In this document: one piece after another, positions 1 to 54,076 of the stretch | Layout: each line of letters begins with the position of its first letter | Position numbering within the stretch: position 1 is the stretch's first letter | Assembly: GCA_903906315.1 (NCBI GenBank) | Contig: CAIVJW010000338.1 | Span: 1-54,076 of the forward strand | Length of the DNA: 54,076 nt | Direction: 5' to 3' | Origin: an uncultured delta proteobacterium | Lineage (GTDB): Bacteria; Myxococcota_A; Polyangia; Polyangiales; Polyangiaceae | Notes under the pieces: generated by a model | Database searches by the model: none | What the model was told of the DNA's origin: nothing | The model's input: the letters and a program-made list of their open reading frames with translations, nothing else | Translations under genes and position numbers: made by a program

Positions 1-489
1 CGCGCGGGCGCGGCGCTGCCCGAGGGCGTCGCCGCGTACGTGCGCGCGGCGAGCCCGGGCCTGCCCCCGGCCGAGCGGCTGCGCTGGCTGCGCGCGTCGG
101 TGATCGCGTGCTCGCGCGCGCTGAAGGAGAAGCCCGCGCACGTCGGCAGGCGCCTGAGCCTCTGCCGCGCGCTCGGCGCGTTCGGCGCCGCAGGCGCGGT
201 GGGCCCGACCATCCAGCCCCTGATTGGCGTGCCCGACGCCCGGCTCGACGGGGGCGGCGACGAGCCCTTCCTCGCCGCGCTCCCGCGCTACGACGCCCTC
301 GAGGGGTCCGACCGAATCGCCTGGATCCGCGCGCAGATCCTCGAGACCTTCGTCAAGACGAGCGCGCCGTCGTCCTTCTTCCACCCGCCCGATTTCCTGG
401 CGCTCTTCGCCCGCTTCGACGCGCTCGGCTTCCCCGACGCGGAGATGGACCGGCGCGAGGCGCTGCTCCGGTCTCGCGCGGAGGGCTGA
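1..489 (+). CDS. C-terminal part of a hypothetical protein, cut by the window edge
   Basis: The reading frame is open from the first base and ends at a TGA at 487-489. A GTG at 40 could be a start, but the frame before it has the same composition, so the gene probably begins outside the window. The visible 160 or so residues are soluble and mostly alpha-helical in character, with Trp/Arg-rich helices near the start (for example ERLRWLRAS) and a Phe/Pro-rich C-terminus (SSFFHPPDFLALFARFDALG). I recognise no family, signal peptide or membrane segment. gatB follows 68 bp downstream on the same strand, so co-transcription is possible but not shown. Confidence 0.55.
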   Translation, partial: RAGAALPEGVAAYVRAASPGLPPAERLRWLRASVIACSRALKEKPAHVGRRLSLCRALGAFGAAGAVGPTIQPLIGVPDARLDGGGDEPFLAALPRYDALEGSDRIAWIRAQILETFVKTSAPSSFFHPPDFLALFARFDALGFPDAEMDRREALLRSRAEG

Positions 490-557
490 CGCGCCCCGTC
501 TCCGCGCTTCGCGAGGTCGCGCTCCCCGCGGCTCGGGCGGGCTGCTATGACCCGACC

Positions 558-2543
558 ATGGCCACGCACGCTGGGGGCTGGGAGCCGGTGATCGGGCTCG
601 AGGTGCACGCGCAGCTCCTCACGCACACCAAGGCGTTCTGCGCGTGCCGGACGAGCTTCGGGGACCGGCCGAACACGCACACCTGCCCGGTGTGCCTCGG
701 CCTGCCGGGCGCGCTCCCCGTGCTCAACGCCGAGGCCGCCCGCATGGCCGTCAAGACAGCGCTCGCGCTCGGCTGCACGGTCGCGCAGGAGAGCATCTTT
801 GCGCGGAAGAACTACTTCTACCCGGATCTGCCGAAGGGCTACCAGATCAGCCAGTTCGACCGCCCGCTCGCGATCGGGGGCGCGCTCGACCTCGAGGTCG
901 ACGGGCAGCCCCGGCGCGCCGGCATCACCCGCGTTCACATGGAGGAGGACGCCGGCAAGAACCTCCACGGCATCGGCGGCGAGTCGATCGTCGACCTGAA
1001 CCGCGCCGGCACGCCGCTCGTCGAGATCGTCGGCGAGCCCGATCTGCGATCGGCGGCCGAGGCGGCCGAGTACCTCAAGCGCCTGCGCGAGATCCTGATG
1101 GCGCTCGGCGTGAACGACGGCAACCTCGAGCAGGGCAGCTTCCGCTGCGACGCCAACGTCTCGATCCACCGCGCGGGCGAGCCGTTCGGCACGCGCACCG
1201 AGCTCAAGAACATCAACTCGTTCCGCTTCGTCGCCGACGCGATCGACGTCGAGGTCCGCCGGCAGGTCGCCCTCGTCGAGGCCGGCGATCGCGTCCGCAG
1301 GCAGACGCGCGGCTACCACTCCGACAAGCGCGAGACGTACCTGCTCCGCGACAAGGAGGGCGAGGCCGACTACCGCTACTTCCCCGAGCCGGACCTGCCG
1401 CCGCTCGTGATCGACGACGAGCTCCTCGCGTCGGTGCGCGCGAGCCTGCCCGAGCTGCCCGCCGCCGCGCGTCGCCGCCTCGTGGCCGATCGCGGGCTCT
1501 CGCCCTACGCGGCCGGGGTGATCGCCTCGCACCCGCGCGTGCTCGCCTTCTTCGAGGAGGCCCTGCGGAGCTACGGCGACGCGGTGAAGCTCGGCAACTA
1601 CGTGCAGGCCGAGGTGCTGCGCGACGCGAAGCTCGCGGGCCTCGAGGCGACGTTCGCGGTCGGCCCGGCGCACGTCGCCGAGCTGCTCGCGCTGGTCGAC
1701 GCGCGGACGATCAGCGGCAAGCAGGCCAAGGAGGTCTATGCGCTCTGTGCGCAGACCGGCCAGGGCCCGGCCGAGGTGGTGAAGGAGAGGAAGATGGCCG
1801 TGATGAACGACGAGGGCGCGATCGAGGTGATGGCCGGGGCGCTGATCGCCGAGAACCCGAAGCAGGCCGGCGGCTATCGCGCGGGCAAGACGACGCTCCT
1901 CGGCTTCTTCGTGGGGCAGATCATGAAGCAGACCGGCGGCAGCGCCGACCCGGAGCTCGCGACCGCCGTGCTCAAGCGCTTGCTCGAAGGCGGCGACGCC
2001 CCGGCGAGCGCCGGGGCCGCGCCGACGCCGCAGGCGCCCGTCGTCCTGCCCCTGCCCACGCTGCTGCCGGGCGGCGCGTTCGTGGCGTCGACGTCGATCG
2101 TCTCGCTGCCCCCCGATCCCGCGTCGCCGCGCGTCGATCTCGCGCCGGCGTCGGGCGCGCCGCTCACGGTCGCGCCGTCGACCTTGCCCACGGGCGTGTC
2201 GCCCGCGACGTCGACGATCCCGTTCGACCACTTCCTCCAGGTCGATCTTCGCGTCGGCCTCATCGTCGCGGCCGCGCGCGTGCACCGGAAGGACAAGCTG
2301 CTCGACCTCAAGGTCGACGTGGGCGACGCGGAGGGGCCGCGCCGCATCGTCGCGGGCCTCGCCCTCTCGTTCGCGCCCGAGGCCCTCGTCGGCCAGCGCG
2401 TGCTCGTGATCTGCAACCTCGAGCCGCGCGCGTTCTCCAAGGACCTCGTCTCGCACGGGATGATCCTGGCGGCCGGGCCGAGCGACGCGCTCGCGCTCTC
2501 GACCGTGACGCGCGACGTGCCGCCCGGCACCAAGGTCAAGTAG
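558..2543 (+). CDS. gatB: GatB amidotransferase subunit fused to a MetRS/Trbp111-type tRNA-binding domain
   Basis: Subunit B of the GatCAB amidotransferase, which converts Glu-tRNA(Gln) or Asp-tRNA(Asn) to the amide form in the cytoplasm. The protein starts MATHAGGWEPVIGLEVHAQL, and the GatB signature VIGLEVHAQL fixes the ATG at 558. Four cysteines at about residues 28, 30, 43 and 46 (CxC...CPVC) match the GatB zinc site. The catalytic and YqeY-like tail regions run to about residue 480, the usual end of GatB. A Pro/Ala/Ser-rich linker (about 481-554) then leads to about 105 residues resembling the C-terminal OB-fold of MetRS and Trbp111, with FLQVDLRVGLIVAA, RRIVAGLALSF and KDLVSHGMILAA. The total of 661 residues is far above the family norm. 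No gatA or gatC lies in the window. The GatB assignment is secure; the fusion is read directly from one uninterrupted frame. Confidence 0.95.
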   Translation: MATHAGGWEPVIGLEVHAQLLTHTKAFCACRTSFGDRPNTHTCPVCLGLPGALPVLNAEAARMAVKTALALGCTVAQESIFARKNYFYPDLPKGYQISQFDRPLAIGGALDLEVDGQPRRAGITRVHMEEDAGKNLHGIGGESIVDLNRAGTPLVEIVGEPDLRSAAEAAEYLKRLREILMALGVNDGNLEQGSFRCDANVSIHRAGEPFGTRTELKNINSFRFVADAIDVEVRRQVALVEAGDRVRRQTRGYHSDKRETYLLRDKEGEADYRYFPEPDLPPLVIDDELLASVRASLPELPAAARRRLVADRGLSPYAAGVIASHPRVLAFFEEALRSYGDAVKLGNYVQAEVLRDAKLAGLEATFAVGPAHVAELLALVDARTISGKQAKEVYALCAQTGQGPAEVVKERKMAVMNDEGAIEVMAGALIAENPKQAGGYRAGKTTLLGFFVGQIMKQTGGSADPELATAVLKRLLEGGDAPASAGAAPTPQAPVVLPLPTLLPGGAFVASTSIVSLPPDPASPRVDLAPASGAPLTVAPSTLPTGVSPATSTIPFDHFLQVDLRVGLIVAAARVHRKDKLLDLKVDVGDAEGPRRIVAGLALSFAPEALVGQRVLVICNLEPRAFSKDLVSHGMILAAGPSDALALSTVTRDVPPGTKVK

Positions 2544-2562
2544 CGCGCCCGAGGCCCGGCCG

Positions 2563-3360
2563 ATGATCCGCGACGCGATCCGCCTGCCGATCCGCACCGC
2601 CGGCTTCGTGGGCCTGACGTTCTCGATGTACGGCGCGCTCGAGGTCGACCTCGCGGTCGCGGGCCCGAACGCCGACCGCATGGGCCTGCTGTCGAAGTGG
2701 GTCGAGCGCTACGGGCGCGGCCTGCTCGGCCTCTACGGCGTCGACGTCCTCGGCGGCGGCCCGCACCTCGGCGAGGGGCGGCGCTACCCGGGCCGCGACG
2801 CGCGCGGCCACGGGCGCGTGTTCGTGATGAACCACCGGTCCGGCCTCGACGTGCCCATCACGCTCGCCTACGTCGACTCGGCGATCGTGAGCCGCGCCGA
2901 CCTCGCGCGCTGGCCCGTCATCGGCATGGCCGCGCGCCGCGCCGGCACGCTCTTCGTCGACCGAACCGACAAGCACTCGGGCGCGGCCGTCCTCGCCACG
3001 ATGTGCGGCGCGCTCGCCTCGGGCCGCGGGGTGATGATCTACCCCGAGGGCACCACCTACGACGGCGACGAGCTGCGCCCCTTCCGCCCGGGCGCCTTCC
3101 GTGCCGCGCAGCGCACGGGCGCCGAGATCGTGCCGATCGGCATCGCCTACGAGGGCGACGCCACGGCCTTCGGCGACGAGTCCTTCCCCCAGCACATGGC
3201 GCGCGTCTCGCGCGCGCGGCGCACGCGCGTCGGCCTCGTCGCCGGGGATCCCATCGTGCCGTCGGGGTCGCTCGAGGCCACGCGCGACGCGACGTTCGCG
3301 GCGATCGAGGCGCTCATCGGACGCGCGCGCGCGCGGGTCACGGGATTCCGAGGGACCTGA
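2563..3360 (+). CDS. lysophospholipid/1-acylglycerol-3-phosphate acyltransferase (PlsC family)
   Basis: A 265-residue PlsC/LPLAT-family acyltransferase, expected to move an acyl chain onto lysophosphatidic acid or a similar lysolipid at the inner membrane. Motif I, NHRSGLD, lies near residue 90 (the NHxxxxD box with catalytic His). Motif III, YPEGTT, lies near residue 160, followed by FRPGAF. A hydrophobic N-terminal stretch (RTAGFVGLTFSMYGALEVD) may dip into the membrane. It starts 19 bp after gatB, probably in the same transcript. The upstream part before motif I is a little long, but overall length is normal. The exact acceptor lipid cannot be read from sequence. Confidence 0.85.
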   Translation: MIRDAIRLPIRTAGFVGLTFSMYGALEVDLAVAGPNADRMGLLSKWVERYGRGLLGLYGVDVLGGGPHLGEGRRYPGRDARGHGRVFVMNHRSGLDVPITLAYVDSAIVSRADLARWPVIGMAARRAGTLFVDRTDKHSGAAVLATMCGALASGRGVMIYPEGTTYDGDELRPFRPGAFRAAQRTGAEIVPIGIAYEGDATAFGDESFPQHMARVSRARRTRVGLVAGDPIVPSGSLEATRDATFAAIEALIGRARARVTGFRGT

Positions 3361-3710
3361 GCCTTCCGGGACCGCGCGCCGCCCTCGCCGACGATCTCGT
3401 CGTCGCGGCCGCCGCCGATCGGGCCGTCGTCGCGCGCTTCTTCCAGGCCGAGAAGACCGTGGGCACGCCGCCCGCGTGTCCGACGTTCCCGCCCTGCCCC
3501 GACGGCGTCGGCGGGCAAGGATCGGGCGCCGCGGGCCCCGGCGTCGGCGGCGCGTGGTCCGGCCAGCACACCGGCAACGGGTCGTCGCAGCCGTCGGGCA
3601 GCGGTGACGAGGGCTGCGCGGTGGGCGCCGGGGGCTCCGGCGAGGGCGGCGCGTTCCTCGCCGGGCTCGCGCTCGCGGCGGTCGCCGCCGTGCGGCGTCG
3701 CCGGCGCTGA
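3361..3710 (+). pseudogene. C-terminal remnant of a MYXO-CTERM secreted protein
   Basis: Directly after the plsC-like stop, another frame stays open to a TGA at 3708-3710. Its end looks like a MYXO-CTERM sorting tail: a Gly/Ser/Pro-rich linker, then DEGCAVGAGGSGEGG, a hydrophobic helix (AFLAGLALAAVAAV) and a terminal Arg cluster. Such tails are known to sit on exported myxobacterial proteins with an N-terminal signal peptide. None is present here: the only conventional start near the frame is a GTG at 3459, giving an 83-residue product without export signal. The part before it (ARFFQAEKTVGTPPACPTF) reads like genuine protein. I therefore call it a truncated gene remnant; an unrecognised frameshift or assembly error is the alternative. 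Confidence 0.5.
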
Positions 3711-3899
3711 GGCGACATCGACAGCTCACCCGAGCGGCCGGGGGGTCACGGCGGAGCCCGTTGGGCAGCCGCGTTCCACCGCGCGGCGCGTGGCGGTCGC
3801 CTCGTGCGCGGCGGCGTCGGCCTACCCGCCGCGTGCGCGTCGATGGCCGAGGCGTAGGCCGTGGCCTCGGGCGCGCGGCGGGGTGTACGTTGCGCGCCC

Positions 3900-6593
3900 A
3901 TGGGGCGAGGCGGGGCGCTGGGGGCTGCGGGAGCGGTCGGGGTGCTGTGCGGCGCGGTCGCCGCGTGCTCGGGCGCCGCCCACCCGAGGTCGCCCGCGTC
4001 GGATCCGGGCGGGCCGATCGCCTCGCCGCGATCGCCGCCGGCGGACTCGCCGTGCGAGGTCGCGGCTCGCGAGCGCGCGCGCCTGCCGGCGCTCCTCGAG
4101 CAGGGGCGCCTCGACCGCGCCGCCCGCGTCGTCGATCGCGCCGACCGGCTGTGCCCCACGAGCGCCGCGGAGAGCCGCGCCGCGCGGGTGGCAGTGCTGG
4201 CCGAGATCGGCGAGGTGGGGTCGGCCCGGCGCCTCGCGGACGCCATCGACGGCGACCCTCGGGCGACCGGCGCCGATCGCGCCGCGGCGAAGGCGGCGCG
4301 CGATCAGGTGGCGGCGTCGGAGCGGCGCCCGACGGGCCCGGAGGCCCGTGCCGCAGCTGCGCGCCTCGCGGGCTCGGCGCGCGAGGCCTTCGAGGCCGGG
4401 CGTCCCGCCGAGGCGCGACGCGGCTTCCTCGCCGCGTGGGCCGCCCACCGCCCGAACCCCTCGGCCCTCTTCGGGGCGGGGCGCGCCGCGAGCGCGATCG
4501 GCGATCGCGCGGGCGCCCAGCGCCTCTTCGATCGCACGCTGCACGAGCTCGCGCAGCCCGTCTCCGTCGCGCGCGACGTCATCCCCGGCGACGGCCCGAT
4601 CGCGCTCGCGAACGACGGCCGGACCGTCGCCGTGGCCCTCGAGGGCGGGGTCACGGTCCGCGACCTGCGGGACGGCTTTCGCGAGCTCGCGCGGCTCGAC
4701 GGGCAGCCGGGCGAGGTCGGCGCGGTCGCGTTCTCCCCGGACGGCCTGCTGATCGCGACGGGGTCGTCCGACGGGACGACGCGGCTCTGGGACGTCGGCG
4801 CGGGCATCGCGTTCACGCTCCCCGGCGCGGGCGGCGCCGTGGGGGTGGTCGTCTTCTCCGCGGACGGGCGGCGGATCGCGGTTGGCGGGGCCGACGGCCG
4901 GATCCGGATCGTCGACGTGGCGAAGCGCGCCGAGATCGCGGTGATCGGCGGCTTCACCGAGGCGATCGAGGCGCTCGCGTTCTCGCCGGACGGCGAGCGG
5001 ATCGCCTCGGCGGCCGGGGTCGGCGCGGCCGATCCGGCGATCGTGGGCGTCCACCGCGTCGGGGGCGGCGCGGCCGGCTGGGCGGCGAAGATCGACGGCC
5101 GCGTGGCGATGCTCGCGTTCACGCCCGACGGCAAGACGCTGCTCGGCGCCTGCCCCGCGTTCGTGGGCAACGGCCTCGGCCGCGTGACCTCCTGGGTCGC
5201 GGCGACCGGCGCCGGGCGGCGAGACCAGCTCGTCCCGGCCGACCCCTCGGCCGATCGCTTGCCGTGGGTGACCGCGCTCGCGCCCGATGGCTCCGCGGTC
5301 GTCTCCGGCTGCGCACCGAATGGCGTGATCGAGGTCGCCTCGATGAAGCGGACGGGCATGCTCCGCGACGCCGCCGGGGCGCCGCTCCCGGTGGGCGACG
5401 CCGTGTTCTCCCCGGACGGCAGGTCGATCGCCTGGCGCGACCACGGCGAGATCCGGATCACGGGCGTCGGCGGCGGGCAGGCGCCCGGCAGGAGCGGCTC
5501 GCTGCCCGCGCCGACGGGCGCGGTCGCGTTCTCCGGCGACGGCAAGACGCTCGCCGTGACGCTCGAGGACGGGACGATCCGCGCGGTCGGCGGCGCGGCG
5601 CGGGCCGGCGCGCGCCTGCTCGAGGGCCACCTGCGCGGCCGCCGCCCGGCCCGCGTCGCGGTGTCCACCGACGGCGCCCGCGTCGCGGCCGCGGAGGACG
5701 CCGGCACCTCGCACGGCTACGGCGTCCACGTCTGGGACCCCGCCGCGCGCGCCCCCCTCGCGCGGCTCGACGGCCTCGCGGCGATGCCCGCGGAGGTGGC
5801 CTTCGCGACCGACGACCGCTCGGTCGTGGTGGTCGAGTCCGGCGCCGTCCTCCGGTGGATCCCGGCGACCGGCGCGGTGACCCGCGGCGCCAGGACGATC
5901 CCGCCCGCCAGCACGCACGTCGCGCTCTCCCCGGACCGCGGCCGGCTCGCCTTCGACGCCACGACGAGGAGCCTGCGCGTGGTCGACCTCGACGGCGCGC
6001 CGGGGCTGCCGGAGGTGGCCGTCGCGAGGAGCTACGAATCGATCTCCGCCGTCGCGTTCTCGCCGACGGGGAAGATCCTCGCGATGGGCACGTACGACGG
6101 CACGCTTTCCCTCGTGATCCCCGGCGACCAGGCTCCGACCCGCACGGTGACCCACCCCAAGTCGGGCGTCGGCGCCCTGGCCTTCTCTCCCGACGGGCGG
6201 TCGATCGCCTCGACCTGGCGCGACGGCGCCCTGCGCGTGCACGACGTCGCGCGGGCGACCGAGATCCGTCGCGTCGACGCGCCCGGCGCGACCGGCGTCG
6301 CGGTCTCGCCCGCCGTCGTGGCCTGGTCGGCCCCCGACCGCGCCGTCCGGATCTCGCCGAACCGCGGGGACGCCGCCGTCACCCTCGGCTTCGCGGCCGC
6401 GCGCGACGCCGGCTACGCGATGACGAGCGACGCGGTCGAGCTCCTGGGATCGGAGGCCGAGGCCGCGGCGGCGCTGCTGGTCTGCCGCGCAGGCGCGCTC
6501 ACCTTCCCGCTCGAGCTGTGCCGCGAGCGCCACGAGTCGCCGGGCCTGGTCGCCCGCGTGCTCGCCGGAGAGCCCGCCGCGGCCGATCCCTGA
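3900..6593 (+). CDS. WD40-repeat beta-propeller lipoprotein
   Basis: An 897-residue predicted lipoprotein. The ATG at 3900 is chosen because it places a signal peptide right at the start, with lipobox AVAAC and Cys near residue 23. Residues of about 40-230 are Ala/Arg-rich and helical with TPR-like spacing. From about residue 270 to 800 there are repeated WD40-type blades, each with an AFSPDG-like strand and a closing WD-like strand, for example VAFSPDGLLIATGSSDGTT followed by RLWDV. At least ten such units are visible, enough for one or two propellers. WD40 propellers are protein-interaction scaffolds; no catalytic domain is seen. It probably acts at the periplasmic face of the inner membrane or at the outer membrane. 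The partner is unknown. Confidence 0.85.
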   Translation: MGRGGALGAAGAVGVLCGAVAACSGAAHPRSPASDPGGPIASPRSPPADSPCEVAARERARLPALLEQGRLDRAARVVDRADRLCPTSAAESRAARVAVLAEIGEVGSARRLADAIDGDPRATGADRAAAKAARDQVAASERRPTGPEARAAAARLAGSAREAFEAGRPAEARRGFLAAWAAHRPNPSALFGAGRAASAIGDRAGAQRLFDRTLHELAQPVSVARDVIPGDGPIALANDGRTVAVALEGGVTVRDLRDGFRELARLDGQPGEVGAVAFSPDGLLIATGSSDGTTRLWDVGAGIAFTLPGAGGAVGVVVFSADGRRIAVGGADGRIRIVDVAKRAEIAVIGGFTEAIEALAFSPDGERIASAAGVGAADPAIVGVHRVGGGAAGWAAKIDGRVAMLAFTPDGKTLLGACPAFVGNGLGRVTSWVAATGAGRRDQLVPADPSADRLPWVTALAPDGSAVVSGCAPNGVIEVASMKRTGMLRDAAGAPLPVGDAVFSPDGRSIAWRDHGEIRITGVGGGQAPGRSGSLPAPTGAVAFSGDGKTLAVTLEDGTIRAVGGAARAGARLLEGHLRGRRPARVAVSTDGARVAAAEDAGTSHGYGVHVWDPAARAPLARLDGLAAMPAEVAFATDDRSVVVVESGAVLRWIPATGAVTRGARTIPPASTHVALSPDRGRLAFDATTRSLRVVDLDGAPGLPEVAVARSYESISAVAFSPTGKILAMGTYDGTLSLVIPGDQAPTRTVTHPKSGVGALAFSPDGRSIASTWRDGALRVHDVARATEIRRVDAPGATGVAVSPAVVAWSAPDRAVRISPNRGDAAVTLGFAAARDAGYAMTSDAVELLGSEAEAAAALLVCRAGALTFPLELCRERHESPGLVARVLAGEPAAADP

Positions 6594-6740
6594 CCGGGGC
6601 GGCGGGCCCGACCTGCGGCGCGGTGGTGCTGCGCACGGACGTCGTTCGGCACGTCGTCTTCGAGGGCGACCCGGCGAACGAGGTCCGCCTCCTCGTCCAG
6701 ATCGCCGGCCTTCGCGGCTGATAGGGCGGAAGGGCGCAAG

Positions 6741-6769
6741 CAGAGGGTGGCAGAGGGTGGCAGAGGGGG
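6741..6769. repeat. short 10-bp direct repeat, about 3 copies
   Basis: The unit CAGAGGGTGG occurs twice in tandem at 6741-6760 and a third, imperfect copy follows. It lies in the 256-bp gap between the convergent WD40 lipoprotein and small exported protein genes. I see no other feature in that gap. Confidence 0.6.
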
Positions 6770-6849
6770 CGGCCGCGCCGCGGCGGTCAGGGGCGACGCT
6801 CGACCTCGCCGGAGAGCGGGCGGGCCCGTCGGGCGCGCCCGCGCAGCCG

Positions 6850-7110
6850 TCAGAGGTTCTCGACCGACTTGAGCATCTCCGCGACGAAGTGCATCCGCGG
6901 CCGCAGCAGCCGGTCGCGCCGCCCCACCTTCAGGACCGTGATCTGCGGGCCGGTCGCCCCCAGGCTCGCGCCGTGCATCACGTCGTCCTGGAAGACGTAG
7001 CCGTACTGGTCGTCCTTCTTCGTCGGCTCGGCGCCCGCCATCGGCTCGACCGCCCCGAGGCACACGATCCCCACCACGGCCGCCAGGGCCGCACGCTTGC
7101 TCGTCGTCAT
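6850..7110 (-). CDS. small exported conserved hypothetical protein
   Basis: An 86-residue protein starting at ATG 7110 (MTTSKRAALAAVVGIVCLG), which begins directly with a signal peptide; an in-frame extension upstream to 7263 lacks any export feature and is rejected. After likely cleavage near MAGAEP the mature part is about 60 residues, with YGYVFQDD, QITVLKVG, and a C-terminal RPRMHFVAEMLKSVENL helix. The small, tidy mature domain suggests a periplasmic or secreted product. I do not know its function. It lies downstream of the lamin-tail lipoprotein gene on the same strand but 337 bp away, so it probably has its own promoter. Confidence 0.7.
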   Translation of the reverse strand: MTTSKRAALAAVVGIVCLGAVEPMAGAEPTKKDDQYGYVFQDDVMHGASLGATGPQITVLKVGRRDRLLRPRMHFVAEMLKSVENL

Positions 7111-7447
7111 CTGCTGGTGCGCGTCCGCGTCCGCGGTGCCCGCGCCCTCCTCGAGGAACTCGGACACGGCGCGAGGCGCGCGCTTGGGTGGCGCGCGACC
7201 CGTGAACCTTGCCGAGGACCCCGGTGCTGCAAGGCGCGCGATCTCGGCCAGTAGACCGAGCATGCGTCCGCAGACTCGCCAGGCGGTCGACCGGATGGGT
7301 GGGGAGCGAGAGGAGCGTCACGAGCGGGCGGTACGCGCCCGTGACGAAAACGGCGGGCCACTGCCGAGACCAGCGGGGGGCGAGCTGCCGTGTCGCTTTG
7401 CCTCGGCTTTCAAGCCGGTGATCGAAAGGGGCGTGTCCGCGATCCCC
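7111..7447. other. intergenic region of 337 bp
   Basis: Lies between two minus-strand genes and should contain the promoter for the small exported protein. There is a short inverted repeat (CGGCTTGAAAGCCG on the minus strand, around 7405-7420) past the end of the lamin-tail lipoprotein, without a T-run. I see no convincing gene in any frame. Confidence 0.4.
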
Positions 7448-8134
7448 CTACGGCGCGTGGTTCGACGCGCCCGGCGTCGGCGCGCAGGCGGCGAGCTCGC
7501 CGGTGAGGTCGGGCAGCCGGCAGTAGGTCTGGCCGGCGGGCGCGCCGTCCTTCGGGTAGTGGGCCTCGCTGACGACCGCATCGTCCGCGCCGAGCAGGAA
7601 CACGCTCTCGCCCTTCGACGCGCTCACCTTCCACGACGCGTAGAAGCACGTCGGCGGGCCCCCCGTGACGCACTCGGTGCCGGGGCCGGCGCCCGCGTCG
7701 GGGCTCTTGTTGCCGACGACAATCACGTACGACTTCGGCGGGAGCATCGTGCCCGCGGGGAAGCGAACGGCGTCCGCCGTCGAGCACTTGCCGTCCGCGT
7801 CGCTGTCGCAGAGCGCGTGGTCGCCGAGGTCGACGGGCGCGTCGCCCGCGTTCGCGAGCTCGATCCAGTCCTCTCCCGCCGCCGCGATCTCGTTGATGAC
7901 GAGACCGCCGCCTGCCGCCGCTCCGCCCGCGCTCGTGCCGGTCGTGCTGCCGGTGCTCGTGCCGGTCGAGCTCGTACCGGTCGTCGTGCTCGTGCCGGTC
8001 GTCGTGCTCGTGCTGCCGCCGGCGCCCGTCGTCTTGCTGCCTTCGCCGCCGATGCCGGGCGTGCTGCCGGCCTCCGCGCAGGCCGCGAGGGTGAAGATGG
8101 CTCCAAAGAGCGAGCTGACGTGGCGACCGAGCAT
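7448..8134 (-). CDS. lamin-tail-domain (LTD) lipoprotein
   Basis: A 228-residue lipoprotein. The signal peptide MLGRHVSSLFGAIFTLAAC ends in a LAAC lipobox. A stalk of about 50 residues made almost only of Thr, Ser, Gly and Ala follows. From about residue 75 there is a lamin-tail domain, recognisable by LVINEIAAAGEDWIELAN, then PVDLGDHALCD and PPKSYVIVV strands. Four or more Cys in the domain could form disulfides. LTD modules in bacteria are known on surface or secreted proteins, often with nucleases or adhesins. A good ribosome-binding site (AAGGAGA) precedes the ATG and lies across the stop of the barrel gene 12 bp upstream, so this is the last gene of the minus-strand operon. Confidence 0.85.
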   Translation of the reverse strand: MLGRHVSSLFGAIFTLAACAEAGSTPGIGGEGSKTTGAGGSTSTTTGTSTTTGTSSTGTSTGSTTGTSAGGAAAGGGLVINEIAAAGEDWIELANAGDAPVDLGDHALCDSDADGKCSTADAVRFPAGTMLPPKSYVIVVGNKSPDAGAGPGTECVTGGPPTCFYASWKVSASKGESVFLLGADDAVVSEAHYPKDGAPAGQTYCRLPDLTGELAACAPTPGASNHAP

Positions 8135-8146
8135 GAGTGATCTCCT

Positions 8147-9322
8147 TCAGAAGCAGGCGCGTGCGATGGCGCGCAGGGTCCAGCGATCCAGGCCGGGCAG
8201 CGCGTCCTTCGCGACGGCCTCGGGGAACGTGCGGGCGACCGCGAGGAAGGCCTCGAGCGGGTCGGCGATGCGGTAGCCGGCCGCGCCGGTCAGCTCGGTG
8301 ACGCGATCGCTCGAGGTCGCGAGATCGCGCAGCCACGAGAAGCCGCGGACGCCGAAGATCAGGCGGTCGACGGGCTCGGCGCGCAGGAAGGCGTCGACGA
8401 GGAGGGATCGCCGGTCGCCGTCGGCGCCGACGCCCCACGCGTGGGTGATGGCCACCGCGCCGCGCAGGCGCGTCCCCTGCCACACGAGGGCGCCGGTGAC
8501 GCGGTCGGCGCGGGCCTTCTCGACGCCGCTCGACCCCGCGACGTACGACGCGAAGAGGCCGATCGGGCGAGCGGTTTCGAACGCGGCGAGCGGGTGCACC
8601 TCGACGGCGACCTCGAGGTTCTTGCCGCGGTTGCGCTCCGGGCCCGTGTAGCCCTCGCCGTTGGTCGCGGCGATCGCCACGAAGCCGTAGCCGTCGGGGA
8701 ACAGGGCGCGCGCGGTCGCGCCGAGGTCGGCGGGCGCGTACAGGCCGGCGCGCTCGGCGGGGCTCGCGGCGAGGGCGCGCATCGCGAACGTGCCGTCGAG
8801 CTCGGGGACGGTGAGCGTCGGGACGACGCCCGCGTCGATCGCGAGCCAGCCGCCGTGGCGGAAGCCCGCGCTCGCCTCGCGCACGCGAAACACGAGGCTG
8901 TCGCCGGCCACGCCGAGGAGCGCGCCCTCGGACGCGGACCGCACGGCCTCGAGCACGATGCGGGCGCGCGCCGGGCCGTACTCGCCGGTGATCGACCCGT
9001 GCGCGCGCGGCAGCTCGAACGTGTGGAACCACTCGGACCCGGCGGCTGTGCGCGTCACGCGGAGCTGGTACTCGGCGATGACCTCGACGCCGGGCTTCAC
9101 GACGAGGCCGGTCGTGCCCGCGGCCGTCGGCTCGGCGGGGCGGCCGAGCGGCGCGTCGGTGGCGGGCTTCGTTGCCGGCGGCGTTGCGGGGGCCGGCTTC
9201 GCTGCGGAGGTGGGCGGTGAAAGAGCGGCCGGCTCGTCGGCGTGCGAGGGCGTGGCGATCGCGAGGGCGAAGGCGCACGCGGCGAGCGACGTGGCGAGCG
9301 TGGATCGCGGCTTCCTCGTCAT
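8147..9322 (-). CDS. predicted outer-membrane beta-barrel (porin-like) protein
   Basis: A 391-residue exported protein. The signal peptide runs from the ATG at 9322 (MTRKPRSTLATSLAACAFAL) to about PSHADEP. A Pro/Ala/Thr-rich linker of about 40 residues follows. The rest consists of alternating-hydrophobicity strands ending in an aromatic C-terminal residue (RAIARACF), as expected for a Bam-dependent barrel. Strands such as RIVLEAVRSA, GLFASYVAGSSGVEKAR and LRGAVAITHAWG resemble phosphate-selective-porin-like proteins, but I cannot assign a subfamily. The start overlaps the DUF2252 stop by 4 bp (ATGA), so the two are translationally coupled. The Cys before the terminal Phe is unusual for a barrel. 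Confidence 0.65.
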   Translation of the reverse strand: MTRKPRSTLATSLAACAFALAIATPSHADEPAALSPPTSAAKPAPATPPATKPATDAPLGRPAEPTAAGTTGLVVKPGVEVIAEYQLRVTRTAAGSEWFHTFELPRAHGSITGEYGPARARIVLEAVRSASEGALLGVAGDSLVFRVREASAGFRHGGWLAIDAGVVPTLTVPELDGTFAMRALAASPAERAGLYAPADLGATARALFPDGYGFVAIAATNGEGYTGPERNRGKNLEVAVEVHPLAAFETARPIGLFASYVAGSSGVEKARADRVTGALVWQGTRLRGAVAITHAWGVGADGDRRSLLVDAFLRAEPVDRLIFGVRGFSWLRDLATSSDRVTELTGAAGYRIADPLEAFLAVARTFPEAVAKDALPGLDRWTLRAIARACF

Positions 9323-10785
9323 GGCGCGGGCGGGAGGCCAGGATCGGCGAGGAGGGCGCGGAGGTCGGGCGGCGGCGGATCGTCCGAAGGCGCGACGCCG
9401 AGTGTCGGGCCGAGATCGGCGATCGCCGCCCGAAAGCGCGCGTGGTCGTCCAGGACCTGCGCGGCGTACGCGTCGCCCACGTCGGCCTGCTCGTCGGCGA
9501 ACCCGGCCGGGTCGGCGCCGATGGCGGCTCGGATCGCGACCGCGCCCACGGCGGCGTCGCTCGCGTGCACCCGCGCGAGGAGCGCCCCGAGCACGCGCGC
9601 AAAGGCCGTGATCGCCTCGGGCGTGCCGCGCTTCTTCTCGAGGCGCGAGACGCGCGCCGTCTTCTGCGCGCCCGACTCCAGGCGCACCTGCACGGGCATC
9701 CCGAGCCACGTCGACGCCCCCCAGAGCGGCGCCGCGCGCGCCCCGCCGAACCAGGCCGTGCGGGCCGTGCCGATGACGCGCGAGGGGACGTCGTCGTAGG
9801 CGACCGCGGGGGGCGGCTCGACGGGGAGCGCCGCGTCGGCGAGCTCCTTCACCTCGATCACGACGTCGTCGATCGCGTCGTCGGACGGGCCGCGCAGCAG
9901 CACGATCGCCCGCACGCGAGGCCAGCTCGCGACGCCGGAGCCGAGCTCGCGTGCGGCGTCGAGGACGGTGAAGAACTCGGGGGGCGGAGGCGCTTCGAGG
10001 CTCGCGCGGTAGCGCGCGAGGGTCGCGGGCAGCGCGTCGATCGCGACGGTGGGCAAGTCGACGAGCGCGTTCGTGGGCTCGTCGGGCGTGATCGGGCCGC
10101 GGACGAGCGTGCGCCCCGAGGGGCCGAGGCGCGTGAGATCGGACAGCTCGGTGCGGAGGGGCCGATCGCGCACGGCGCGATCGAAGAGGTCCGAGACGAC
10201 CAGCTCCTCGCGCGGCGCGGCGATGCGCGCGTGGGGCGCGCCCGCCGCGAAGGCCTCGATCGCCTGGGCGTACGCGATCGCGGCGGCGCGGGCGACGTCG
10301 CGCGAGGCCGCGGCTGCCGCTGCGCGCGCGGCGGGATCGGCCGCGTTCGACAGGCGCGCCGCCAGGCTGACGCCCACCACGAGGCGGCGCACGTCCCAGA
10401 GGTACGGGCCGCGATCCGCGCTGTCGAAGTCGTTCGGCTCGAGGCCGAACGATCCGTCGGCGCCGAGCAGCACGCCGAAGTTCTCCGGGTGCGGGTCGCC
10501 GACGACGATCCCCGGCGCGCCGTCGCGGGCGAAGGCCGATCGCGAGAGCTCGTGGTCGGCGGCCTCCCAGTCGCGCAGGAATACGGGCAGGTTGCCGCGG
10601 TAGAACGAGACGGTGTCGCTCGCCATGAGGGCGTACTTGCCGGCGAGGAGCCCGGGGCGCGCGCGCGCGATCGCCTCGTCCGCAGCCGTGATCGCGCCGA
10701 CCACGATGGCGGTGCGATCGCCGCCGTCGGCGCCGCACGCCGCCGTGGCGGTGGCGAGGAGGAGGGGGATCGCGGCGCGCAGCAC
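9319..10785 (-). CDS. DUF2252-family protein with a lipoprotein signal
   Basis: A 488-residue DUF2252 protein. The family signature is clear: LLAGKYALMASDTVSFYRG, DWEAADHELS, then VVGDPHPENFG and EPNDFDSADRGPYLWDVRRL. DUF2252 proteins are thought to share the protein-kinase-like fold, with GDPHPENFG and DFD as the catalytic-loop and metal-site equivalents; the substrate is unknown. The GTG at 10785 is chosen because it starts a signal-like segment (VLRAAIPLLLATATAACGAD) with Cys near residue 17. The frame upstream of this GTG lacks DUF2252-like sequence. A kinase-like fold outside the cytoplasm would be odd, so the signal should be verified. It is coupled to the barrel gene by a 4-bp overlap. 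Confidence 0.8.
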   Translation of the reverse strand: MLRAAIPLLLATATAACGADGGDRTAIVVGAITAADEAIARARPGLLAGKYALMASDTVSFYRGNLPVFLRDWEAADHELSRSAFARDGAPGIVVGDPHPENFGVLLGADGSFGLEPNDFDSADRGPYLWDVRRLVVGVSLAARLSNAADPAARAAAAAASRDVARAAAIAYAQAIEAFAAGAPHARIAAPREELVVSDLFDRAVRDRPLRTELSDLTRLGPSGRTLVRGPITPDEPTNALVDLPTVAIDALPATLARYRASLEAPPPPEFFTVLDAARELGSGVASWPRVRAIVLLRGPSDDAIDDVVIEVKELADAALPVEPPPAVAYDDVPSRVIGTARTAWFGGARAAPLWGASTWLGMPVQVRLESGAQKTARVSRLEKKRGTPEAITAFARVLGALLARVHASDAAVGAVAIRAAIGADPAGFADEQADVGDAYAAQVLDDHARFRAAIADLGPTLGVAPSDDPPPPDLRALLADPGLPPAP

Positions 10786-10889
10786 GGGGCCGCTCGTATC
10801 GTTCGACGCGCGCGCTCGCAACGAGGTGCGATCGTCGTAACGCGTTCGACACGAAGCGCACACGGGGCCGTCGCACGGGCGGCGCCGGA

Positions 10890-11699
10890 TCACGCCGCGG
10901 GCCGCGCCAGCGCGCGCAGCGCGGCGCCCTCGCCGCGCGCACGCAGCCGGCGGAGCGGCGCGAGGTGCTGCGAGGTCGCGGGGACGAAGCGCCGCACGCT
11001 GGTGGCGCCCGCGTCGTCGGCGGCCTGCCAGGCGAGCGACGCGAGGCCCCGCGCGAGCGCGCTCGCGAGCGCGTCGGACACGGTCGGCCGCGCCACGACG
11101 ACGTCGCTCGGGATGGGCCCGGCGGCGGCGAGCACGCGCGCCGCGCAGCCGAGGTCGGGGGGCGTGACGCGGCCGGCCGCGGGGTCGAACGTCGCGTAGG
11201 TCGCGATGACGTCGACCGTGCCGGCGGCGAGCGCGCGCGCAGCGCCGGCGTGCGACGCGAAGAAACGCTCGTCGCCGAAGCACGCGCTGAGATCGAAGCC
11301 GAGCGAGGCGAGGTGCAGGCGCGGCACGACGTAGCCGGCCGCGCTCTGCTTGGCGACCCAGCCCACGCGCGCGCGCCCGAGATCGCCGAGGCTCGTGACG
11401 CCGCCGTCGCGGCGGGTGACGAGGGCCGAGTGGTAGGCGGTGCCGAAGCCTCGATCGATCGCCGCGATCGTGCGGGCCGATCGCGCGCTCTCGAGGTCGA
11501 GGGCCACGAGCGGAGGCGCCCACGCGGCGTCGCACGCGCCCCAGTCGACGGCGTCGAACAGGCTCGCATACGTCGGCACCCGCACGAGGTGTACCTGCGC
11601 GCCGGCCATCGCGGCCAGATCGTCGACGAGCGCCGCGACTGCGCGCGATTCGGCACCGGTGGTCGGCGGGAGTGCGAAGCGGAGGGGGGCTGTCTTCAT
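10890..11699 (-). CDS. PhnD-like phosphate/phosphonate-type solute-binding protein without signal peptide
   Basis: A 269-residue type 2 periplasmic-binding-fold protein. LRFALPPTTGAE opens the first strand. The hinge and ligand region is recognisable in YASLFDAVDWGACDAAWAPP, then LGDLGRARVGWVAKQSAAGY and FFASHAGAARALAAGTVDVI. This is the arrangement seen in PhnD-type phosphonate/phosphate binders. The start at ATG 11699 leaves no signal peptide or lipobox, and I find no alternative upstream start supplying one. A cytoplasmic ligand-sensing role, or a missed export signal, are both possible. No ABC permease or ATPase gene is nearby. It lies 67 bp after the PstS-like gene and 104 bp before the DUF2252 gene. 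Confidence 0.75.
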   Translation of the reverse strand: MKTAPLRFALPPTTGAESRAVAALVDDLAAMAGAQVHLVRVPTYASLFDAVDWGACDAAWAPPLVALDLESARSARTIAAIDRGFGTAYHSALVTRRDGGVTSLGDLGRARVGWVAKQSAAGYVVPRLHLASLGFDLSACFGDERFFASHAGAARALAAGTVDVIATYATFDPAAGRVTPPDLGCAARVLAAAGPIPSDVVVARPTVSDALASALARGLASLAWQAADDAGATSVRRFVPATSQHLAPLRRLRARGEGAALRALARPAA

Positions 11700-11766
11700 G
11701 GCGCTGCATGGTGCACGCGCTCGGTGTCGCCTGCGCGACGGCGCGATGCCGGTGGCGCGGCGCGCG

Positions 11767-12639
11767 TCAGCGCCCGTGCGCGCGCACCGCGAGCTGCGCG
11801 TGCGCGAAGGCGCGCGCCTCGTCGGAGACCGCGACGAGATCGGTGGGCGCGTCGATGAGGCGCGTCAGCACGGCGAGGACCGCGGGCCGCGTGGCGGTCG
11901 GCGCCGTGGCGTGCGCGTACGCGAGGCGCGCGAGGGCGCGGTACTCGTGCCGCTGCAGCGTGCGCGGCGACGGCGCGATCGGCGTCGCGCCCTGCGCGTC
12001 CTCGACGACCGGCACGGCGCGGAGCGTGGCGGGCAGCGCGGCGCACGCGTCGTAGCGGAGGATGGCGATCAAGGCCTCCGAGGGTCGCGGCGCCAGCCCC
12101 GCGGCGCTCGCGACCCGCGTCACGTCGTCGCGCACGCCCCCCGCGAGCGGCGCCGTGTCCTCGACCGCGAGGCGGCCCTCGACGCGCGCCTCTGCCGCGA
12201 GCGTGATCGGCGTGTCGGGCCAACCGGCGCGCAGATCCGACGCGCGCGTCCGCTCGCCCGAGGCGGACCGCCCGAACGCCCGCGCGATCTCGGACGTGGT
12301 GATCGCGTCCATCCATGGCGCGTCCTCGGCGACCACGACCAGCGCCTCGTAGCCGATCGGTACCTCGAACGCGGGCCGCCCCGCCACGGCGCACGCGGAC
12401 CGCTCGGCGTGGCTCATCGGCCGCGGCCCGGTGACGACGTCGAACGCGCCCCCGCACAGGCGCCCGATCGCCTCGTCGTGCGACGCGCGAGAGACGCGCA
12501 CGTTCTGCGAAGCGCCCGCGTCGATCGAGGTCGCTGCCGTCGCCACGCGGACGGTCGCTCCTTCGGACGCGGTGGGGCCGGCGGCGAGCGCGACCGCGCC
12601 GGCGAAGAGGACGCGGTGGGTCTTCGTGATGGCCGTCAT
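11767..12639 (-). CDS. PstS-like substrate-binding domain protein, exported
   Basis: A 290-residue periplasmic-binding-fold protein. The N-terminus MTAITKTHRVLFAGAVALAA is a signal peptide with likely cleavage before ATVRVA. The mature sequence has the PBP_like_2/PstS pattern: a strand with VRVATAATS, then FDVVTGPRPMSHAE (where PstS has the serine-rich anion loop), FEVPIGYEALVVVAE, and DAITTSEIARAFG. The phosphate-binding serines are not fully conserved, so the ligand is uncertain. A strong ribosome-binding site (GGAGGAGG) precedes the ATG. It is the second gene of the minus-strand operon, 64 bp after the metallophosphoesterase. Confidence 0.75.
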   Translation of the reverse strand: MTAITKTHRVLFAGAVALAAGPTASEGATVRVATAATSIDAGASQNVRVSRASHDEAIGRLCGGAFDVVTGPRPMSHAERSACAVAGRPAFEVPIGYEALVVVAEDAPWMDAITTSEIARAFGRSASGERTRASDLRAGWPDTPITLAAEARVEGRLAVEDTAPLAGGVRDDVTRVASAAGLAPRPSEALIAILRYDACAALPATLRAVPVVEDAQGATPIAPSPRTLQRHEYRALARLAYAHATAPTATRPAVLAVLTRLIDAPTDLVAVSDEARAFAHAQLAVRAHGR

Positions 12640-12703
12640 ATTCGTGCCTCCTCCGTGCAGGGTGCCGCGGCCCCGTCACGCCTCGATGACATCCCCGCGG
12701 CGC

Positions 12704-14149
12704 TCACGCGGCCGCACGCGGCGTTCGCAGTCCGCGCGCGCCGATCCGCGCGGCGACCGGCTCGACGCGACCGTCGACGAAGCGGTAGAGCCCGCCCGCC
12801 AGCTCGCCCTCGTCGCGCAGCCACACGAACGGTGAGCCGTGGCGGAGCGGCTCGGTGCAGGCGACGTCGGCGAACGTGGGGGCCCACGTGCCGGAGTTGC
12901 CGAAGAACACTCCGGCCTCGTCCCAGGCGCCTTCGGGTACGTGCGTGTGGCCGAAGACGACGGCGCGCGCGTCATGCAGCCGCGCAATCTCGCGCTGCGT
13001 GCGCTCGATGCGGTCGTACCCGGCGTCGAGCTCGTGGGCACCGGAGGAGACCCGCAGCGCGATCGCGCCCGCGGTGGTGGCGATCGCGATCAGGACGCCG
13101 ACCGCGACCGCCTTCGCGCCGACCGCGATCGCGATCGCGAGCAGCAGGCCGACCGCGAGCCCGAGCCGGTCGAGCGCGAGCAGCCGCGCGACGCGGCCGA
13201 GGCTCGGGCGGTCGAAGAGGGCGCGGTGCGCCTCGATGGTGGCCACGTCGCACCCCGTCTCGGCGGCGGCGGCGGCCACGTCGCGCGCGACGCGCGCCGG
13301 GTCGTCGGCTTCGCGACGCACCGCGAGGCCGAACGCGATGCGCAGCGATCCGGCGAGCCACGTGAGGACGAGCGACCGGCGCGTGAAGGCGTAGTAGCGG
13401 ACCCAGTGCTGGAAGTAGCCGCGCGCGGTGAGCAGAAACGTCGAGTCGACGTTCGGGTTGAAGAAGCCGAGCTTCGCTACCAGCTCGCGCATGGCGAGCG
13501 ATCCCATCGTCGGCGGCAGCCCGCCGCTCGCCGGCAGCGCCGGGGTCATGGGGTACGCGACGGCGCAGTACGTGTCGTACTGACTGCCGTGCTCGACGTG
13601 CACGCCCGCGTCGGTGCGGTGGAACCAGGCGCGAAAGACGACGCCCCGCGCGATCCGGGCGACGTCGACCGGCCCTGCGGCGAGGCGCGCGGCGGCGGCG
13701 ACGAGGCGCTCGCGCACGAGCGCGCGCACGCCCTCGAACACGAGCGGCAGGTCGTGGTTGCCGGCCAGCAGGACGACGCGGTCGCCGCGCAGGATCAGCC
13801 GCGCGAGGGCGGTCCAGACCTCGGCGTGATCGTCGAGGATCCCGCCGACGACGCGAAGCGTGCCCGCCTCGTCCGCGGGGGCGACCTCGCGCGCGACCTC
13901 GCCGCCCTGCACGGCCGGGACGTCGAAGTCGAGCACGTCGCCGGCGAGCACGAGCTCGAGGTCGCCGGGCGCGATCGATCGCTCGAGCGTGGCCGTGAGC
14001 GCGGTGAGCTCGCGATCGGGGAAGAGGTCGCGCTGTCGGTAGCGCATCCACGATCCGCACGGCGGTGCGGCCTGCCACAGGTGCAAATCGGAGACGATGA
14101 CGGTGTGACGCGCGCGCCCCGTGCGCGGCTGGGTCTTCTCTTGGTTCAT
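12704..14149 (-). CDS. calcineurin-like metallophosphoesterase with an internal transmembrane pair
   Basis: A 481-residue metallophosphoesterase. Metal-binding motifs are SDLHLW (residues 20-25), GDVLDF (70-75), GNHD (130-133) and FGHTH (about 399-403), the normal order for the superfamily. Between GNHD and GHTH there are about 265 residues. They include a Tyr/Trp-rich segment (YFQHWVRYYAFTRRS) and two predicted transmembrane helices at about 325-365 (LAVGLLLAIAIAVGAKAVAV and VLIAIATTAGAIAL). The enzyme is therefore probably anchored to the inner membrane with its catalytic halves on the same side. The substrate is unknown; UDP-diacylglucosamine pyrophosphatase (LpxH)-like and phosphoprotein roles are both conceivable. 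It is the first gene of the proposed six-gene operon. Confidence 0.85.
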   Translation of the reverse strand: MNQEKTQPRTGRARHTVIVSDLHLWQAAPPCGSWMRYRQRDLFPDRELTALTATLERSIAPGDLELVLAGDVLDFDVPAVQGGEVAREVAPADEAGTLRVVGGILDDHAEVWTALARLILRGDRVVLLAGNHDLPLVFEGVRALVRERLVAAAARLAAGPVDVARIARGVVFRAWFHRTDAGVHVEHGSQYDTYCAVAYPMTPALPASGGLPPTMGSLAMRELVAKLGFFNPNVDSTFLLTARGYFQHWVRYYAFTRRSLVLTWLAGSLRIAFGLAVRREADDPARVARDVAAAAAETGCDVATIEAHRALFDRPSLGRVARLLALDRLGLAVGLLLAIAIAVGAKAVAVGVLIAIATTAGAIALRVSSGAHELDAGYDRIERTQREIARLHDARAVVFGHTHVPEGAWDEAGVFFGNSGTWAPTFADVACTEPLRHGSPFVWLRDEGELAGGLYRFVDGRVEPVAARIGARGLRTPRAAA

Positions 14150-14650
14150 GGCCTCGAGCGTGCGCGCGTTCTGCGACGCGACGACGACGCGAGGTCGTCG
14201 GCCGCGAGTCCGGCAGGCTGCACCCGGGCGGCCCCGTCATCACCGCAGGTCCGCCGTCACGACCGCCAGCGGCCCGGCCCGACCCTCGCGCCCGGCCCGG
14301 CGGGGGCGCTCGCGAGGGTCGACCGGTCGTCGTGACGACGGGGTTCGACCGGGTCACGTCGACCCACCCCGAGCCGACCTACAAGGCCAGGCAATCCCTC
14401 AGAAACGCGGTCCACAGAGCAGGCTTCAGAGCCCAGGGGGGTCTGCGGATCGATGCCCACCCACCGCGCTAGCCCCTCGCCGAAAAGGTGCGGTCGCCGT
14501 CCCTTTCGAGCACCGGCTTCGTGGTCGGTGAGGCTCTGCGGGCTGCGCGACGTGTGCGAGTACACGACGGCGGGCGGCTCGGGACTGCGAGCTCGGCGCA
14601 AGGCCCCGGAGGACCCGCCCCTCGGGCTTGGGGCGCGCTAGAGTGCGGCG
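14150..14650. other. gene-poor accessory region of about 500 bp
   Basis: No frame looks like a conserved protein here. The region lies upstream of the divergent metallophosphoesterase and Uma2 genes and must hold their promoters. It also holds a partial copy of the repeat found at 47174-47366. Base composition is a little less regular than in neighbouring genes, in keeping with non-coding accessory DNA. Confidence 0.4.
14467..14488. repeat. solitary copy of the 47-kb element's terminal repeat
   Basis: CGCTAGC followed by CCCTCGCCGAAAAGG matches the left terminal inverted repeat of the palindromic element at 47174, except for a short deletion after CTAGC. No right-hand partner is visible nearby, so this looks like a single end or a decayed copy. 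Confidence 0.5.
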
Positions 14651-15220
14651 ATGTCCACCGCCCGTCGGCTCCACTTCTCGTACGACGAGTACCTCGCGGT
14701 CGAGGAGCGGAGCGAGGTGAAGCACGAGTATTGCGACGGTGAGATCTACGCCATGGCCGGCGGAACGCCCGAGCACGGCGCGCTCGCGTTGCGCGTGGTC
14801 CAGGTGCTGGGCCCGAAGCTTGCGGGCTGTACCCCCCTATCGTCCGACGTCCGCGTGCATATCCAGGCGTCCGGGCTCACGACGTACCCTGACGTCAGCT
14901 TCGTGTGCGGGCCGCTCGAGCGAGCCGCCGCCGACGGCAACGCCATCACCAATCCCTCGGTGATCGTCGAGGTGACGAGCCGTTCCACCGAGGATTACGA
15001 CCGCGGCGAAAAGCTCTCGCACTACAAGCAGCTCCCTTCCCTGCGCTCTGCGCTGCTGGTCTCCCATCGCGAGCGGCGCATCACCCTCGTCGAGCGTGCA
15101 GCGACCGGCTGGTCGGTGACGGAGCATCGCCCTGGCGAGACGGTGACTCTGACCGCGCCTGGGGGCACCGCGAAGCTCGAGGTCGACCGCGTGTACGACG
15201 TGCTCGCGCAGCTCAGCTGA
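14651..15220 (+). CDS. Uma2-family (DUF820) endonuclease-fold protein
   Basis: A 189-residue Uma2/DUF820 protein with the PD-(D/E)XK nuclease fold. Family motifs are present in order: SYDEYLAVEER, then VKHEYCDGEIYAMAGGTPEH, YPDVSFVCG and NPSVIVEVTSRSTEDYDRG, followed by KLSHYKQLPSL. Asp of YPDVSF and Glu of IVEVTS match the catalytic acidic pair, and the downstream Lys is present. Uma2 genes occur in many copies in cyanobacteria and myxobacteria, often alone and next to repeats. Their role is unproven; restriction-like or mobile-element-linked functions have been suggested. Codon use is slightly less extreme than in neighbours, in keeping with an accessory gene. Confidence 0.9.
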   Translation: MSTARRLHFSYDEYLAVEERSEVKHEYCDGEIYAMAGGTPEHGALALRVVQVLGPKLAGCTPLSSDVRVHIQASGLTTYPDVSFVCGPLERAAADGNAITNPSVIVEVTSRSTEDYDRGEKLSHYKQLPSLRSALLVSHRERRITLVERAATGWSVTEHRPGETVTLTAPGGTAKLEVDRVYDVLAQLS

Positions 15221-15264
15221 GCCTTCTGCTGCGGGCCCCACCGATGGAGCTCGCGACGCGGAGC

Positions 15265-15427
15265 GGCTCCGATCGCCTTCGGGGAAACGCCGAAGGCGAT
15301 CCCAGCGGCTGCGATCGCCCTGGGGGGAAATGCGCAGGCCGTTTCACTGGCTGCGAACGCCTCTGGCAAAACGCAGAAGGCGATCCCAGCGGCTGCGAAC
15401 GCCTTTGGGGAAGTGCACAACCCGTAT
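15265..15427. repeat. 42-bp tandem repeat, about 3.8 units, hairpin-forming
   Basis: Units begin at 15265, 15307, 15349 and 15391 with GGCTSCGA and are diverged from one another. In the first unit GATCGCCTTCGG (15271-15282) and CCGAAGGCGATC (15290-15301) form a perfect 12-bp stem with a 7-nt loop; later units keep parts of it. The array lies 45 bp after the Uma2 stop inside the 377-bp gap 15221-15597, which holds no convincing gene. There are no unique spacers, so it is not a CRISPR array. Confidence 0.85.
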
Positions 15428-15597
15428 TCGGGCGGATTTCTGGGGGTGCGGCGGCGATCAGCCGTTCTTCGCGCCGTCCGCCGGCGGCGCCGGATCGGCG
15501 GGCTTGTCGTCGATGACCTGGCCTGGGCGGCGCTTCGACGGGCGCACGCGGTCGCCGAGGTCGGCCTCGCCCGCGGCCCAGCTTGGGCGCTGCGCGG

Positions 15598-16683
15598 TCA
15601 GTGCACCTTGGCGATGACCACGTCGGTCATCTGCCGCGGGTAGATCACGCGGAACTTCGTCGGGCCGGGCATGAGAAGCTCGCCGAACACGCCCGCGACC
15701 GAGCTGAAGTCGTGGAGCTTGTCGATCGTGAGCCCGCTGAACGCCTGCCCCTGCAGGAAATAGAACGAGAGGCTCACGAACCCCTCGGGGCCGCCGTCGG
15801 GGAACTGCCCGGTCGGCCACATGCCGAAGATCGCGGTGTTCGAGGTCGGCTTGCCGGAGACGAGGTCCGCCTGGACGAGCAGCGGCCCGATCGTGTCCTC
15901 GTAGCCGGCGATCGTGAGGTCCGCGAGCGTCGCCTGGACCGGCTTCGGATCGCCCGTGCCGACCACGTTCGCGCAGCCGGGATAGGCGAGGTTCACGTCG
16001 ATCTCGAGCTCGTTCGCGCCGTTCAGCGTCGACCGCCACGCGCTGCCGAAGGCGTCGACCTTGTCGCCGACCTTCAGGCTCGTGAAGTGCTCGGACACCT
16101 TGTTCGACGCGAAGAGCTTGATCGCGTGCTTCGCGCCCGCGGCGAGGTCCGCGTACGTCTCGTCCTGCTGGAGGAAGACCTGGCACTCCGTGCCCGCGAC
16201 GCAGCCGCCCGCCGAGATGGCCGTCACGTAGACGCCGGGGACCCAGGTGCCCGCCTTGGTCTGCTTGGGCGGGTTGGCGGCCCAGAGGTCGGGGATCGTC
16301 CTCAGGAAGGAGCCCTTCGGCTGCGTCGTGCAGTCCGGCCACGCGCCCACCGGCGCGCCGCCGGCTCCGCCCTCGCCGGTCGTCGTCGTGGTCGCGCCGC
16401 CCGCGCCGCCCGCGCCTCCGGTCGCGGTGGTGGTCGCGCCGCCGCTCCCGCCGGCCGCGGTCGTGGTGGCGCCGCCGCTCCCGCCGGCCGCCGTGGTCGC
16501 GCCGCCCGCGCCGCCGGCGCCCGTGGTGGTCGTGGTGGTCGTCGAGGCCGCCGTGACCGGGTCGCTCTCCCCGCAGCCGGTCGGGCCCAGCGTGGAGAGG
16601 CCGAGGGCGCCCAGCGCGATCGCGCCGGCGAGGCGGGAGGTCGATCGCGGACGAAGCGAGGCGAGGAGACCCAGGGTGCTCAT
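15598..16683 (-). CDS. stalked lipoprotein of unknown function
   Basis: A 361-residue predicted lipoprotein starting at ATG 16683 (MSTLGLLASLRPRSTSRLAG), with a likely lipobox at LGPTGC near residue 37. The next 75 residues or so are a low-complexity stalk of Thr, Gly and Ala (runs of TTTTTT, GGAGGA). The C-terminal 240 residues look globular: SFLRTIPDLWAANPPK, a Cys pair in GGCVAGTECQVFLQQDETY, then KVGDKVDAFGSAW, which resembles an OB/nucleic-acid-binding-like beta domain. It ends with GELLMPGPTKFRVIYPRQMT. I recognise no named family. It is transcribed alone, divergent from the receiver-domain gene. Confidence 0.75.
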   Translation of the reverse strand: MSTLGLLASLRPRSTSRLAGAIALGALGLSTLGPTGCGESDPVTAASTTTTTTTGAGGAGGATTAAGGSGGATTTAAGGSGGATTTATGGAGGAGGATTTTTGEGGAGGAPVGAWPDCTTQPKGSFLRTIPDLWAANPPKQTKAGTWVPGVYVTAISAGGCVAGTECQVFLQQDETYADLAAGAKHAIKLFASNKVSEHFTSLKVGDKVDAFGSAWRSTLNGANELEIDVNLAYPGCANVVGTGDPKPVQATLADLTIAGYEDTIGPLLVQADLVSGKPTSNTAIFGMWPTGQFPDGGPEGFVSLSFYFLQGQAFSGLTIDKLHDFSSVAGVFGELLMPGPTKFRVIYPRQMTDVVIAKVH

Positions 16684-16809
16684 GACCCCCACGTATTCCC
16701 CGCGCGCCGAGAGTGCAAGGCCGGCCCGAGGCCCCGGCCCACTGCGCGTTCGTGCAGACTCTCCCCGATCGGCGAAGTTTCTCCTACGGTTCCCGCGCGA
16801 CGCGCCGAT

Positions 16810-17298
16810 ATGTCCGCCATGGGCACTTTCACGTCCCCCTCCTCCGGCGCCGCCCTGCCGCCCTCGGAGGCTCCGCCGAGCGACCTGTCGCCCAGCCCGC
16901 CCGGGTTCGTGAGCGGCGAGTACAGCGCCCTCGGGGCCGTGCTGGTCGTCGACGACGACGTCCACGTGCGCCGCGTCGCGCGCCGGGTCCTCCTGCACGC
17001 CGGCTTCTCGGTCATCGAGGCGAGCGGCGGCGAGGAGGCCCTCGCGGCGCTGCGCGACGAGTCCGTGCGGGTCGCGTGCGCGGTGGTCGACGTCACCATG
17101 CCCGGCATGGACGGGCCGACCTGCGCCGAGCACCTTCGCCAGCTCCGCCCCGAGCTGCCGGTGCTCTTCTGCAGCGGCTACAGCGCCGACGAGAGCGTCC
17201 CCGGCACCTTCGACGCCCGGACGGCGTTCCTCCCCAAGCCGTACCGACAGCGCGACCTCGTCGACCACGTCGCGAGCTTGCTCGGCCCCGCGACGTAG
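16810..17298 (+). CDS. stand-alone response-regulator receiver protein
   Basis: A 162-residue protein consisting of a Ser/Pro-rich N-terminal tail of about 40 residues and one CheY-like receiver domain. The acidic pocket is VVDDD (about 48-50), the phosphoacceptor is Asp94 in VVDVTMPGMDG, and the conserved Lys is at 143 in FLPKPY. No output domain follows. Such receivers work in phosphorelays or in regulation of other kinases. ATG 16810 is used; an ATG four codons on is an equal alternative. No histidine kinase is adjacent, so the partner is unknown. Confidence 0.9.
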   Translation: MSAMGTFTSPSSGAALPPSEAPPSDLSPSPPGFVSGEYSALGAVLVVDDDVHVRRVARRVLLHAGFSVIEASGGEEALAALRDESVRVACAVVDVTMPGMDGPTCAEHLRQLRPELPVLFCSGYSADESVPGTFDARTAFLPKPYRQRDLVDHVASLLGPAT

Positions 17299-17424
17299 CC
17301 GCTCCGCACTGCCCGACCGCGTCGCGCCCCGCTACACTTCACGGGTGGCGCGCCTCGAGGTCCTCGCCGACCTCTGCTGCCCGCGCGCCCGCCTGGACCG
17401 ACCGCCCGAGGGAGGGATCGCGCG

Positions 17425-18033
17425 ATGAAAGAGGTGCTGTTCTACTTCGATTTCTCGAGCCCGTTCGCCTACCTCGGCGCCACGCAGATCGAGTCCGTCG
17501 CGGCGCGGCACCACGCCAGCGTCGCGTACCGGCCGTTCCTGCTCGGCGCGCTCTTCAAGGCGATCGGCACGCCCGACGTGCCCCTCTTCTCGATGCCCTC
17601 GGCCAAGCAGGCCGTGATCCAGGCCGACATGCTGCGCTGGGCGGACCACTGGGCCGTGCCCTTCCGCTTCCCCACGCGCTTCCCGATGATCACGGTGAAG
17701 CCCCTGCGCATGGTGCTCCAGGTCCCGGCGGACCACCGCGCGGCCCTCGTGGGCCCGATCTTTCGCGCGGCCTGGGTCGAGGACCGCGACCTCTCCGACG
17801 ACGGCGAGCTCGTCGCCATCGCCACGTCGGCCGGCTTCGACGGGCCCGCGCTCGTCGCCGGCACGCGCGACGAGGCGGTGAAGCACGGTCTCAAGACCTC
17901 GACGGAGGAGGCCGTGCGGCGCGGGCTCTGCGGCGCGCCGTCGTTCGTCGTCGGCGACCTCCTCCTCTGGGGTCAGGACCGGCTCGACTTCGTCGGACGC
18001 GCGCTCGACGGGTGGCGCCCGACGCACGGCTGA
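17425..18033 (+). CDS. 2-hydroxychromene-2-carboxylate isomerase-like DsbA-fold protein
   Basis: A 202-residue thioredoxin-fold protein of the DsbA/kappa-GST group. FYFDFSSPFAYLGATQ opens the protein, with the Ser-Pro where glutathione binds in 2-hydroxychromene-2-carboxylate isomerase. The C-terminal signature GLCGAPSFVVGDLLLWGQDR is typical of this family. There is no CxxC redox pair at the N-terminal active site. Known relatives isomerise a naphthalene-degradation intermediate in a glutathione-dependent way, but most genomic copies lack that pathway, and no catabolic neighbours are seen here. The real substrate is therefore unknown. A reasonable ribosome-binding site (GGGAGGGA) precedes the ATG. 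Confidence 0.85.
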   Translation: MKEVLFYFDFSSPFAYLGATQIESVAARHHASVAYRPFLLGALFKAIGTPDVPLFSMPSAKQAVIQADMLRWADHWAVPFRFPTRFPMITVKPLRMVLQVPADHRAALVGPIFRAAWVEDRDLSDDGELVAIATSAGFDGPALVAGTRDEAVKHGLKTSTEEAVRRGLCGAPSFVVGDLLLWGQDRLDFVGRALDGWRPTHG

Positions 18034-18120
18034 GCATCCGTCGAGGGGGGCGATGTAGGTGCGAATTCCCCAGTGAAAACGGGAATGACAACGGGGATCG
18101 CCCGCGTAGAATCCGGGCCG

Positions 18121-18435
18121 ATGCGACCTTCGTCGATCCTCCCTCGCGGCCTCCTCGCGGCCCTCGCGATCGCCCTCGGCGCCGCGCTGATCGCCCCGGC
18201 CTCGGCCGAGGCCGGCGCGCCCGAGGACCTCGCCGTCGGGACGCAGCTCCAGGCCGTCTCCGACCTCGCGCTCCACCGGGCCTCGATCGCGAAGGGTTCG
18301 CGCGTCGCGGTCACCCGGCTCTCGGTCGACCGCGGCAACGTCGCGAACGTCGACCTCGAGCTCGCCGACGGGCACGTCGTCCAGCGCGTCGGCATCCGCA
18401 CCGTGCGGGCGTTCTTCCGCGTGGTCGACGAGTAG
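18121..18435 (+). CDS. small exported hypothetical protein
   Basis: A 104-residue protein with a signal peptide from the ATG at 18121 (MRPSSILPRGLLAALAIALG) and likely cleavage after SAEA near residue 30. The mature 70 residues form short strands (LAVGTQLQAVSDLALHRASI, then SRVAVTRLSVDRGNVANVDL, then LADGHVVQRVGIRTVRAFFR) and resemble a small SH3-like or OB-like barrel. No Cys is present. It lies between the isomerase and ddl on the same strand, with gaps of 87 and 73 bp. Function unknown. Confidence 0.7.
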   Translation: MRPSSILPRGLLAALAIALGAALIAPASAEAGAPEDLAVGTQLQAVSDLALHRASIAKGSRVAVTRLSVDRGNVANVDLELADGHVVQRVGIRTVRAFFRVVDE

Positions 18436-18508
18436 CGTCCGCGCGTCGCCGGCCTCGCCGGCGCCCGGAAGTGGCCCGGCCGCGGGCGGGTCCACTACAA
18501 GTGGGCGC

Positions 18509-19633
18509 ATGACTGCGCCCCGCAAGCTCCGGGTCGCCGTCCTCTTCGGAGGCCGGTCGGCCGAGCACGAGATCTCGCTCCTGTCCGCACGGTTCGTCGT
18601 CTCGGCGCTCGACCGCGACCGCTTCGATCCCGTGCTCGTCGGCATCGACAAGAGCGGCCGCTGGCTGCTCCAGGAGGAGGCGCTGCTCCTCGCCGCAGCG
18701 CGCGATCCGCGCCTCGCGAAGCTGAACCCGGATCGGCCCGACGTGGCGCTCGTCGCGCACCCGAGCGAGGGAGGCGACGCCTCGCTCGCGATCGCGGGCG
18801 GCCCGCCGACCGGCCTCGACGTCGTGTTCCCCGTGCTGCACGGTCCGCTCGGCGAGGACGGCTGCGTGCAGGGCCTGCTCGAGCTCGCCGGCGTGCCGTA
18901 CGTCGGCGCGGGCGTGCTCGGATCGGCGGTCGGCATGGACAAGGACGTGATGAAGCGGCTGCTCGCGGCCGCCGAGCTGCCGATGGTCCCGTACCGCACG
19001 ATCCGCAGGCCGGCGTGGGATCGGGCGCGCGACGCGGAGATCACCGCGGCCGAGGCGACGGCCGGGTACCCGTCGTTCGTGAAGCCGGCGAACATGGGGT
19101 CGTCGGTCGGCGTCAGCCGCGCGACGAGCCGCGAGGAGCTCGCGCGCGCGGTCGACCTCGCGTTCGAGTACGACACGAAGGTCATCGTCGAGCAGGGGGT
19201 GCCGAACGCCCGCGAGGTCGAGTGCTCCGTCCTCGGCAACGACGAGCCGATCGCCTCGATCCCGGGCGAGATCCGGATCGACCACGCGGACGGCTTCTAC
19301 TCCTACGCGGCGAAGTACCTCGACGAGACGGGCGCCACGATCCGCATCCCGGCCGATCTCTCGCCCGCGCAGGCGACGGCCGTCCAGCTGCTCGCGATCG
19401 AGACGTTCCGCGCGCTCGAGTGCGCCGGGCTCGCGCGCGTCGACTTCTTCCTGTCGCCGGCGGGCGATCTCTACGTAAACGAGATCAACACGCTCCCCGG
19501 CTTCACGGCCATCTCGATGTACCCGAAGCTCTGGGAGGCGAGCGGCGTCTCGGCGAAGGAGCTCGTCAGTCGGCTGGTGGACCTCGCGATCGATCGGGCC
19601 GCGACGCGGCGCAAGCTCAAGACGACCGCGTAG
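18509..19633 (+). CDS. ddl: D-alanine--D-alanine ligase
   Basis: A 374-residue ATP-grasp ligase that makes D-Ala-D-Ala for peptidoglycan in the cytoplasm. Motifs: LFGGRSAEHEISLLSA at the N-terminus, FPVLHGPLGEDG, GVPYVGAGVLGSAVGMDK, KPANMGSSVGVS, EGSV-equivalent VECSVLG, and RVDFFLSP...VNEINTLPGFT at the metal site. The omega-loop reads FYSYAAKY, keeping the Tyr linked to D-Ala rather than D-lactate specificity. Length fits the DdlA type. It is not in a mur/fts cluster here, which is usual for DdlA-like genes in large genomes. Start ATG 18509. Confidence 0.95.
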   Translation: MTAPRKLRVAVLFGGRSAEHEISLLSARFVVSALDRDRFDPVLVGIDKSGRWLLQEEALLLAAARDPRLAKLNPDRPDVALVAHPSEGGDASLAIAGGPPTGLDVVFPVLHGPLGEDGCVQGLLELAGVPYVGAGVLGSAVGMDKDVMKRLLAAAELPMVPYRTIRRPAWDRARDAEITAAEATAGYPSFVKPANMGSSVGVSRATSREELARAVDLAFEYDTKVIVEQGVPNAREVECSVLGNDEPIASIPGEIRIDHADGFYSYAAKYLDETGATIRIPADLSPAQATAVQLLAIETFRALECAGLARVDFFLSPAGDLYVNEINTLPGFTAISMYPKLWEASGVSAKELVSRLVDLAIDRAATRRKLKTTA

Positions 19634-19684
19634 CGGCGCGGCGTGCGCGTTTGACCGCCGGGCGATCGTGCTTAGGCTGCTCGC

Positions 19685-20059
19685 GTGATCGCCTCCAGCT
19701 CGCTCTTCGCGCTCAGCCTCGACCTCGGCCGGCTGCTGCAGCCTTCGTTCCTGGGCGGCGGCCTGCTCTTCTACGTCGTCGCGGCGTTCTCGCTGATGAA
19801 GATCGCCGAGCGCACCGAGCACCGCGGCGAGGCGATGGTCGCGTGGATCCCCATCCTCAACCTGCTGCTGATGATCAAGCTCGCCCGCCGCCCGACGTGG
19901 TGGGTGCTGCTGTTTCTCGTCCCGGGGCTCAACTTCGTGATGTGGGTGCTGCTGTGCCTGGCGCTGGCCCGCGCGCGCGGCGGCGGCTTCCTGCTGGGGA
20001 TGCTGATGGCGTTCGTGCCGATCCTCGGCTTCCCGATCCTCGCCCTCTCGTCGGAGTGA
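19685..20059 (+). CDS. small integral membrane protein of the DUF5684 type
   Basis: A 124-residue membrane protein starting at GTG 19685. Four hydrophobic segments are visible: LLFYVVAAFSLMKIA, MVAWIPILNLLLMIKLA, WWVLLFLVPGLNFVMWVLLC and GFLLGMLMAFVPILGFPILA. The spacing, with a WIPILN motif and then PTWWVLLFLVPGLN, matches the DUF5684 family, which is often found near signal peptidase I genes elsewhere. No peptidase gene is seen here. It follows ddl by 51 bp and may share its transcript. Function unknown. Confidence 0.8.
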   Translation: MIASSSLFALSLDLGRLLQPSFLGGGLLFYVVAAFSLMKIAERTEHRGEAMVAWIPILNLLLMIKLARRPTWWVLLFLVPGLNFVMWVLLCLALARARGGGFLLGMLMAFVPILGFPILALSSE

Positions 20060-20119
20060 CGCGATCGCCGGCGGCGTCGATCGGGCCGCCGCGGTGGGCG
20101 CCGTCCCGGCCGCGCCGAT

Positions 20120-21535
20120 TCAGGCGCCGGGCGCGAGGGGCGCGCGATCGGCCCGCAGGACCGCGCCCCCGTCGATCGGCTCGACGAGGAAGCCGGCGTC
20201 GAGGAGGCGCGCCGTGGCGTCGTCGACGCGGACCGCGCCATGGAGCGCGTGCTCGAGCGCGGTCGCGCCGCGGTCGAGCAGCGCGCAGGTGACGCCCGTC
20301 GGGCCGTGGCTCGCGGCGCCGGTCGCGATGGCCAGGTGCACGCCGCGCAGCCGCGAGGCGGCGAGGGCGGCGCGGGCGGCGCGCGTCGCGAGGCCGACGC
20401 CGTCGAAATCGGGCCCGAACACCGCGATCGCACGCCCACCGACCAGGACGTGCGGGACGCCGCCGTGCGCGGCGACCAGGCTCGCGAGGGCGGCGCGCTC
20501 GCCGGTCGGGTCGAGGACGTCGGGGGCGGAGGGAGCGCGCGGTGGGCTCGAGTCGCCGCGGCGCCACCCCCCATGGGCCGATCGCGATCGATCGGCGGGG
20601 AGCGCCGCGAGGAGCACCGTCACGAGGCGACCGTCCGGGGCGATCGTCGGCAGGGCGGGCGCGCCCTCGCCAAGCCGGAGCGCCGCGGCGATCGCGTCGG
20701 CGAGCGCGCGGGTCGACGCGAAGCGCGCGGCCGGGTCCTTGGCGAGGGCGCGCGCGACGATCGCGTCGACGGCGGCGGGAACGCCCGGGACGAGGCCGTG
20801 CGGCGGGGGCGGGTCCACGAGCGCGATCGCGGCGAGCAGGGCGAAGCGCTCGCGCGCGTCGAAGGGTCGCGCGCCCGTGACGAGCTCGTAGAGCACGATT
20901 CCGAGGGAGAACTGGTCGGACGCAGGGCCCACGTGCCCGGATCCGCGCACCTGCTCGGGCGAGAGGTGGCCCGGCGTGCCCACGATCATCCCGTCGGCGG
21001 CCGGGTCGGCGAGGCTCGCCGCGCGAGCGAAGCCGAGGTCGACGAGCTTGACCGAGACGCGGCCGTCCGGGCGCCGGGCGACGAGGAAGTTCGACGGCTT
21101 GACGTCGCCGTGGGTGATGCCGGCGTCGTGCAGGGCCGCGAGCCCGAGGGCCGCTTGCCGGGCGATCTCGAGCGCCCCGGCGAGGGGAGGCCGGCCCGCG
21201 CGCAGCGTCCGCGCGAGGTCCTCTCCTTCGATCCACTCGAGGACCAGGCATGCGCGGCCGTCCTCGTCGGCGCCGTGCGCGAGGCAGCGGACCACGAACG
21301 GGCTAGCGACCCGGGCGAGCAGCGCCGCCTCGCGCTCGAAGCGAGCCACGGCCTCGGGGCCGGCGAGGAAGTCGTGCAGCCGCTTGATCGCGACCGGCTC
21401 GCCCGTCGCGCGATCGTGGCCGCGGAAGACCTCGCCGGACGAGCCCAGCGCGACGCGAACGCCCCGCGCGAAGCGGGCGGCGACGATCGTCGCGGCGGGA
21501 GCGGGGCCCGTCGCGGGGTCGTCGTGGACGGGCAC
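20120..21535 (-). CDS. Ser/Thr protein kinase with atypical active site and a degenerate cyclase-like C-terminus
   Basis: A 471-residue kinase starting at GTG 21535. The kinase domain covers about residues 20-280: Gly loop LGSSGEVFRG, VAIK with Lys51, LHDAGITHGDVKPSN with Asp144, VDLGFA with Asp166, and GTPGHLSPEQV. Two family-defining places deviate: HRD is HGD, and DFG is DLG. From about residue 290 a domain with LVTVLLAALP, HVLVGGRAIAVFGPDFDG, a paired-helix ARAALAASRLRG and VHLAIATGAASHGPTG resembles a class III nucleotide cyclase with lost catalytic residues. No transmembrane helix is present. It is divergent from the helicase gene. Confidence 0.85.
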   Translation of the reverse strand: MPVHDDPATGPAPAATIVAARFARGVRVALGSSGEVFRGHDRATGEPVAIKRLHDFLAGPEAVARFEREAALLARVASPFVVRCLAHGADEDGRACLVLEWIEGEDLARTLRAGRPPLAGALEIARQAALGLAALHDAGITHGDVKPSNFLVARRPDGRVSVKLVDLGFARAASLADPAADGMIVGTPGHLSPEQVRGSGHVGPASDQFSLGIVLYELVTGARPFDARERFALLAAIALVDPPPPHGLVPGVPAAVDAIVARALAKDPAARFASTRALADAIAAALRLGEGAPALPTIAPDGRLVTVLLAALPADRSRSAHGGWRRGDSSPPRAPSAPDVLDPTGERAALASLVAAHGGVPHVLVGGRAIAVFGPDFDGVGLATRAARAALAASRLRGVHLAIATGAASHGPTGVTCALLDRGATALEHALHGAVRVDDATARLLDAGFLVEPIDGGAVLRADRAPLAPGA

Positions 21536-21817
21536 GCGGGCAGTATAGCGGTCGCGGAGGCGATCCAGCTCCGGCCCGGTCGGCGCGTGCTCTCGGATCG
21601 GGCCGCGCGACCGCGACAGGCTCACGGGAGCGCGCCGTTCGGCCGTCGGGTCGCCCGCGATCGCGGCTCCAGCCCGCCGACGGACGCGCCGACGGACGCG
21701 CGCGGGCGATCGTCGGGGCCTCGAGGTTGCGCGCCGCTCCGGCCTGCGCCAATAGGGATCCCCTTCTTCGCGCCCCGGCCCGGTCGCCGCGGTGCTCGTT
21801 CCCCCGCCGAGATCCTG

Positions 21818-24052
21818 ATGCCCCGAACCTCCGAAGACGCCGCCGCTCCGGGCGAGGCCCCTGCCTCCGCCGCGCCCGACCTCGCCATCCCCCACGAGGA
21901 AGAGCGCCTGCTCGAGCGCGTGCGCGCCCACCTCGCCACGGTCAAGCCGACCGCGCCGCCGCCGGTCTTCGATTACCACGACCAGATGATCGCGCTGCGC
22001 GACGAGATCGCCTGCGCGCGGCTCGAGGACGTGCCGGCGCTCGAGCAGCAGATGATCCGCCTCCAGGGCATCGCCGCGCGCCGCGCCGAGAACGTCGTCG
22101 AGCCGGTCGACCCGAAGATCCCGTACTTCGGCCACCTGCGCCTGCGTGAGAAGGGGCGCGCCGATCGCGACGTGCTGATCGGCAAGACGACCCTCGTCGA
22201 CTCGAAGGCCGACGTGCGCATCGTCGACTGGCGCCACGCGCCCGTGAGCCAGATCTACTACCGGTACGAGGAGGGCGCCGAGTACGAGGAGACGTTCGGC
22301 GATCGCGAGGTCGAGGGCCAGGTGCTCACGCGGCGCACGGTGACGATCGAGGACGCCGAGCTGCTGCGCGTGTCGGCGCCCGCGGCCATCTACGTCAAGG
22401 CGCAGGACGGCGGCTGGCGCACGCTCGGCCAGCGCGAGGCCGAGCTCGGCGGCGGCCAGGGCATGGCCGTGCGACCCGAGGACATGGCGGCGCTCGCGCG
22501 GGCGGCGGCCGGCACGCTCGGCACCGGCGGCGGAGGCTTCCAGGCGCGCACCGACCGCCACCTACCGGAGATCGCGGCGCTCCTCGATCCCCGCCAGTTC
22601 GAGCTGATCTCGAAGCCGGACACCGGCATCGTCGTCGTGCAGGGCGGCGCCGGCAGCGGCAAGACGACCATCGGCATCCACCGCATGGCGTTCCTCGCGT
22701 ACGCGAACCGCCAGCGCTTCATGGCCGAGAAGATGCTCGTCATCGTCGGCAGCCCCGCGCTCCGCGCGTACATCGCCGAGGTGCTCCCGGCGCTCGGCAT
22801 CGGCGGCGTGACCGTCGAGACGTTCTCCGAGTGGGCGCGATCGATGCGCATGCGCACCTTCCCGTGGCTCGAGGCGCCGATCGCCGACGACACGCCGTCG
22901 GTCGTCACCCGCTACAAGACGCACCCGGCGATGCTGCACCTCTTCGAGGAGCGCGCGCGCGAGCTCGCGGGCGACACGCGCCTGCGGCGGGACTCGCGCG
23001 GCGTGCTCTGGTTCTGGGCCGAGGTGCTCACCGACCTCGACCGCGTGCAGGCCGCGTTCGCGAAGGCGAACGACCCGGATCTCGACCCCGAGCAGGTCAA
23101 GCGCGCCTGGCGCTGGTGCGCCGACCACTGCCCCGCGGTGATCGACCTGGACCCGGGCGATCGCGCCGAGCGCAAGGCCGCCGCGAGCGAGCCCGGCCAC
23201 GACGGCGTCGAGGTCGGCGCGGACGGATCGGCGCACGCCGACGACCTCGCGACCCTCGACCTCGAGGACGACACGCTGCTGCTCCGGGCCTTCCAGCTGC
23301 TGAAGGGCGAGCTGCGCAAGGGCAAGAACCCGATCGAGTTCGAGCACCTCTTCGTCGACGAGGCGCAGGACCTCTCCGCGCTGGATCTCTCGGTCCTGCT
23401 CGGCATCGTGTCCAAGCACCGATCGGTCACGCTCGCCGGCGACACCTCGCAGCGACTGCACCTGGACTCGGGCTTCCGCGACTGGCGCGCGGTGCTCGAC
23501 GACCTCGGCCTCTCGCGCGTCGACGTCGAGCCGCTGCGCATCGCCTACCGATCGACCCGCGAGGTCCTCGACGTCGCGCGCGCGGTGCTCGGCCCGCTCG
23601 CCGACCCGACGCCCCCCATCGCCCATCGCCACGGCGCGCCGGTCGAGCACCACCACTTCCCGAGCCCGGGCGCGGCCGTCGCGTTCCTCGGCGACTCGCT
23701 CCGGCCACTCTTCGCGCGCGAGCCTCGCGCCACCGTGGCCATCCTCGCGCGCCACCCCGAGCAGGCGGACATCTACTACGACGCCCTGCGCATGGCCGAG
23801 GTCCCGAACCTCCGCCGCGTCCGCCACTTCGACTTCGGCTTCAAGCCGGGCGTCGAGGTGACCGAGATCCGCCAGGTGAAGGGCCTCGAGTACGACTACG
23901 TCGTCATCGTCGACGTGAACGCGTCGACGTTCCCCGTCGAGGACGAGGCGCGCTACCTGCTGCACATCGCCGCCACGCGCGCGGCGCACCAGCTCTGGAT
24001 CGTGTCGACCGGCACCAAGAGCCAGCTGCTGCCCGACTGGCTCGACCGCTGA
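21818..24052 (+). CDS. HelD/UvrD-superfamily 1 helicase-like ATPase
   Basis: A 744-residue superfamily 1 motor of the HelD type. An N-terminal arm (about 20-110) is predicted coiled-coil (HEEERLLERVRAHLA... EDVPALEQQMIRLQG), followed by the HelD-like YFGHLRLRE and VDWRHAPVSQIYYRYEEG segment. Walker A is GGAGSGKTTIGIHR with Lys282; Walker B is LFVDEAQDLS with Asp514; GDTSQRLH and RIAYRSTREV follow; EIRQVKGLEYDYVVIVDV is the late motif. HelD proteins are known to free RNA polymerase stalled on DNA, and other members are DNA helicases. The start at ATG 21818 precedes the coiled coil by 24 residues. Confidence 0.88.
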   Translation: MPRTSEDAAAPGEAPASAAPDLAIPHEEERLLERVRAHLATVKPTAPPPVFDYHDQMIALRDEIACARLEDVPALEQQMIRLQGIAARRAENVVEPVDPKIPYFGHLRLREKGRADRDVLIGKTTLVDSKADVRIVDWRHAPVSQIYYRYEEGAEYEETFGDREVEGQVLTRRTVTIEDAELLRVSAPAAIYVKAQDGGWRTLGQREAELGGGQGMAVRPEDMAALARAAAGTLGTGGGGFQARTDRHLPEIAALLDPRQFELISKPDTGIVVVQGGAGSGKTTIGIHRMAFLAYANRQRFMAEKMLVIVGSPALRAYIAEVLPALGIGGVTVETFSEWARSMRMRTFPWLEAPIADDTPSVVTRYKTHPAMLHLFEERARELAGDTRLRRDSRGVLWFWAEVLTDLDRVQAAFAKANDPDLDPEQVKRAWRWCADHCPAVIDLDPGDRAERKAAASEPGHDGVEVGADGSAHADDLATLDLEDDTLLLRAFQLLKGELRKGKNPIEFEHLFVDEAQDLSALDLSVLLGIVSKHRSVTLAGDTSQRLHLDSGFRDWRAVLDDLGLSRVDVEPLRIAYRSTREVLDVARAVLGPLADPTPPIAHRHGAPVEHHHFPSPGAAVAFLGDSLRPLFAREPRATVAILARHPEQADIYYDALRMAEVPNLRRVRHFDFGFKPGVEVTEIRQVKGLEYDYVVIVDVNASTFPVEDEARYLLHIAATRAAHQLWIVSTGTKSQLLPDWLDR

Positions 24053-24212
24053 CCGAAGCGAAGCGATCCGGCGCAGCCACGAGGCCGCGTCGGACCGGAT
24101 CGTCAGCGCCGCCGGCGCCGGCGTCCTGCGGTCCGGCTCGATCGACGGCTGGACCGCGATCGCCGTGATCGGCGGGAAGCGCGCGAAGGCGGCGGCCGGC
24201 AAGGCCGCGTGA
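24053..24212. other. open frame fragment after the helicase gene, not assigned
   Basis: One plus-strand frame runs open across the helicase stop to a TGA at 24210-24212 and ends with an AAG/GCC-rich Lys/Ala tail preceded by SGSIDGWTAIAVIGGKRA. There is no start codon in the gap. It may be the end of a lost gene, but could equally be a chance open frame in G+C-rich DNA. Confidence 0.25.
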
Positions 24213-24264
24213 AGCGGGCCGGGCCGCCTCCCCCGCGCGGCGAGAGGCGGCCGGCGCGCGGCGA

Positions 24265-25326
24265 TCAGCGCGGGTGGACGTCGATCTTGAGCTTGTACGC
24301 GCCCTCCGTCGTGCCCGGCGCGCCCGCGACGCCGATGATGACGTTGTACGGGTGCGTCGTGGCCTGGATCTTCAGCTTCTCGGCGGCGCCGGGGTTCGAG
24401 TCCTTCTTCTGGTCGTAACCGGCCTCGCATGTCACGGCGCTCGGCGAGTTCGGCGGGTAGTGCTTGGTGTCCTTGGATCCGATCATCAGCGCGTAGACGC
24501 TGACGTCGACCTTCGGGTCCGTCGGCTCGGCCGTCACGATCATCTCGGACTGCGGCGGGATCGTCGTCCGGTAGAGGACGTGGTTGCCGTTGAAGTTCAC
24601 GTTCTCGGTCGCCGGCCAGCACGCGACCTGGCTGTTCGAGGCGAACGAAATGTCGATCTTGCCGCCGGTCTCGAGCTTGCCGGTGGTCTCGACGGTCTGC
24701 CCCGCCTTGGAGTCGACGACGATCGGGACGAGGTTGGCCGAGGGCGCGTCGTTCGTCTCCTTCGTGACGAGCTCGACCTTGAGCGTGTACGCGCCCGTCG
24801 TCGTGCCCTTCACGCCGGCGACGCCGATCACGACGTTGTACGGGTGGTTGGTGGCGACGAGCTTGACGCTCTCGGGCGCGCCCGGGTTCGAGTCGCTCAC
24901 CTGGTCGTAGCCGGCCTCGCACGAGACGCAGCTCGGCAGGTTGGGCGCGACGTGCGTCGTGTCGGTCGAGCTGATCGTGTAGGCGTAGACCGAGAGATCG
25001 AGCTTCGGGTCGTCGGGGGTGACGGTGATCTTCATCTCCGAGTACTTCGGGATCTGCGTCGCGTAGAGGACGTGATTGCCGCCGAAGTTGACGCGCTCGG
25101 TGCCCGGGAAGCAGGCGACGGAGCTGTTCGAGGCCCAGCCGAGGTCCATCGGAGCGCCCTTCGACAGGTTGCCCTTGGCGCCGACGGCCCCGTTGGGCTT
25201 CGACTGGAAGGACGTGACCCCGGCGGGCCAGCTTCCGGCGGCCGCCGGGCCGTGGACGGCGGCGCCCAGGCCGAGCGCCGCGAGGGTGAGGAAGAACGTC
25301 AGGCCATGTCGTCGGGTAAGATGCAT
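24265..25326 (-). CDS. secreted protein with two tandem PPC-like beta domains
   Basis: A 353-residue exported protein with a signal peptide starting at ATG 25326 (MHLTRRHGLTFFLTLAALGL), cleaved near AAAGSW. The mature part is two copies of a domain of about 145 residues. Each has FASNSQVACWPATENVNFNG or WASNSSVACFPGTERVNFGG, then NHVLY, a strand with SEMxxT, DLSVYA/DVSVYA, CEAGYDQ, and HPYNVVIGVAG/HPYNVIIGVAG. The layout resembles bacterial pre-peptidase C-terminal (PPC) domains. Two Cys per copy are conserved, suggesting disulfides. No enzymatic domain is present. It is a single gene; the 228-bp gap upstream, before the kinase gene, should hold its promoter. Confidence 0.8.
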   Translation of the reverse strand: MHLTRRHGLTFFLTLAALGLGAAVHGPAAAGSWPAGVTSFQSKPNGAVGAKGNLSKGAPMDLGWASNSSVACFPGTERVNFGGNHVLYATQIPKYSEMKITVTPDDPKLDLSVYAYTISSTDTTHVAPNLPSCVSCEAGYDQVSDSNPGAPESVKLVATNHPYNVVIGVAGVKGTTTGAYTLKVELVTKETNDAPSANLVPIVVDSKAGQTVETTGKLETGGKIDISFASNSQVACWPATENVNFNGNHVLYRTTIPPQSEMIVTAEPTDPKVDVSVYALMIGSKDTKHYPPNSPSAVTCEAGYDQKKDSNPGAAEKLKIQATTHPYNVIIGVAGAPGTTEGAYKLKIDVHPR

Positions 25327-25554
25327 GGCTGCGGCGGATAGCAAAAAAGGTGCCCGGTGGGCCACGTGGGTCGGTCCGTGGCCCGCGCCGCGCGCGTGAA
25401 TGCGGTAGGTTGGCGCCCGGCGTCGTTCAGTGCTGCAAGGCGTCACGCAGGGTTTGCGCTCGGTGGCGCGGTTCGCGCGGGGGTGGATCCCGGGCCGCCA
25501 GGGCCGCCGCGATCCGAGGCCGGTCTTCGGGGCGTGGCGGGTCGGCGCGCGAGG

Positions 25555-27183
25555 TCAGTCGGGCGGCGCGACCGCGCACGTCGCGCCGTCGACGGTGAAG
25601 CTCGCCAGGCCGACCTGCACCAGCCATCGAGGGCCGCGCGGCGTGACCAAGTAGTTGAACGAGGACGCCATCGGGGCGCCGCCGAGCTTGCGGGTGATCG
25701 CGCGCATCGCGCCCTGGGTCGTGCACTTCGGGTCGGGGATCGGCGGCGAAGTGGGGGCTCCGGCGGGGCAGGCGTCCCACGTCGAGCCGGCTCCGAAGGT
25801 GACGATCAGCCACGGGCAGTCGGTCGCGGAGGTGCCGAAGATGTACTGGACCGAGTCCTCGACGTTCGCGACGGCGAGCAGCCCGTCGTGGGTTCGCGTG
25901 GAGACGTTGATGCCGAGGAGCCTGGGCGCGGGGCGCTTGGCGGCGACGCGGCGGCGCACGAAATCGATGCGCTCGGCAGGGTCGAAGCGCCCGGAGAGCT
26001 CGGAGGGGAGCGGGTTCATCCCCGTGAATCCGCTCGCCCCGCTCGAACCGGCCGGCCTCAGGAGGACGAGGCCGGTCACGAGGCCGCCCGCGACGACCAC
26101 GCCGCCGATCGCGAACGCGAGGACCATGAGGGTCGCCGTCCTCGCGGGCGAGGCCGCGGGCTGTGGTGGCGCGGCCGGGGCCACGGCGGCGCGGGGCGTG
26201 GCGCTGTGCGCGGAGCCCGCGGTCGGCAGCGGCGTCGACGCGAACGCGCCGAACGCGGCGGGCGCGGCGTAGGGGCGCGCGTCGGAGAGCGTCGGGTCGG
26301 AGGCCGAGGGCGGGGCGATGCCTTCGACCTGGGCGGCCCACGGCGCGAACGGCGCGAGGGCGCGCGCGAGATCGTCGGCGCGCTGGGGCCGGCGGTCGGG
26401 GTCGGGCGAGAGGCAGGCGGCGACGAGGGCCTCGAGCGCCGCCGGGACGTCGGGGCGCACGGTCGCGAGGGGCGCGATCGGCTCGTTCAGCACCGACATC
26501 AGCACGGCCTCGAGCGTGTCGCCGTCGTGCGGCGGCCTCCCGGCGAGCAGGCGATACAGGATGGCGCCGAGCCCGTAGACGTCGGCCCGCGCGTCGACGT
26601 CGCGCGCCGACCGGTACTGCTCGGGCGCCATGTACCTGGGCGACCCGAGGGCGACGCCCGAGCGCGTGAGCGATCGCTCGCCGGCCGCCCGCTTGGCGAG
26701 CCCGAAATCGACGAGCTTCACGAGCGGCGATCCGTCCGCGCGCCGGCACACGAACACGTTGCCGGGCTTGAGATCGCGATGCAGGACGCCGCGGGCGTGC
26801 GCGTGCGCGAGGCCGACCGCGGCCTGCAGGACATAGCCCGCGGCCTCGTCGATCGGCAGCACGCCGCGGCGCTTGGCCAGCGCGCCGAGGTCCTGACCTT
26901 CGAGCAGCTCCATCGCGAGCCATGGGGTGCCGGCCTCGTCGCCGACGTCGAGGACGCGCACGACGTGATCGCTCTCGATGCTCGCGGCGAGCCGCGCCTC
27001 TCGCACGAAGCGCGATCGCCCCTCGGCCGCCGCCGCCGCGTCCTCGCCGAGGAGCTTCAGGGCGACGCGCTGGCCGTTGCGGGCGTCGCGCGCCGCGAGG
27101 ACGACGCCCATGCCGCCGCGGCCGAGCTCGCGCTCGATCACGTAGACGGAGGCGAACACCTCGCCCGGCTGCGGCACCCTCAC
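25555..27183 (-). CDS. transmembrane Ser/Thr protein kinase
   Basis: A 542-residue PknB-type kinase with all catalytic motifs: GRGGMGVV (22-28), VALK with Lys43, HRDLKPGN (135-142), VDFGLA (Asp159) and GSPRYMAPEQ. The kinase domain ends near residue 275. A Pro/Ala-rich linker and a transmembrane helix at about 349-376 (TLMVLAFAIGGVVVAGGLVT) put the last 165 residues outside. This outer part has LLGINVSTRTHDG, YIFGTSATDCPWL and a Cys at WDACPAG, with no family recognised; it may be a sensor. It starts at GTG 27183, divergent from the YgiN-type gene. The gene has no neighbouring phosphatase. Confidence 0.92.
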   Translation of the reverse strand: MRVPQPGEVFASVYVIERELGRGGMGVVLAARDARNGQRVALKLLGEDAAAAAEGRSRFVREARLAASIESDHVVRVLDVGDEAGTPWLAMELLEGQDLGALAKRRGVLPIDEAAGYVLQAAVGLAHAHARGVLHRDLKPGNVFVCRRADGSPLVKLVDFGLAKRAAGERSLTRSGVALGSPRYMAPEQYRSARDVDARADVYGLGAILYRLLAGRPPHDGDTLEAVLMSVLNEPIAPLATVRPDVPAALEALVAACLSPDPDRRPQRADDLARALAPFAPWAAQVEGIAPPSASDPTLSDARPYAAPAAFGAFASTPLPTAGSAHSATPRAAVAPAAPPQPAASPARTATLMVLAFAIGGVVVAGGLVTGLVLLRPAGSSGASGFTGMNPLPSELSGRFDPAERIDFVRRRVAAKRPAPRLLGINVSTRTHDGLLAVANVEDSVQYIFGTSATDCPWLIVTFGAGSTWDACPAGAPTSPPIPDPKCTTQGAMRAITRKLGGAPMASSFNYLVTPRGPRWLVQVGLASFTVDGATCAVAPPD

Positions 27184-27342
27184 GCGCGCAGTCTACGCGA
27201 GGCGCGGCGGCGGCGGCGGGCCGGACGCTCGCGGCCGCGATCGCTCGGGACGCCGATGATCCCGCGCGCGTCGCGCGCATCGGCTACCTTTCGAGGTTCG
27301 GCTGCCGCGCCTCGCGGCGCGCCGACCCGACGAGGAGAGGCC

Positions 27343-27630
27343 ATGTCGACCGTGCGCATCAACGAGTTCCACGCGGCTGCCGACAAGGCGACCGAGCTTC
27401 GGGCCTTCCTGCGCGGCGTGATCGAGATCGTCGAGACCTCGCCGGGCTGCGTCGCGTGCGTGCTGCTCGCCGACCGCGAGGACGCCGCGCGGCTCGTGAT
27501 CGTCGAGACGTGGGAGAGCGTCGCCGCGCACCAGGCCGCCGCGACGCGCATCCCGCCGGAGACGCTCGCCGCGGTGCGACCGCTCCTCGCGGAGCCGCCG
27601 CGCGGCCGTTACTACGACGAGATCCGCTGA
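27343..27630 (+). CDS. antibiotic biosynthesis monooxygenase (YgiN-type quinol oxygenase) domain protein
   Basis: A 95-residue ferredoxin-like-fold protein of the ABM/YgiN group. MSTVRINEFHAAADKATELR and FLRGVIEIVETSPGCVACVL give the first strand and helix; VIVETWESVAAHQAAA is the family signature. Relatives oxidise quinols or tailor polyketides without cofactor, though many are uncharacterised. A good ribosome-binding site (GAGGAGAGG at 27332-27340) fixes the ATG. No biosynthetic cluster lies next to it, so a housekeeping role in redox stress is more likely than antibiotic synthesis. Confidence 0.88.
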   Translation: MSTVRINEFHAAADKATELRAFLRGVIEIVETSPGCVACVLLADREDAARLVIVETWESVAAHQAAATRIPPETLAAVRPLLAEPPRGRYYDEIR

Positions 27631-27711
27631 CCCGACCCCGGCGCCGATCGCCGAGGCGTCGATTCACGGGGGGCGCCGATCCCCGGCGCGGGCGGCGCGC
27701 CCTCGCCTGCG

Positions 27712-28125
27712 TCAGTCCTCGCTCGCGAAGTGGACGCCGTCGGCGTCGCGCGCGATGTAGGCGACGCGGCCCGCCTGCGCTGCGGCGAGCGCGGCCGCGG
27801 CCCGCGCCGCGTGGGCGTCGAGCTCGTCGCGCGACGCGGCGAGGGCGCGCTCGAGCTCGGCGAGCGAGCGCTCGAGCTCCTCGACGCCGGCGCGCGTCCA
27901 TTCGCGCGAGCTGTAGGCGATGACGGCCGGGTCGGCGTCGAGATCGGCCTCGTCGGGGCCCACCGCGCGCACGAGCCAGGTCTCGGTTGCGCCCTGCGCC
28001 TCGGCGTCGCGCAGCATCCCGGTCGCGCGCGCGATCTCCCAGTCCGCCTCGCTCGCGGTCGTGCCCTCCGCCACCGCGGCCACCACCGTCGCCCCCGTGC
28101 CGAGCACCAGCGTCGTCGTCTGCAT
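27712..28125 (-). CDS. hypothetical protein with C-terminal coiled coil
   Basis: A 137-residue acidic protein from ATG 28125. The first 70 residues look globular (MQTTTLVLGTGATVVAAVAE, then TETWLVRAVGPDEADLDADP). Residues of about 75-120 form an Ala/Glu/Leu-rich helix suited to a coiled coil (VEELERSLAELERALAASRD). It ends with GRVAYIARDADGVHFASED. The hydrophobic N-terminus is short and weak, so I would not call a signal peptide. It is convergent with the YgiN-type gene (81-bp gap) and divergent from the LytS-like gene. Function unknown. Confidence 0.65.
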   Translation of the reverse strand: MQTTTLVLGTGATVVAAVAEGTTASEADWEIARATGMLRDAEAQGATETWLVRAVGPDEADLDADPAVIAYSSREWTRAGVEELERSLAELERALAASRDELDAHAARAAAALAAAQAGRVAYIARDADGVHFASED

Positions 28126-28206
28126 CGCGACCTCCGGCGCGGATGCTACGGCGCCGCGCGCCCGCGGGGAAAGCGGCTCGCCGGGCGCGCGCCAGGCGCG
28201 CGGAGT

Positions 28207-29355
28207 ATGCTCGCCGCCGTGTCACCGTCCGACCCGAGCCCGCCGGCGCGCAAGGCCATGCCGCGAGCGCGCGCGAGCCGCCTACTCGGCGTCGGCGTCG
28301 TCGCCCTCGTCGTGCTGCTCCAGCTCGGCACACAGGTCGCGGCCGGCCACGACCGCGGCCGCCTGATCTCGAGCGCGCTCTTCCTCTCGATCGAGCTGCC
28401 GCTCCTCATGAGCGCGCTCTCCGTGCTCTACGCGACCGCGACGCGGCGCCAGCTCGGATCGCTCCGCACGCTCGGCGCGGGCATCGTCCTCGCCGGGGCG
28501 CTCGGCGCCGGCGTCGGCGCGATCTTCTGGGAGCTGAACCACCACTACCCGTGGATCCGCATGCACTCGGGCACCTCGCCGGCCGTGCTCGCGCGCGCGA
28601 CGCTGTGGGGGCTCTCGCACGGCGTCCTGCACTTCGGCCTGTGGACGCTCGCGTTCGTCTTCCCGTTCGCGATCGAGGACGCCCGCGTGCGCGCCCTCGA
28701 GGCCGAGACGCTCCGCCTCGAGGCCGAGAAGCTCCGGACGGCGGCCGAGCTCGCGCGCCTGCGCGCCCACCTCGAGCCCCACTTCCTGCTCAACACGCTC
28801 AACGCGATCGCGGGCCTCGTGACCGACGACCCGCGCGAGGCGCGGCGGCTGCTCGTCTGCCTCGGCGACCTCTTGCGCGACTCGCTCCGCGACGAGGACG
28901 AGATGCAATCGCTCGACGACCAGATGGCGTGGCTGCACCGCTACGCCGAGATCCTCGAGGCGCGCCACGCGGGGCACCTCGTCTTCCGCTGGGAGATCGC
29001 CGGTGAGGCGCGCGACGTGCGCTTGCCGCGCCTGCTCCTTCAGCCCCTCGTCGAGAACGCCGTCAAGCACGGCGCGCTCCGGCGCGCGGGCGACGGGGAG
29101 GTGGTCATCCGCGCGTCGGTGACCGGCGATCCCGGCGCCGGGCGCGTGGTCTGCACCGTCGAGGACAACGGGCCCGGGCTGCCCGCGCGCGAGACGCGAT
29201 CGGGCGCCTTCGGCCTGCACGCGGTCCGGCGCCGCCTCGAGCTGCGCTACCAGGGCGGCGCGGAGCTGCGGCTCGAGTCGAGCGACGCCGGCACCCGATC
29301 CATCGTCGATCTGCCGCGCGGTCCGCTCGCCGACGCGAGCCTGGGGGCTGCATGA
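28207..29355 (+). CDS. LytS/YpdA-type sensor histidine kinase
   Basis: A 382-residue membrane histidine kinase. Four transmembrane helices fill residues of about 25-160 (for example GVGVVALVVLLQLGTQVAAG and AGIVLAGALGAGVGAIFWEL). A coiled coil (RALEAETLRLEAEKLRTAAE) leads to the His_kinase box LEPHFLLNTLNAIAGL with His192. The ATPase domain follows with LLLQPLVENAVKHGAL, VEDNGPGLP and FGLHAVRRRLELRY. ATG 28207 is used; an ATG at 28258 also precedes the first helix. The stop overlaps the start of the LytTR regulator by 4 bp (ATGA), so the two form a two-component pair. No ligand-binding domain is obvious. Confidence 0.9.
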   Translation: MLAAVSPSDPSPPARKAMPRARASRLLGVGVVALVVLLQLGTQVAAGHDRGRLISSALFLSIELPLLMSALSVLYATATRRQLGSLRTLGAGIVLAGALGAGVGAIFWELNHHYPWIRMHSGTSPAVLARATLWGLSHGVLHFGLWTLAFVFPFAIEDARVRALEAETLRLEAEKLRTAAELARLRAHLEPHFLLNTLNAIAGLVTDDPREARRLLVCLGDLLRDSLRDEDEMQSLDDQMAWLHRYAEILEARHAGHLVFRWEIAGEARDVRLPRLLLQPLVENAVKHGALRRAGDGEVVIRASVTGDPGAGRVVCTVEDNGPGLPARETRSGAFGLHAVRRRLELRYQGGAELRLESSDAGTRSIVDLPRGPLADASLGAA

Positions 29356-30158
29356 TCTCCGTCCCCCCGATGGCGATCGATCCGCCGCGGCTGCGGGCCC
29401 TCGTCGTCGAGGACGAGTGGCCGGCGCGCAACTACCTCGTCGAGCTCATCGAGGCCTCGCGCCTCGCCGAGGTCGTCGGCGCCGTCGCCGACGCGAGCCA
29501 GGCGCGCGAGGTCCTCGAGGCGACGCCCGAGCTGCCGGTCGACGTCGTGTTCGTCGACGTGCAGCTCTCGGGCGCGGGCGGCGAGCGCGCCGGGCTCGAC
29601 CTCGTCCGATCGCTCGCGCACGCCCGGCCCCCCGCGTTCGTCTTCGCGACCGCCTTCGACCAGCACGCCCTCGAGGCCTTCGAGCTCGGCGCGGTCGACT
29701 ACCTGCTCAAACCCTTCAGCGAGGACCGCGTCGCGCAGTGCCTCCGACGCGTCCGCGCCCGCGCCCCGCGCGCCGGCGCCCCCGCACCGGGCGCGCTGCG
29801 CATCGTCGCGCGCCGCAAGAAGAGCCTGATCTTCCTGGAGCCAAGGGAAATATGGGCGTTCGAGGCCGCCGACCGCATGACGTTCGTGCACACCGAGCAC
29901 GGCACATTCGACCTCGACCTCTCGCTCGCTGCGATCGAGACCTCCTTCGGGCGGGCCTTCGCGCGCGTGCACCGGAACTGGCTCGTGAACATCGCCTCCA
30001 TCAAGGAGCTCGAGCGCGACGGCGCCGAGACGCACCTGTTCGTCGGCCCGGGGCTCGGCGACGAAGGGCGCGGCGTGCGCGTGCCCGTCTCGCGCGACCG
30101 CGCGCAGCCGCTCCGCGAGATGCTGCTGGCCAACGCGACCGGCCTCCGCAGGGGCTAG
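29352..30158 (+). CDS. LytTR-family response regulator
   Basis: A 268-residue regulator. The receiver domain has VVEDE (residues 18-22), phosphoacceptor Asp69 in VVFVDVQLSG, and Lys120 in DYLLKPF. A short linker leads to a LytTR DNA-binding domain at about 157-262 with RKKSLIFLEPREIWAFEAAD, FVHTEHGTFDLDLSLAAIET and FARVHRNWLVNIASIKELER. LytTR regulators bind direct repeats upstream of target genes. It is translationally coupled to the LytS-like kinase and is its obvious partner. The two lipoprotein genes that follow on the same strand after 56 bp are candidate targets or co-transcribed genes, by position only. Confidence 0.93.
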   Translation: MISVPPMAIDPPRLRALVVEDEWPARNYLVELIEASRLAEVVGAVADASQAREVLEATPELPVDVVFVDVQLSGAGGERAGLDLVRSLAHARPPAFVFATAFDQHALEAFELGAVDYLLKPFSEDRVAQCLRRVRARAPRAGAPAPGALRIVARRKKSLIFLEPREIWAFEAADRMTFVHTEHGTFDLDLSLAAIETSFGRAFARVHRNWLVNIASIKELERDGAETHLFVGPGLGDEGRGVRVPVSRDRAQPLREMLLANATGLRRG

Positions 30159-30214
30159 CCGCAGCGCGCGGCCGCGCGTTGACGCCGGGCCGCGCGCCGC
30201 CCGATCCTGCGGCG

Positions 30215-31270
30215 ATGATCCTCGCCGCGCCCGCCCTCCGCGCGCTCGTGCCCCTCGCGTTCGTCGTCCTGGCCGCGTGCGGCGGGGACGAGGTCGGCGG
30301 CGCGTCGTCTTCGCCCACGATCGGGCCCGCGGGCGGCGCGGGCGCGGGCGGGGCCCCCGCGACCACGAGCTCGGCCGCAGGGGGAGCGGGGACGCACGCG
30401 GGCGGCGGCGGGGGCGCCGCGGTCGGTGGCGTGGGCGGCGCGGGCGGTGCGGCTGGAGGCCTCGGTGGCGCGGGTGGTGGCCTCGGCGGCGCGGGCGGCG
30501 CGCCGCCGCCGGAGTTCGATTCCCTCGCGTGGGAGACGGGCGCGTCGATCGGCCACGGCGTCGCCCGCAAGGACGCCTTGAACCCGATCGGCGAGAGCGT
30601 CTTCATCGGCTACGCGGGCTACGCCGTCACGCTGGATTCGTCGTGCGCGTGGGTGACCGCGCTCTACCACGCCACGCTGCGCGATCGCGGCGTCCGGTAC
30701 GTCTACTGCGTGCAAGGCCCCGCCGATCCGGGCTACTCGCAGCTCGAGATCGGCAACTCGAAGATCGCCGCGAAGCTCGCCGTCGAGGTCGGCCCCGCGA
30801 CCCGGTTCATCCTCGCGGTGGCGCACTCGAGCGGCAGCTTCGTCGCCCACGAGCTGCTCGGGCAGCTCGCCGGCGGCCTCGATCCGCAGGGCGTCACGGC
30901 GGGCAAGGTCGTCTACTTCGACCTCGACGGCGGCACGAACGGCCTCTCCGCCCCGATCGTCGCGCGCCTCTCGCGCGCCTACTTCGTCGGCGCGCGCGAC
31001 GGCGCGACCGGCACCGACTCGCCGAACCACGGGGTCATGGTGGGCGCCGGCGCCACGTACGCGGCCGCCGGCGGCTTCTTCGAGATCGACGCCTCCGCTT
31101 CGGGCTGCGACGCCGGCGCCTCGTGGTGCGTGCACATGACCCCCATCACGACGTGGCCGCACGACCCCGCGAAGGCCTCGGCAGCCGCCGATTACGGCGA
31201 TTTCGCCGGTCGATCGGTCGCGACCGCGTACCTCGACGCCAAGGCCGTCGAGGCCGCGCTGTTTCCGTGA
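30215..31270 (+). CDS. stalked lipoprotein with alpha/beta-hydrolase-like domain
   Basis: A 351-residue lipoprotein with signal peptide MILAAPALRALVPLAFVVLA and lipobox LAAC. A stalk of about 70 residues, mostly Gly and Ala, follows. The remainder (from about residue 95) has alpha/beta-hydrolase features: YAVTLDSSCAWVTALYHATL, then FILAVAHSSGSFVAHELLGQ, where AHSSG would be the nucleophile elbow, and KVVYFDLDGG. A late CVHMTPITTWPHD could supply the catalytic His. The acid residue is not certain. A lipase, esterase or inactive relative are all possible. It lies 56 bp after the LytTR regulator. Confidence 0.75.
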   Translation: MILAAPALRALVPLAFVVLAACGGDEVGGASSSPTIGPAGGAGAGGAPATTSSAAGGAGTHAGGGGGAAVGGVGGAGGAAGGLGGAGGGLGGAGGAPPPEFDSLAWETGASIGHGVARKDALNPIGESVFIGYAGYAVTLDSSCAWVTALYHATLRDRGVRYVYCVQGPADPGYSQLEIGNSKIAAKLAVEVGPATRFILAVAHSSGSFVAHELLGQLAGGLDPQGVTAGKVVYFDLDGGTNGLSAPIVARLSRAYFVGARDGATGTDSPNHGVMVGAGATYAAAGGFFEIDASASGCDAGASWCVHMTPITTWPHDPAKASAAADYGDFAGRSVATAYLDAKAVEAALFP

Positions 31271-31320
31271 GGGCGCGCGGAGCGTTGCGTGGCGGCGCGC
31301 ATCGGCAGGAAGATGCGCGC

Positions 31321-31986
31321 ATGATCGTCCGTCGCGCCGCGTGGCTCACCCTCGCCTCCACCGCTGCCTTCCTCGCGTGCGGCGGCAACGTCGTCGTCGA
31401 CCGCTCGTCGGGCGCCACGACGGCCACGACCTCGGTCACGACCGGCACCGGGACGACCTCGGTCACCACCGGGACAACCACGACCACGACCAGCTCGACC
31501 TCCTCGAGCACGGTGACGACGCCCGTCCCCGCGTGCGAATGCGCCGCGGTCCAGGCGTTCCTCGAAGGGTGCGGTCACGGCGCGCCCCCCACCTGCGAGA
31601 GCTTCCCGCCCCTCGACTGCGTCTGCGCGGCGCTCGGCGGCGGCTGCGCCGGCCTCGATGCGTGCCTCGGCGGCGGCACCGGCGGCAGCTCGCCCGGCGA
31701 GCCGGGCTTGCCGCTCGCGTGCCGGCAGTGCTTCGTCAAGGCCATCCAGGGCCCGTGCGCGCCGGAGCTCGACGCCTGCAAGCAGAACCCGGAGTGCCAG
31801 GCCGAGCTCGATTGCCACAAGGGCTGCAGCTACTCCGCCGAGTGCAACGCGCAATGCGACGCCGCGCACCCGGCGGGCGCGGCCGATTACGCGACGCTCA
31901 TCCTGTGCGGCGACTGCACCGAGTGCGCGCCCGAGTGTGCCGGCACCGCGCTCTTCGCGACCTACTGCGTGTACGGCGCGAAATAG
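31321..31986 (+). CDS. Cys-rich stalked lipoprotein
   Basis: A 221-residue lipoprotein with lipobox LACGG near residue 20. A Thr/Ser stalk (runs of TTTTTT) spans residues of about 30-65. The C-terminal 155 residues carry about two dozen cysteines with regular short spacings: PACECAAV, DCVCAALGGGCAG, CRQCFVKAIQ, CKQNPECQAELDCHKGC and CGDCTECAPEC. These look like a disulfide-rich extracellular domain. No heme CxxCH motif is seen, so it is not a cytochrome. Related domains with a CxxxxxCxxxxxC...C pattern are known as myxobacterial secreted proteins of unknown role. It follows the hydrolase-like lipoprotein by 50 bp, on the same strand. Confidence 0.75.
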   Translation: MIVRRAAWLTLASTAAFLACGGNVVVDRSSGATTATTSVTTGTGTTSVTTGTTTTTTSSTSSSTVTTPVPACECAAVQAFLEGCGHGAPPTCESFPPLDCVCAALGGGCAGLDACLGGGTGGSSPGEPGLPLACRQCFVKAIQGPCAPELDACKQNPECQAELDCHKGCSYSAECNAQCDAAHPAGAADYATLILCGDCTECAPECAGTALFATYCVYGAK

Positions 31987-32004
31987 GGCGCGCCGCCCAG
32001 GTTG

Positions 32005-33279
32005 TCACTCGGCGTCGCCGGGCAGGTCGGGCGGCGCTGCGGCCGAACGGCCGAACGGCGACGCGGGGAGCTCGGTCGTGAACACCGTGCCGGCGTCCTC
32101 GGTCGACTCGAAGCGAAGGCGCCCGCCGAGGTACTGCTCGGTGAAGAGCTTCATCGAGTACGTGCCGAGGCCCCGGTCCGCCCCCTTGGTCGAGAACGAT
32201 CGCTGAAACATCTGCAGCTGCACCTCGCGCGGCATGTGGCCGGCGTTGTGCACGGAGAGCCGCACGAAGCCCGGCGCCCCCACCTCCGCCGTCAGCCGGA
32301 CGTCGCTGCCGCGCGGGCTCGCCTCGAGGGCGTTCTTGAGCATGTTCACGAGCACGCGGCGCGCGAGCGTGTGGTCGGCGCGCAGGAGCAGGTCGCCGGC
32401 GACGGGCTCGACCACGATGGAGTGCGATCGCGCGGCCTCGTGGTGGCGCAGGTGATGGGCGACCTCGTGGAACAGATCGCCGACGAGCATGTCGTCCGGG
32501 CGCGGGTGATACTCGCCGCTCTCGACCGCGGACAGCTCGCGCTGCGCCATGATCTCGTCGAGCAGGCTGTCGCTGATCGCCGACAGGTCCTTCGTCAGCC
32601 GGTGCAGCCGGTCCGGGTCCTTGATCTGTTGCATCAGCTCGACCATGCCGCGCAGGCCGCCGGCGAGGTTGATGACGTCGTGGAAGAAGAGCCGCTCGAG
32701 CGCGCGGCGGCGCTTCGCGTCGCTGATGTCGGCGACCGTGACGATGACGAACGTCTCGCCCTCGACCTTGACCGGGCGGGCCGTCACCTTGAGGTCGAGG
32801 CTGTGCCCCTGGCCGTCGACGCGCGTGCTGATGCGGCACTCCTCGTCGGCCGGCCCGTCGGTCACCAGGCAGCGCAGCACGGCGCGGAGCGCGCCGCAGT
32901 GGCGACAGGCCTCCGACGTCCCGCAGCCGCCCCGGCCCTCGGTGGCGTGGACGCATTGGATGGCCTCGCCCGGACGCTTGCCGAGCACGTCGCCGACGTC
33001 CTCCGCGCCGATGGCCTTGAAGAGCGCGTCGTTCCAGAACACGAGCTGCCGGTCACGGTTCAGCACGGCGACCACGAACGGGAGCGAGTTGACGACCTCG
33101 CGCACGAAGGCAAGCTCGCTCAGCGTGCGCCACGCGCGCTCGACCGTCTCCGGGCCGGCCCGGTGCGCGGGCGCGAACGCGGTCGCCGCGGTGGAGGGCT
33201 CGTGACCGGCCTCGTGCTGCATAGGGGCGAGTCTAGCCCCTGGATCGGCCTGCGTCGCGGCGGAGCGCCGACGGCTCAT
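32005..33279 (-). CDS. PAS-domain sensor histidine kinase with a Cys cluster
   Basis: A 424-residue soluble kinase. The start at ATG 33279 overlaps the upstream stop (ATGA); ATG 33222 is the alternative. A PAS domain (about 60-185) contains FVVAVLNRDRQLVFWNDALF, then a cysteine cluster: IQCVHATEGRGGCG, SEACRHCGALRAVLRC. The H-box is RLFFHDVINLAGGLRGMVEL. The ATPase domain has VLVNMLKNALEAS (N-box), LSVHNAGHMP, FQRSFSTKGADRGLGTYSMK and FTTELP. Similar Cys-PAS kinases occur in anaerobes and deltaproteobacteria, where metal, Fe-S or redox sensing has been suggested. No receiver gene is adjacent. Confidence 0.88.
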   Translation of the reverse strand: MSRRRSAATQADPGARLAPMQHEAGHEPSTAATAFAPAHRAGPETVERAWRTLSELAFVREVVNSLPFVVAVLNRDRQLVFWNDALFKAIGAEDVGDVLGKRPGEAIQCVHATEGRGGCGTSEACRHCGALRAVLRCLVTDGPADEECRISTRVDGQGHSLDLKVTARPVKVEGETFVIVTVADISDAKRRRALERLFFHDVINLAGGLRGMVELMQQIKDPDRLHRLTKDLSAISDSLLDEIMAQRELSAVESGEYHPRPDDMLVGDLFHEVAHHLRHHEAARSHSIVVEPVAGDLLLRADHTLARRVLVNMLKNALEASPRGSDVRLTAEVGAPGFVRLSVHNAGHMPREVQLQMFQRSFSTKGADRGLGTYSMKLFTEQYLGGRLRFESTEDAGTVFTTELPASPFGRSAAAPPDLPGDAE

Positions 33280-34289
33280 TGCGCTGCCTTGCGCATGGCG
33301 AGGAAGGCGCCGCGCGGCAGGCGCTTCTCGTCGTGGGTCGGCGCGCCGTCGCCGTCCATCGCGAGCCAGATCGGCCCGTGCTTTCTCCTGGCCTCGAAGT
33401 AGACGACGAGCACCGATCCGCCTTTCTTCTTCCTCGCCCACCAGAGGTCGAACGCGTTCGCCTCGTCCTCCTTGTAGTAGCGCGTCAGCGCCTCGTGCGC
33501 CCGGCGCAGGGGCTCGCCCTCGACCTTGCCGTCGCTCTCGACGTCGTCCTTCGACGTGGCGAGCTCCTCGCGCGCGGCGCGCAGCGCGGCGACCTGCGCT
33601 TCGCGCGCCTGCGCGGGCTTGGCCTCCGTCCGCAGGCGAACGCGCGCGCGGGTCGCGTACGACACGATGGGGTCGCGCCGCTGGCCGATGCGGGCCCCGG
33701 CCAGCGACAGCGACACGACGGCGGCGACGAGGAGCGCTCCGAGGCGCCGCGGCGCGCGCGCGGCGTGCAGGTGGACGACGGTCGTCACGAGCGGCATGAG
33801 CATCATGACGACGACGACCGCCTCGGCGAGGAACGTGTACGCCGCGATGGGGCCGAACTCGCGCAGCCCGAGCTCGGGCGGGAACGCGGTCGCGTACTGG
33901 TGGGCGAGCGACCCGACCAGGAGGAGGAACGTCAGCAGCGTGTAGCCCTTGAAGAGGAGCAGCTCGCGCCTCGCCTCGGGGACCCAGAGCCAGTACGGAA
34001 ACAGGATCGGGAAGAAGACGTAGTAGAGGAACGGGCGCGGCGGGTGGGCGCGGTAGTAGGCCTCGAACGCGAGCTGGTTGCGCAGCAGGAAGCGCGCGAC
34101 GCGCGACCGCTCGGCGAGCCCGCGCGCGGCCTCGCCCGCGATGAAGACGGCGAGGGCGACGCCGATCTGCACGAGCGCGCCCTTGACCGGGAAGAGCGCG
34201 GCCACGAAGACGAGCAGGTAGGGCGCGATCGCGAAGAACGCGAGGCGAGCCGCGAAGTCGAGCACGCCCCTCACGTTCGATCCGATCAC
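33276..34289 (-). CDS. polytopic membrane protein of unknown function
   Basis: A 337-residue membrane protein from GTG 34289. About six hydrophobic segments are seen in the first 230 residues: FFAIAPYLLVFVAALFP, GVALAVFIAGEAARG, YYVFFPILFPYWLWV, YTLLTFLLLVGSLA, FLAEAVVVVMMLMPLVTTVV and LGALLVAAVVSLSLAGARI. The last 110 residues are charged and soluble (ARREELATSKDDVESDGKV, WWARKKKGGSVLVVYFE). No family is recognised. Its stop overlaps the start of the Cys-PAS kinase by 4 bp, so the kinase may sense through it or regulate it. It is divergent from the Cys-rich/SulP pair. Confidence 0.75.
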   Translation of the reverse strand: MIGSNVRGVLDFAARLAFFAIAPYLLVFVAALFPVKGALVQIGVALAVFIAGEAARGLAERSRVARFLLRNQLAFEAYYRAHPPRPFLYYVFFPILFPYWLWVPEARRELLLFKGYTLLTFLLLVGSLAHQYATAFPPELGLREFGPIAAYTFLAEAVVVVMMLMPLVTTVVHLHAARAPRRLGALLVAAVVSLSLAGARIGQRRDPIVSYATRARVRLRTEAKPAQAREAQVAALRAAREELATSKDDVESDGKVEGEPLRRAHEALTRYYKEDEANAFDLWWARKKKGGSVLVVYFEARRKHGPIWLAMDGDGAPTHDEKRLPRGAFLAMRKAAQ

Positions 34290-34397
34290 GGCGCGGCCTC
34301 CCCGGCCCGCTCGGCGTGGTCCTCGCGGGCGCGCGGCGGAGTATACGCGCGGCGAGCGGCGCGTGGTCGCCGGAGCCCCGCGAGGGTAGGGTTGCCC

Positions 34398-34979
34398 ATG
34401 CTCGTCCTGGCGCGAAAGCTCGTCGATCGCCTGCGCCAGCCCCGCACGCGGGCCGACGAGGTCGCGGAGCTGCGCCGTCGCTTCGCGGCCGCCCCGGGGC
34501 CCGCGGTCGCGAGCGCGGGCGAGGTCGAAGCCGCGCGCGAGCTCGCCTCGCTGCGCGCCCGGATGATCGCGGCCCTCGGCCTCGTCGACGCCTGCGCCGG
34601 CTGCGCGCGCGGCCACCCCCTGCCGCACGGGCGCTGGGACGGCGGCCACTGCTGCGGCGGCACGGCCGCGGGCGTGTTCGGCGACGACGAGGTGGCCGCG
34701 CTCCGCCTGTCCGGCACGACCCCGGCGAGCCTCGTCGCGCCTCGAGGCGACCACGCCGGCTGCTCGTTCCGCGGGCCGACCGGCTGCTCGCTCGACCCGG
34801 CGCACCGCCCGAACCTGTGCGTGCGCTACCTCTGCCGCGAGCTCGAGGCCGAGCTCCGCGCGCGCGGCGATCTCCCTGCGATCAAGGCGATCGGCGCGTC
34901 GATGTCGGCCGAGCTCGCCCGCTTTTCGCGCGCCCGCGCCGCGCGGCTCCTCGCCGGCGCGGACCCCGAGGCCCCGTGA
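34398..34979 (+). CDS. Cys-rich putative metal-binding protein coupled to SulP
   Basis: A 193-residue soluble protein from ATG 34398. The core has eight cysteines: DACAGCARGHPLPHG, GHCCGGTAAGVF, GCSFRGPTGCSLDPAHRPN and LCVRYLCRELE. CAGC, HCCGG and CSFRGPTGCS recall YkgJ-like zinc or iron chelating folds, but the spacing is not a match I can confirm. Both ends are helical. The stop overlaps the GTG start of the SulP gene by 4 bp, so the two are translated together. A metal or redox sensor, or an accessory factor for the transporter, are both possible; neither is shown. Confidence 0.75.
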   Translation: MLVLARKLVDRLRQPRTRADEVAELRRRFAAAPGPAVASAGEVEAARELASLRARMIAALGLVDACAGCARGHPLPHGRWDGGHCCGGTAAGVFGDDEVAALRLSGTTPASLVAPRGDHAGCSFRGPTGCSLDPAHRPNLCVRYLCRELEAELRARGDLPAIKAIGASMSAELARFSRARAARLLAGADPEAP

Positions 34980-36802
34980 GCGCGGAGCCGCCCCTCGGCC
35001 TCGCCCCCGGCGTCCGGCCCTCGATCCGCGCGTTCGCTGCCGCGTTCCCGACGCCGCCCGCCCGCGGCCTCGGGCGCTTCCTGCCCGGCCTCCACGTGCT
35101 CCGGAGCTACCGGCGCGCCTGGCTCGCCTCCGATCTCGTCGCGGGCCTGGTGCTCACCGGGCTGCTCGTTCCCGCGGGCATGGGCTACGCCGAGGCCTCG
35201 GGGCTCCCCGCGATCACGGGCCTCTACGCGACGATCGCCGCGCTCCTCGCGTACGCGATCGTCGGGCCGTCGCGCATCCTCGTGCTCGGCCCCGACTCGG
35301 CCCTCGCGGCCCTCGTCGCCGCCACCGTCCTGCCGCTCGCCGCCGGCGACGAGGCGCGCGCCGTCGCGCTCGCGTCGATGCTCGCGATCCTGACGGGCGG
35401 GATCTGCCTCGTCGCGGGCGTCGCGAAGCTCGGGTTCCTCACCGACCTGCTCTCGAAGCCCGTACGCGTCGGCTACATGAACGGCATCGCGCTCACGGTC
35501 ATCGTCGGTCAGCTCCCCAAGCTCTTCGGCTTCTCGGCCGGGGGCGAGGGCGTCGCCGGCGGCCTCGCGGCCTTCGCGCGCGGCCTCGCCGAGGGCCGCA
35601 CCCGCCCCGAGGCGGCGGTCGTCGGCCTCGCGTGCCTCGCCGTCATCCTCGGCATCAAGGCCGCGGCGCCGCGGATCCCGGGCGTCCTCGTCGCCGTCGT
35701 GATCGCCACCGCCGCCTCGCACACGCTCGACCTCGCGGGGCGCCTACCCGTGGTCGGCGTGGTACCGCGCGGCGTGCCCCTGCCCGCGCTGCCCGTGATC
35801 CGCCTGGCGGACCTCTGGCCCCTCGTCGTCGGCGCCGCCGGCATCGCGCTCGTCTCGTTCGCGGACACGAGCGTCCTGTCGCGCACGTTCGCCGCGCGCA
35901 ACGGCTACCGGGTCGACGCCGATCGCGAGCTCATGGGCCTCGGCGTCGCCAACGCCGCTGCGGGCCTGTTCCTCGGCTTCCCCGTGAGCTCGAGCGCGTC
36001 GCGCACGCCCGTGGCCGAGTCCGCCGGATCGAAGACCCAGCTCACCGGCGTCGTCGGCGCCGTCGCGATTGCCATTTTGCTCGTCGCCGCCCCCGGCCTC
36101 GTCCGGTCGATGCCCATCGCGGCGCTGGCCGCGGTCGTGCTCTCCGCGGCGATAGGCATGTTCGACGTGCGATCGATTCGCGTCTTCTTCCGGGTCCGCC
36201 GGTCCGACTTCCTGCTCACGGTCTTCGGCTTCGTGGCCGTCGCGCTCTTCGGCGTCCTCGTCGGCATCGCGCTCGCGGTCGCCGTGTCGCTGCTCGACTT
36301 CATCCGGCGCGCCTGGCGCCCGCACGACGCGGTGCTCGGGCACGCCGCCGGCGTGAAGGGCTACCACGACATCACCCGCTACCCGACCGCGCGGCAGGTC
36401 CCGGGCCTGCTCCTCTATCGCTGGGACGCGCCCCTCTTCTTCGCCAACGCCGACACGTTCCGCGACCGCGTGCTGCGCCTCGTCGAGGACGCCGACGCCC
36501 CCGTGCGCTGGGTCGTCGTCGCGGCCGAGCCCATCACCGACGTCGACACGACGGCCGCCGAGATGATCGCCGAGCTCGACGCCGAGCTCGCGACGCGCGA
36601 CGTCGAGCTCGCGTTCGCCGAGATGAAGGACCCGGTGAAGGACCGCCTGCACCGCTACGGGCTCCGCGAGAAGATCGGGCGCGACTTCTTCTTTCCGACG
36701 AACGGCGTCGCGGTGCGGGAGTTCTTCGCGCGCGGCGTCGCGGACGGGCCCGCCCCGGACGCCGAGGCGGACGACGGCCACCCGCCCCCCTCGGACGCGT
36801 GA
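34976..36802 (+). CDS. SulP-family anion transporter with STAS domain
   Basis: A 608-residue SulP (SLC26) permease from GTG 34976. The signature region reads LVAGLVLTGLLVPAGMGYAE, with ASGLPAITGLYATI following. About 10-12 membrane helices fill residues of about 45-440; VSSSASRTPVAESAGSKTQL is the conserved helix 8-10 region. A STAS domain occupies about 465-580 (RQVPGLLLYRWDAPLFFANA, then VDTTAAEMIAELD). SulP carriers move sulfate, bicarbonate or other anions; no carbonic anhydrase or cys genes are nearby to decide which. An acidic, Pro-rich tail ends the protein. It is translationally coupled to the Cys-rich protein. Confidence 0.92.
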   Translation: MSAEPPLGLAPGVRPSIRAFAAAFPTPPARGLGRFLPGLHVLRSYRRAWLASDLVAGLVLTGLLVPAGMGYAEASGLPAITGLYATIAALLAYAIVGPSRILVLGPDSALAALVAATVLPLAAGDEARAVALASMLAILTGGICLVAGVAKLGFLTDLLSKPVRVGYMNGIALTVIVGQLPKLFGFSAGGEGVAGGLAAFARGLAEGRTRPEAAVVGLACLAVILGIKAAAPRIPGVLVAVVIATAASHTLDLAGRLPVVGVVPRGVPLPALPVIRLADLWPLVVGAAGIALVSFADTSVLSRTFAARNGYRVDADRELMGLGVANAAAGLFLGFPVSSSASRTPVAESAGSKTQLTGVVGAVAIAILLVAAPGLVRSMPIAALAAVVLSAAIGMFDVRSIRVFFRVRRSDFLLTVFGFVAVALFGVLVGIALAVAVSLLDFIRRAWRPHDAVLGHAAGVKGYHDITRYPTARQVPGLLLYRWDAPLFFANADTFRDRVLRLVEDADAPVRWVVVAAEPITDVDTTAAEMIAELDAELATRDVELAFAEMKDPVKDRLHRYGLREKIGRDFFFPTNGVAVREFFARGVADGPAPDAEADDGHPPPSDA

Positions 36803-37031
36803 CCGGGCGGTCATCGTAGCGGGGTGCGCGCTGCAGTGGCGCGCGCCGGCGCTCGTCCGGTCGGCGGACTGACGTTTGTCATCCGGCACCCGGTCGCGCC
36901 CACGGATCCGTCGACAACGGGCGTCCCCGAGGCCTATCGGTGATGGGCCGGTTCGTGCGGCGCGCCTCGCGCTCGGGGCGCGCGCGGCCGGCGATCGGCG
37001 CCCATTGCGGGCGAAGTCGGGGAGAATGGCA

Positions 37032-37601
37032 ATGAAGACTGAGCTCGTCCTCGTGGTCGCGATGGCGCTCGCCGGGTGTGAAGACAAGCAGCCCGCCCCG
37101 ACGGCGCAGCCCGCGCCCGCCGCGACGGCCGCCGCCGAGGCGCAGAAGCCGGCGGCGCCCGTCGAGCCTCCGCTCGCGGCCGACGACAAGACCGTCGCCG
37201 GCGTCGCCTCGCGATCGCCGGACCACACCACGCTCGTCGCGGCGCTCAAGGCGGGCGACCTCGTCGGCGTGCTCGCGAGCCCCGGCGGCGCCTACACCGT
37301 CTTCGCCCCGACGAACGCGGCGTTCGACAAGCTGCCGAAGGGCACGGTCGAGGGCCTGCTGAAGCCCGAGAAGAAGCCCGATCTGCGCGCGATCCTGCAG
37401 CATCACGCGGCCGTGCCGGTCAAGCAGATCAAGGATCTGCACGACGGCGAGACGATGAGCATGGCCGACGGCACGAAGGTCACGTTCCACGTCAAGGACG
37501 GCAAGGTGATGGTCGACGACGCGAACATCATCGGCACGGTGCAGACCTCGAACGGCGTCATCCACGTCGTCGACGCCGTCATCCTCCCGAAGGCGAAGTA
37601 G
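37032..37601 (+). CDS. fasciclin-domain lipoprotein
   Basis: A 189-residue lipoprotein. ATG 37032 is preferred over 37026 because GGAG at 37021-37024 is then at ideal distance. Signal peptide MKTELVLVVAMALAGC has a LAGC lipobox, followed by an acidic/Pro-Ala-rich linker. A FAS1 domain fills residues of about 50-187: SPDHTTLVAALKAGDLVGVL, YTVFAPTNAAFDKLPKGTVE (H1 motif) and NIIGTVQTSNGVIHVVDAVI (H2 motif). FAS1 domains mediate adhesion and, in bacteria, often occur on surface or secreted proteins. Convergent with the aminopeptidase gene, leaving only 3 bp between stops. Confidence 0.93.
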   Translation: MKTELVLVVAMALAGCEDKQPAPTAQPAPAATAAAEAQKPAAPVEPPLAADDKTVAGVASRSPDHTTLVAALKAGDLVGVLASPGGAYTVFAPTNAAFDKLPKGTVEGLLKPEKKPDLRAILQHHAAVPVKQIKDLHDGETMSMADGTKVTFHVKDGKVMVDDANIIGTVQTSNGVIHVVDAVILPKAK

Positions 37602-37604
37602 CGA

Positions 37605-38684
37605 TCAGCGCCCGGCGACGGCGCCGCCCGGGTCGGGGCAGCCCGCGCGCGCGAGGCCGGCGACGGCGGCGCGCGCGTCCGGCGTGGCCGCCCTCGGATC
37701 GCTCGCCCACGCGCCGATCACGCGAAAGACGCGGGGCCAGTCCTCGCCGCACGCCGCGAGGAGCTGCAGGACCTCCTTCGCGCTACCGTCGTACGTCTTG
37801 GCCTGGATCAGCGAGGCGTTGTTGAGGTGCCGGCGCGCGCCGACCTCCGCCTCGAGCGCCTCGAGGACCCGCGCCTTGTCCGCGAGCTTGCGGTCGCGCG
37901 GCGCGCTCGATGCGTAGATCGCCTCGAGGCGCGCGCGGGCGCGAGCGAGCGCGTCGGCGCGTGCCCGCCCGCGCCGCTGCGCGTCTCGGAACCCGAGGAC
38001 CTCCGGCGACCCCGGCCCGGTGCGCTCGGTGAGGTAGCCGCACGCGAGCCGTTCGCCGGCGACCTCCGCGAGCGACTCGTTCAGCTCCGTCGCGCCCGGC
38101 AGGTAGATCGTCGCGTGCACCGACTCGTGCAGCACGGTGCTCGCGAGCTCGCCGAGCGCGTCGTCGCCGTCGGGGATCATCGTCGACAGCACGGGATCCG
38201 AGAACCACCCGAGCGTCGAGTAGGCGACCGCGCCGCGCACGTCGGCGTCCCACCCCGCGGCGCGCAGCCGATCGGCGTGACCGTCGGCGTCGCCCCGGTC
38301 GAACCAGCCGAGGTAGTTGATCGGCCCGACGAACGGAAAGCGCCACCAGCGCGACCGGAACGCGAGCGGCGCCGACGCGCTGACGACCCAGACGACCGCC
38401 GGCCCGTCGACCTCGGCGTAGCTCGCGTAGCTCGACGTCGATCGCAGGCCGTGGCGCTCGCCGTAGCGCTTGATGGGCGCGATCTCGCGCAGCAGCGCCG
38501 CCGTGCGCGCCGACGTGTCGGGGTCGGCGAGGACGCGATCGAGGGGACGCGCGGCCGACGCGAGATCGAGCTGCCCCTGCGCGGCCTGGGCGACGTAGGC
38601 GACGGTCGCGCACCCGGAGAGGGCCGGCGCGAGCGCGAGGGCGAGGGCGGCCGCGAGGGGCGCGCCGGGGAGGAGGCGGGGCAC
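37605..38684 (-). CDS. predicted aminopeptidase lipoprotein (COG4324 / PF10023)
   Basis: A 359-residue lipoprotein with signal MPRLLPGAPLAAALALALAP and lipobox LSGCATV. The zinc-protease core is ASTVLHESVHATIY (HExxH, His186, Glu187, His190) followed by ATELNESLAEVAGERLA, whose Glu203 would be the third ligand, as in COG4324 predicted aminopeptidases. Upstream, WWRFPFVGPINYLGWFD and AYSTLGWFSDPVLSTMIPD are family-typical. The substrate has not been defined for the family. It lies 42 bp after the beta-propeller gene on the same strand and probably shares its transcript. Confidence 0.9.
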   Translation of the reverse strand: MPRLLPGAPLAAALALALAPALSGCATVAYVAQAAQGQLDLASAARPLDRVLADPDTSARTAALLREIAPIKRYGERHGLRSTSSYASYAEVDGPAVVWVVSASAPLAFRSRWWRFPFVGPINYLGWFDRGDADGHADRLRAAGWDADVRGAVAYSTLGWFSDPVLSTMIPDGDDALGELASTVLHESVHATIYLPGATELNESLAEVAGERLACGYLTERTGPGSPEVLGFRDAQRRGRARADALARARARLEAIYASSAPRDRKLADKARVLEALEAEVGARRHLNNASLIQAKTYDGSAKEVLQLLAACGEDWPRVFRVIGAWASDPRAATPDARAAVAGLARAGCPDPGGAVAGR

Positions 38685-38726
38685 GGTCGGACAGGATGTC
38701 CCGGGGCGGCGGCGCGGGCGAGCCCC

Positions 38727-40997
38727 CTACGGCGAGAGGGCGAGATCCGCGACGTCCTCGCCGAACCGGCCGAGCTTCTGCACCTTCACGCGGTCGAGCG
38801 CCACCGAGTAGACGAGGTCGTCGAGGAACACGCTGCGCTGGACCACGGAGGTCGACCCCGACCACCAGCCGTCGCAGCTCGCGCCGCGCTTGGCGTGAGC
38901 GACGCCGCCGAGGCGGGTGAAGCCCTTTGCCACGCTGACGTCGTAGACGAGCAGGCCGCTGAAGGCGAGGTCGCGGCCGGCCTGGCCGTCGCCGCCGCCC
39001 TCGCAGATCGTCATGGGGATCGCGAGCAGCCCGCGGTCGGCGAAGTAGTTGAAGGCGAGGTGGTTCGTCGCGGCCTCCGAGCCGGACCCGCGCGTGCCGA
39101 TCTTCTCCTTGTGCAGCAGCCGCGGATCGGTCGGAGTCGAGACGTCGAAGAGCTGCAGCAGGACGCCGTCGAAGTACGCGAAATCCCCGTGATCGCTGGC
39201 GTCGAAGCCGATCGAGAGCAGGTGATCGCGGTCGATGCGGTGCAGGTACGTCGAGAAGCCGGGGATCTTCAGCTCGCCGAGGACGGCGGGGCGAGCGGCG
39301 TCGAAGAGGTCGACCACGAAGAGCGGATCGGTCTTCTTGAACGTGACGACATAGCCGCGGTCGTCGTCGAAGCGGACGGCGCGGACGTCCTCGCCGGGCG
39401 CGATCTTCTCGATTGCGCCGACGCGCACGAGACTGCCACCCTCGACCTCGGCAAGGATCGAAATGGCGCTCTCGACCTTGGGATCGGGGACCCGACCGCG
39501 CGTCGTGGCCACGCGCAGGTAGCCCGACCACTCGTCCATCGCGAACTGATTGAGGACGTGGCCCGGCACGACGCCGCTGCCGACGTAGCGCGTCTCTCGC
39601 GGGCTCGCGCCGATGCGGAACTTGTGCACGTCGCTCACCTCGTCGACCGAGGACGAGAACGAGTACCAGCGCCCGCCTCCCGCCGGCTTCCTGTGCGTGA
39701 CGGAGAGGTAGAGCGCGTCTCGCGAGGCGAAGACCGCGCCGGGGCGGCTCTGGAGGGTCGCGGTCGTGGGCACCTCGGCGTCGCGGTTCAGGTCGAACGA
39801 GACGACCGTCGTGAACGCCTGCCCGTCCTCGAACGACGTCCGCAGGAGGCCGCCGCAGAGCTTCGTCGCGACGCCGCCCTCGGTCATCGTGGGCAGGGCG
39901 GGCGCGGCGGCGCGGATCTTCCGCTCGGCGTCGATCGTGAGCGCCGCGAGCTTGGCGCGGACGACGGCCTCGGCCGTCCCGCAGATCGCGAGGTCGTCGG
40001 GCCACGTGGGCAGCGGAGCCTGCTTCTCGGCGGAGTCGCCGTCGGCGACGACGGAGTGGACGGTGGTGCCGATGCGACGCGAGGCCATCAGCGACCCCGA
40101 GAGGTCGATGCGGCGCACGACCCTGGGATCGGCCCGGTTCGTGACGTCGAGCACGGTGATGCGCGTCGAGGATCCGTCGCCCGCGAAGACGCAGTCGTAG
40201 CCGTAGGTGCAGCGCTTCGTGCGAGCGCCGACCGAGGTGTAGACCACGGCCCGATCGCCCTCGACGAGCAGCTCGCGCACCGATCCGGGGAGCTTCGTGA
40301 CCGACACGACGCGCGGCGAGAGCGCCTCGACGATGCGCAGCGCGCCGTTGACGGCCAGGTACACGTACCTCCCGTCGGTCTTGACGAGGTCGGCCTCGTC
40401 GACGCCGACGACCTGGTTGTTGGTCCCCGAGGCGCTCGTCGCGGCCCGCACCGAGCCTGCGCCGCCGCGCCCCATCACGGCGAACGACCCGAGGCCGATG
40501 CCCTCGCCTCGCCCGCCGCCGCCCTCGCCGACGCCGCTGACGCCGAGGCCGCCGTAGCCGGTCGCCGACGCCGCGCGCTCGAGCTCCCAGCGCCTGCGGT
40601 AGTCGGCCCAGCAACCGGGCTGCGCCTTGCGCCAGCGATCGAGCTCGGCTGCGACCGCGGCGCGCATCGCCGTGACGCGCGCCTCGGTGCGGGCCTTGTC
40701 CTCCTCGCAGCTCGACGCGACCAGGCGAGCCTCCCGCAGCGACCCCGCGGGAGGATCGCCCGCCATCGGCGCCGTCGCGCGGGGCGCCTCGGATCGGGGC
40801 GCGCGCGCGAGGGCGACGGCCGGATCCGAGGCGACCGGAGCGGGGGATCGCGCGATCGTCGCGGTCGCGGTCGCGGTCGCGGTCGCGGTCGCCGGAGGCG
40901 CGCGCGGATCGGGGGGCCGCGGGCCTTGCGCGCAGCTCGCGTGCAGCAGCGCGGCGCCGAGGACCGACGCCTTCGTCAGCGAGCGGAGGATTCTCAT
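38727..40997 (-). CDS. Beta_propel-family (PF09826) lipoprotein
   Basis: A 756-residue lipoprotein. The signal (MRILRSLTKASVLGAALLHA) ends in a HASC lipobox. A disordered segment follows, with an Ala-Thr dipeptide repeat encoded by the hexanucleotide run. Residues of about 205 onwards match secreted beta-propeller proteins: TNNQVVGVDEADLVKTDGRY, then blades with VVSVTKLPGSVRELLVEGDR, RITVLDVTNRADPRVVRRID, LNQFAMDEWSGYLRVATTRG and GYVVTFKKTDPLFVVDLFD. Members are surface proteins of unknown role. An Arg-rich helix (about 110-150) and a Gly-rich patch precede the propeller. Confidence 0.93.
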   Translation of the reverse strand: MRILRSLTKASVLGAALLHASCAQGPRPPDPRAPPATATATATATATIARSPAPVASDPAVALARAPRSEAPRATAPMAGDPPAGSLREARLVASSCEEDKARTEARVTAMRAAVAAELDRWRKAQPGCWADYRRRWELERAASATGYGGLGVSGVGEGGGGRGEGIGLGSFAVMGRGGAGSVRAATSASGTNNQVVGVDEADLVKTDGRYVYLAVNGALRIVEALSPRVVSVTKLPGSVRELLVEGDRAVVYTSVGARTKRCTYGYDCVFAGDGSSTRITVLDVTNRADPRVVRRIDLSGSLMASRRIGTTVHSVVADGDSAEKQAPLPTWPDDLAICGTAEAVVRAKLAALTIDAERKIRAAAPALPTMTEGGVATKLCGGLLRTSFEDGQAFTTVVSFDLNRDAEVPTTATLQSRPGAVFASRDALYLSVTHRKPAGGGRWYSFSSSVDEVSDVHKFRIGASPRETRYVGSGVVPGHVLNQFAMDEWSGYLRVATTRGRVPDPKVESAISILAEVEGGSLVRVGAIEKIAPGEDVRAVRFDDDRGYVVTFKKTDPLFVVDLFDAARPAVLGELKIPGFSTYLHRIDRDHLLSIGFDASDHGDFAYFDGVLLQLFDVSTPTDPRLLHKEKIGTRGSGSEAATNHLAFNYFADRGLLAIPMTICEGGGDGQAGRDLAFSGLLVYDVSVAKGFTRLGGVAHAKRGASCDGWWSGSTSVVQRSVFLDDLVYSVALDRVKVQKLGRFGEDVADLALSP
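40859..40893. repeat. hexanucleotide tandem repeat GCGGTC, 5 perfect copies plus flanks
   Basis: Five perfect GCGGTC units at 40861-40890 lie inside the beta-propeller lipoprotein gene and encode alternating Ala-Thr near the lipobox. Because the unit is 6 bp, copy-number changes would alter linker length without changing the frame. Confidence 0.9.
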
Positions 40998-41140
40998 ACC
41001 GACGGTCTCCCGGCGCCGACAACGTGCGCGCCAAGGGAGGGACCGCCGGGCGGGGCTGGTGTTCCCGGCAAGCGACCGGCCCGTGCGATCCCCGCGATCC
41101 CCGGGGCGATCGAAGGGGGCGATCGACCGGCGCGACCCAC

Positions 41141-41191
41141 AAAAAGCCGAGGGCCGCGGGAGCTCGCGCTTTTGCGCGGGCGCCGCGGCCC
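41141..41191 (-). terminator. intrinsic terminator of the HU-family gene
   Basis: On the minus strand, GGGCCGCGG (41191-41183) pairs perfectly with CCGCGGCCC (41159-41151). The bases between contain a smaller GCGC-AAAA-GCGC hairpin, and TCGGCTTTTTG follows. It begins 18 bp after the HU stop. Confidence 0.85.
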
Positions 41192-41208
41192 TGTGGCCCC
41201 GACCGCAG

Positions 41209-41547
41209 TCAGGCGACGGCGGACTTGATCGCCTTGATCGGACGCGCGCGCACGGCCTTGCTCGCCGGCTTGGCGGCGAAGGTCTGCGGCTGCTTCGTGA
41301 ACGGATTGATGCCCTGGCGCGCCTTGGTGGCGGGCTTCTTGATGACGCGGAACTTGGCGAAGCCGGGCAGCGTGAAGGTGCCGTTCTTCTTCAGCTCGCG
41401 GTAGCCGACGCTCGCGAGGGCCTCGAGCACGGTCTTGACCTGCTTCTTGGTGAGCCCGTCTCCGACCGTCTCCGCGACGGCCTGGATCACGTTGCTCTTC
41501 GTCATCGCCTTGGCAGCCTTGGCGCCAGCGGTCTTCTTCGCAGCCAT
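41209..41547 (-). CDS. HU/IHF-family DNA-binding protein
   Basis: A 112-residue nucleoid protein. ATG 41547 is fixed by a strong ribosome-binding site. A Lys/Ala-rich N-terminal extension (MAAKKTAGAKAAKA) precedes the HU fold: TKSNVIQAVAETVGDGLTKK, VKTVLEALASVGYRELKKNG, TFTLPGFAKFRVIKKPATKA. The family signature region around the DNA-binding arm is RQGINPFTKQPQTFAAKPAS, followed by RARPIKAIKSAVA. The arm Pro is in the expected place within NPFTK. It bends DNA and compacts the nucleoid, and probably is abundantly made, as its ribosome site and terminator suggest. Confidence 0.95.
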   Translation of the reverse strand: MAAKKTAGAKAAKAMTKSNVIQAVAETVGDGLTKKQVKTVLEALASVGYRELKKNGTFTLPGFAKFRVIKKPATKARQGINPFTKQPQTFAAKPASKAVRARPIKAIKSAVA

Positions 41548-41550
41548 AAT

Positions 41551-41558
41551 CTCCTCCC
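41551..41558 (-). promoter_or_regulatory. strong ribosome-binding site of the HU-family gene
   Basis: GGGAGGAG on the minus strand, four bases from the ATG, close to a perfect anti-Shine-Dalgarno match. It decides the start at 41547 over an in-frame upstream codon at 41598. Confidence 0.85.
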
Positions 41559-41730
41559 GCGGGCAGCACCTCGCCGCACGCGGGCGCAACCTCACCACGG
41601 AGCGCGGGTGTTGGAAAGCAGAATCGGGCCCGAAACGCGCACTTTTTGACGCGGGGCCCTCGAGACACGGCCGCAGGGCGCGTTTTGCGGCGCGGTGCTA
41701 GCCTTTCACAGGCCCTCGAAGACCTCCACG

Positions 41731-42771
41731 ATGCTGCTTTCCTCGCGCGCACGGACGACCCTCGGCGTCGCTGCCGCACTGGTCTTTCAGGGCTGCGCGC
41801 CCGCGGACGCAGGATCGGGAGCGGCGGTCGGGGCCGGGGCCGCGGACGGCGGCGACGACCCGATCGCGCTGCGCACGCGCTACCCCGCCTACGCGAACAC
41901 GGCGAAGTACCTCTATGGCGTCGACCCGAGCGAGGCGGGCGTCACGGTCGAGAAGCTCGGCGCGTTCGACTGCATCGGCGGCGTCGGACAGGACCCGACG
42001 ATGACCGATCTCGCGGTCGACGCGACGGGCGAGCTGTGGGGCGTCAGCGCGGGCCACGTGCACCGGATCGTCGTCGAGGGCGGCGTCGCGCGCTGCGCCT
42101 CCACGCTCGCGATCACGAACGCCGCCGACCCGAAGAACGTGTCCTTCTTCGGCCTCACGTTCGCGCCCGCGGGCGTCATCGACGACGCGCGCGAGACGCT
42201 CGTCGCGGGCAACACGGCGGGCGAGCTGTGGGCCGTCGACACCGCGAGCGGCGCGGTGACCCCGCACGGTCGCTTCGGCGCGGTGCCGAAGGACGACGGC
42301 CGCGGCCACGCCTACCCGCTCGATCCCGCGGTCACGGGCGACACCGTCGGCAGCCCGTGGGAGCTCTCGGGCGACGTCGTGTTCCTCGCGAACGCGGGCG
42401 CCCCGATCGGCTTCGCGACCCTGCGCGACTGCAAGGCGCCACCGTCGTCGCTCGACTGCGACGGCACCGACACGCTCGTCGAGATCGACATGGCGAAGCT
42501 GAAATCGGAGACGCTGGATCCCATCGTCCGCCGCGTCGTCGGCGCCGTGGTGCCGAGGCCGGGCTGCGCCGACGGGGACAGCCCGAAGGGATACGGCGGG
42601 ATGTACGGGATCGCGGCGTGGAGCGACCAGGTCTACGGCTTCTCGAAGAGCGGCGCGGTGGTCGCGATAGACAACGGGGACGGCAGCGCGTGCCTCGTGA
42701 TGCAGCGCAAGACGCCCTGGTACGGGGCGGGCGTCACGACGACGGCGCCGGTGATCCAGCCGGCGCGTTGA
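41731..42771 (+). CDS. lipoprotein with NHL/SMP-30-like beta-propeller
   Basis: A 346-residue lipoprotein with signal MLLSSRARTTLGVAAALVFQ and lipobox FQGC. The mature part looks like a six-bladed propeller: MTDLAVDATGELWGVSAGHV, ARETLVAGNTAGELWAVDTA, SPWELSGDVVFLANAGA and GGMYGIAAWSDQVYGFSKSG carry the repeated strand pattern of NHL or SMP-30 proteins. Six or more Cys could form disulfides (FDCIGG, RCAST, LRDCK, LDCDG, PGCADG, SACLV). No catalytic metal site is evident. It is transcribed from the region divergent with the HU gene. Function unknown. Confidence 0.75.
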   Translation: MLLSSRARTTLGVAAALVFQGCAPADAGSGAAVGAGAADGGDDPIALRTRYPAYANTAKYLYGVDPSEAGVTVEKLGAFDCIGGVGQDPTMTDLAVDATGELWGVSAGHVHRIVVEGGVARCASTLAITNAADPKNVSFFGLTFAPAGVIDDARETLVAGNTAGELWAVDTASGAVTPHGRFGAVPKDDGRGHAYPLDPAVTGDTVGSPWELSGDVVFLANAGAPIGFATLRDCKAPPSSLDCDGTDTLVEIDMAKLKSETLDPIVRRVVGAVVPRPGCADGDSPKGYGGMYGIAAWSDQVYGFSKSGAVVAIDNGDGSACLVMQRKTPWYGAGVTTTAPVIQPAR

Positions 42772-42918
42772 CGGGTGGCGGGCCGGCGGGGGGCGCGCGG
42801 CGCGGGCGCGCAATCGCCCGCGGCGCCCTGGCGAAGCCGCCGCGGCGTCCTACGTTCTCCGGAAAGCGCGCCGGGCCGAGAGAGGCCCAAGCGGCGCGAA
42901 CAGCGAGGGAGGTACGTC

Positions 42919-44499
42919 GTGGGTGGGACTCCGTCTCCGCGAGACGTCACCAATCCGAGGACCGAGGGGCGGCGGCTCCGGGTGCTCTTGCTCTATCCGC
43001 CGTCCAAGACGCAGGTTCACTCCGCGTATCCGCTCGGCATCACGGTGCTCGGGGCCGTGCTCGAACGAGCCGGCCACGACGTCCGCCTGATCGACGCGAA
43101 CGCCGCGCGGCGACGGAGGACGACCGAGGACCTCGTCGAGCTCGTGCGCGAGCTGCGCCCCGACGTCGTCGGCATGACGCTCGTCACGCCGCTGGTGCGC
43201 GAGTCGTACCGCCTCGCCGCGGCGCTGCGCCCGCTCGGCGTGAAGCTGCTCGCGGGCGGGCCGCACGCGACGCTCGTGCCCGAGGAGCCGCCCGCGCACG
43301 GCTTCGACGCGGCCGTGATCGGCGAGGCGGAGCCCACGGTCGAGGCGGCGTGCCGCGCGCTCGTCGGCGAGATCGACCCGGCGACCGTGCCCGGCTGGGT
43401 CTTCCGCGACGCGAGCGGCGCCCTCGTCCGCACGGCGTCGCTGCCGGCCCCGATCGACCTCGACGCGCTGCCGCTGCCCGCGCGCCACCTGCACGACCCG
43501 GCCGACTACGGTCCTCCGGGCGACCCGTCGCTGCACCAGAACGTCTTCAGCTCCCGCGGCTGCACGGCGAGGTGCACGTATTGCGCGGGCGCGCTGTTCG
43601 GCAAGCGCTTCCGCTTCCGGTCGGCGGCGCACATCGTCGCCGAGATCGCCGACATCCAGCAGCGCTACGGGACGCGCCACTTCCACTTCGTCGACGACGC
43701 GATGAGCGTCGACAAGGCCCGGATGCGCGCGATCTGCGAGGGGCTGATCGAGCTCCGCCCGCAGCCGACGTTCAGCATGATGACGCGCATCGACCTGACG
43801 CTCGACCGGGACCTGCTCGCGCTGATGGCGCGCGCGGGCTGCAAGCGGATCGACTTCGGCGTCGAGTCCGGCGACCCGGCCACGCTGCGCCGGATCATGA
43901 AGCCGCACACGGTCGACATGGTGCGCCGCGTGCTGCCCGAGGTCGCGCGTCTCGGCATCGAGCCGCACGTCTTCTTCATCCTCGGGTTCCCGTGGGACGA
44001 CCACGAGTCCATCGCCGCGACGCGGCGGCACATGGTGGAGATCGCGCCGCACGTCACCACGTTCGACCCGGCCGTCGCGTCGGTGCTCGTCCCCTTCCCG
44101 GGCACGCGCATCTACGACGAGTACAAGGATCGCTACGGCTTCGCGAACTGGTGGCTGCGATCGGACAGCAGCTTCGACGCGCCGTCGATCGACACGCACT
44201 CGTACTTCGAGACGAAGGTCTTCGTGCGAGGCGCGGCCCTCGACGCCGACTTCTTCGACTACCCGGAGCCCATCAAGGCCGAGATCCGCGAGGTGTTCAA
44301 GCTGATGTACAGCCTGAACCTGCGCCAGCAGCCGGCCGCCGCGCGGCTCGTCGAGCGCGCGCTGGTCGAGGCGTCGGCGCGGCTCGCGGCCGTGTCGCCG
44401 CGCGCGGAGCGGGCCATCCTGCGGCCCATCCTGCGCGCGCGGAGCGCTGCGGCGAGCGCGGTGCGGCGGCTCCGGGGCGTCGCGGCCGAGGCCGGGTAG
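42919..44499 (+). CDS. B12-binding-domain radical SAM protein
   Basis: A 526-residue class B-type radical SAM enzyme. The start is GTG 42919, six bases after GGGAGG. The N-terminal B12-binding domain has VLLLYPPSKTQVHSAYPLGI, LGAVLERAGHDVRLIDANAA, PDVVGMTLVTPLVRESYRLA and LLAGGPHATLVPEE; the usual DxHxxG cobalamin His is not present, as in many family members. The radical SAM cluster ligands are Cys215, Cys219 and Cys222 in SSRGCTARCTYCAGALFGKR. GVESGDPATLRRIMKPHTVD and FFILGFPWDD follow. Related enzymes methylate unreactive carbon or phosphorus centres, or rearrange rings (BchE). The substrate is unknown. Confidence 0.92.
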   Translation: MGGTPSPRDVTNPRTEGRRLRVLLLYPPSKTQVHSAYPLGITVLGAVLERAGHDVRLIDANAARRRRTTEDLVELVRELRPDVVGMTLVTPLVRESYRLAAALRPLGVKLLAGGPHATLVPEEPPAHGFDAAVIGEAEPTVEAACRALVGEIDPATVPGWVFRDASGALVRTASLPAPIDLDALPLPARHLHDPADYGPPGDPSLHQNVFSSRGCTARCTYCAGALFGKRFRFRSAAHIVAEIADIQQRYGTRHFHFVDDAMSVDKARMRAICEGLIELRPQPTFSMMTRIDLTLDRDLLALMARAGCKRIDFGVESGDPATLRRIMKPHTVDMVRRVLPEVARLGIEPHVFFILGFPWDDHESIAATRRHMVEIAPHVTTFDPAVASVLVPFPGTRIYDEYKDRYGFANWWLRSDSSFDAPSIDTHSYFETKVFVRGAALDADFFDYPEPIKAEIREVFKLMYSLNLRQQPAAARLVERALVEASARLAAVSPRAERAILRPILRARSAAASAVRRLRGVAAEAG

Positions 44500-46333
44500 A
44501 GCCTCGGCGAGAGGGGGCCGCGCGAGCGGCGTGCGCGGAAGTGCCCGGAGAATGAGACCCAAGGCCGCGAGGAGCGCAAGGGCGGCGAACCGAGGTCGCT
44601 CGACCCCCGCCGAAGGTCGGCGCCCCCCGCGCCCAGGCGGTCGACTCCGGGCCCGCGTTTTCGACCCTGAGAGAGACAAGGGCCGCGATCGCTCGGCGGG
44701 CGCGCCAGGTTCGACCGGCGGTGCCGCGGGGTCCGCGCGGTCGAACGCCTCCGGCGCACGCTGACGCGGCGGGCAGCCGGGGCGGCGCGGGACGGGGCGG
44801 CGGGTTGCTTCAATTGCGCGCTGCGCCACTCCCCGACCGCCCCGAACGTCGTGCCTGCGGCGTGAACATCCAGCACGATCTACCGCGCGATCGGCGTCCT
44901 CCTTCGCCCCGGGGGCGTGGCGGCCAGCTTGACGTCAACGGGCGCGCGGCGGGAGGCGCCGCGAAGGCGCGGACGGTTCGGGCGAGGCTGCGAGCGCCAC
45001 GCCCCCATGATGCCGACGCGGTCACGTTCGGGCGGTTCTGCCGCCACACCTTCGCGACGTTCTGGAAGCCGAGGTCGCCCACGCCGCCGCCGCCCGCGAT
45101 GGCCCATGCCTTGGCCAGCTCAGCGACCTCGTGGCCGGTCCTCAGCGCGTTGGCTGAGTGCGTGCGGTGTGGGGACGTCCGTGCGTGGCTGGAGCCGCGC
45201 GCTCGCGACGCGCCCCGGCAACACCGAGCCGTACGCGTGGTCGGTGATGAGGCTGTCGCCGGCCTGCCGAGGAGCGCTCAGGTAGCGCGACGCTGTCGAG
45301 GACGCCGAAGCGGTGGCGCTTCGCCCAGGCCGACACGGGTTCGTCGGCCACCGACGCGCATGCCCCGAAGCCCGGGGCGCGCAAGCCGAGGCGCGTGCTA
45401 AGGTTCGAGCCGTGTCGCCTTCCGGAGCGCTCCTCCCGCCGACGTGCACCGACCTCGAGGCCCCGGCTGTGCGCCCGCGTTTTCAGCGGTGGACGGGCAC
45501 CGCGGTGGGCGAGCTGCAGACCCTGCTCGGCTCACCCGACCTCGAGACGCGTGCGTACAGGAGGGGTGCGCTGCTGCGCGAGGCGAACAATCGCGAGGTA
45601 GGTGCTTCGTGCCGCCTCGCGAGCTCCGCGAACTCCGGCTGCGGCGCACTCGCCAGCCCGGTCGCTCGCGCGCGAGGTGGGCGTCCCTGCCTCGCATGGA
45701 GGCGTCCGAGCGGCCTCCGCCGAAGGCACCGCGTGCTTGGGTCACCGGGCAGCATCACCGAGCGCATTTCTGGCCGTCACGACACCGCGTGGGCGAATGG
45801 TGCAATTCCCGTCGTCATGGAAGCTGTTCATGTCGAGGCACGGACCGCGCACAACTTCGCTGGGCACCTTCCTGCTTGCCTCGTAGCTCCTGGTGTCGCG
45901 CTTCGCGCGAGCGCGCGGCCCTGCGCTCCCTGTCATGCTGGCGAACCGACGGGCCACGGTTCGTTGGTGTCGGAGCGGTCGCCCTGGCCTATTCTGGGTG
46001 ATCTGCAAGAAGAGCGGTGCTCGCCCTCCCCAGGGTCCGCGAGCTCTCGCCTCCCACGGCAGACCCTCTTGCTACGGATACCCGTTGCCTCGGTGGCAGC
46101 TGCCGTCCCGCCGCCCCGTTGGAACGCGCCTCATGTGGCAGCCCACAAAGCGCTACGCGGTCTCTTGCCCCGTGGCGGAGTGCCTCATGCTTCTCCCGGG
46201 TGCCTTCCGTGATTCCAAGCGAAACGGCGCAACTCGCGGGGGTACGACGAATGACTGCCGCCATTTCGACAGGAGCCCTTCAGCCGCGCCAGGCGCGGGA
46301 CGTCACCTCCTCACGCAAGAGCCAGGACCTGAA
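44500..46333. other. 1.8 kb of degraded, gene-poor DNA
   Basis: No frame gives a credible full-length gene. Several short stretches look protein-like but are broken by frameshifts, chiefly on the minus strand at 44960-45384, and on the plus strand around 45409-45600 (FQRWTGTAVGELQTLLGSPD, then LETRAYRRGALLREANNREV). Base composition is less uniform than in the intact genes around it. I read it as decayed mobile or laterally acquired DNA between two modification genes. Confidence 0.5.
44960..45384 (-). pseudogene. frameshifted remnant of an unidentified protein gene
   Basis: Read on the minus strand, three successive protein-like pieces lie in different frames: CASVADEPVSAWAKRHRFGV, then YLSAPRQAGDSLITDHAYGS, then HSANALRTGHEVAELAKAWA running into GVGDLGFQNVAKVWRQNRPN. 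Each piece is followed by a change of frame rather than by a natural end. The composition suits one former gene with at least two frameshifts. I do not recognise the family; a transposase or a secreted enzyme are both conceivable. Limits are approximate. Confidence 0.4.
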
Positions 46334-47176
46334 ATGTCCGATGTATTTGCAGAATGCGAAGTCTGCGGGGGCGTCGCCTTTCGCGACGTGCTCGCCTATC
46401 CGGGTGCTGGGATCTACGTCCAATGTGAGCACTGTGAGCTGGTCAGGGCCCCCCGAGTGGCGCCTTTCGACTACCAGGCAGAAGGTTATGTCGAGACGCT
46501 CACCAGGCAAGCTCTCGCCGGCACCGTCATCTGGAACCAGACACTCGACGAGATCGAGCGAATCGTTCCGCGGGGGCGAATCGTCGAGGTCGGATGCAGT
46601 GTCGGGACGCAGCTAGGAGTTGCTCAGCGGCGCGGATGGAAAGCGCTCGGCTTCGATTTGAATCGGGACTGCACCCCGATGGCGGCCCTCCTTCACGGCG
46701 TGGACGTTCGCTCCGAGGATTTCGTCGAACACGTATTCGATGAACCAGTCGATGTAGTCCTGATGCACCAAGTCATTGAACACGTGCCCACGCCGCGGCC
46801 CTTTCTGGATGCCGTCGACCGTGCGCTACGACCGGGAGGGGCTGTGGTGTTCACTACGCCGAACTGGGCCTTCGTACGTCCGCTAGCCTGGGCGAACAGA
46901 CGATTGGGGATGCCCATCCCCACACTGGATCATCTTCAGCCCGCGCAGCACATACGACTCTACAGTCCGACGACGTTCAAAGTCCTTGCCGGCCAGCGGG
47001 GATGGACCCTCAGAACGGTCAAGGACAACCCGACTGACTCGCTCGGAAATCGGTCGTTTTTTGCGCCGCGGAGTGTTGTTGGAAGGGTGGGGCGAGTGGT
47101 GGCATCCGCCACTGGGGGGCGGATCCAATTGGCTCTCAACATGCTCGTCATATTGCAGAAACCCGCCATTCGCTAG
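46334..47176 (+). CDS. class I SAM methyltransferase with N-terminal zinc-finger-like Cys4
   Basis: A 280-residue methyltransferase from ATG 46334. Residues 8, 11, 31 and 34 are cysteines (CEVCGG and CEHCEL), a zinc-ribbon arrangement that also begins sugar C-methyltransferases. The Rossmann core has IVEVGCSVGTQLGVAQRRGW (SAM motif I), LGFDLNRDCTPMAALLHGVD, VDVVLMHQVIEHVPTPRPFL and LRPGGAVVFTTPNWAF. The C-terminal DHLQPAQHIRLYSPTTFKVL and NMLVILQKPAI complete a Methyltransf_23-type enzyme. A, T and unusual codons are clearly more frequent than in neighbours, suggesting horizontal transfer. The stop TAG coincides with the left terminal repeat of the adjoining palindromic element. Confidence 0.88.
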   Translation: MSDVFAECEVCGGVAFRDVLAYPGAGIYVQCEHCELVRAPRVAPFDYQAEGYVETLTRQALAGTVIWNQTLDEIERIVPRGRIVEVGCSVGTQLGVAQRRGWKALGFDLNRDCTPMAALLHGVDVRSEDFVEHVFDEPVDVVLMHQVIEHVPTPRPFLDAVDRALRPGGAVVFTTPNWAFVRPLAWANRRLGMPIPTLDHLQPAQHIRLYSPTTFKVLAGQRGWTLRTVKDNPTDSLGNRSFFAPRSVVGRVGRVVASATGGRIQLALNMLVILQKPAIR

Positions 47177-47366
47177 CTGGACCCTCGCCGAAAAGGATTT
47201 GCGAGCAACCTCGCGGGGGGATTCCGGGCCACCCGGAGCAGAAGCTCACCACGGAGGCACGGAGGCAGATCGAATCTGAACTCTGTGCCTCGGTGCTTCC
47301 GTGGTGAAGCTCAGGGCTCTTGGTCGGTCGCCAAGGCGGCAGCGCTTTTCGGCGAGGGTCGAGCTA
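47174..47366. mobile_element. 193-bp palindromic MITE-like element with terminal inverted repeats
   Basis: The ends are TAGCT-G-GACCCTCGCCGAAAAG (47174-47195) and its inverted copy (47345-47366), 21 of 22 positions paired. Inside, 47243-47310 is a second imperfect palindrome: CACCACGGAGGCACGGAGGC pairs with the inverse of GCCTCGGTGCTTCCGTGGTG. There is no coding capacity. Size, palindromic make-up and non-coding content fit a miniature element or REP-like repeat. A single end-like copy lies at 14467. I see no convincing target-site duplication. Confidence 0.7.
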
Positions 47367-48143
47367 CAGGTGCCAGCCTGACGCTGCAGCGCGTCCCTCT
47401 CATCGCGCTATGCGTAGGCCTTGGCGGCCTTGAGGAGGCGCAGCTTCGCGGCCGAGGCGACTCTACGCCGCGCGCGCGGCGGAGGGGTGGCCTCCGCCGG
47501 CGGCGACGTCGCGGTGAACGAGGACGGCTTCATCATGAGGCGGGCTCAGCCGCCGCCCAGGCACACGAGCTTCGAGGGGAGCGGCCTCACGTTACGTTTG
47601 CACGAAGGGGTCGAGCAGCTCGAGGCGGCAATCGCTGCGCTGGCGGGATGCCTCTGTGCGGTCGGCGCGACCGTGCGGCACCGCCGACGCGCTCCTCGCG
47701 TGCCTGACGGCCGGGGGTGGTGGTCCGGGCGACGGGGTTGCCGCGTTGACCGACCGCGAGCACGCCGACCGCCCGTTCGTCATCCGCTGCGATGCGTGCG
47801 CCGACCTGCGTGCCAGGCTCGCAGTGCGCGGCGTCGCGACGGAGGTCCACCAACCCCTCGACGGCTCGACCCGCTGCCGTGGTTCGCGCACATGCGGTCC
47901 GCGTGGCGACCGTTACCCCTGGCCGCTGGCCGCTGGCGACCGCGGTGGCGCCGCCGGTTCACCCGGGCGTCGACTCCTCGTAGGTCGCGCGCTTCGCGAC
48001 GGCCCTCCGACCGTCGATTCTCGGTGGCCGGTCGTGGCGTGGGTGCTACCGTCGAACGCCCTCGTGGTCGAGTCCCGGCGCCCTCATCGCGAGGCGCACG
48101 TAGCGGCCGCTCGAGGCCGGTCCCGAGGCCCCGCGAATTCGCC
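47367..48143. other. 0.8-kb gene-poor region upstream of the ATP-grasp gene
   Basis: No frame shows a recognisable protein. The frame of the ATP-grasp gene stays open upstream, but that stretch is Arg/Pro-rich without domain features and looks like chance. Short fragments on both strands (for example LELLDPFVQT on the minus strand, around 47595-47625) may be decayed gene ends. The promoter for the ATP-grasp/HAD pair should lie in the last part. Confidence 0.4.
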
Positions 48144-49136
48144 ATGACCGAAAGCTCCTTTCCGATCCTCCTCACGAGCGCCGGTCGGCGCGTCGCCCTC
48201 GTCCACGAGTTCCAGCGGGCGCTCGCCCGGCGCTGTCTGCGCGGTCCGGTCATCGCGTGCGACCTGCGCGGACACGCCCCCGCGCTGCACGCCGCGGACG
48301 CGGCCGAGCTCGTTCCGCGCGTCACCGACGCGGCATACGTCCCCGCCTTGCTCGAGCTCTGCCGACGCCACGCGATTCGGATGGTCGTCCCGCTGATCGA
48401 CACGGAGCTGCACCTGCTCGCGCCACACCGGGCCGCGTTCGAGGCCGTCGGCGCGACCCTCGTCGTCTCCTCGCCCGAGACCACGACGCTGAGCCTCGAC
48501 AAGCGCTCCACCGGCGAGTTCTTCACCTCCATCGGGGTGCGGAGTCCGAAGATTCTCGACCCCGATGCGCTCCTGGCCGACCCCGGGGCCGCCTGGCCCG
48601 TGCTGTTGAAGCCGGCGGACGGGAGCTGCAGCGTCGGTGTGACGCGCATCGATGGGCCGGCCGAGCTCGCCTTCTACCATCGTCGGATCCCCAACCCGAT
48701 TGTCCAGGAGCTGATTCGAGGGCGGGAGTACACGATGGACGCGCTCGTCGACTTCGCCGGTCGCGTTCGGATGGTCGTCCCACGCCTGCGGATCGAGACG
48801 CGCGCGGGTGAAGTGAGCAAAGGCATGACCGTGAAGGATGCCCGGCTCATCGAGACGACGCGTCAGGTGGTCGCGGCGCTGCCGGGCGCTGTCGGCGTCA
48901 TCACGGTGCAGTGCTTCGTCGAGGAGGGGACCCAGGAGCTCGTATTCCTGGAGATCAACCCGCGCTTCGGCGGTGGCTTCCCGCTCTCTGCCGCCGCCGG
49001 AGGCGACTACTGCGGTTGGCTGATCGATTGGATCCGTGGCGAAGACGCGGAGATCGCGATGGACGGGTTCCAGGACCGGCTTCTCATGTTGCGGTGGGAC
49101 GAGGCCGTGTTCGTGCCGGAGTCGAGCGTCCTTTGA
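48144..49136 (+). CDS. ATP-grasp ligase of the CarB-like group
   Basis: A 330-residue ATP-grasp protein from ATG 48144. The N-terminal pre-ATP-grasp domain begins FPILLTSAGRRVALVHEFQR, as in carbamoyl-phosphate-synthase-like ligases. The ATP-binding core has SLDKRSTGEFFTSIGV, WPVLLKPADGSCSVGVTRI (the Gly-rich loop and Lys), NPIVQELIRGREYTMDALVD, and LVFLEINPRFGGGFPLSAAA with the metal-binding Glu/Asn. Such ligases join a carboxylate to an amine or thiol. It forms a coupled pair with the HAD gene (TTGA overlap); this ATP-grasp/HAD pair is common in surface-polysaccharide and small-peptide clusters. The substrate is not known. Confidence 0.88.
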   Translation: MTESSFPILLTSAGRRVALVHEFQRALARRCLRGPVIACDLRGHAPALHAADAAELVPRVTDAAYVPALLELCRRHAIRMVVPLIDTELHLLAPHRAAFEAVGATLVVSSPETTTLSLDKRSTGEFFTSIGVRSPKILDPDALLADPGAAWPVLLKPADGSCSVGVTRIDGPAELAFYHRRIPNPIVQELIRGREYTMDALVDFAGRVRMVVPRLRIETRAGEVSKGMTVKDARLIETTRQVVAALPGAVGVITVQCFVEEGTQELVFLEINPRFGGGFPLSAAAGGDYCGWLIDWIRGEDAEIAMDGFQDRLLMLRWDEAVFVPESSVL

Positions 49137-49831
49137 GCGCGTCCGGTCTGACACTCGTCTTCGATCTCGACGATACGCTCTATCCCGAGCGGGACTACGT
49201 GAGGAGCGGGCTCGCGGCGGCGGCTCGGGCGTTCGGCGACGCAGTACCCGAGGTCGGAGAGGGGCCGTTTCTCGCCCGTGCGATCTCGCTCTTCGGCGCG
49301 GGCGCGAGGGGCCGCATCTTCGACCAAGCGCTCGCGGAGGTCGGCCAGCCGGCCTCGGCCGAGCTCGTTGCGCGCCTCGTCGAGGCCTATCGAGACCACG
49401 AGCCGACGTCGCTGGCGTTGTTCGAGGATGCCCGGGCCGCTCTCGCGCGCTGGGGTGCGCGGGGGCCGCTCGGCCTCGTCACGGACGGCTACCTCACGGT
49501 GCAACGCGCGAAGGTTCGATCGCTCGGCATCGAGCGCTTGTTCGGCGCGGTTTGCTACACCGACGCGCTCGGCGGGCGTGACGCATGGAAGCCAAGCCCG
49601 CGCGGGTTCGTGGACGTGATGAGCCGGCTCGGTCGGCCCGCCTCGCGCTACGTGTACGTGGCGGATAACCCCAACAAAGACTTCCAAGCACCCCGCGCAC
49701 TGGGCTGGCGGACCGTGCGGGTGCGACGCGAGGGCGGCGAGCACGCTTGCGTCGAGGCGCCCGACGCGAATGCGGCCCCCGACGTCGAGGTGGCGTCGCT
49801 GGACGCGCTCGACGCCGTCCTGTTCCCTTGA
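49133..49831 (+). CDS. HAD-superfamily hydrolase
   Basis: A 232-residue HAD phosphatase. All four motifs are seen: VFDLDDTLYPERD (I, nucleophile Asp and acid Asp), GLVTDGYL (II, Thr), DAWKPSPRGF (III, Lys) and YVADNPNKDFQAPRALGW (IV, acidic residues). A helical cap follows motif I. The start is TTG 49133, which overlaps the ATP-grasp stop; an ATG further in would lose motif I. The protein probably removes phosphate from a small metabolite activated or made by the neighbouring ligase. Confidence 0.9.
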   Translation: MSASGLTLVFDLDDTLYPERDYVRSGLAAAARAFGDAVPEVGEGPFLARAISLFGAGARGRIFDQALAEVGQPASAELVARLVEAYRDHEPTSLALFEDARAALARWGARGPLGLVTDGYLTVQRAKVRSLGIERLFGAVCYTDALGGRDAWKPSPRGFVDVMSRLGRPASRYVYVADNPNKDFQAPRALGWRTVRVRREGGEHACVEAPDANAAPDVEVASLDALDAVLFP

Positions 49832-49844
49832 CTACGAACGGCGA

Positions 49845-49860
49845 GACGCTCCCGAGCGTC
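49845..49860. terminator. possible bidirectional hairpin between convergent genes
   Basis: GACGCT-CCCG-AGCGTC forms a perfect 6-bp stem with a tetraloop between the stops of the HAD and FkbM genes. There is no T-run on either side, so termination is only suggested by position. Confidence 0.35.
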
Positions 49861-49862
49861 GG

Positions 49863-50690
49863 CTAGCGGTTCCAGCCAAGGGCGTGGAGCGCGGCTGCGT
49901 GGCGGGCCGGATCGAGGCAGAACGTGTTCATGTCGAAGTCAGCGGGGCTGCGCACCGGCGTCCCATCGACGCGGTAGAGGTCGTAGCCGAACCCCCGCAG
50001 GAGGTCGAAGATTGCCTCCGCGTGCCGCTGCACCTCGACCATGACGATCGGCCGATGCTTCGCGAGGGTCTCGCGGGCGCCGAGCAGCACCTCGTGCTCG
50101 AACCCTTCGACGTCGATCTTCACGAGCGCCGGCTGGAGGCCCTCGGCCGCGCAGAACGCGTCGAGCGGGATCACCTCGACGTCGACGGCGCGCACCTCGG
50201 CGGCGACGGACGCCGCCCGCTGGTTGCGCGCGAGACCATCGAAGTGATCGATGAGCGAGTTGTTCTGCCCGGTGAGGCTCTCGATGTTGAGCTTCATCGT
50301 CGCGGCGCGGTCGCCGACGGCCTTCTCCACGAGGCGCACGTTGTCGTGCCCAACGATGTTGCGGCGCACGTACGGGAGGTTGTTCTCGCCGGGCTCGAAG
50401 GCGACGACGCGCCCTGTTGCCCCTACGAGGCGGCTGAAGAACATCGTGATGTAGCCGATGTGCGCCCCGGCCTCGATCACGGTGTCGCCGCCGCGCAGGA
50501 TGCGCCGGAAGGCCTCCATCGTCTCGGACTCGCGTTTTGCCCCGTGCCACCAGTAGCCCTTGTGCCGGAACGAGTGCAGCCGGACGGGCGCGCCCGTGAA
50601 GTGGTGGCGGATCGTGACGTCCCCCGGGTTCAGCCACGCGAAGATGGGCAAGAGAAGTCGACGGAGGAGCGGGTTCGAGGCGAGGCCCAT
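49863..50690 (-). CDS. FkbM-family SAM-dependent methyltransferase
   Basis: A 275-residue FkbM methyltransferase from ATG 50690. Motif I, GGDTVIEAGAHIGYITMFFS, is followed by GRVVAFEPGENNLPYVRRNI; the family block VKIDVEGFEHEVLLGARETL and the strand HRPIVMVEVQRHAEAIFDLL are clear. FkbM enzymes O-methylate sugars, polyketides and glycolipids. A longer in-frame upstream region to 50951 exists but shows no family match, so ATG 50690 is preferred. The gene is convergent to the ATP-grasp/HAD pair. Its neighbours make a role in glycan or small-molecule tailoring plausible. Confidence 0.92.
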   Translation of the reverse strand: MGLASNPLLRRLLLPIFAWLNPGDVTIRHHFTGAPVRLHSFRHKGYWWHGAKRESETMEAFRRILRGGDTVIEAGAHIGYITMFFSRLVGATGRVVAFEPGENNLPYVRRNIVGHDNVRLVEKAVGDRAATMKLNIESLTGQNNSLIDHFDGLARNQRAASVAAEVRAVDVEVIPLDAFCAAEGLQPALVKIDVEGFEHEVLLGARETLAKHRPIVMVEVQRHAEAIFDLLRGFGYDLYRVDGTPVRSPADFDMNTFCLDPARHAAALHALGWNR

Positions 50691-51044
50691 GGCGCATCTA
50701 TTACCCACGTGGCTTGGGGCGTCCACCGCGCTGGCACCGAGGTCCGACGCCGACTGCCGCGCCAGCCGGTCGCCCAGCGCGTCGCAGGCGCGATGGGCTC
50801 GGCCGAGCGCGTGTCCGAGCTCGTGCGTGCAGAAGCGCCGTTCGCGTCGTTCGTGCGGCTCGAGATGCAGGCCGACGCCACGGTCGCGATCGGTGGGCTC
50901 TTCGCTCCGACCCCGCATTCTCGGCCCGACCTCGCGCTCCGCGCCCGCCACGGGGTGGTGGCAGGCCCCCGTGCGCGACGCCCCGCGGCGCGGCCCTGGA
51001 CGAGCGACTCAGGCGTCCGCCGGGCCTGGTGTACCATCGCGCGC
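50691..51044. other. 354-bp divergent intergenic region
   Basis: Lies between the divergent FkbM and Cys-rich lipoprotein genes and must hold both promoters. Open frames exist on both strands, which is common at this base composition. A HELGHALGRAH string occurs in one minus frame (50793-50825), discussed under rejected items. I see no gene here. Confidence 0.35.
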
Positions 51045-52163
51045 ATGCACAGCGGTCGTCTCCCGGCTCGCCTGGACCCCTCGGGTCGGCGCCTCTTCGC
51101 CGCGGTCGCGGCGCTCGCGATCGGCGGAGGCTGCGGCGGCACCGCCGAGGGCGGCCTCTTCGGCGCCTCCGGCACCACGGCATCCGGCGCGAGCGGCACC
51201 TCGACGGGGGGACCGACGGGCGGCGCCGGCGGCGGCGCGTCGACGTCGACGACCTCGAGCGGCAGCGGTGGCGCGTCGACGTCGACCACGGGCGTCGGGG
51301 GGGCGGGCGGCGCGTCGACGACCACGACGACCGGCGCCGGCGGGTCGCAGCCGGCGCTCGAGGCAGACTGCTTGAACGGCGTCGACGACGATCTCGACGG
51401 CGCGGTCGACTGCGCGGACACGGACTGCCAGTCGGCCGGCTTCCAGTGCGTCGCGGTGCCCGCGGGCGCAATCGGCGTCTTCGTCTCCGGCAAGGGAGGC
51501 TGTCCTGCCGGGACGCAGGCGCGATCCTTCGGCTCGTGCGCGGGGGCGGCCTGCTCGTGCAGCGCGACGAGCGCGCCCTGCTCGTTCCAGCTCACGCGCT
51601 GGAACTTCGACGACTGCGCGAGCGGGCAGCCCTCGGGCCTGAAGACGAACGACGGCTGCTACTACGTCAACGTCGGCACCAACAGCGCGTTTCTCGGCAC
51701 CAGCACGCCGACGGGCGCGACGAGCTGCGTGCCCGAGGCCGCGGCCGTCCCGGCGACGTCGCGCGCGATGTGCGAGGTGGTCGCGGGCGCGGGCTGCGCG
51801 GGCGGAGGGTGCCTGTCGCCCGCGGTCGGCCTCGACGATGCGTGCGCGCTGCTGCCCGCGGGGTCGGCGTGTCCCGCGCCCTTCGACGCCTACTCCGAGG
51901 CCGTCGCCGATTTCGGAGGCGCGGCGTGCAACTGCGGCTGCGCGAAGACGTCGGATGCGTGCAGCTCCACCGTCACCGCCTACGCGGACCAGAGCTGCAA
52001 GGCCGCCACGGGCGCGTCGGCGCCCATCGACGGGGCCTGTCACCCGCTCGGCGCGCTCGGCAGCTACTACCTCGACGCCGGATCGGCGACCCCGAGCTGC
52101 GCGCCCGGGGTGACGCTCGCCGCGCCGTCGGGCGTCCTCTGCTGCCGCAAGCCGCCGGCCTGA
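51045..52163 (+). CDS. stalked Cys-rich lipoprotein
   Basis: A 372-residue lipoprotein with signal MHSGRLPARLDPSGRRLFAA and lipobox IGGGC. The stalk (about 35-105) is Thr/Ser/Gly-rich with runs of STSTT and TTTTTT. Then EADCLNGVDDDLDGAVDCAD, followed by TDCQSAG, is a Ca-binding-like Cys/Asp motif known from secreted myxobacterial proteins. The rest is Cys-rich, with roughly 20 cysteines in short spacings (CSCSATSAPCSF, CNCGCAKTSDACSS, GVLCCRKPPA). It is transcribed alone. Surface location is likely; function unknown. Confidence 0.75.
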   Translation: MHSGRLPARLDPSGRRLFAAVAALAIGGGCGGTAEGGLFGASGTTASGASGTSTGGPTGGAGGGASTSTTSSGSGGASTSTTGVGGAGGASTTTTTGAGGSQPALEADCLNGVDDDLDGAVDCADTDCQSAGFQCVAVPAGAIGVFVSGKGGCPAGTQARSFGSCAGAACSCSATSAPCSFQLTRWNFDDCASGQPSGLKTNDGCYYVNVGTNSAFLGTSTPTGATSCVPEAAAVPATSRAMCEVVAGAGCAGGGCLSPAVGLDDACALLPAGSACPAPFDAYSEAVADFGGAACNCGCAKTSDACSSTVTAYADQSCKAATGASAPIDGACHPLGALGSYYLDAGSATPSCAPGVTLAAPSGVLCCRKPPA

Positions 52164-52429
52164 CGAGCGGCGCGGCGCCCCGACCGCGGGGCGAGCTCGC
52201 GGTCGCACGTTGACAGGCGCGGACCGGGGGTGGACCGTCGTTATCGCGATGGATGCGCCGACGCCCAGCTCGAATCGGATCGCGGGCTCGAGGCGGCGCC
52301 GGTCGGTGACGACGTGAAGCGGTCGGCCGTCCGCGCGGACGCCCCGAGGGCCGCGTCGCCGCCCCTCGCGCGGGTCCGCTTCGCGTTCCCGTCGAGGCTC
52401 CCGCTCGGCGCGCCGGCTGCGTACGCGCG

Positions 52430-53746
52430 GTGAGCGACCCGACCCAGGGCGACGGCGCGGATCGGCCTCGCGGCTCGGCGCCGAGCGACGGATCGAACGT
52501 CGACGACCGATCGACGGTCCCGTACCTCGCGTGGCGCAGCGCCTCGCCCGTCACGCGGCTCGCCGCGCTGCTCCGCGGCGTGCACAACCAGTGGCGCGCC
52601 CTCGTCCGCCTCGTTCGTCGCCGCCGCCCGCCGACCAAGGCGGGGCCGCTCACGGTGCTCCTCACCGGCGCGAGCACGGGCGTCGGCCTCGAGGTCGCGC
52701 GGCAGCTGCTCGCCACGACGCCTCACCGCCTCGTGCTCACGGCGCGCGCGCAGTCGCTGCCGCGCTTCGCCGTCGAGGGAATCGTCGAGGGCCCGCGCGT
52801 GCTCCTCCACGCGCTCGACGTCACGCGCGCCGAGGACCGCGAGGCGGTCGTCAACGCCGCGCGCGAGCGCTGGGGCGGCGTCGACGTGCTCGTGAACAAC
52901 GCCGCCGTGAGCTACCGCGCCGTCGTCGAGCACGTGCGCGACGACGAGGCGCACGCGCAGCTCGACGCGAATTTCTTCGGGCCGATGGCGCTCACGCGGC
53001 TCGTGCTCCCGCACATGCGCGAGCAGCGCTTCGGGCGCATCGTCAACGTCTCGTCCGTCGGGGGCATGACCGCGATGCCGACGATGGCGATCTACAGCGC
53101 GTCGAAGTTCGCGCTCGAGGGCGCGTCCGAGGCGCTCTGGTACGAGGTGCGCCCCTGGGGCATCTCGGTGACGCTCGTGCGCCCGGGCTTCATCAACTCC
53201 GACGCGTTCCTCAAGGTCTACTTCACCGACCAGGGCGTCGCCGCGCTCGCCGACCCGAGCGACCCGTACTTTCAGCACTATTTCAGCATGAACGCGCTCA
53301 TCGAGGCGCTCATGACGCTCACGTTCTTCCGGCCCGAGGACGTCGCCGAGACGATCGTCGCCACGATCGGCCACGCGCGGCCCCCGCTGCGCGTCGCGGG
53401 CACCTGGGACGCGGCCCTCTTCGACCTCCTGCGGCGCTTCCTGCCGTCGTGGCTCCACCAGCGGCTCCTCGTGGCGGGGCTGCCGTATGTGTGGCGCTGG
53501 GGCGAGCAGGCGCCCATCGTCGACCGCGAGGCGATGCTGCCGATCGCGCCCGCCGCGCCGCCCGAGGGCTCGCCGGAGCGGCCGACCATCCACATCCTGC
53601 GATCGCCGCTCTCGCGCGTTGGCCCGGCGCCCAGCCCGCCGCGTGCGCCCGCCGCGGTCGGTTCGCCCCCGTCGGTTCGCGCGCCCGCCCCGAGCGAGCC
53701 GCACGACACGGTGGTCGACCTGCCGCCGCCGAGCCGCCGCGCGTAG
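52430..53746 (+). CDS. short-chain dehydrogenase/reductase with disordered tail
   Basis: A 438-residue classical SDR. GTG 52430 is used. About 65 residues with a basic stretch (LVRLVRRRRPPTKAG) precede the Rossmann fold: LLTGASTGVGLEVARQLL (TGxxxGxG), DVLVNNAAVSYRA (NNAA), IVNVSSVGGMTAMPTM (catalytic Ser) and YSASKFALEGASEA (YxxxK). The SDR core ends near residue 320; about 75 residues of Pro/Ala/Ser follow and look disordered. A helical segment (FDLLRRFLPSWLHQRLLVAG) may touch the membrane. The substrate is unknown. A small frame at 52230-52433 overlaps the start by 4 bp but shows no protein-like features. The 266-bp upstream gap otherwise holds no feature. Confidence 0.9.
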   Translation: MSDPTQGDGADRPRGSAPSDGSNVDDRSTVPYLAWRSASPVTRLAALLRGVHNQWRALVRLVRRRRPPTKAGPLTVLLTGASTGVGLEVARQLLATTPHRLVLTARAQSLPRFAVEGIVEGPRVLLHALDVTRAEDREAVVNAARERWGGVDVLVNNAAVSYRAVVEHVRDDEAHAQLDANFFGPMALTRLVLPHMREQRFGRIVNVSSVGGMTAMPTMAIYSASKFALEGASEALWYEVRPWGISVTLVRPGFINSDAFLKVYFTDQGVAALADPSDPYFQHYFSMNALIEALMTLTFFRPEDVAETIVATIGHARPPLRVAGTWDAALFDLLRRFLPSWLHQRLLVAGLPYVWRWGEQAPIVDREAMLPIAPAAPPEGSPERPTIHILRSPLSRVGPAPSPPRAPAAVGSPPSVRAPAPSEPHDTVVDLPPPSRRA

Positions 53747-53880
53747 GGCCGATCGCGCCGAGGCGCCGGATCGCGCGGACTGGAGCCGCACCCTCGCGCC
53801 CGCACCTGCGAGCCGTAGGACCGGCGCGGCGCCGACCTCGTCGCTCCCGCAGAGCGCCTCCCGGGGTGACCCTCGCGTGC

Positions 53881-54076
53881 CTACGGTCGTCGCGCGAGCT
53901 CGGCCTCGAGCTCGGCCACCCGACGCTCCGCCGCGGCGCGCGGAGTAGAAGGCTTCGAAGTCGACCGCGCTGGCGCGCGCGAGCTGCTCCACCTGGCGTT
54001 TCGCGATCGAGGCTCCCGTCGTACTCGCCAATCGCTCGACAGCGTGGTCGAACGAGCCCCAGCAAACCTCCTCGGC
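53881..54076 (-). pseudogene. truncated, frameshifted ISKra4-family transposase fragment
   Basis: Entering from the right edge on the minus strand: EEVCWGSFDHAVERLASTTG, then ASIAKRQVEQLARASAVDFE, then AFYSA. This resembles the ISKra4-family transposase N-terminal part (TGxxxxKRQxEEL and AxDFExFY). Here the frame shifts by one and continues RAAAERRVAELEAELARRP to a TAG at 53881-53883. The intact family would go on to its DDE domain. The gap 53747-53880 holds no further part of it. It is a dead fragment; its 5' end lies outside the window. Confidence 0.7.

Follow-up and report, generated by a model that had tools for sequence, protein, structure and literature searches.

CotH-type kinases are secreted and act with a kinase fold outside the cytoplasm, and kinase-fold enzymes in this location are, to our knowledge, rare in bacteria. 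The Pst and Phn ABC uptake systems and the phosphate/polyphosphate porins OprP and OprO are further described systems with which parts of the locus studied here can be compared. DUF2252 is a member of the Pfam protein-kinase clan with flipped N- and C-lobes (PMC9758233). Bacterial lamin tail domains (LTDs) occur fused to calcineurin-like phosphoesterases and nucleases, and membrane-targeting or DNA-binding roles have been suggested for them (PMC6085458, PMC11488536). The literature we searched contained incidental mentions of DUF2252 only and no published function.

In the window, i.e. the whole stretch of 54,076 nucleotides analysed, a first-pass annotation had described a six-gene operon. 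All six open reading frames were located on the minus strand as claimed there, with gaps of 12 to 104 bp and one 4-bp overlap (in transcription order 64, 67, 104, -4 and 12 bp, the overlap being ATGA). The family names given earlier are backed by Pfam for five of the proteins, the barrel being without a Pfam match (Table 1). By inspection, the PstS-like, DUF2252, barrel and LTD proteins carry export signals. The PhnD-like protein and the metallophosphoesterase lack an N-terminal signal, which alters the earlier picture of a set located wholly in the envelope. The reported absence of an ABC permease or ATPase was borne out: of the 71 matches that the PstB model gave across the genome, none lies on the window contig, and there is no permease nearby.

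Table 1. Genes and motifs of the six-gene region in the window, and genes found beside the cassette at other loci
Feature or locus	Position	Strand	Remark
Metallophosphoesterase, calcineurin-like, internal membrane hairpin; variable partner	12704..14149	-	Pfam Metallophos 28.7 bits (cut-off 21.5)
PstS-like (PBP_like_2) exported binding protein; variable partner	11767..12639	-	Pfam 36.4 bits (cut-off 27)
PhnD-like protein without signal peptide; adjacency to cassette not conserved	10890..11699	-	Pfam Phosphonate-bd 117 bits (cut-off 27)
DUF2252 (PF10009) lipoprotein, cassette gene 1, GTG start at 10785	9319..10785	-	Pfam 134.3 bits (cut-off 22.3)
Lipobox TAAC, Cys17	10735..10746	-	C17 nearly invariant in A3
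Catalytic-loop-like motif GDPHPEN, residues 96-102	10480..10500	-	G96, D97, H99, E101, N102 invariant, 24 sequences
DFG-like motif NDFD, residues 118-121	10423..10434	-	D119, D121 invariant; N118 nearly so
Putative N-lobe lysine K313, then E314	9847..9849	-	Nearly invariant in A3; C-terminal of catalytic loop
16-stranded outer-membrane porin, cassette gene 2	8147..9322	-	AlphaFold model, Foldseek, VIA-align
LTD (PF00932) lipoprotein, cassette gene 3	7448..8134	-	Pfam 47.2 bits (cut-off 34.3)
L069			Porin_O_P-like porin, purple acid phosphatase and PhoD downstream of cassette
L070			Porin_O_P-like porin and purple acid phosphatase downstream of cassette
L067, L117, L119			Alkaline-phosphatase-superfamily enzyme beside cassette
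L120			Calcineurin-type phosphoesterase adjacent
L141			Adjacent calcineurin-type phosphoesterase and PF00245 alkaline phosphatase
L106 (Minicystis rosea)			PBP_like_2 protein directly upstream, purple acid phosphatase further up
L139, L155			PhoD and orthologue of window metallophosphoesterase
L150			PhoD and metallophosphoesterase

Genes 4-6 (7448-10785, minus strand) are a conserved three-gene cassette of Polyangia, which are soil-type myxobacteria. The LTD gene is located downstream of the barrel gene at all 39 distinct loci compared, and the DUF2252 gene upstream of it at every one of these loci where the contig extends far enough. Furthermore, the cassette genes frequently overlap or almost touch, as is typical of operons. 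Neither the PhnD-like nor the PstS-like gene of the window adjoins the cassette at any of the 38 other loci, and the core unit therefore comprises three genes, not six. Only DUF2252, barrel and LTD are fixed partners. Thereby, the gene order proposed in the first-pass annotation is kept in relatives for genes 4-6 and not for genes 1-3, and of the expected co-occurrence of DUF2252, PhnD-like and LTD genes the pairing of DUF2252 with LTD stands, a PhnD-like gene being found in no other genome's cassette locus.

A search of 84,980 species with the barrel profile A1, which used one peptide pattern and was not exhaustive, yielded 30 relatives, all from Myxococcota or delta-proteobacterial MAGs, among them Minicystis rosea, Polyangium species, Labilithrix and Sandaracinaceae; with the barrel protein P0005 alone as query, a scan gave no relative. 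Of 98 genomes of the family examined for the barrel, 30 contain a match. For the DUF2252 protein the search covered 59 relatives, and the order beyond the family was sampled through relatives. Minicystis rosea DSM 24000 and Polyangium fumosum DSM 14668 are cultured carriers. In the literature searched we found no earlier description of the cassette itself.

The three upstream genes have a looser connection to this cassette. It is possible, though clearly short of an even chance, that they are unrelated genes on the same strand and that the proposed operon of six does not form a functional unit. This would fit the 38 other loci, where the window's two binding-protein genes are missing beside the cassette, the many PhnD-like proteins per genome in this order, and the position of the widest gap (104 bp) between the PhnD-like and the DUF2252 gene. 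It is opposed by the metallophosphoesterase, whose orthologues (45-46% identity) occur in the vicinity of the cassette at two other loci (L139 and L155), in divergent orientation to PhoD; a paralogue is encoded on contig G000:C214. The adjacency of PhnD-like and DUF2252 genes is also repeated on contig G000:C89, which belongs to the same bin and is 90% identical, and nowhere else outside the window. Finally, PstS-like solute-binding proteins (SBPs) of another subfamily are encoded upstream at two other loci, and the theme is shared: L106 has a different PBP_like_2-type protein, and a relative of it, found by similarity and itself without Pfam match, is present in L137. The L106 protein was rejected as an orthologue of the window's PstS-like protein because BLASTP detected no similarity between the two, and the link between these binding proteins is therefore one of fold family only.

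Since the metallophosphoesterase lacks an N-terminal signal and has its hydrophobic hairpin within the chain (about residues 328-368), the active site is probably on the cytoplasmic side. The PhnD-like protein opens straight into its binding domain; no in-frame start codon precedes it and there is no signal peptide, and the protein is thus probably cytoplasmic. Against the PstS model TIGR02136 the PstS-like protein reached 32.7 bits, below the NCBIfam cut-off of 206.6, and against the PhnD model TIGR03431 the PhnD-like protein reached 60.5 bits, below the cut-off of 261.1. One PstB above the cut-off is encoded on another contig (G000:C436).

Names were assigned to the genes around the cassette from Pfam matches and sequence similarity. 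Phosphoesterases (PhoD, purple acid phosphatase, alkaline phosphatase, calcineurin-type) were detected within about 6 kb at 12 of the 39 loci (Table 1) and were absent from this distance at 27, among them some truncated contigs and five near-identical Polyangium loci. Metallophos genes were found within 6 kb at 8 loci compared to 1.1 expected (Poisson P 2e-5) and PhoD genes at 4 loci compared to 0.09 expected (P 3e-6), a test that is partly post hoc as the families were chosen after the first loci, and in which L139 and L155 are sister loci. The background density was derived from 18 carrier genomes (about 174 Mb; 516 Metallophos matches and no more than 45 PhoD match rows, 43 of them used, split genes being counted twice), and the flank tested amounted to 374 kb. 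In 11 held-back loci, fetched after the hypothesis had been formed, PhoD occurred at 3 loci (0.03 expected) and Metallophos at 3 (0.31 expected); this count is conservative because the similarity screen missed L141. At two of the three held-back loci with PhoD, the orthologue of the window's metallophosphoesterase is present too. When mapped onto the porin tree, the presence of a phosphoesterase requires 8 changes, at least 5 of them forced by well-supported branches, and the association therefore does not go back to one inherited neighbourhood. The Porin_O_P matches of the neighbouring porins in L069 and L070 are weak and below cut-off.

Because phosphoesterase genes are strongly over-represented beside the cassette in other genera, including the held-back loci, the link to phosphorus was recovered independently of the window. 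The earlier suggestion of a link to phosphorus was a good one, and an undescribed envelope system, here seen to be conserved, is supported; the unit of six genes was too large.

The barrel predicted in the first-pass annotation is confirmed by structure prediction. The AlphaFold model (pLDDT 83) has 16 strands and resembles solved porins of the OmpF/OprP type (Foldseek E about 1e-11; VIA-align Z 24-25 to Omp35, Omp32, OprP and OprO); for 5o78, VIA-align gave Z 25.0, with 295 residues superposed at an rmsd of 2.9. The barrel proteins have signal-peptide-like N-termini. OprP, OprO and Omp32 match at the same Z as general trimeric porins, not higher, and Pfam gave no match to P0005 at E 1, including Porin_O_P (PF07396), so that a specific assignment as phosphate porin is unsupported by Pfam. 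For the third cassette protein, the LTD profile hits lamin tail domains of solved structure (lamin A/C at E 8e-6), and the LTD proteins share a conserved lipobox ...AC[AS][ED].

The DUF2252 protein matches the Pfam profile over positions 3-392 of 392. In the alignment A3 of 24 orthologues the lipobox cysteine is present in 18 of the 20 members having a start codon, and the exported members conserve a kinase-type signature of GDxHxEN, NDxD and a lysine. The catalytic-loop and DFG-like motifs precede the putative N-lobe lysine, which fits the order expected of the lobe swap. Since the exported members retain this signature, the protein is predicted to be an active kinase-fold protein in an odd location outside the cytoplasm. 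The AlphaFold model is of high quality (pLDDT 89.4, pTM 0.90). Foldseek found no solved relative for it, and VIA-align yielded Z values of at most 3 overall, with four kinases among the weak matches (Z 2.1-2.4). Sequential aligners perform poorly on permutations, and we read these weak matches as the effect of aligning a permuted chain sequentially rather than as a new fold. When the halves of the DUF2252 profile were swapped, only kinase-fold entries were matched (TP53RK, hygromycin kinase), although weakly (E 0.3-1); in a Pfam search with half-swapped DUF2252 sequences, DUF2252 was the sole significant match. The distant members L123 and L124 combine a twin-arginine-like SRR motif with a lipobox, which would mean export after folding.

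Taken together, we favour, at about an even chance, the interpretation that the cassette is an outer-membrane or surface module handling phosphoesters or other phosphorus-containing ligands with the help of local phosphatases. At the surface, the LTD lipoprotein may retain either a hydrolase or a phosphorylated ester or polymer (DNA or phospho-polysaccharide), and locally encoded PhoD, purple acid phosphatase and alkaline phosphatase could free phosphate or small esters. The porin would pass the anions, and the membrane DUF2252 protein would bind or trans-phosphorylate the phospho-ligand. In the window, the PstS-like protein might be a periplasmic receiver or sensor, the metallophosphoesterase and the signal-less PhnD-like protein might act on the cytoplasmic side, and uptake could proceed via a Pst transporter with its ATPase encoded on a different contig. 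Several observations fit this module less well: scavenging has no obvious need for a kinase-fold enzyme, 27 of the 39 loci have no phosphoesterase within about 6 kb, and the three upstream genes of the window are not conserved partners.

In the main rival reading, the DUF2252 lipoprotein would be an active kinase-fold phosphotransferase whose target is a glycan, lipid or protein of the envelope (the porin and the LTD protein being possible targets), with the neighbouring phosphatases reversing the reaction. We consider such an extracytoplasmic phosphorylation rather unlikely. The strict constraint on all kinase-like motifs in the exported proteins speaks for it, as does the SRR motif of L123 and L124; in this reading DUF2252 may be exported carrying nucleotide. 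Further support comes from the variant cassette L073, in which a second exported protein with the ATP-grasp-type phosphotransferase domain PPDK_N is encoded directly upstream. However, ATP is not expected outside the cytoplasm, we know of no periplasmic ATP pool, no substrate is visible, and phosphoesterases that are varied and often absent suit scavenging better than a dedicated eraser. Our preference for surface handling of phosphoesters over phosphorylation is a moderate one, and the evidence does not separate the two. It is doubtful, in our opinion, that the cassette represents a new class of extracytoplasmic kinase system, in which an outer-membrane-anchored, circularly permuted kinase-fold enzyme would phosphorylate, or transfer phosphate from, envelope or environmental ligands delivered by its own porin, with the LTD for docking and local phosphatases acting in the opposite direction. 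An envelope-assembly or surface-adhesion module without phosphorus link, with DUF2252 as pseudo-enzyme or structural ligand binder, would agree with the lack of a confident solved relative in the fold search, the many loci without phosphoesterases and the description of LTD as a membrane- or surface-targeting domain, but is quite improbable given catalytic residues that are invariant, not eroded, and a phosphoesterase enrichment well above background.

For the widespread DUF2252 family, the fixed gene context, export signal, intact catalytic residues and phosphatase-rich neighbourhood provide a first concrete, testable idea about its exported branch. If active, the protein would be a kinase-fold enzyme working outside the cytoplasm. 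In this it would be like the CotH-type kinases, which belong to a different family, are not permuted and gave no sequence match. With the Pst and Phn uptake systems the window shares the folds of the PstS-like and PhnD-like binding proteins; it differs by having no permease or ATPase nearby, by scores below the NCBIfam cut-offs and by a PhnD-like protein without signal peptide. The barrel has the same 16-stranded fold as OprP and OprO (VIA-align Z 24.4 and 24.2) and, like them, many invariant arginines, whereas general porins score equally and it lacks the Porin_O_P match. The LTD fusion proteins ExeM and ShfP likewise bring an LTD together with phospho-hydrolases at the cell surface. Unlike in these proteins, the LTD of the cassette stands alone as a small lipoprotein, and the phosphoesterases have neighbouring genes of their own. 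The window protein shares with the Pfam DUF2252 family (PMC9758233) the motifs GDxHxxN and NDFD preceding the N-lobe lysine. What differs is that the cassette member is an exported lipoprotein in fixed association with a porin and an LTD protein; the other DUF2252 protein of the same genome (contig G000:C365) starts without a signal peptide.

Apart from the window with its cassette of DUF2252 lipoprotein, 16-strand porin and LTD lipoprotein, the bin includes a 9.1-kb contig (G000:C89) carrying a PhnD-like gene 90% identical to that of the window. Along with it, DUF2252 is present as its initial ~100 codons only; the frame is broken immediately 3' of 'GDP' in the catalytic motif GDPHPEN and then continues into the region of a PAS-GGDEF-EAL gene. 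This break is either an assembly chimera of strain variants or a genuine rearrangement.

The first gene of the variant cassette at locus L073 encodes an exported lipoprotein with a PPDK_N domain (pyruvate phosphate dikinase ATP-binding), which is a second extracytoplasmic phosphotransfer fold. At L107, L109, L110 and L111, all in Polyangium-type genomes, a same-strand gene closely upstream of the cassette encodes a Ser/Thr kinase of about 1270 aa with AAA and TPR regions. The extra LTD proteins of L074 and L122 (565-598 aa) showed no Pfam match beyond LTD.

The DUF2252 N-termini at L123 and L124 (genomes G028 and G021) contain a twin-arginine-like SRR motif and a lipobox, suggesting from sequence that these proteins may be exported by the Tat pathway already folded.

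Neighbouring features and variant loci
Feature	Location	Strand	Remarks
Uma2 family gene (PF05685)	window 14651-15220	+	99 bits; divergent to metallophosphoesterase
910-aa predicted lipoprotein, numerous WD40 repeats	window 3861-6593	+	convergent to cassette end
PhnD-like gene copy with DUF2252 fragment	G000:C89 (L063), region 7950-9107
Additional large LTD protein	L074 6404-8101; L122 6523-8319		immediately upstream of DUF2252, two genomes
Variant cassette	L073 (G041:C87) 5747-11153		order: PPDK_N lipoprotein, DUF2252, DUF2490 protein, 213-aa exported protein, LTD lipoprotein

Polyangiales genomes possess many PhnD-like genes, as many as 8 per genome, several of them inside very long open frames. 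Phosphonate-binding-protein folds may have expanded in this order for a non-transport purpose.
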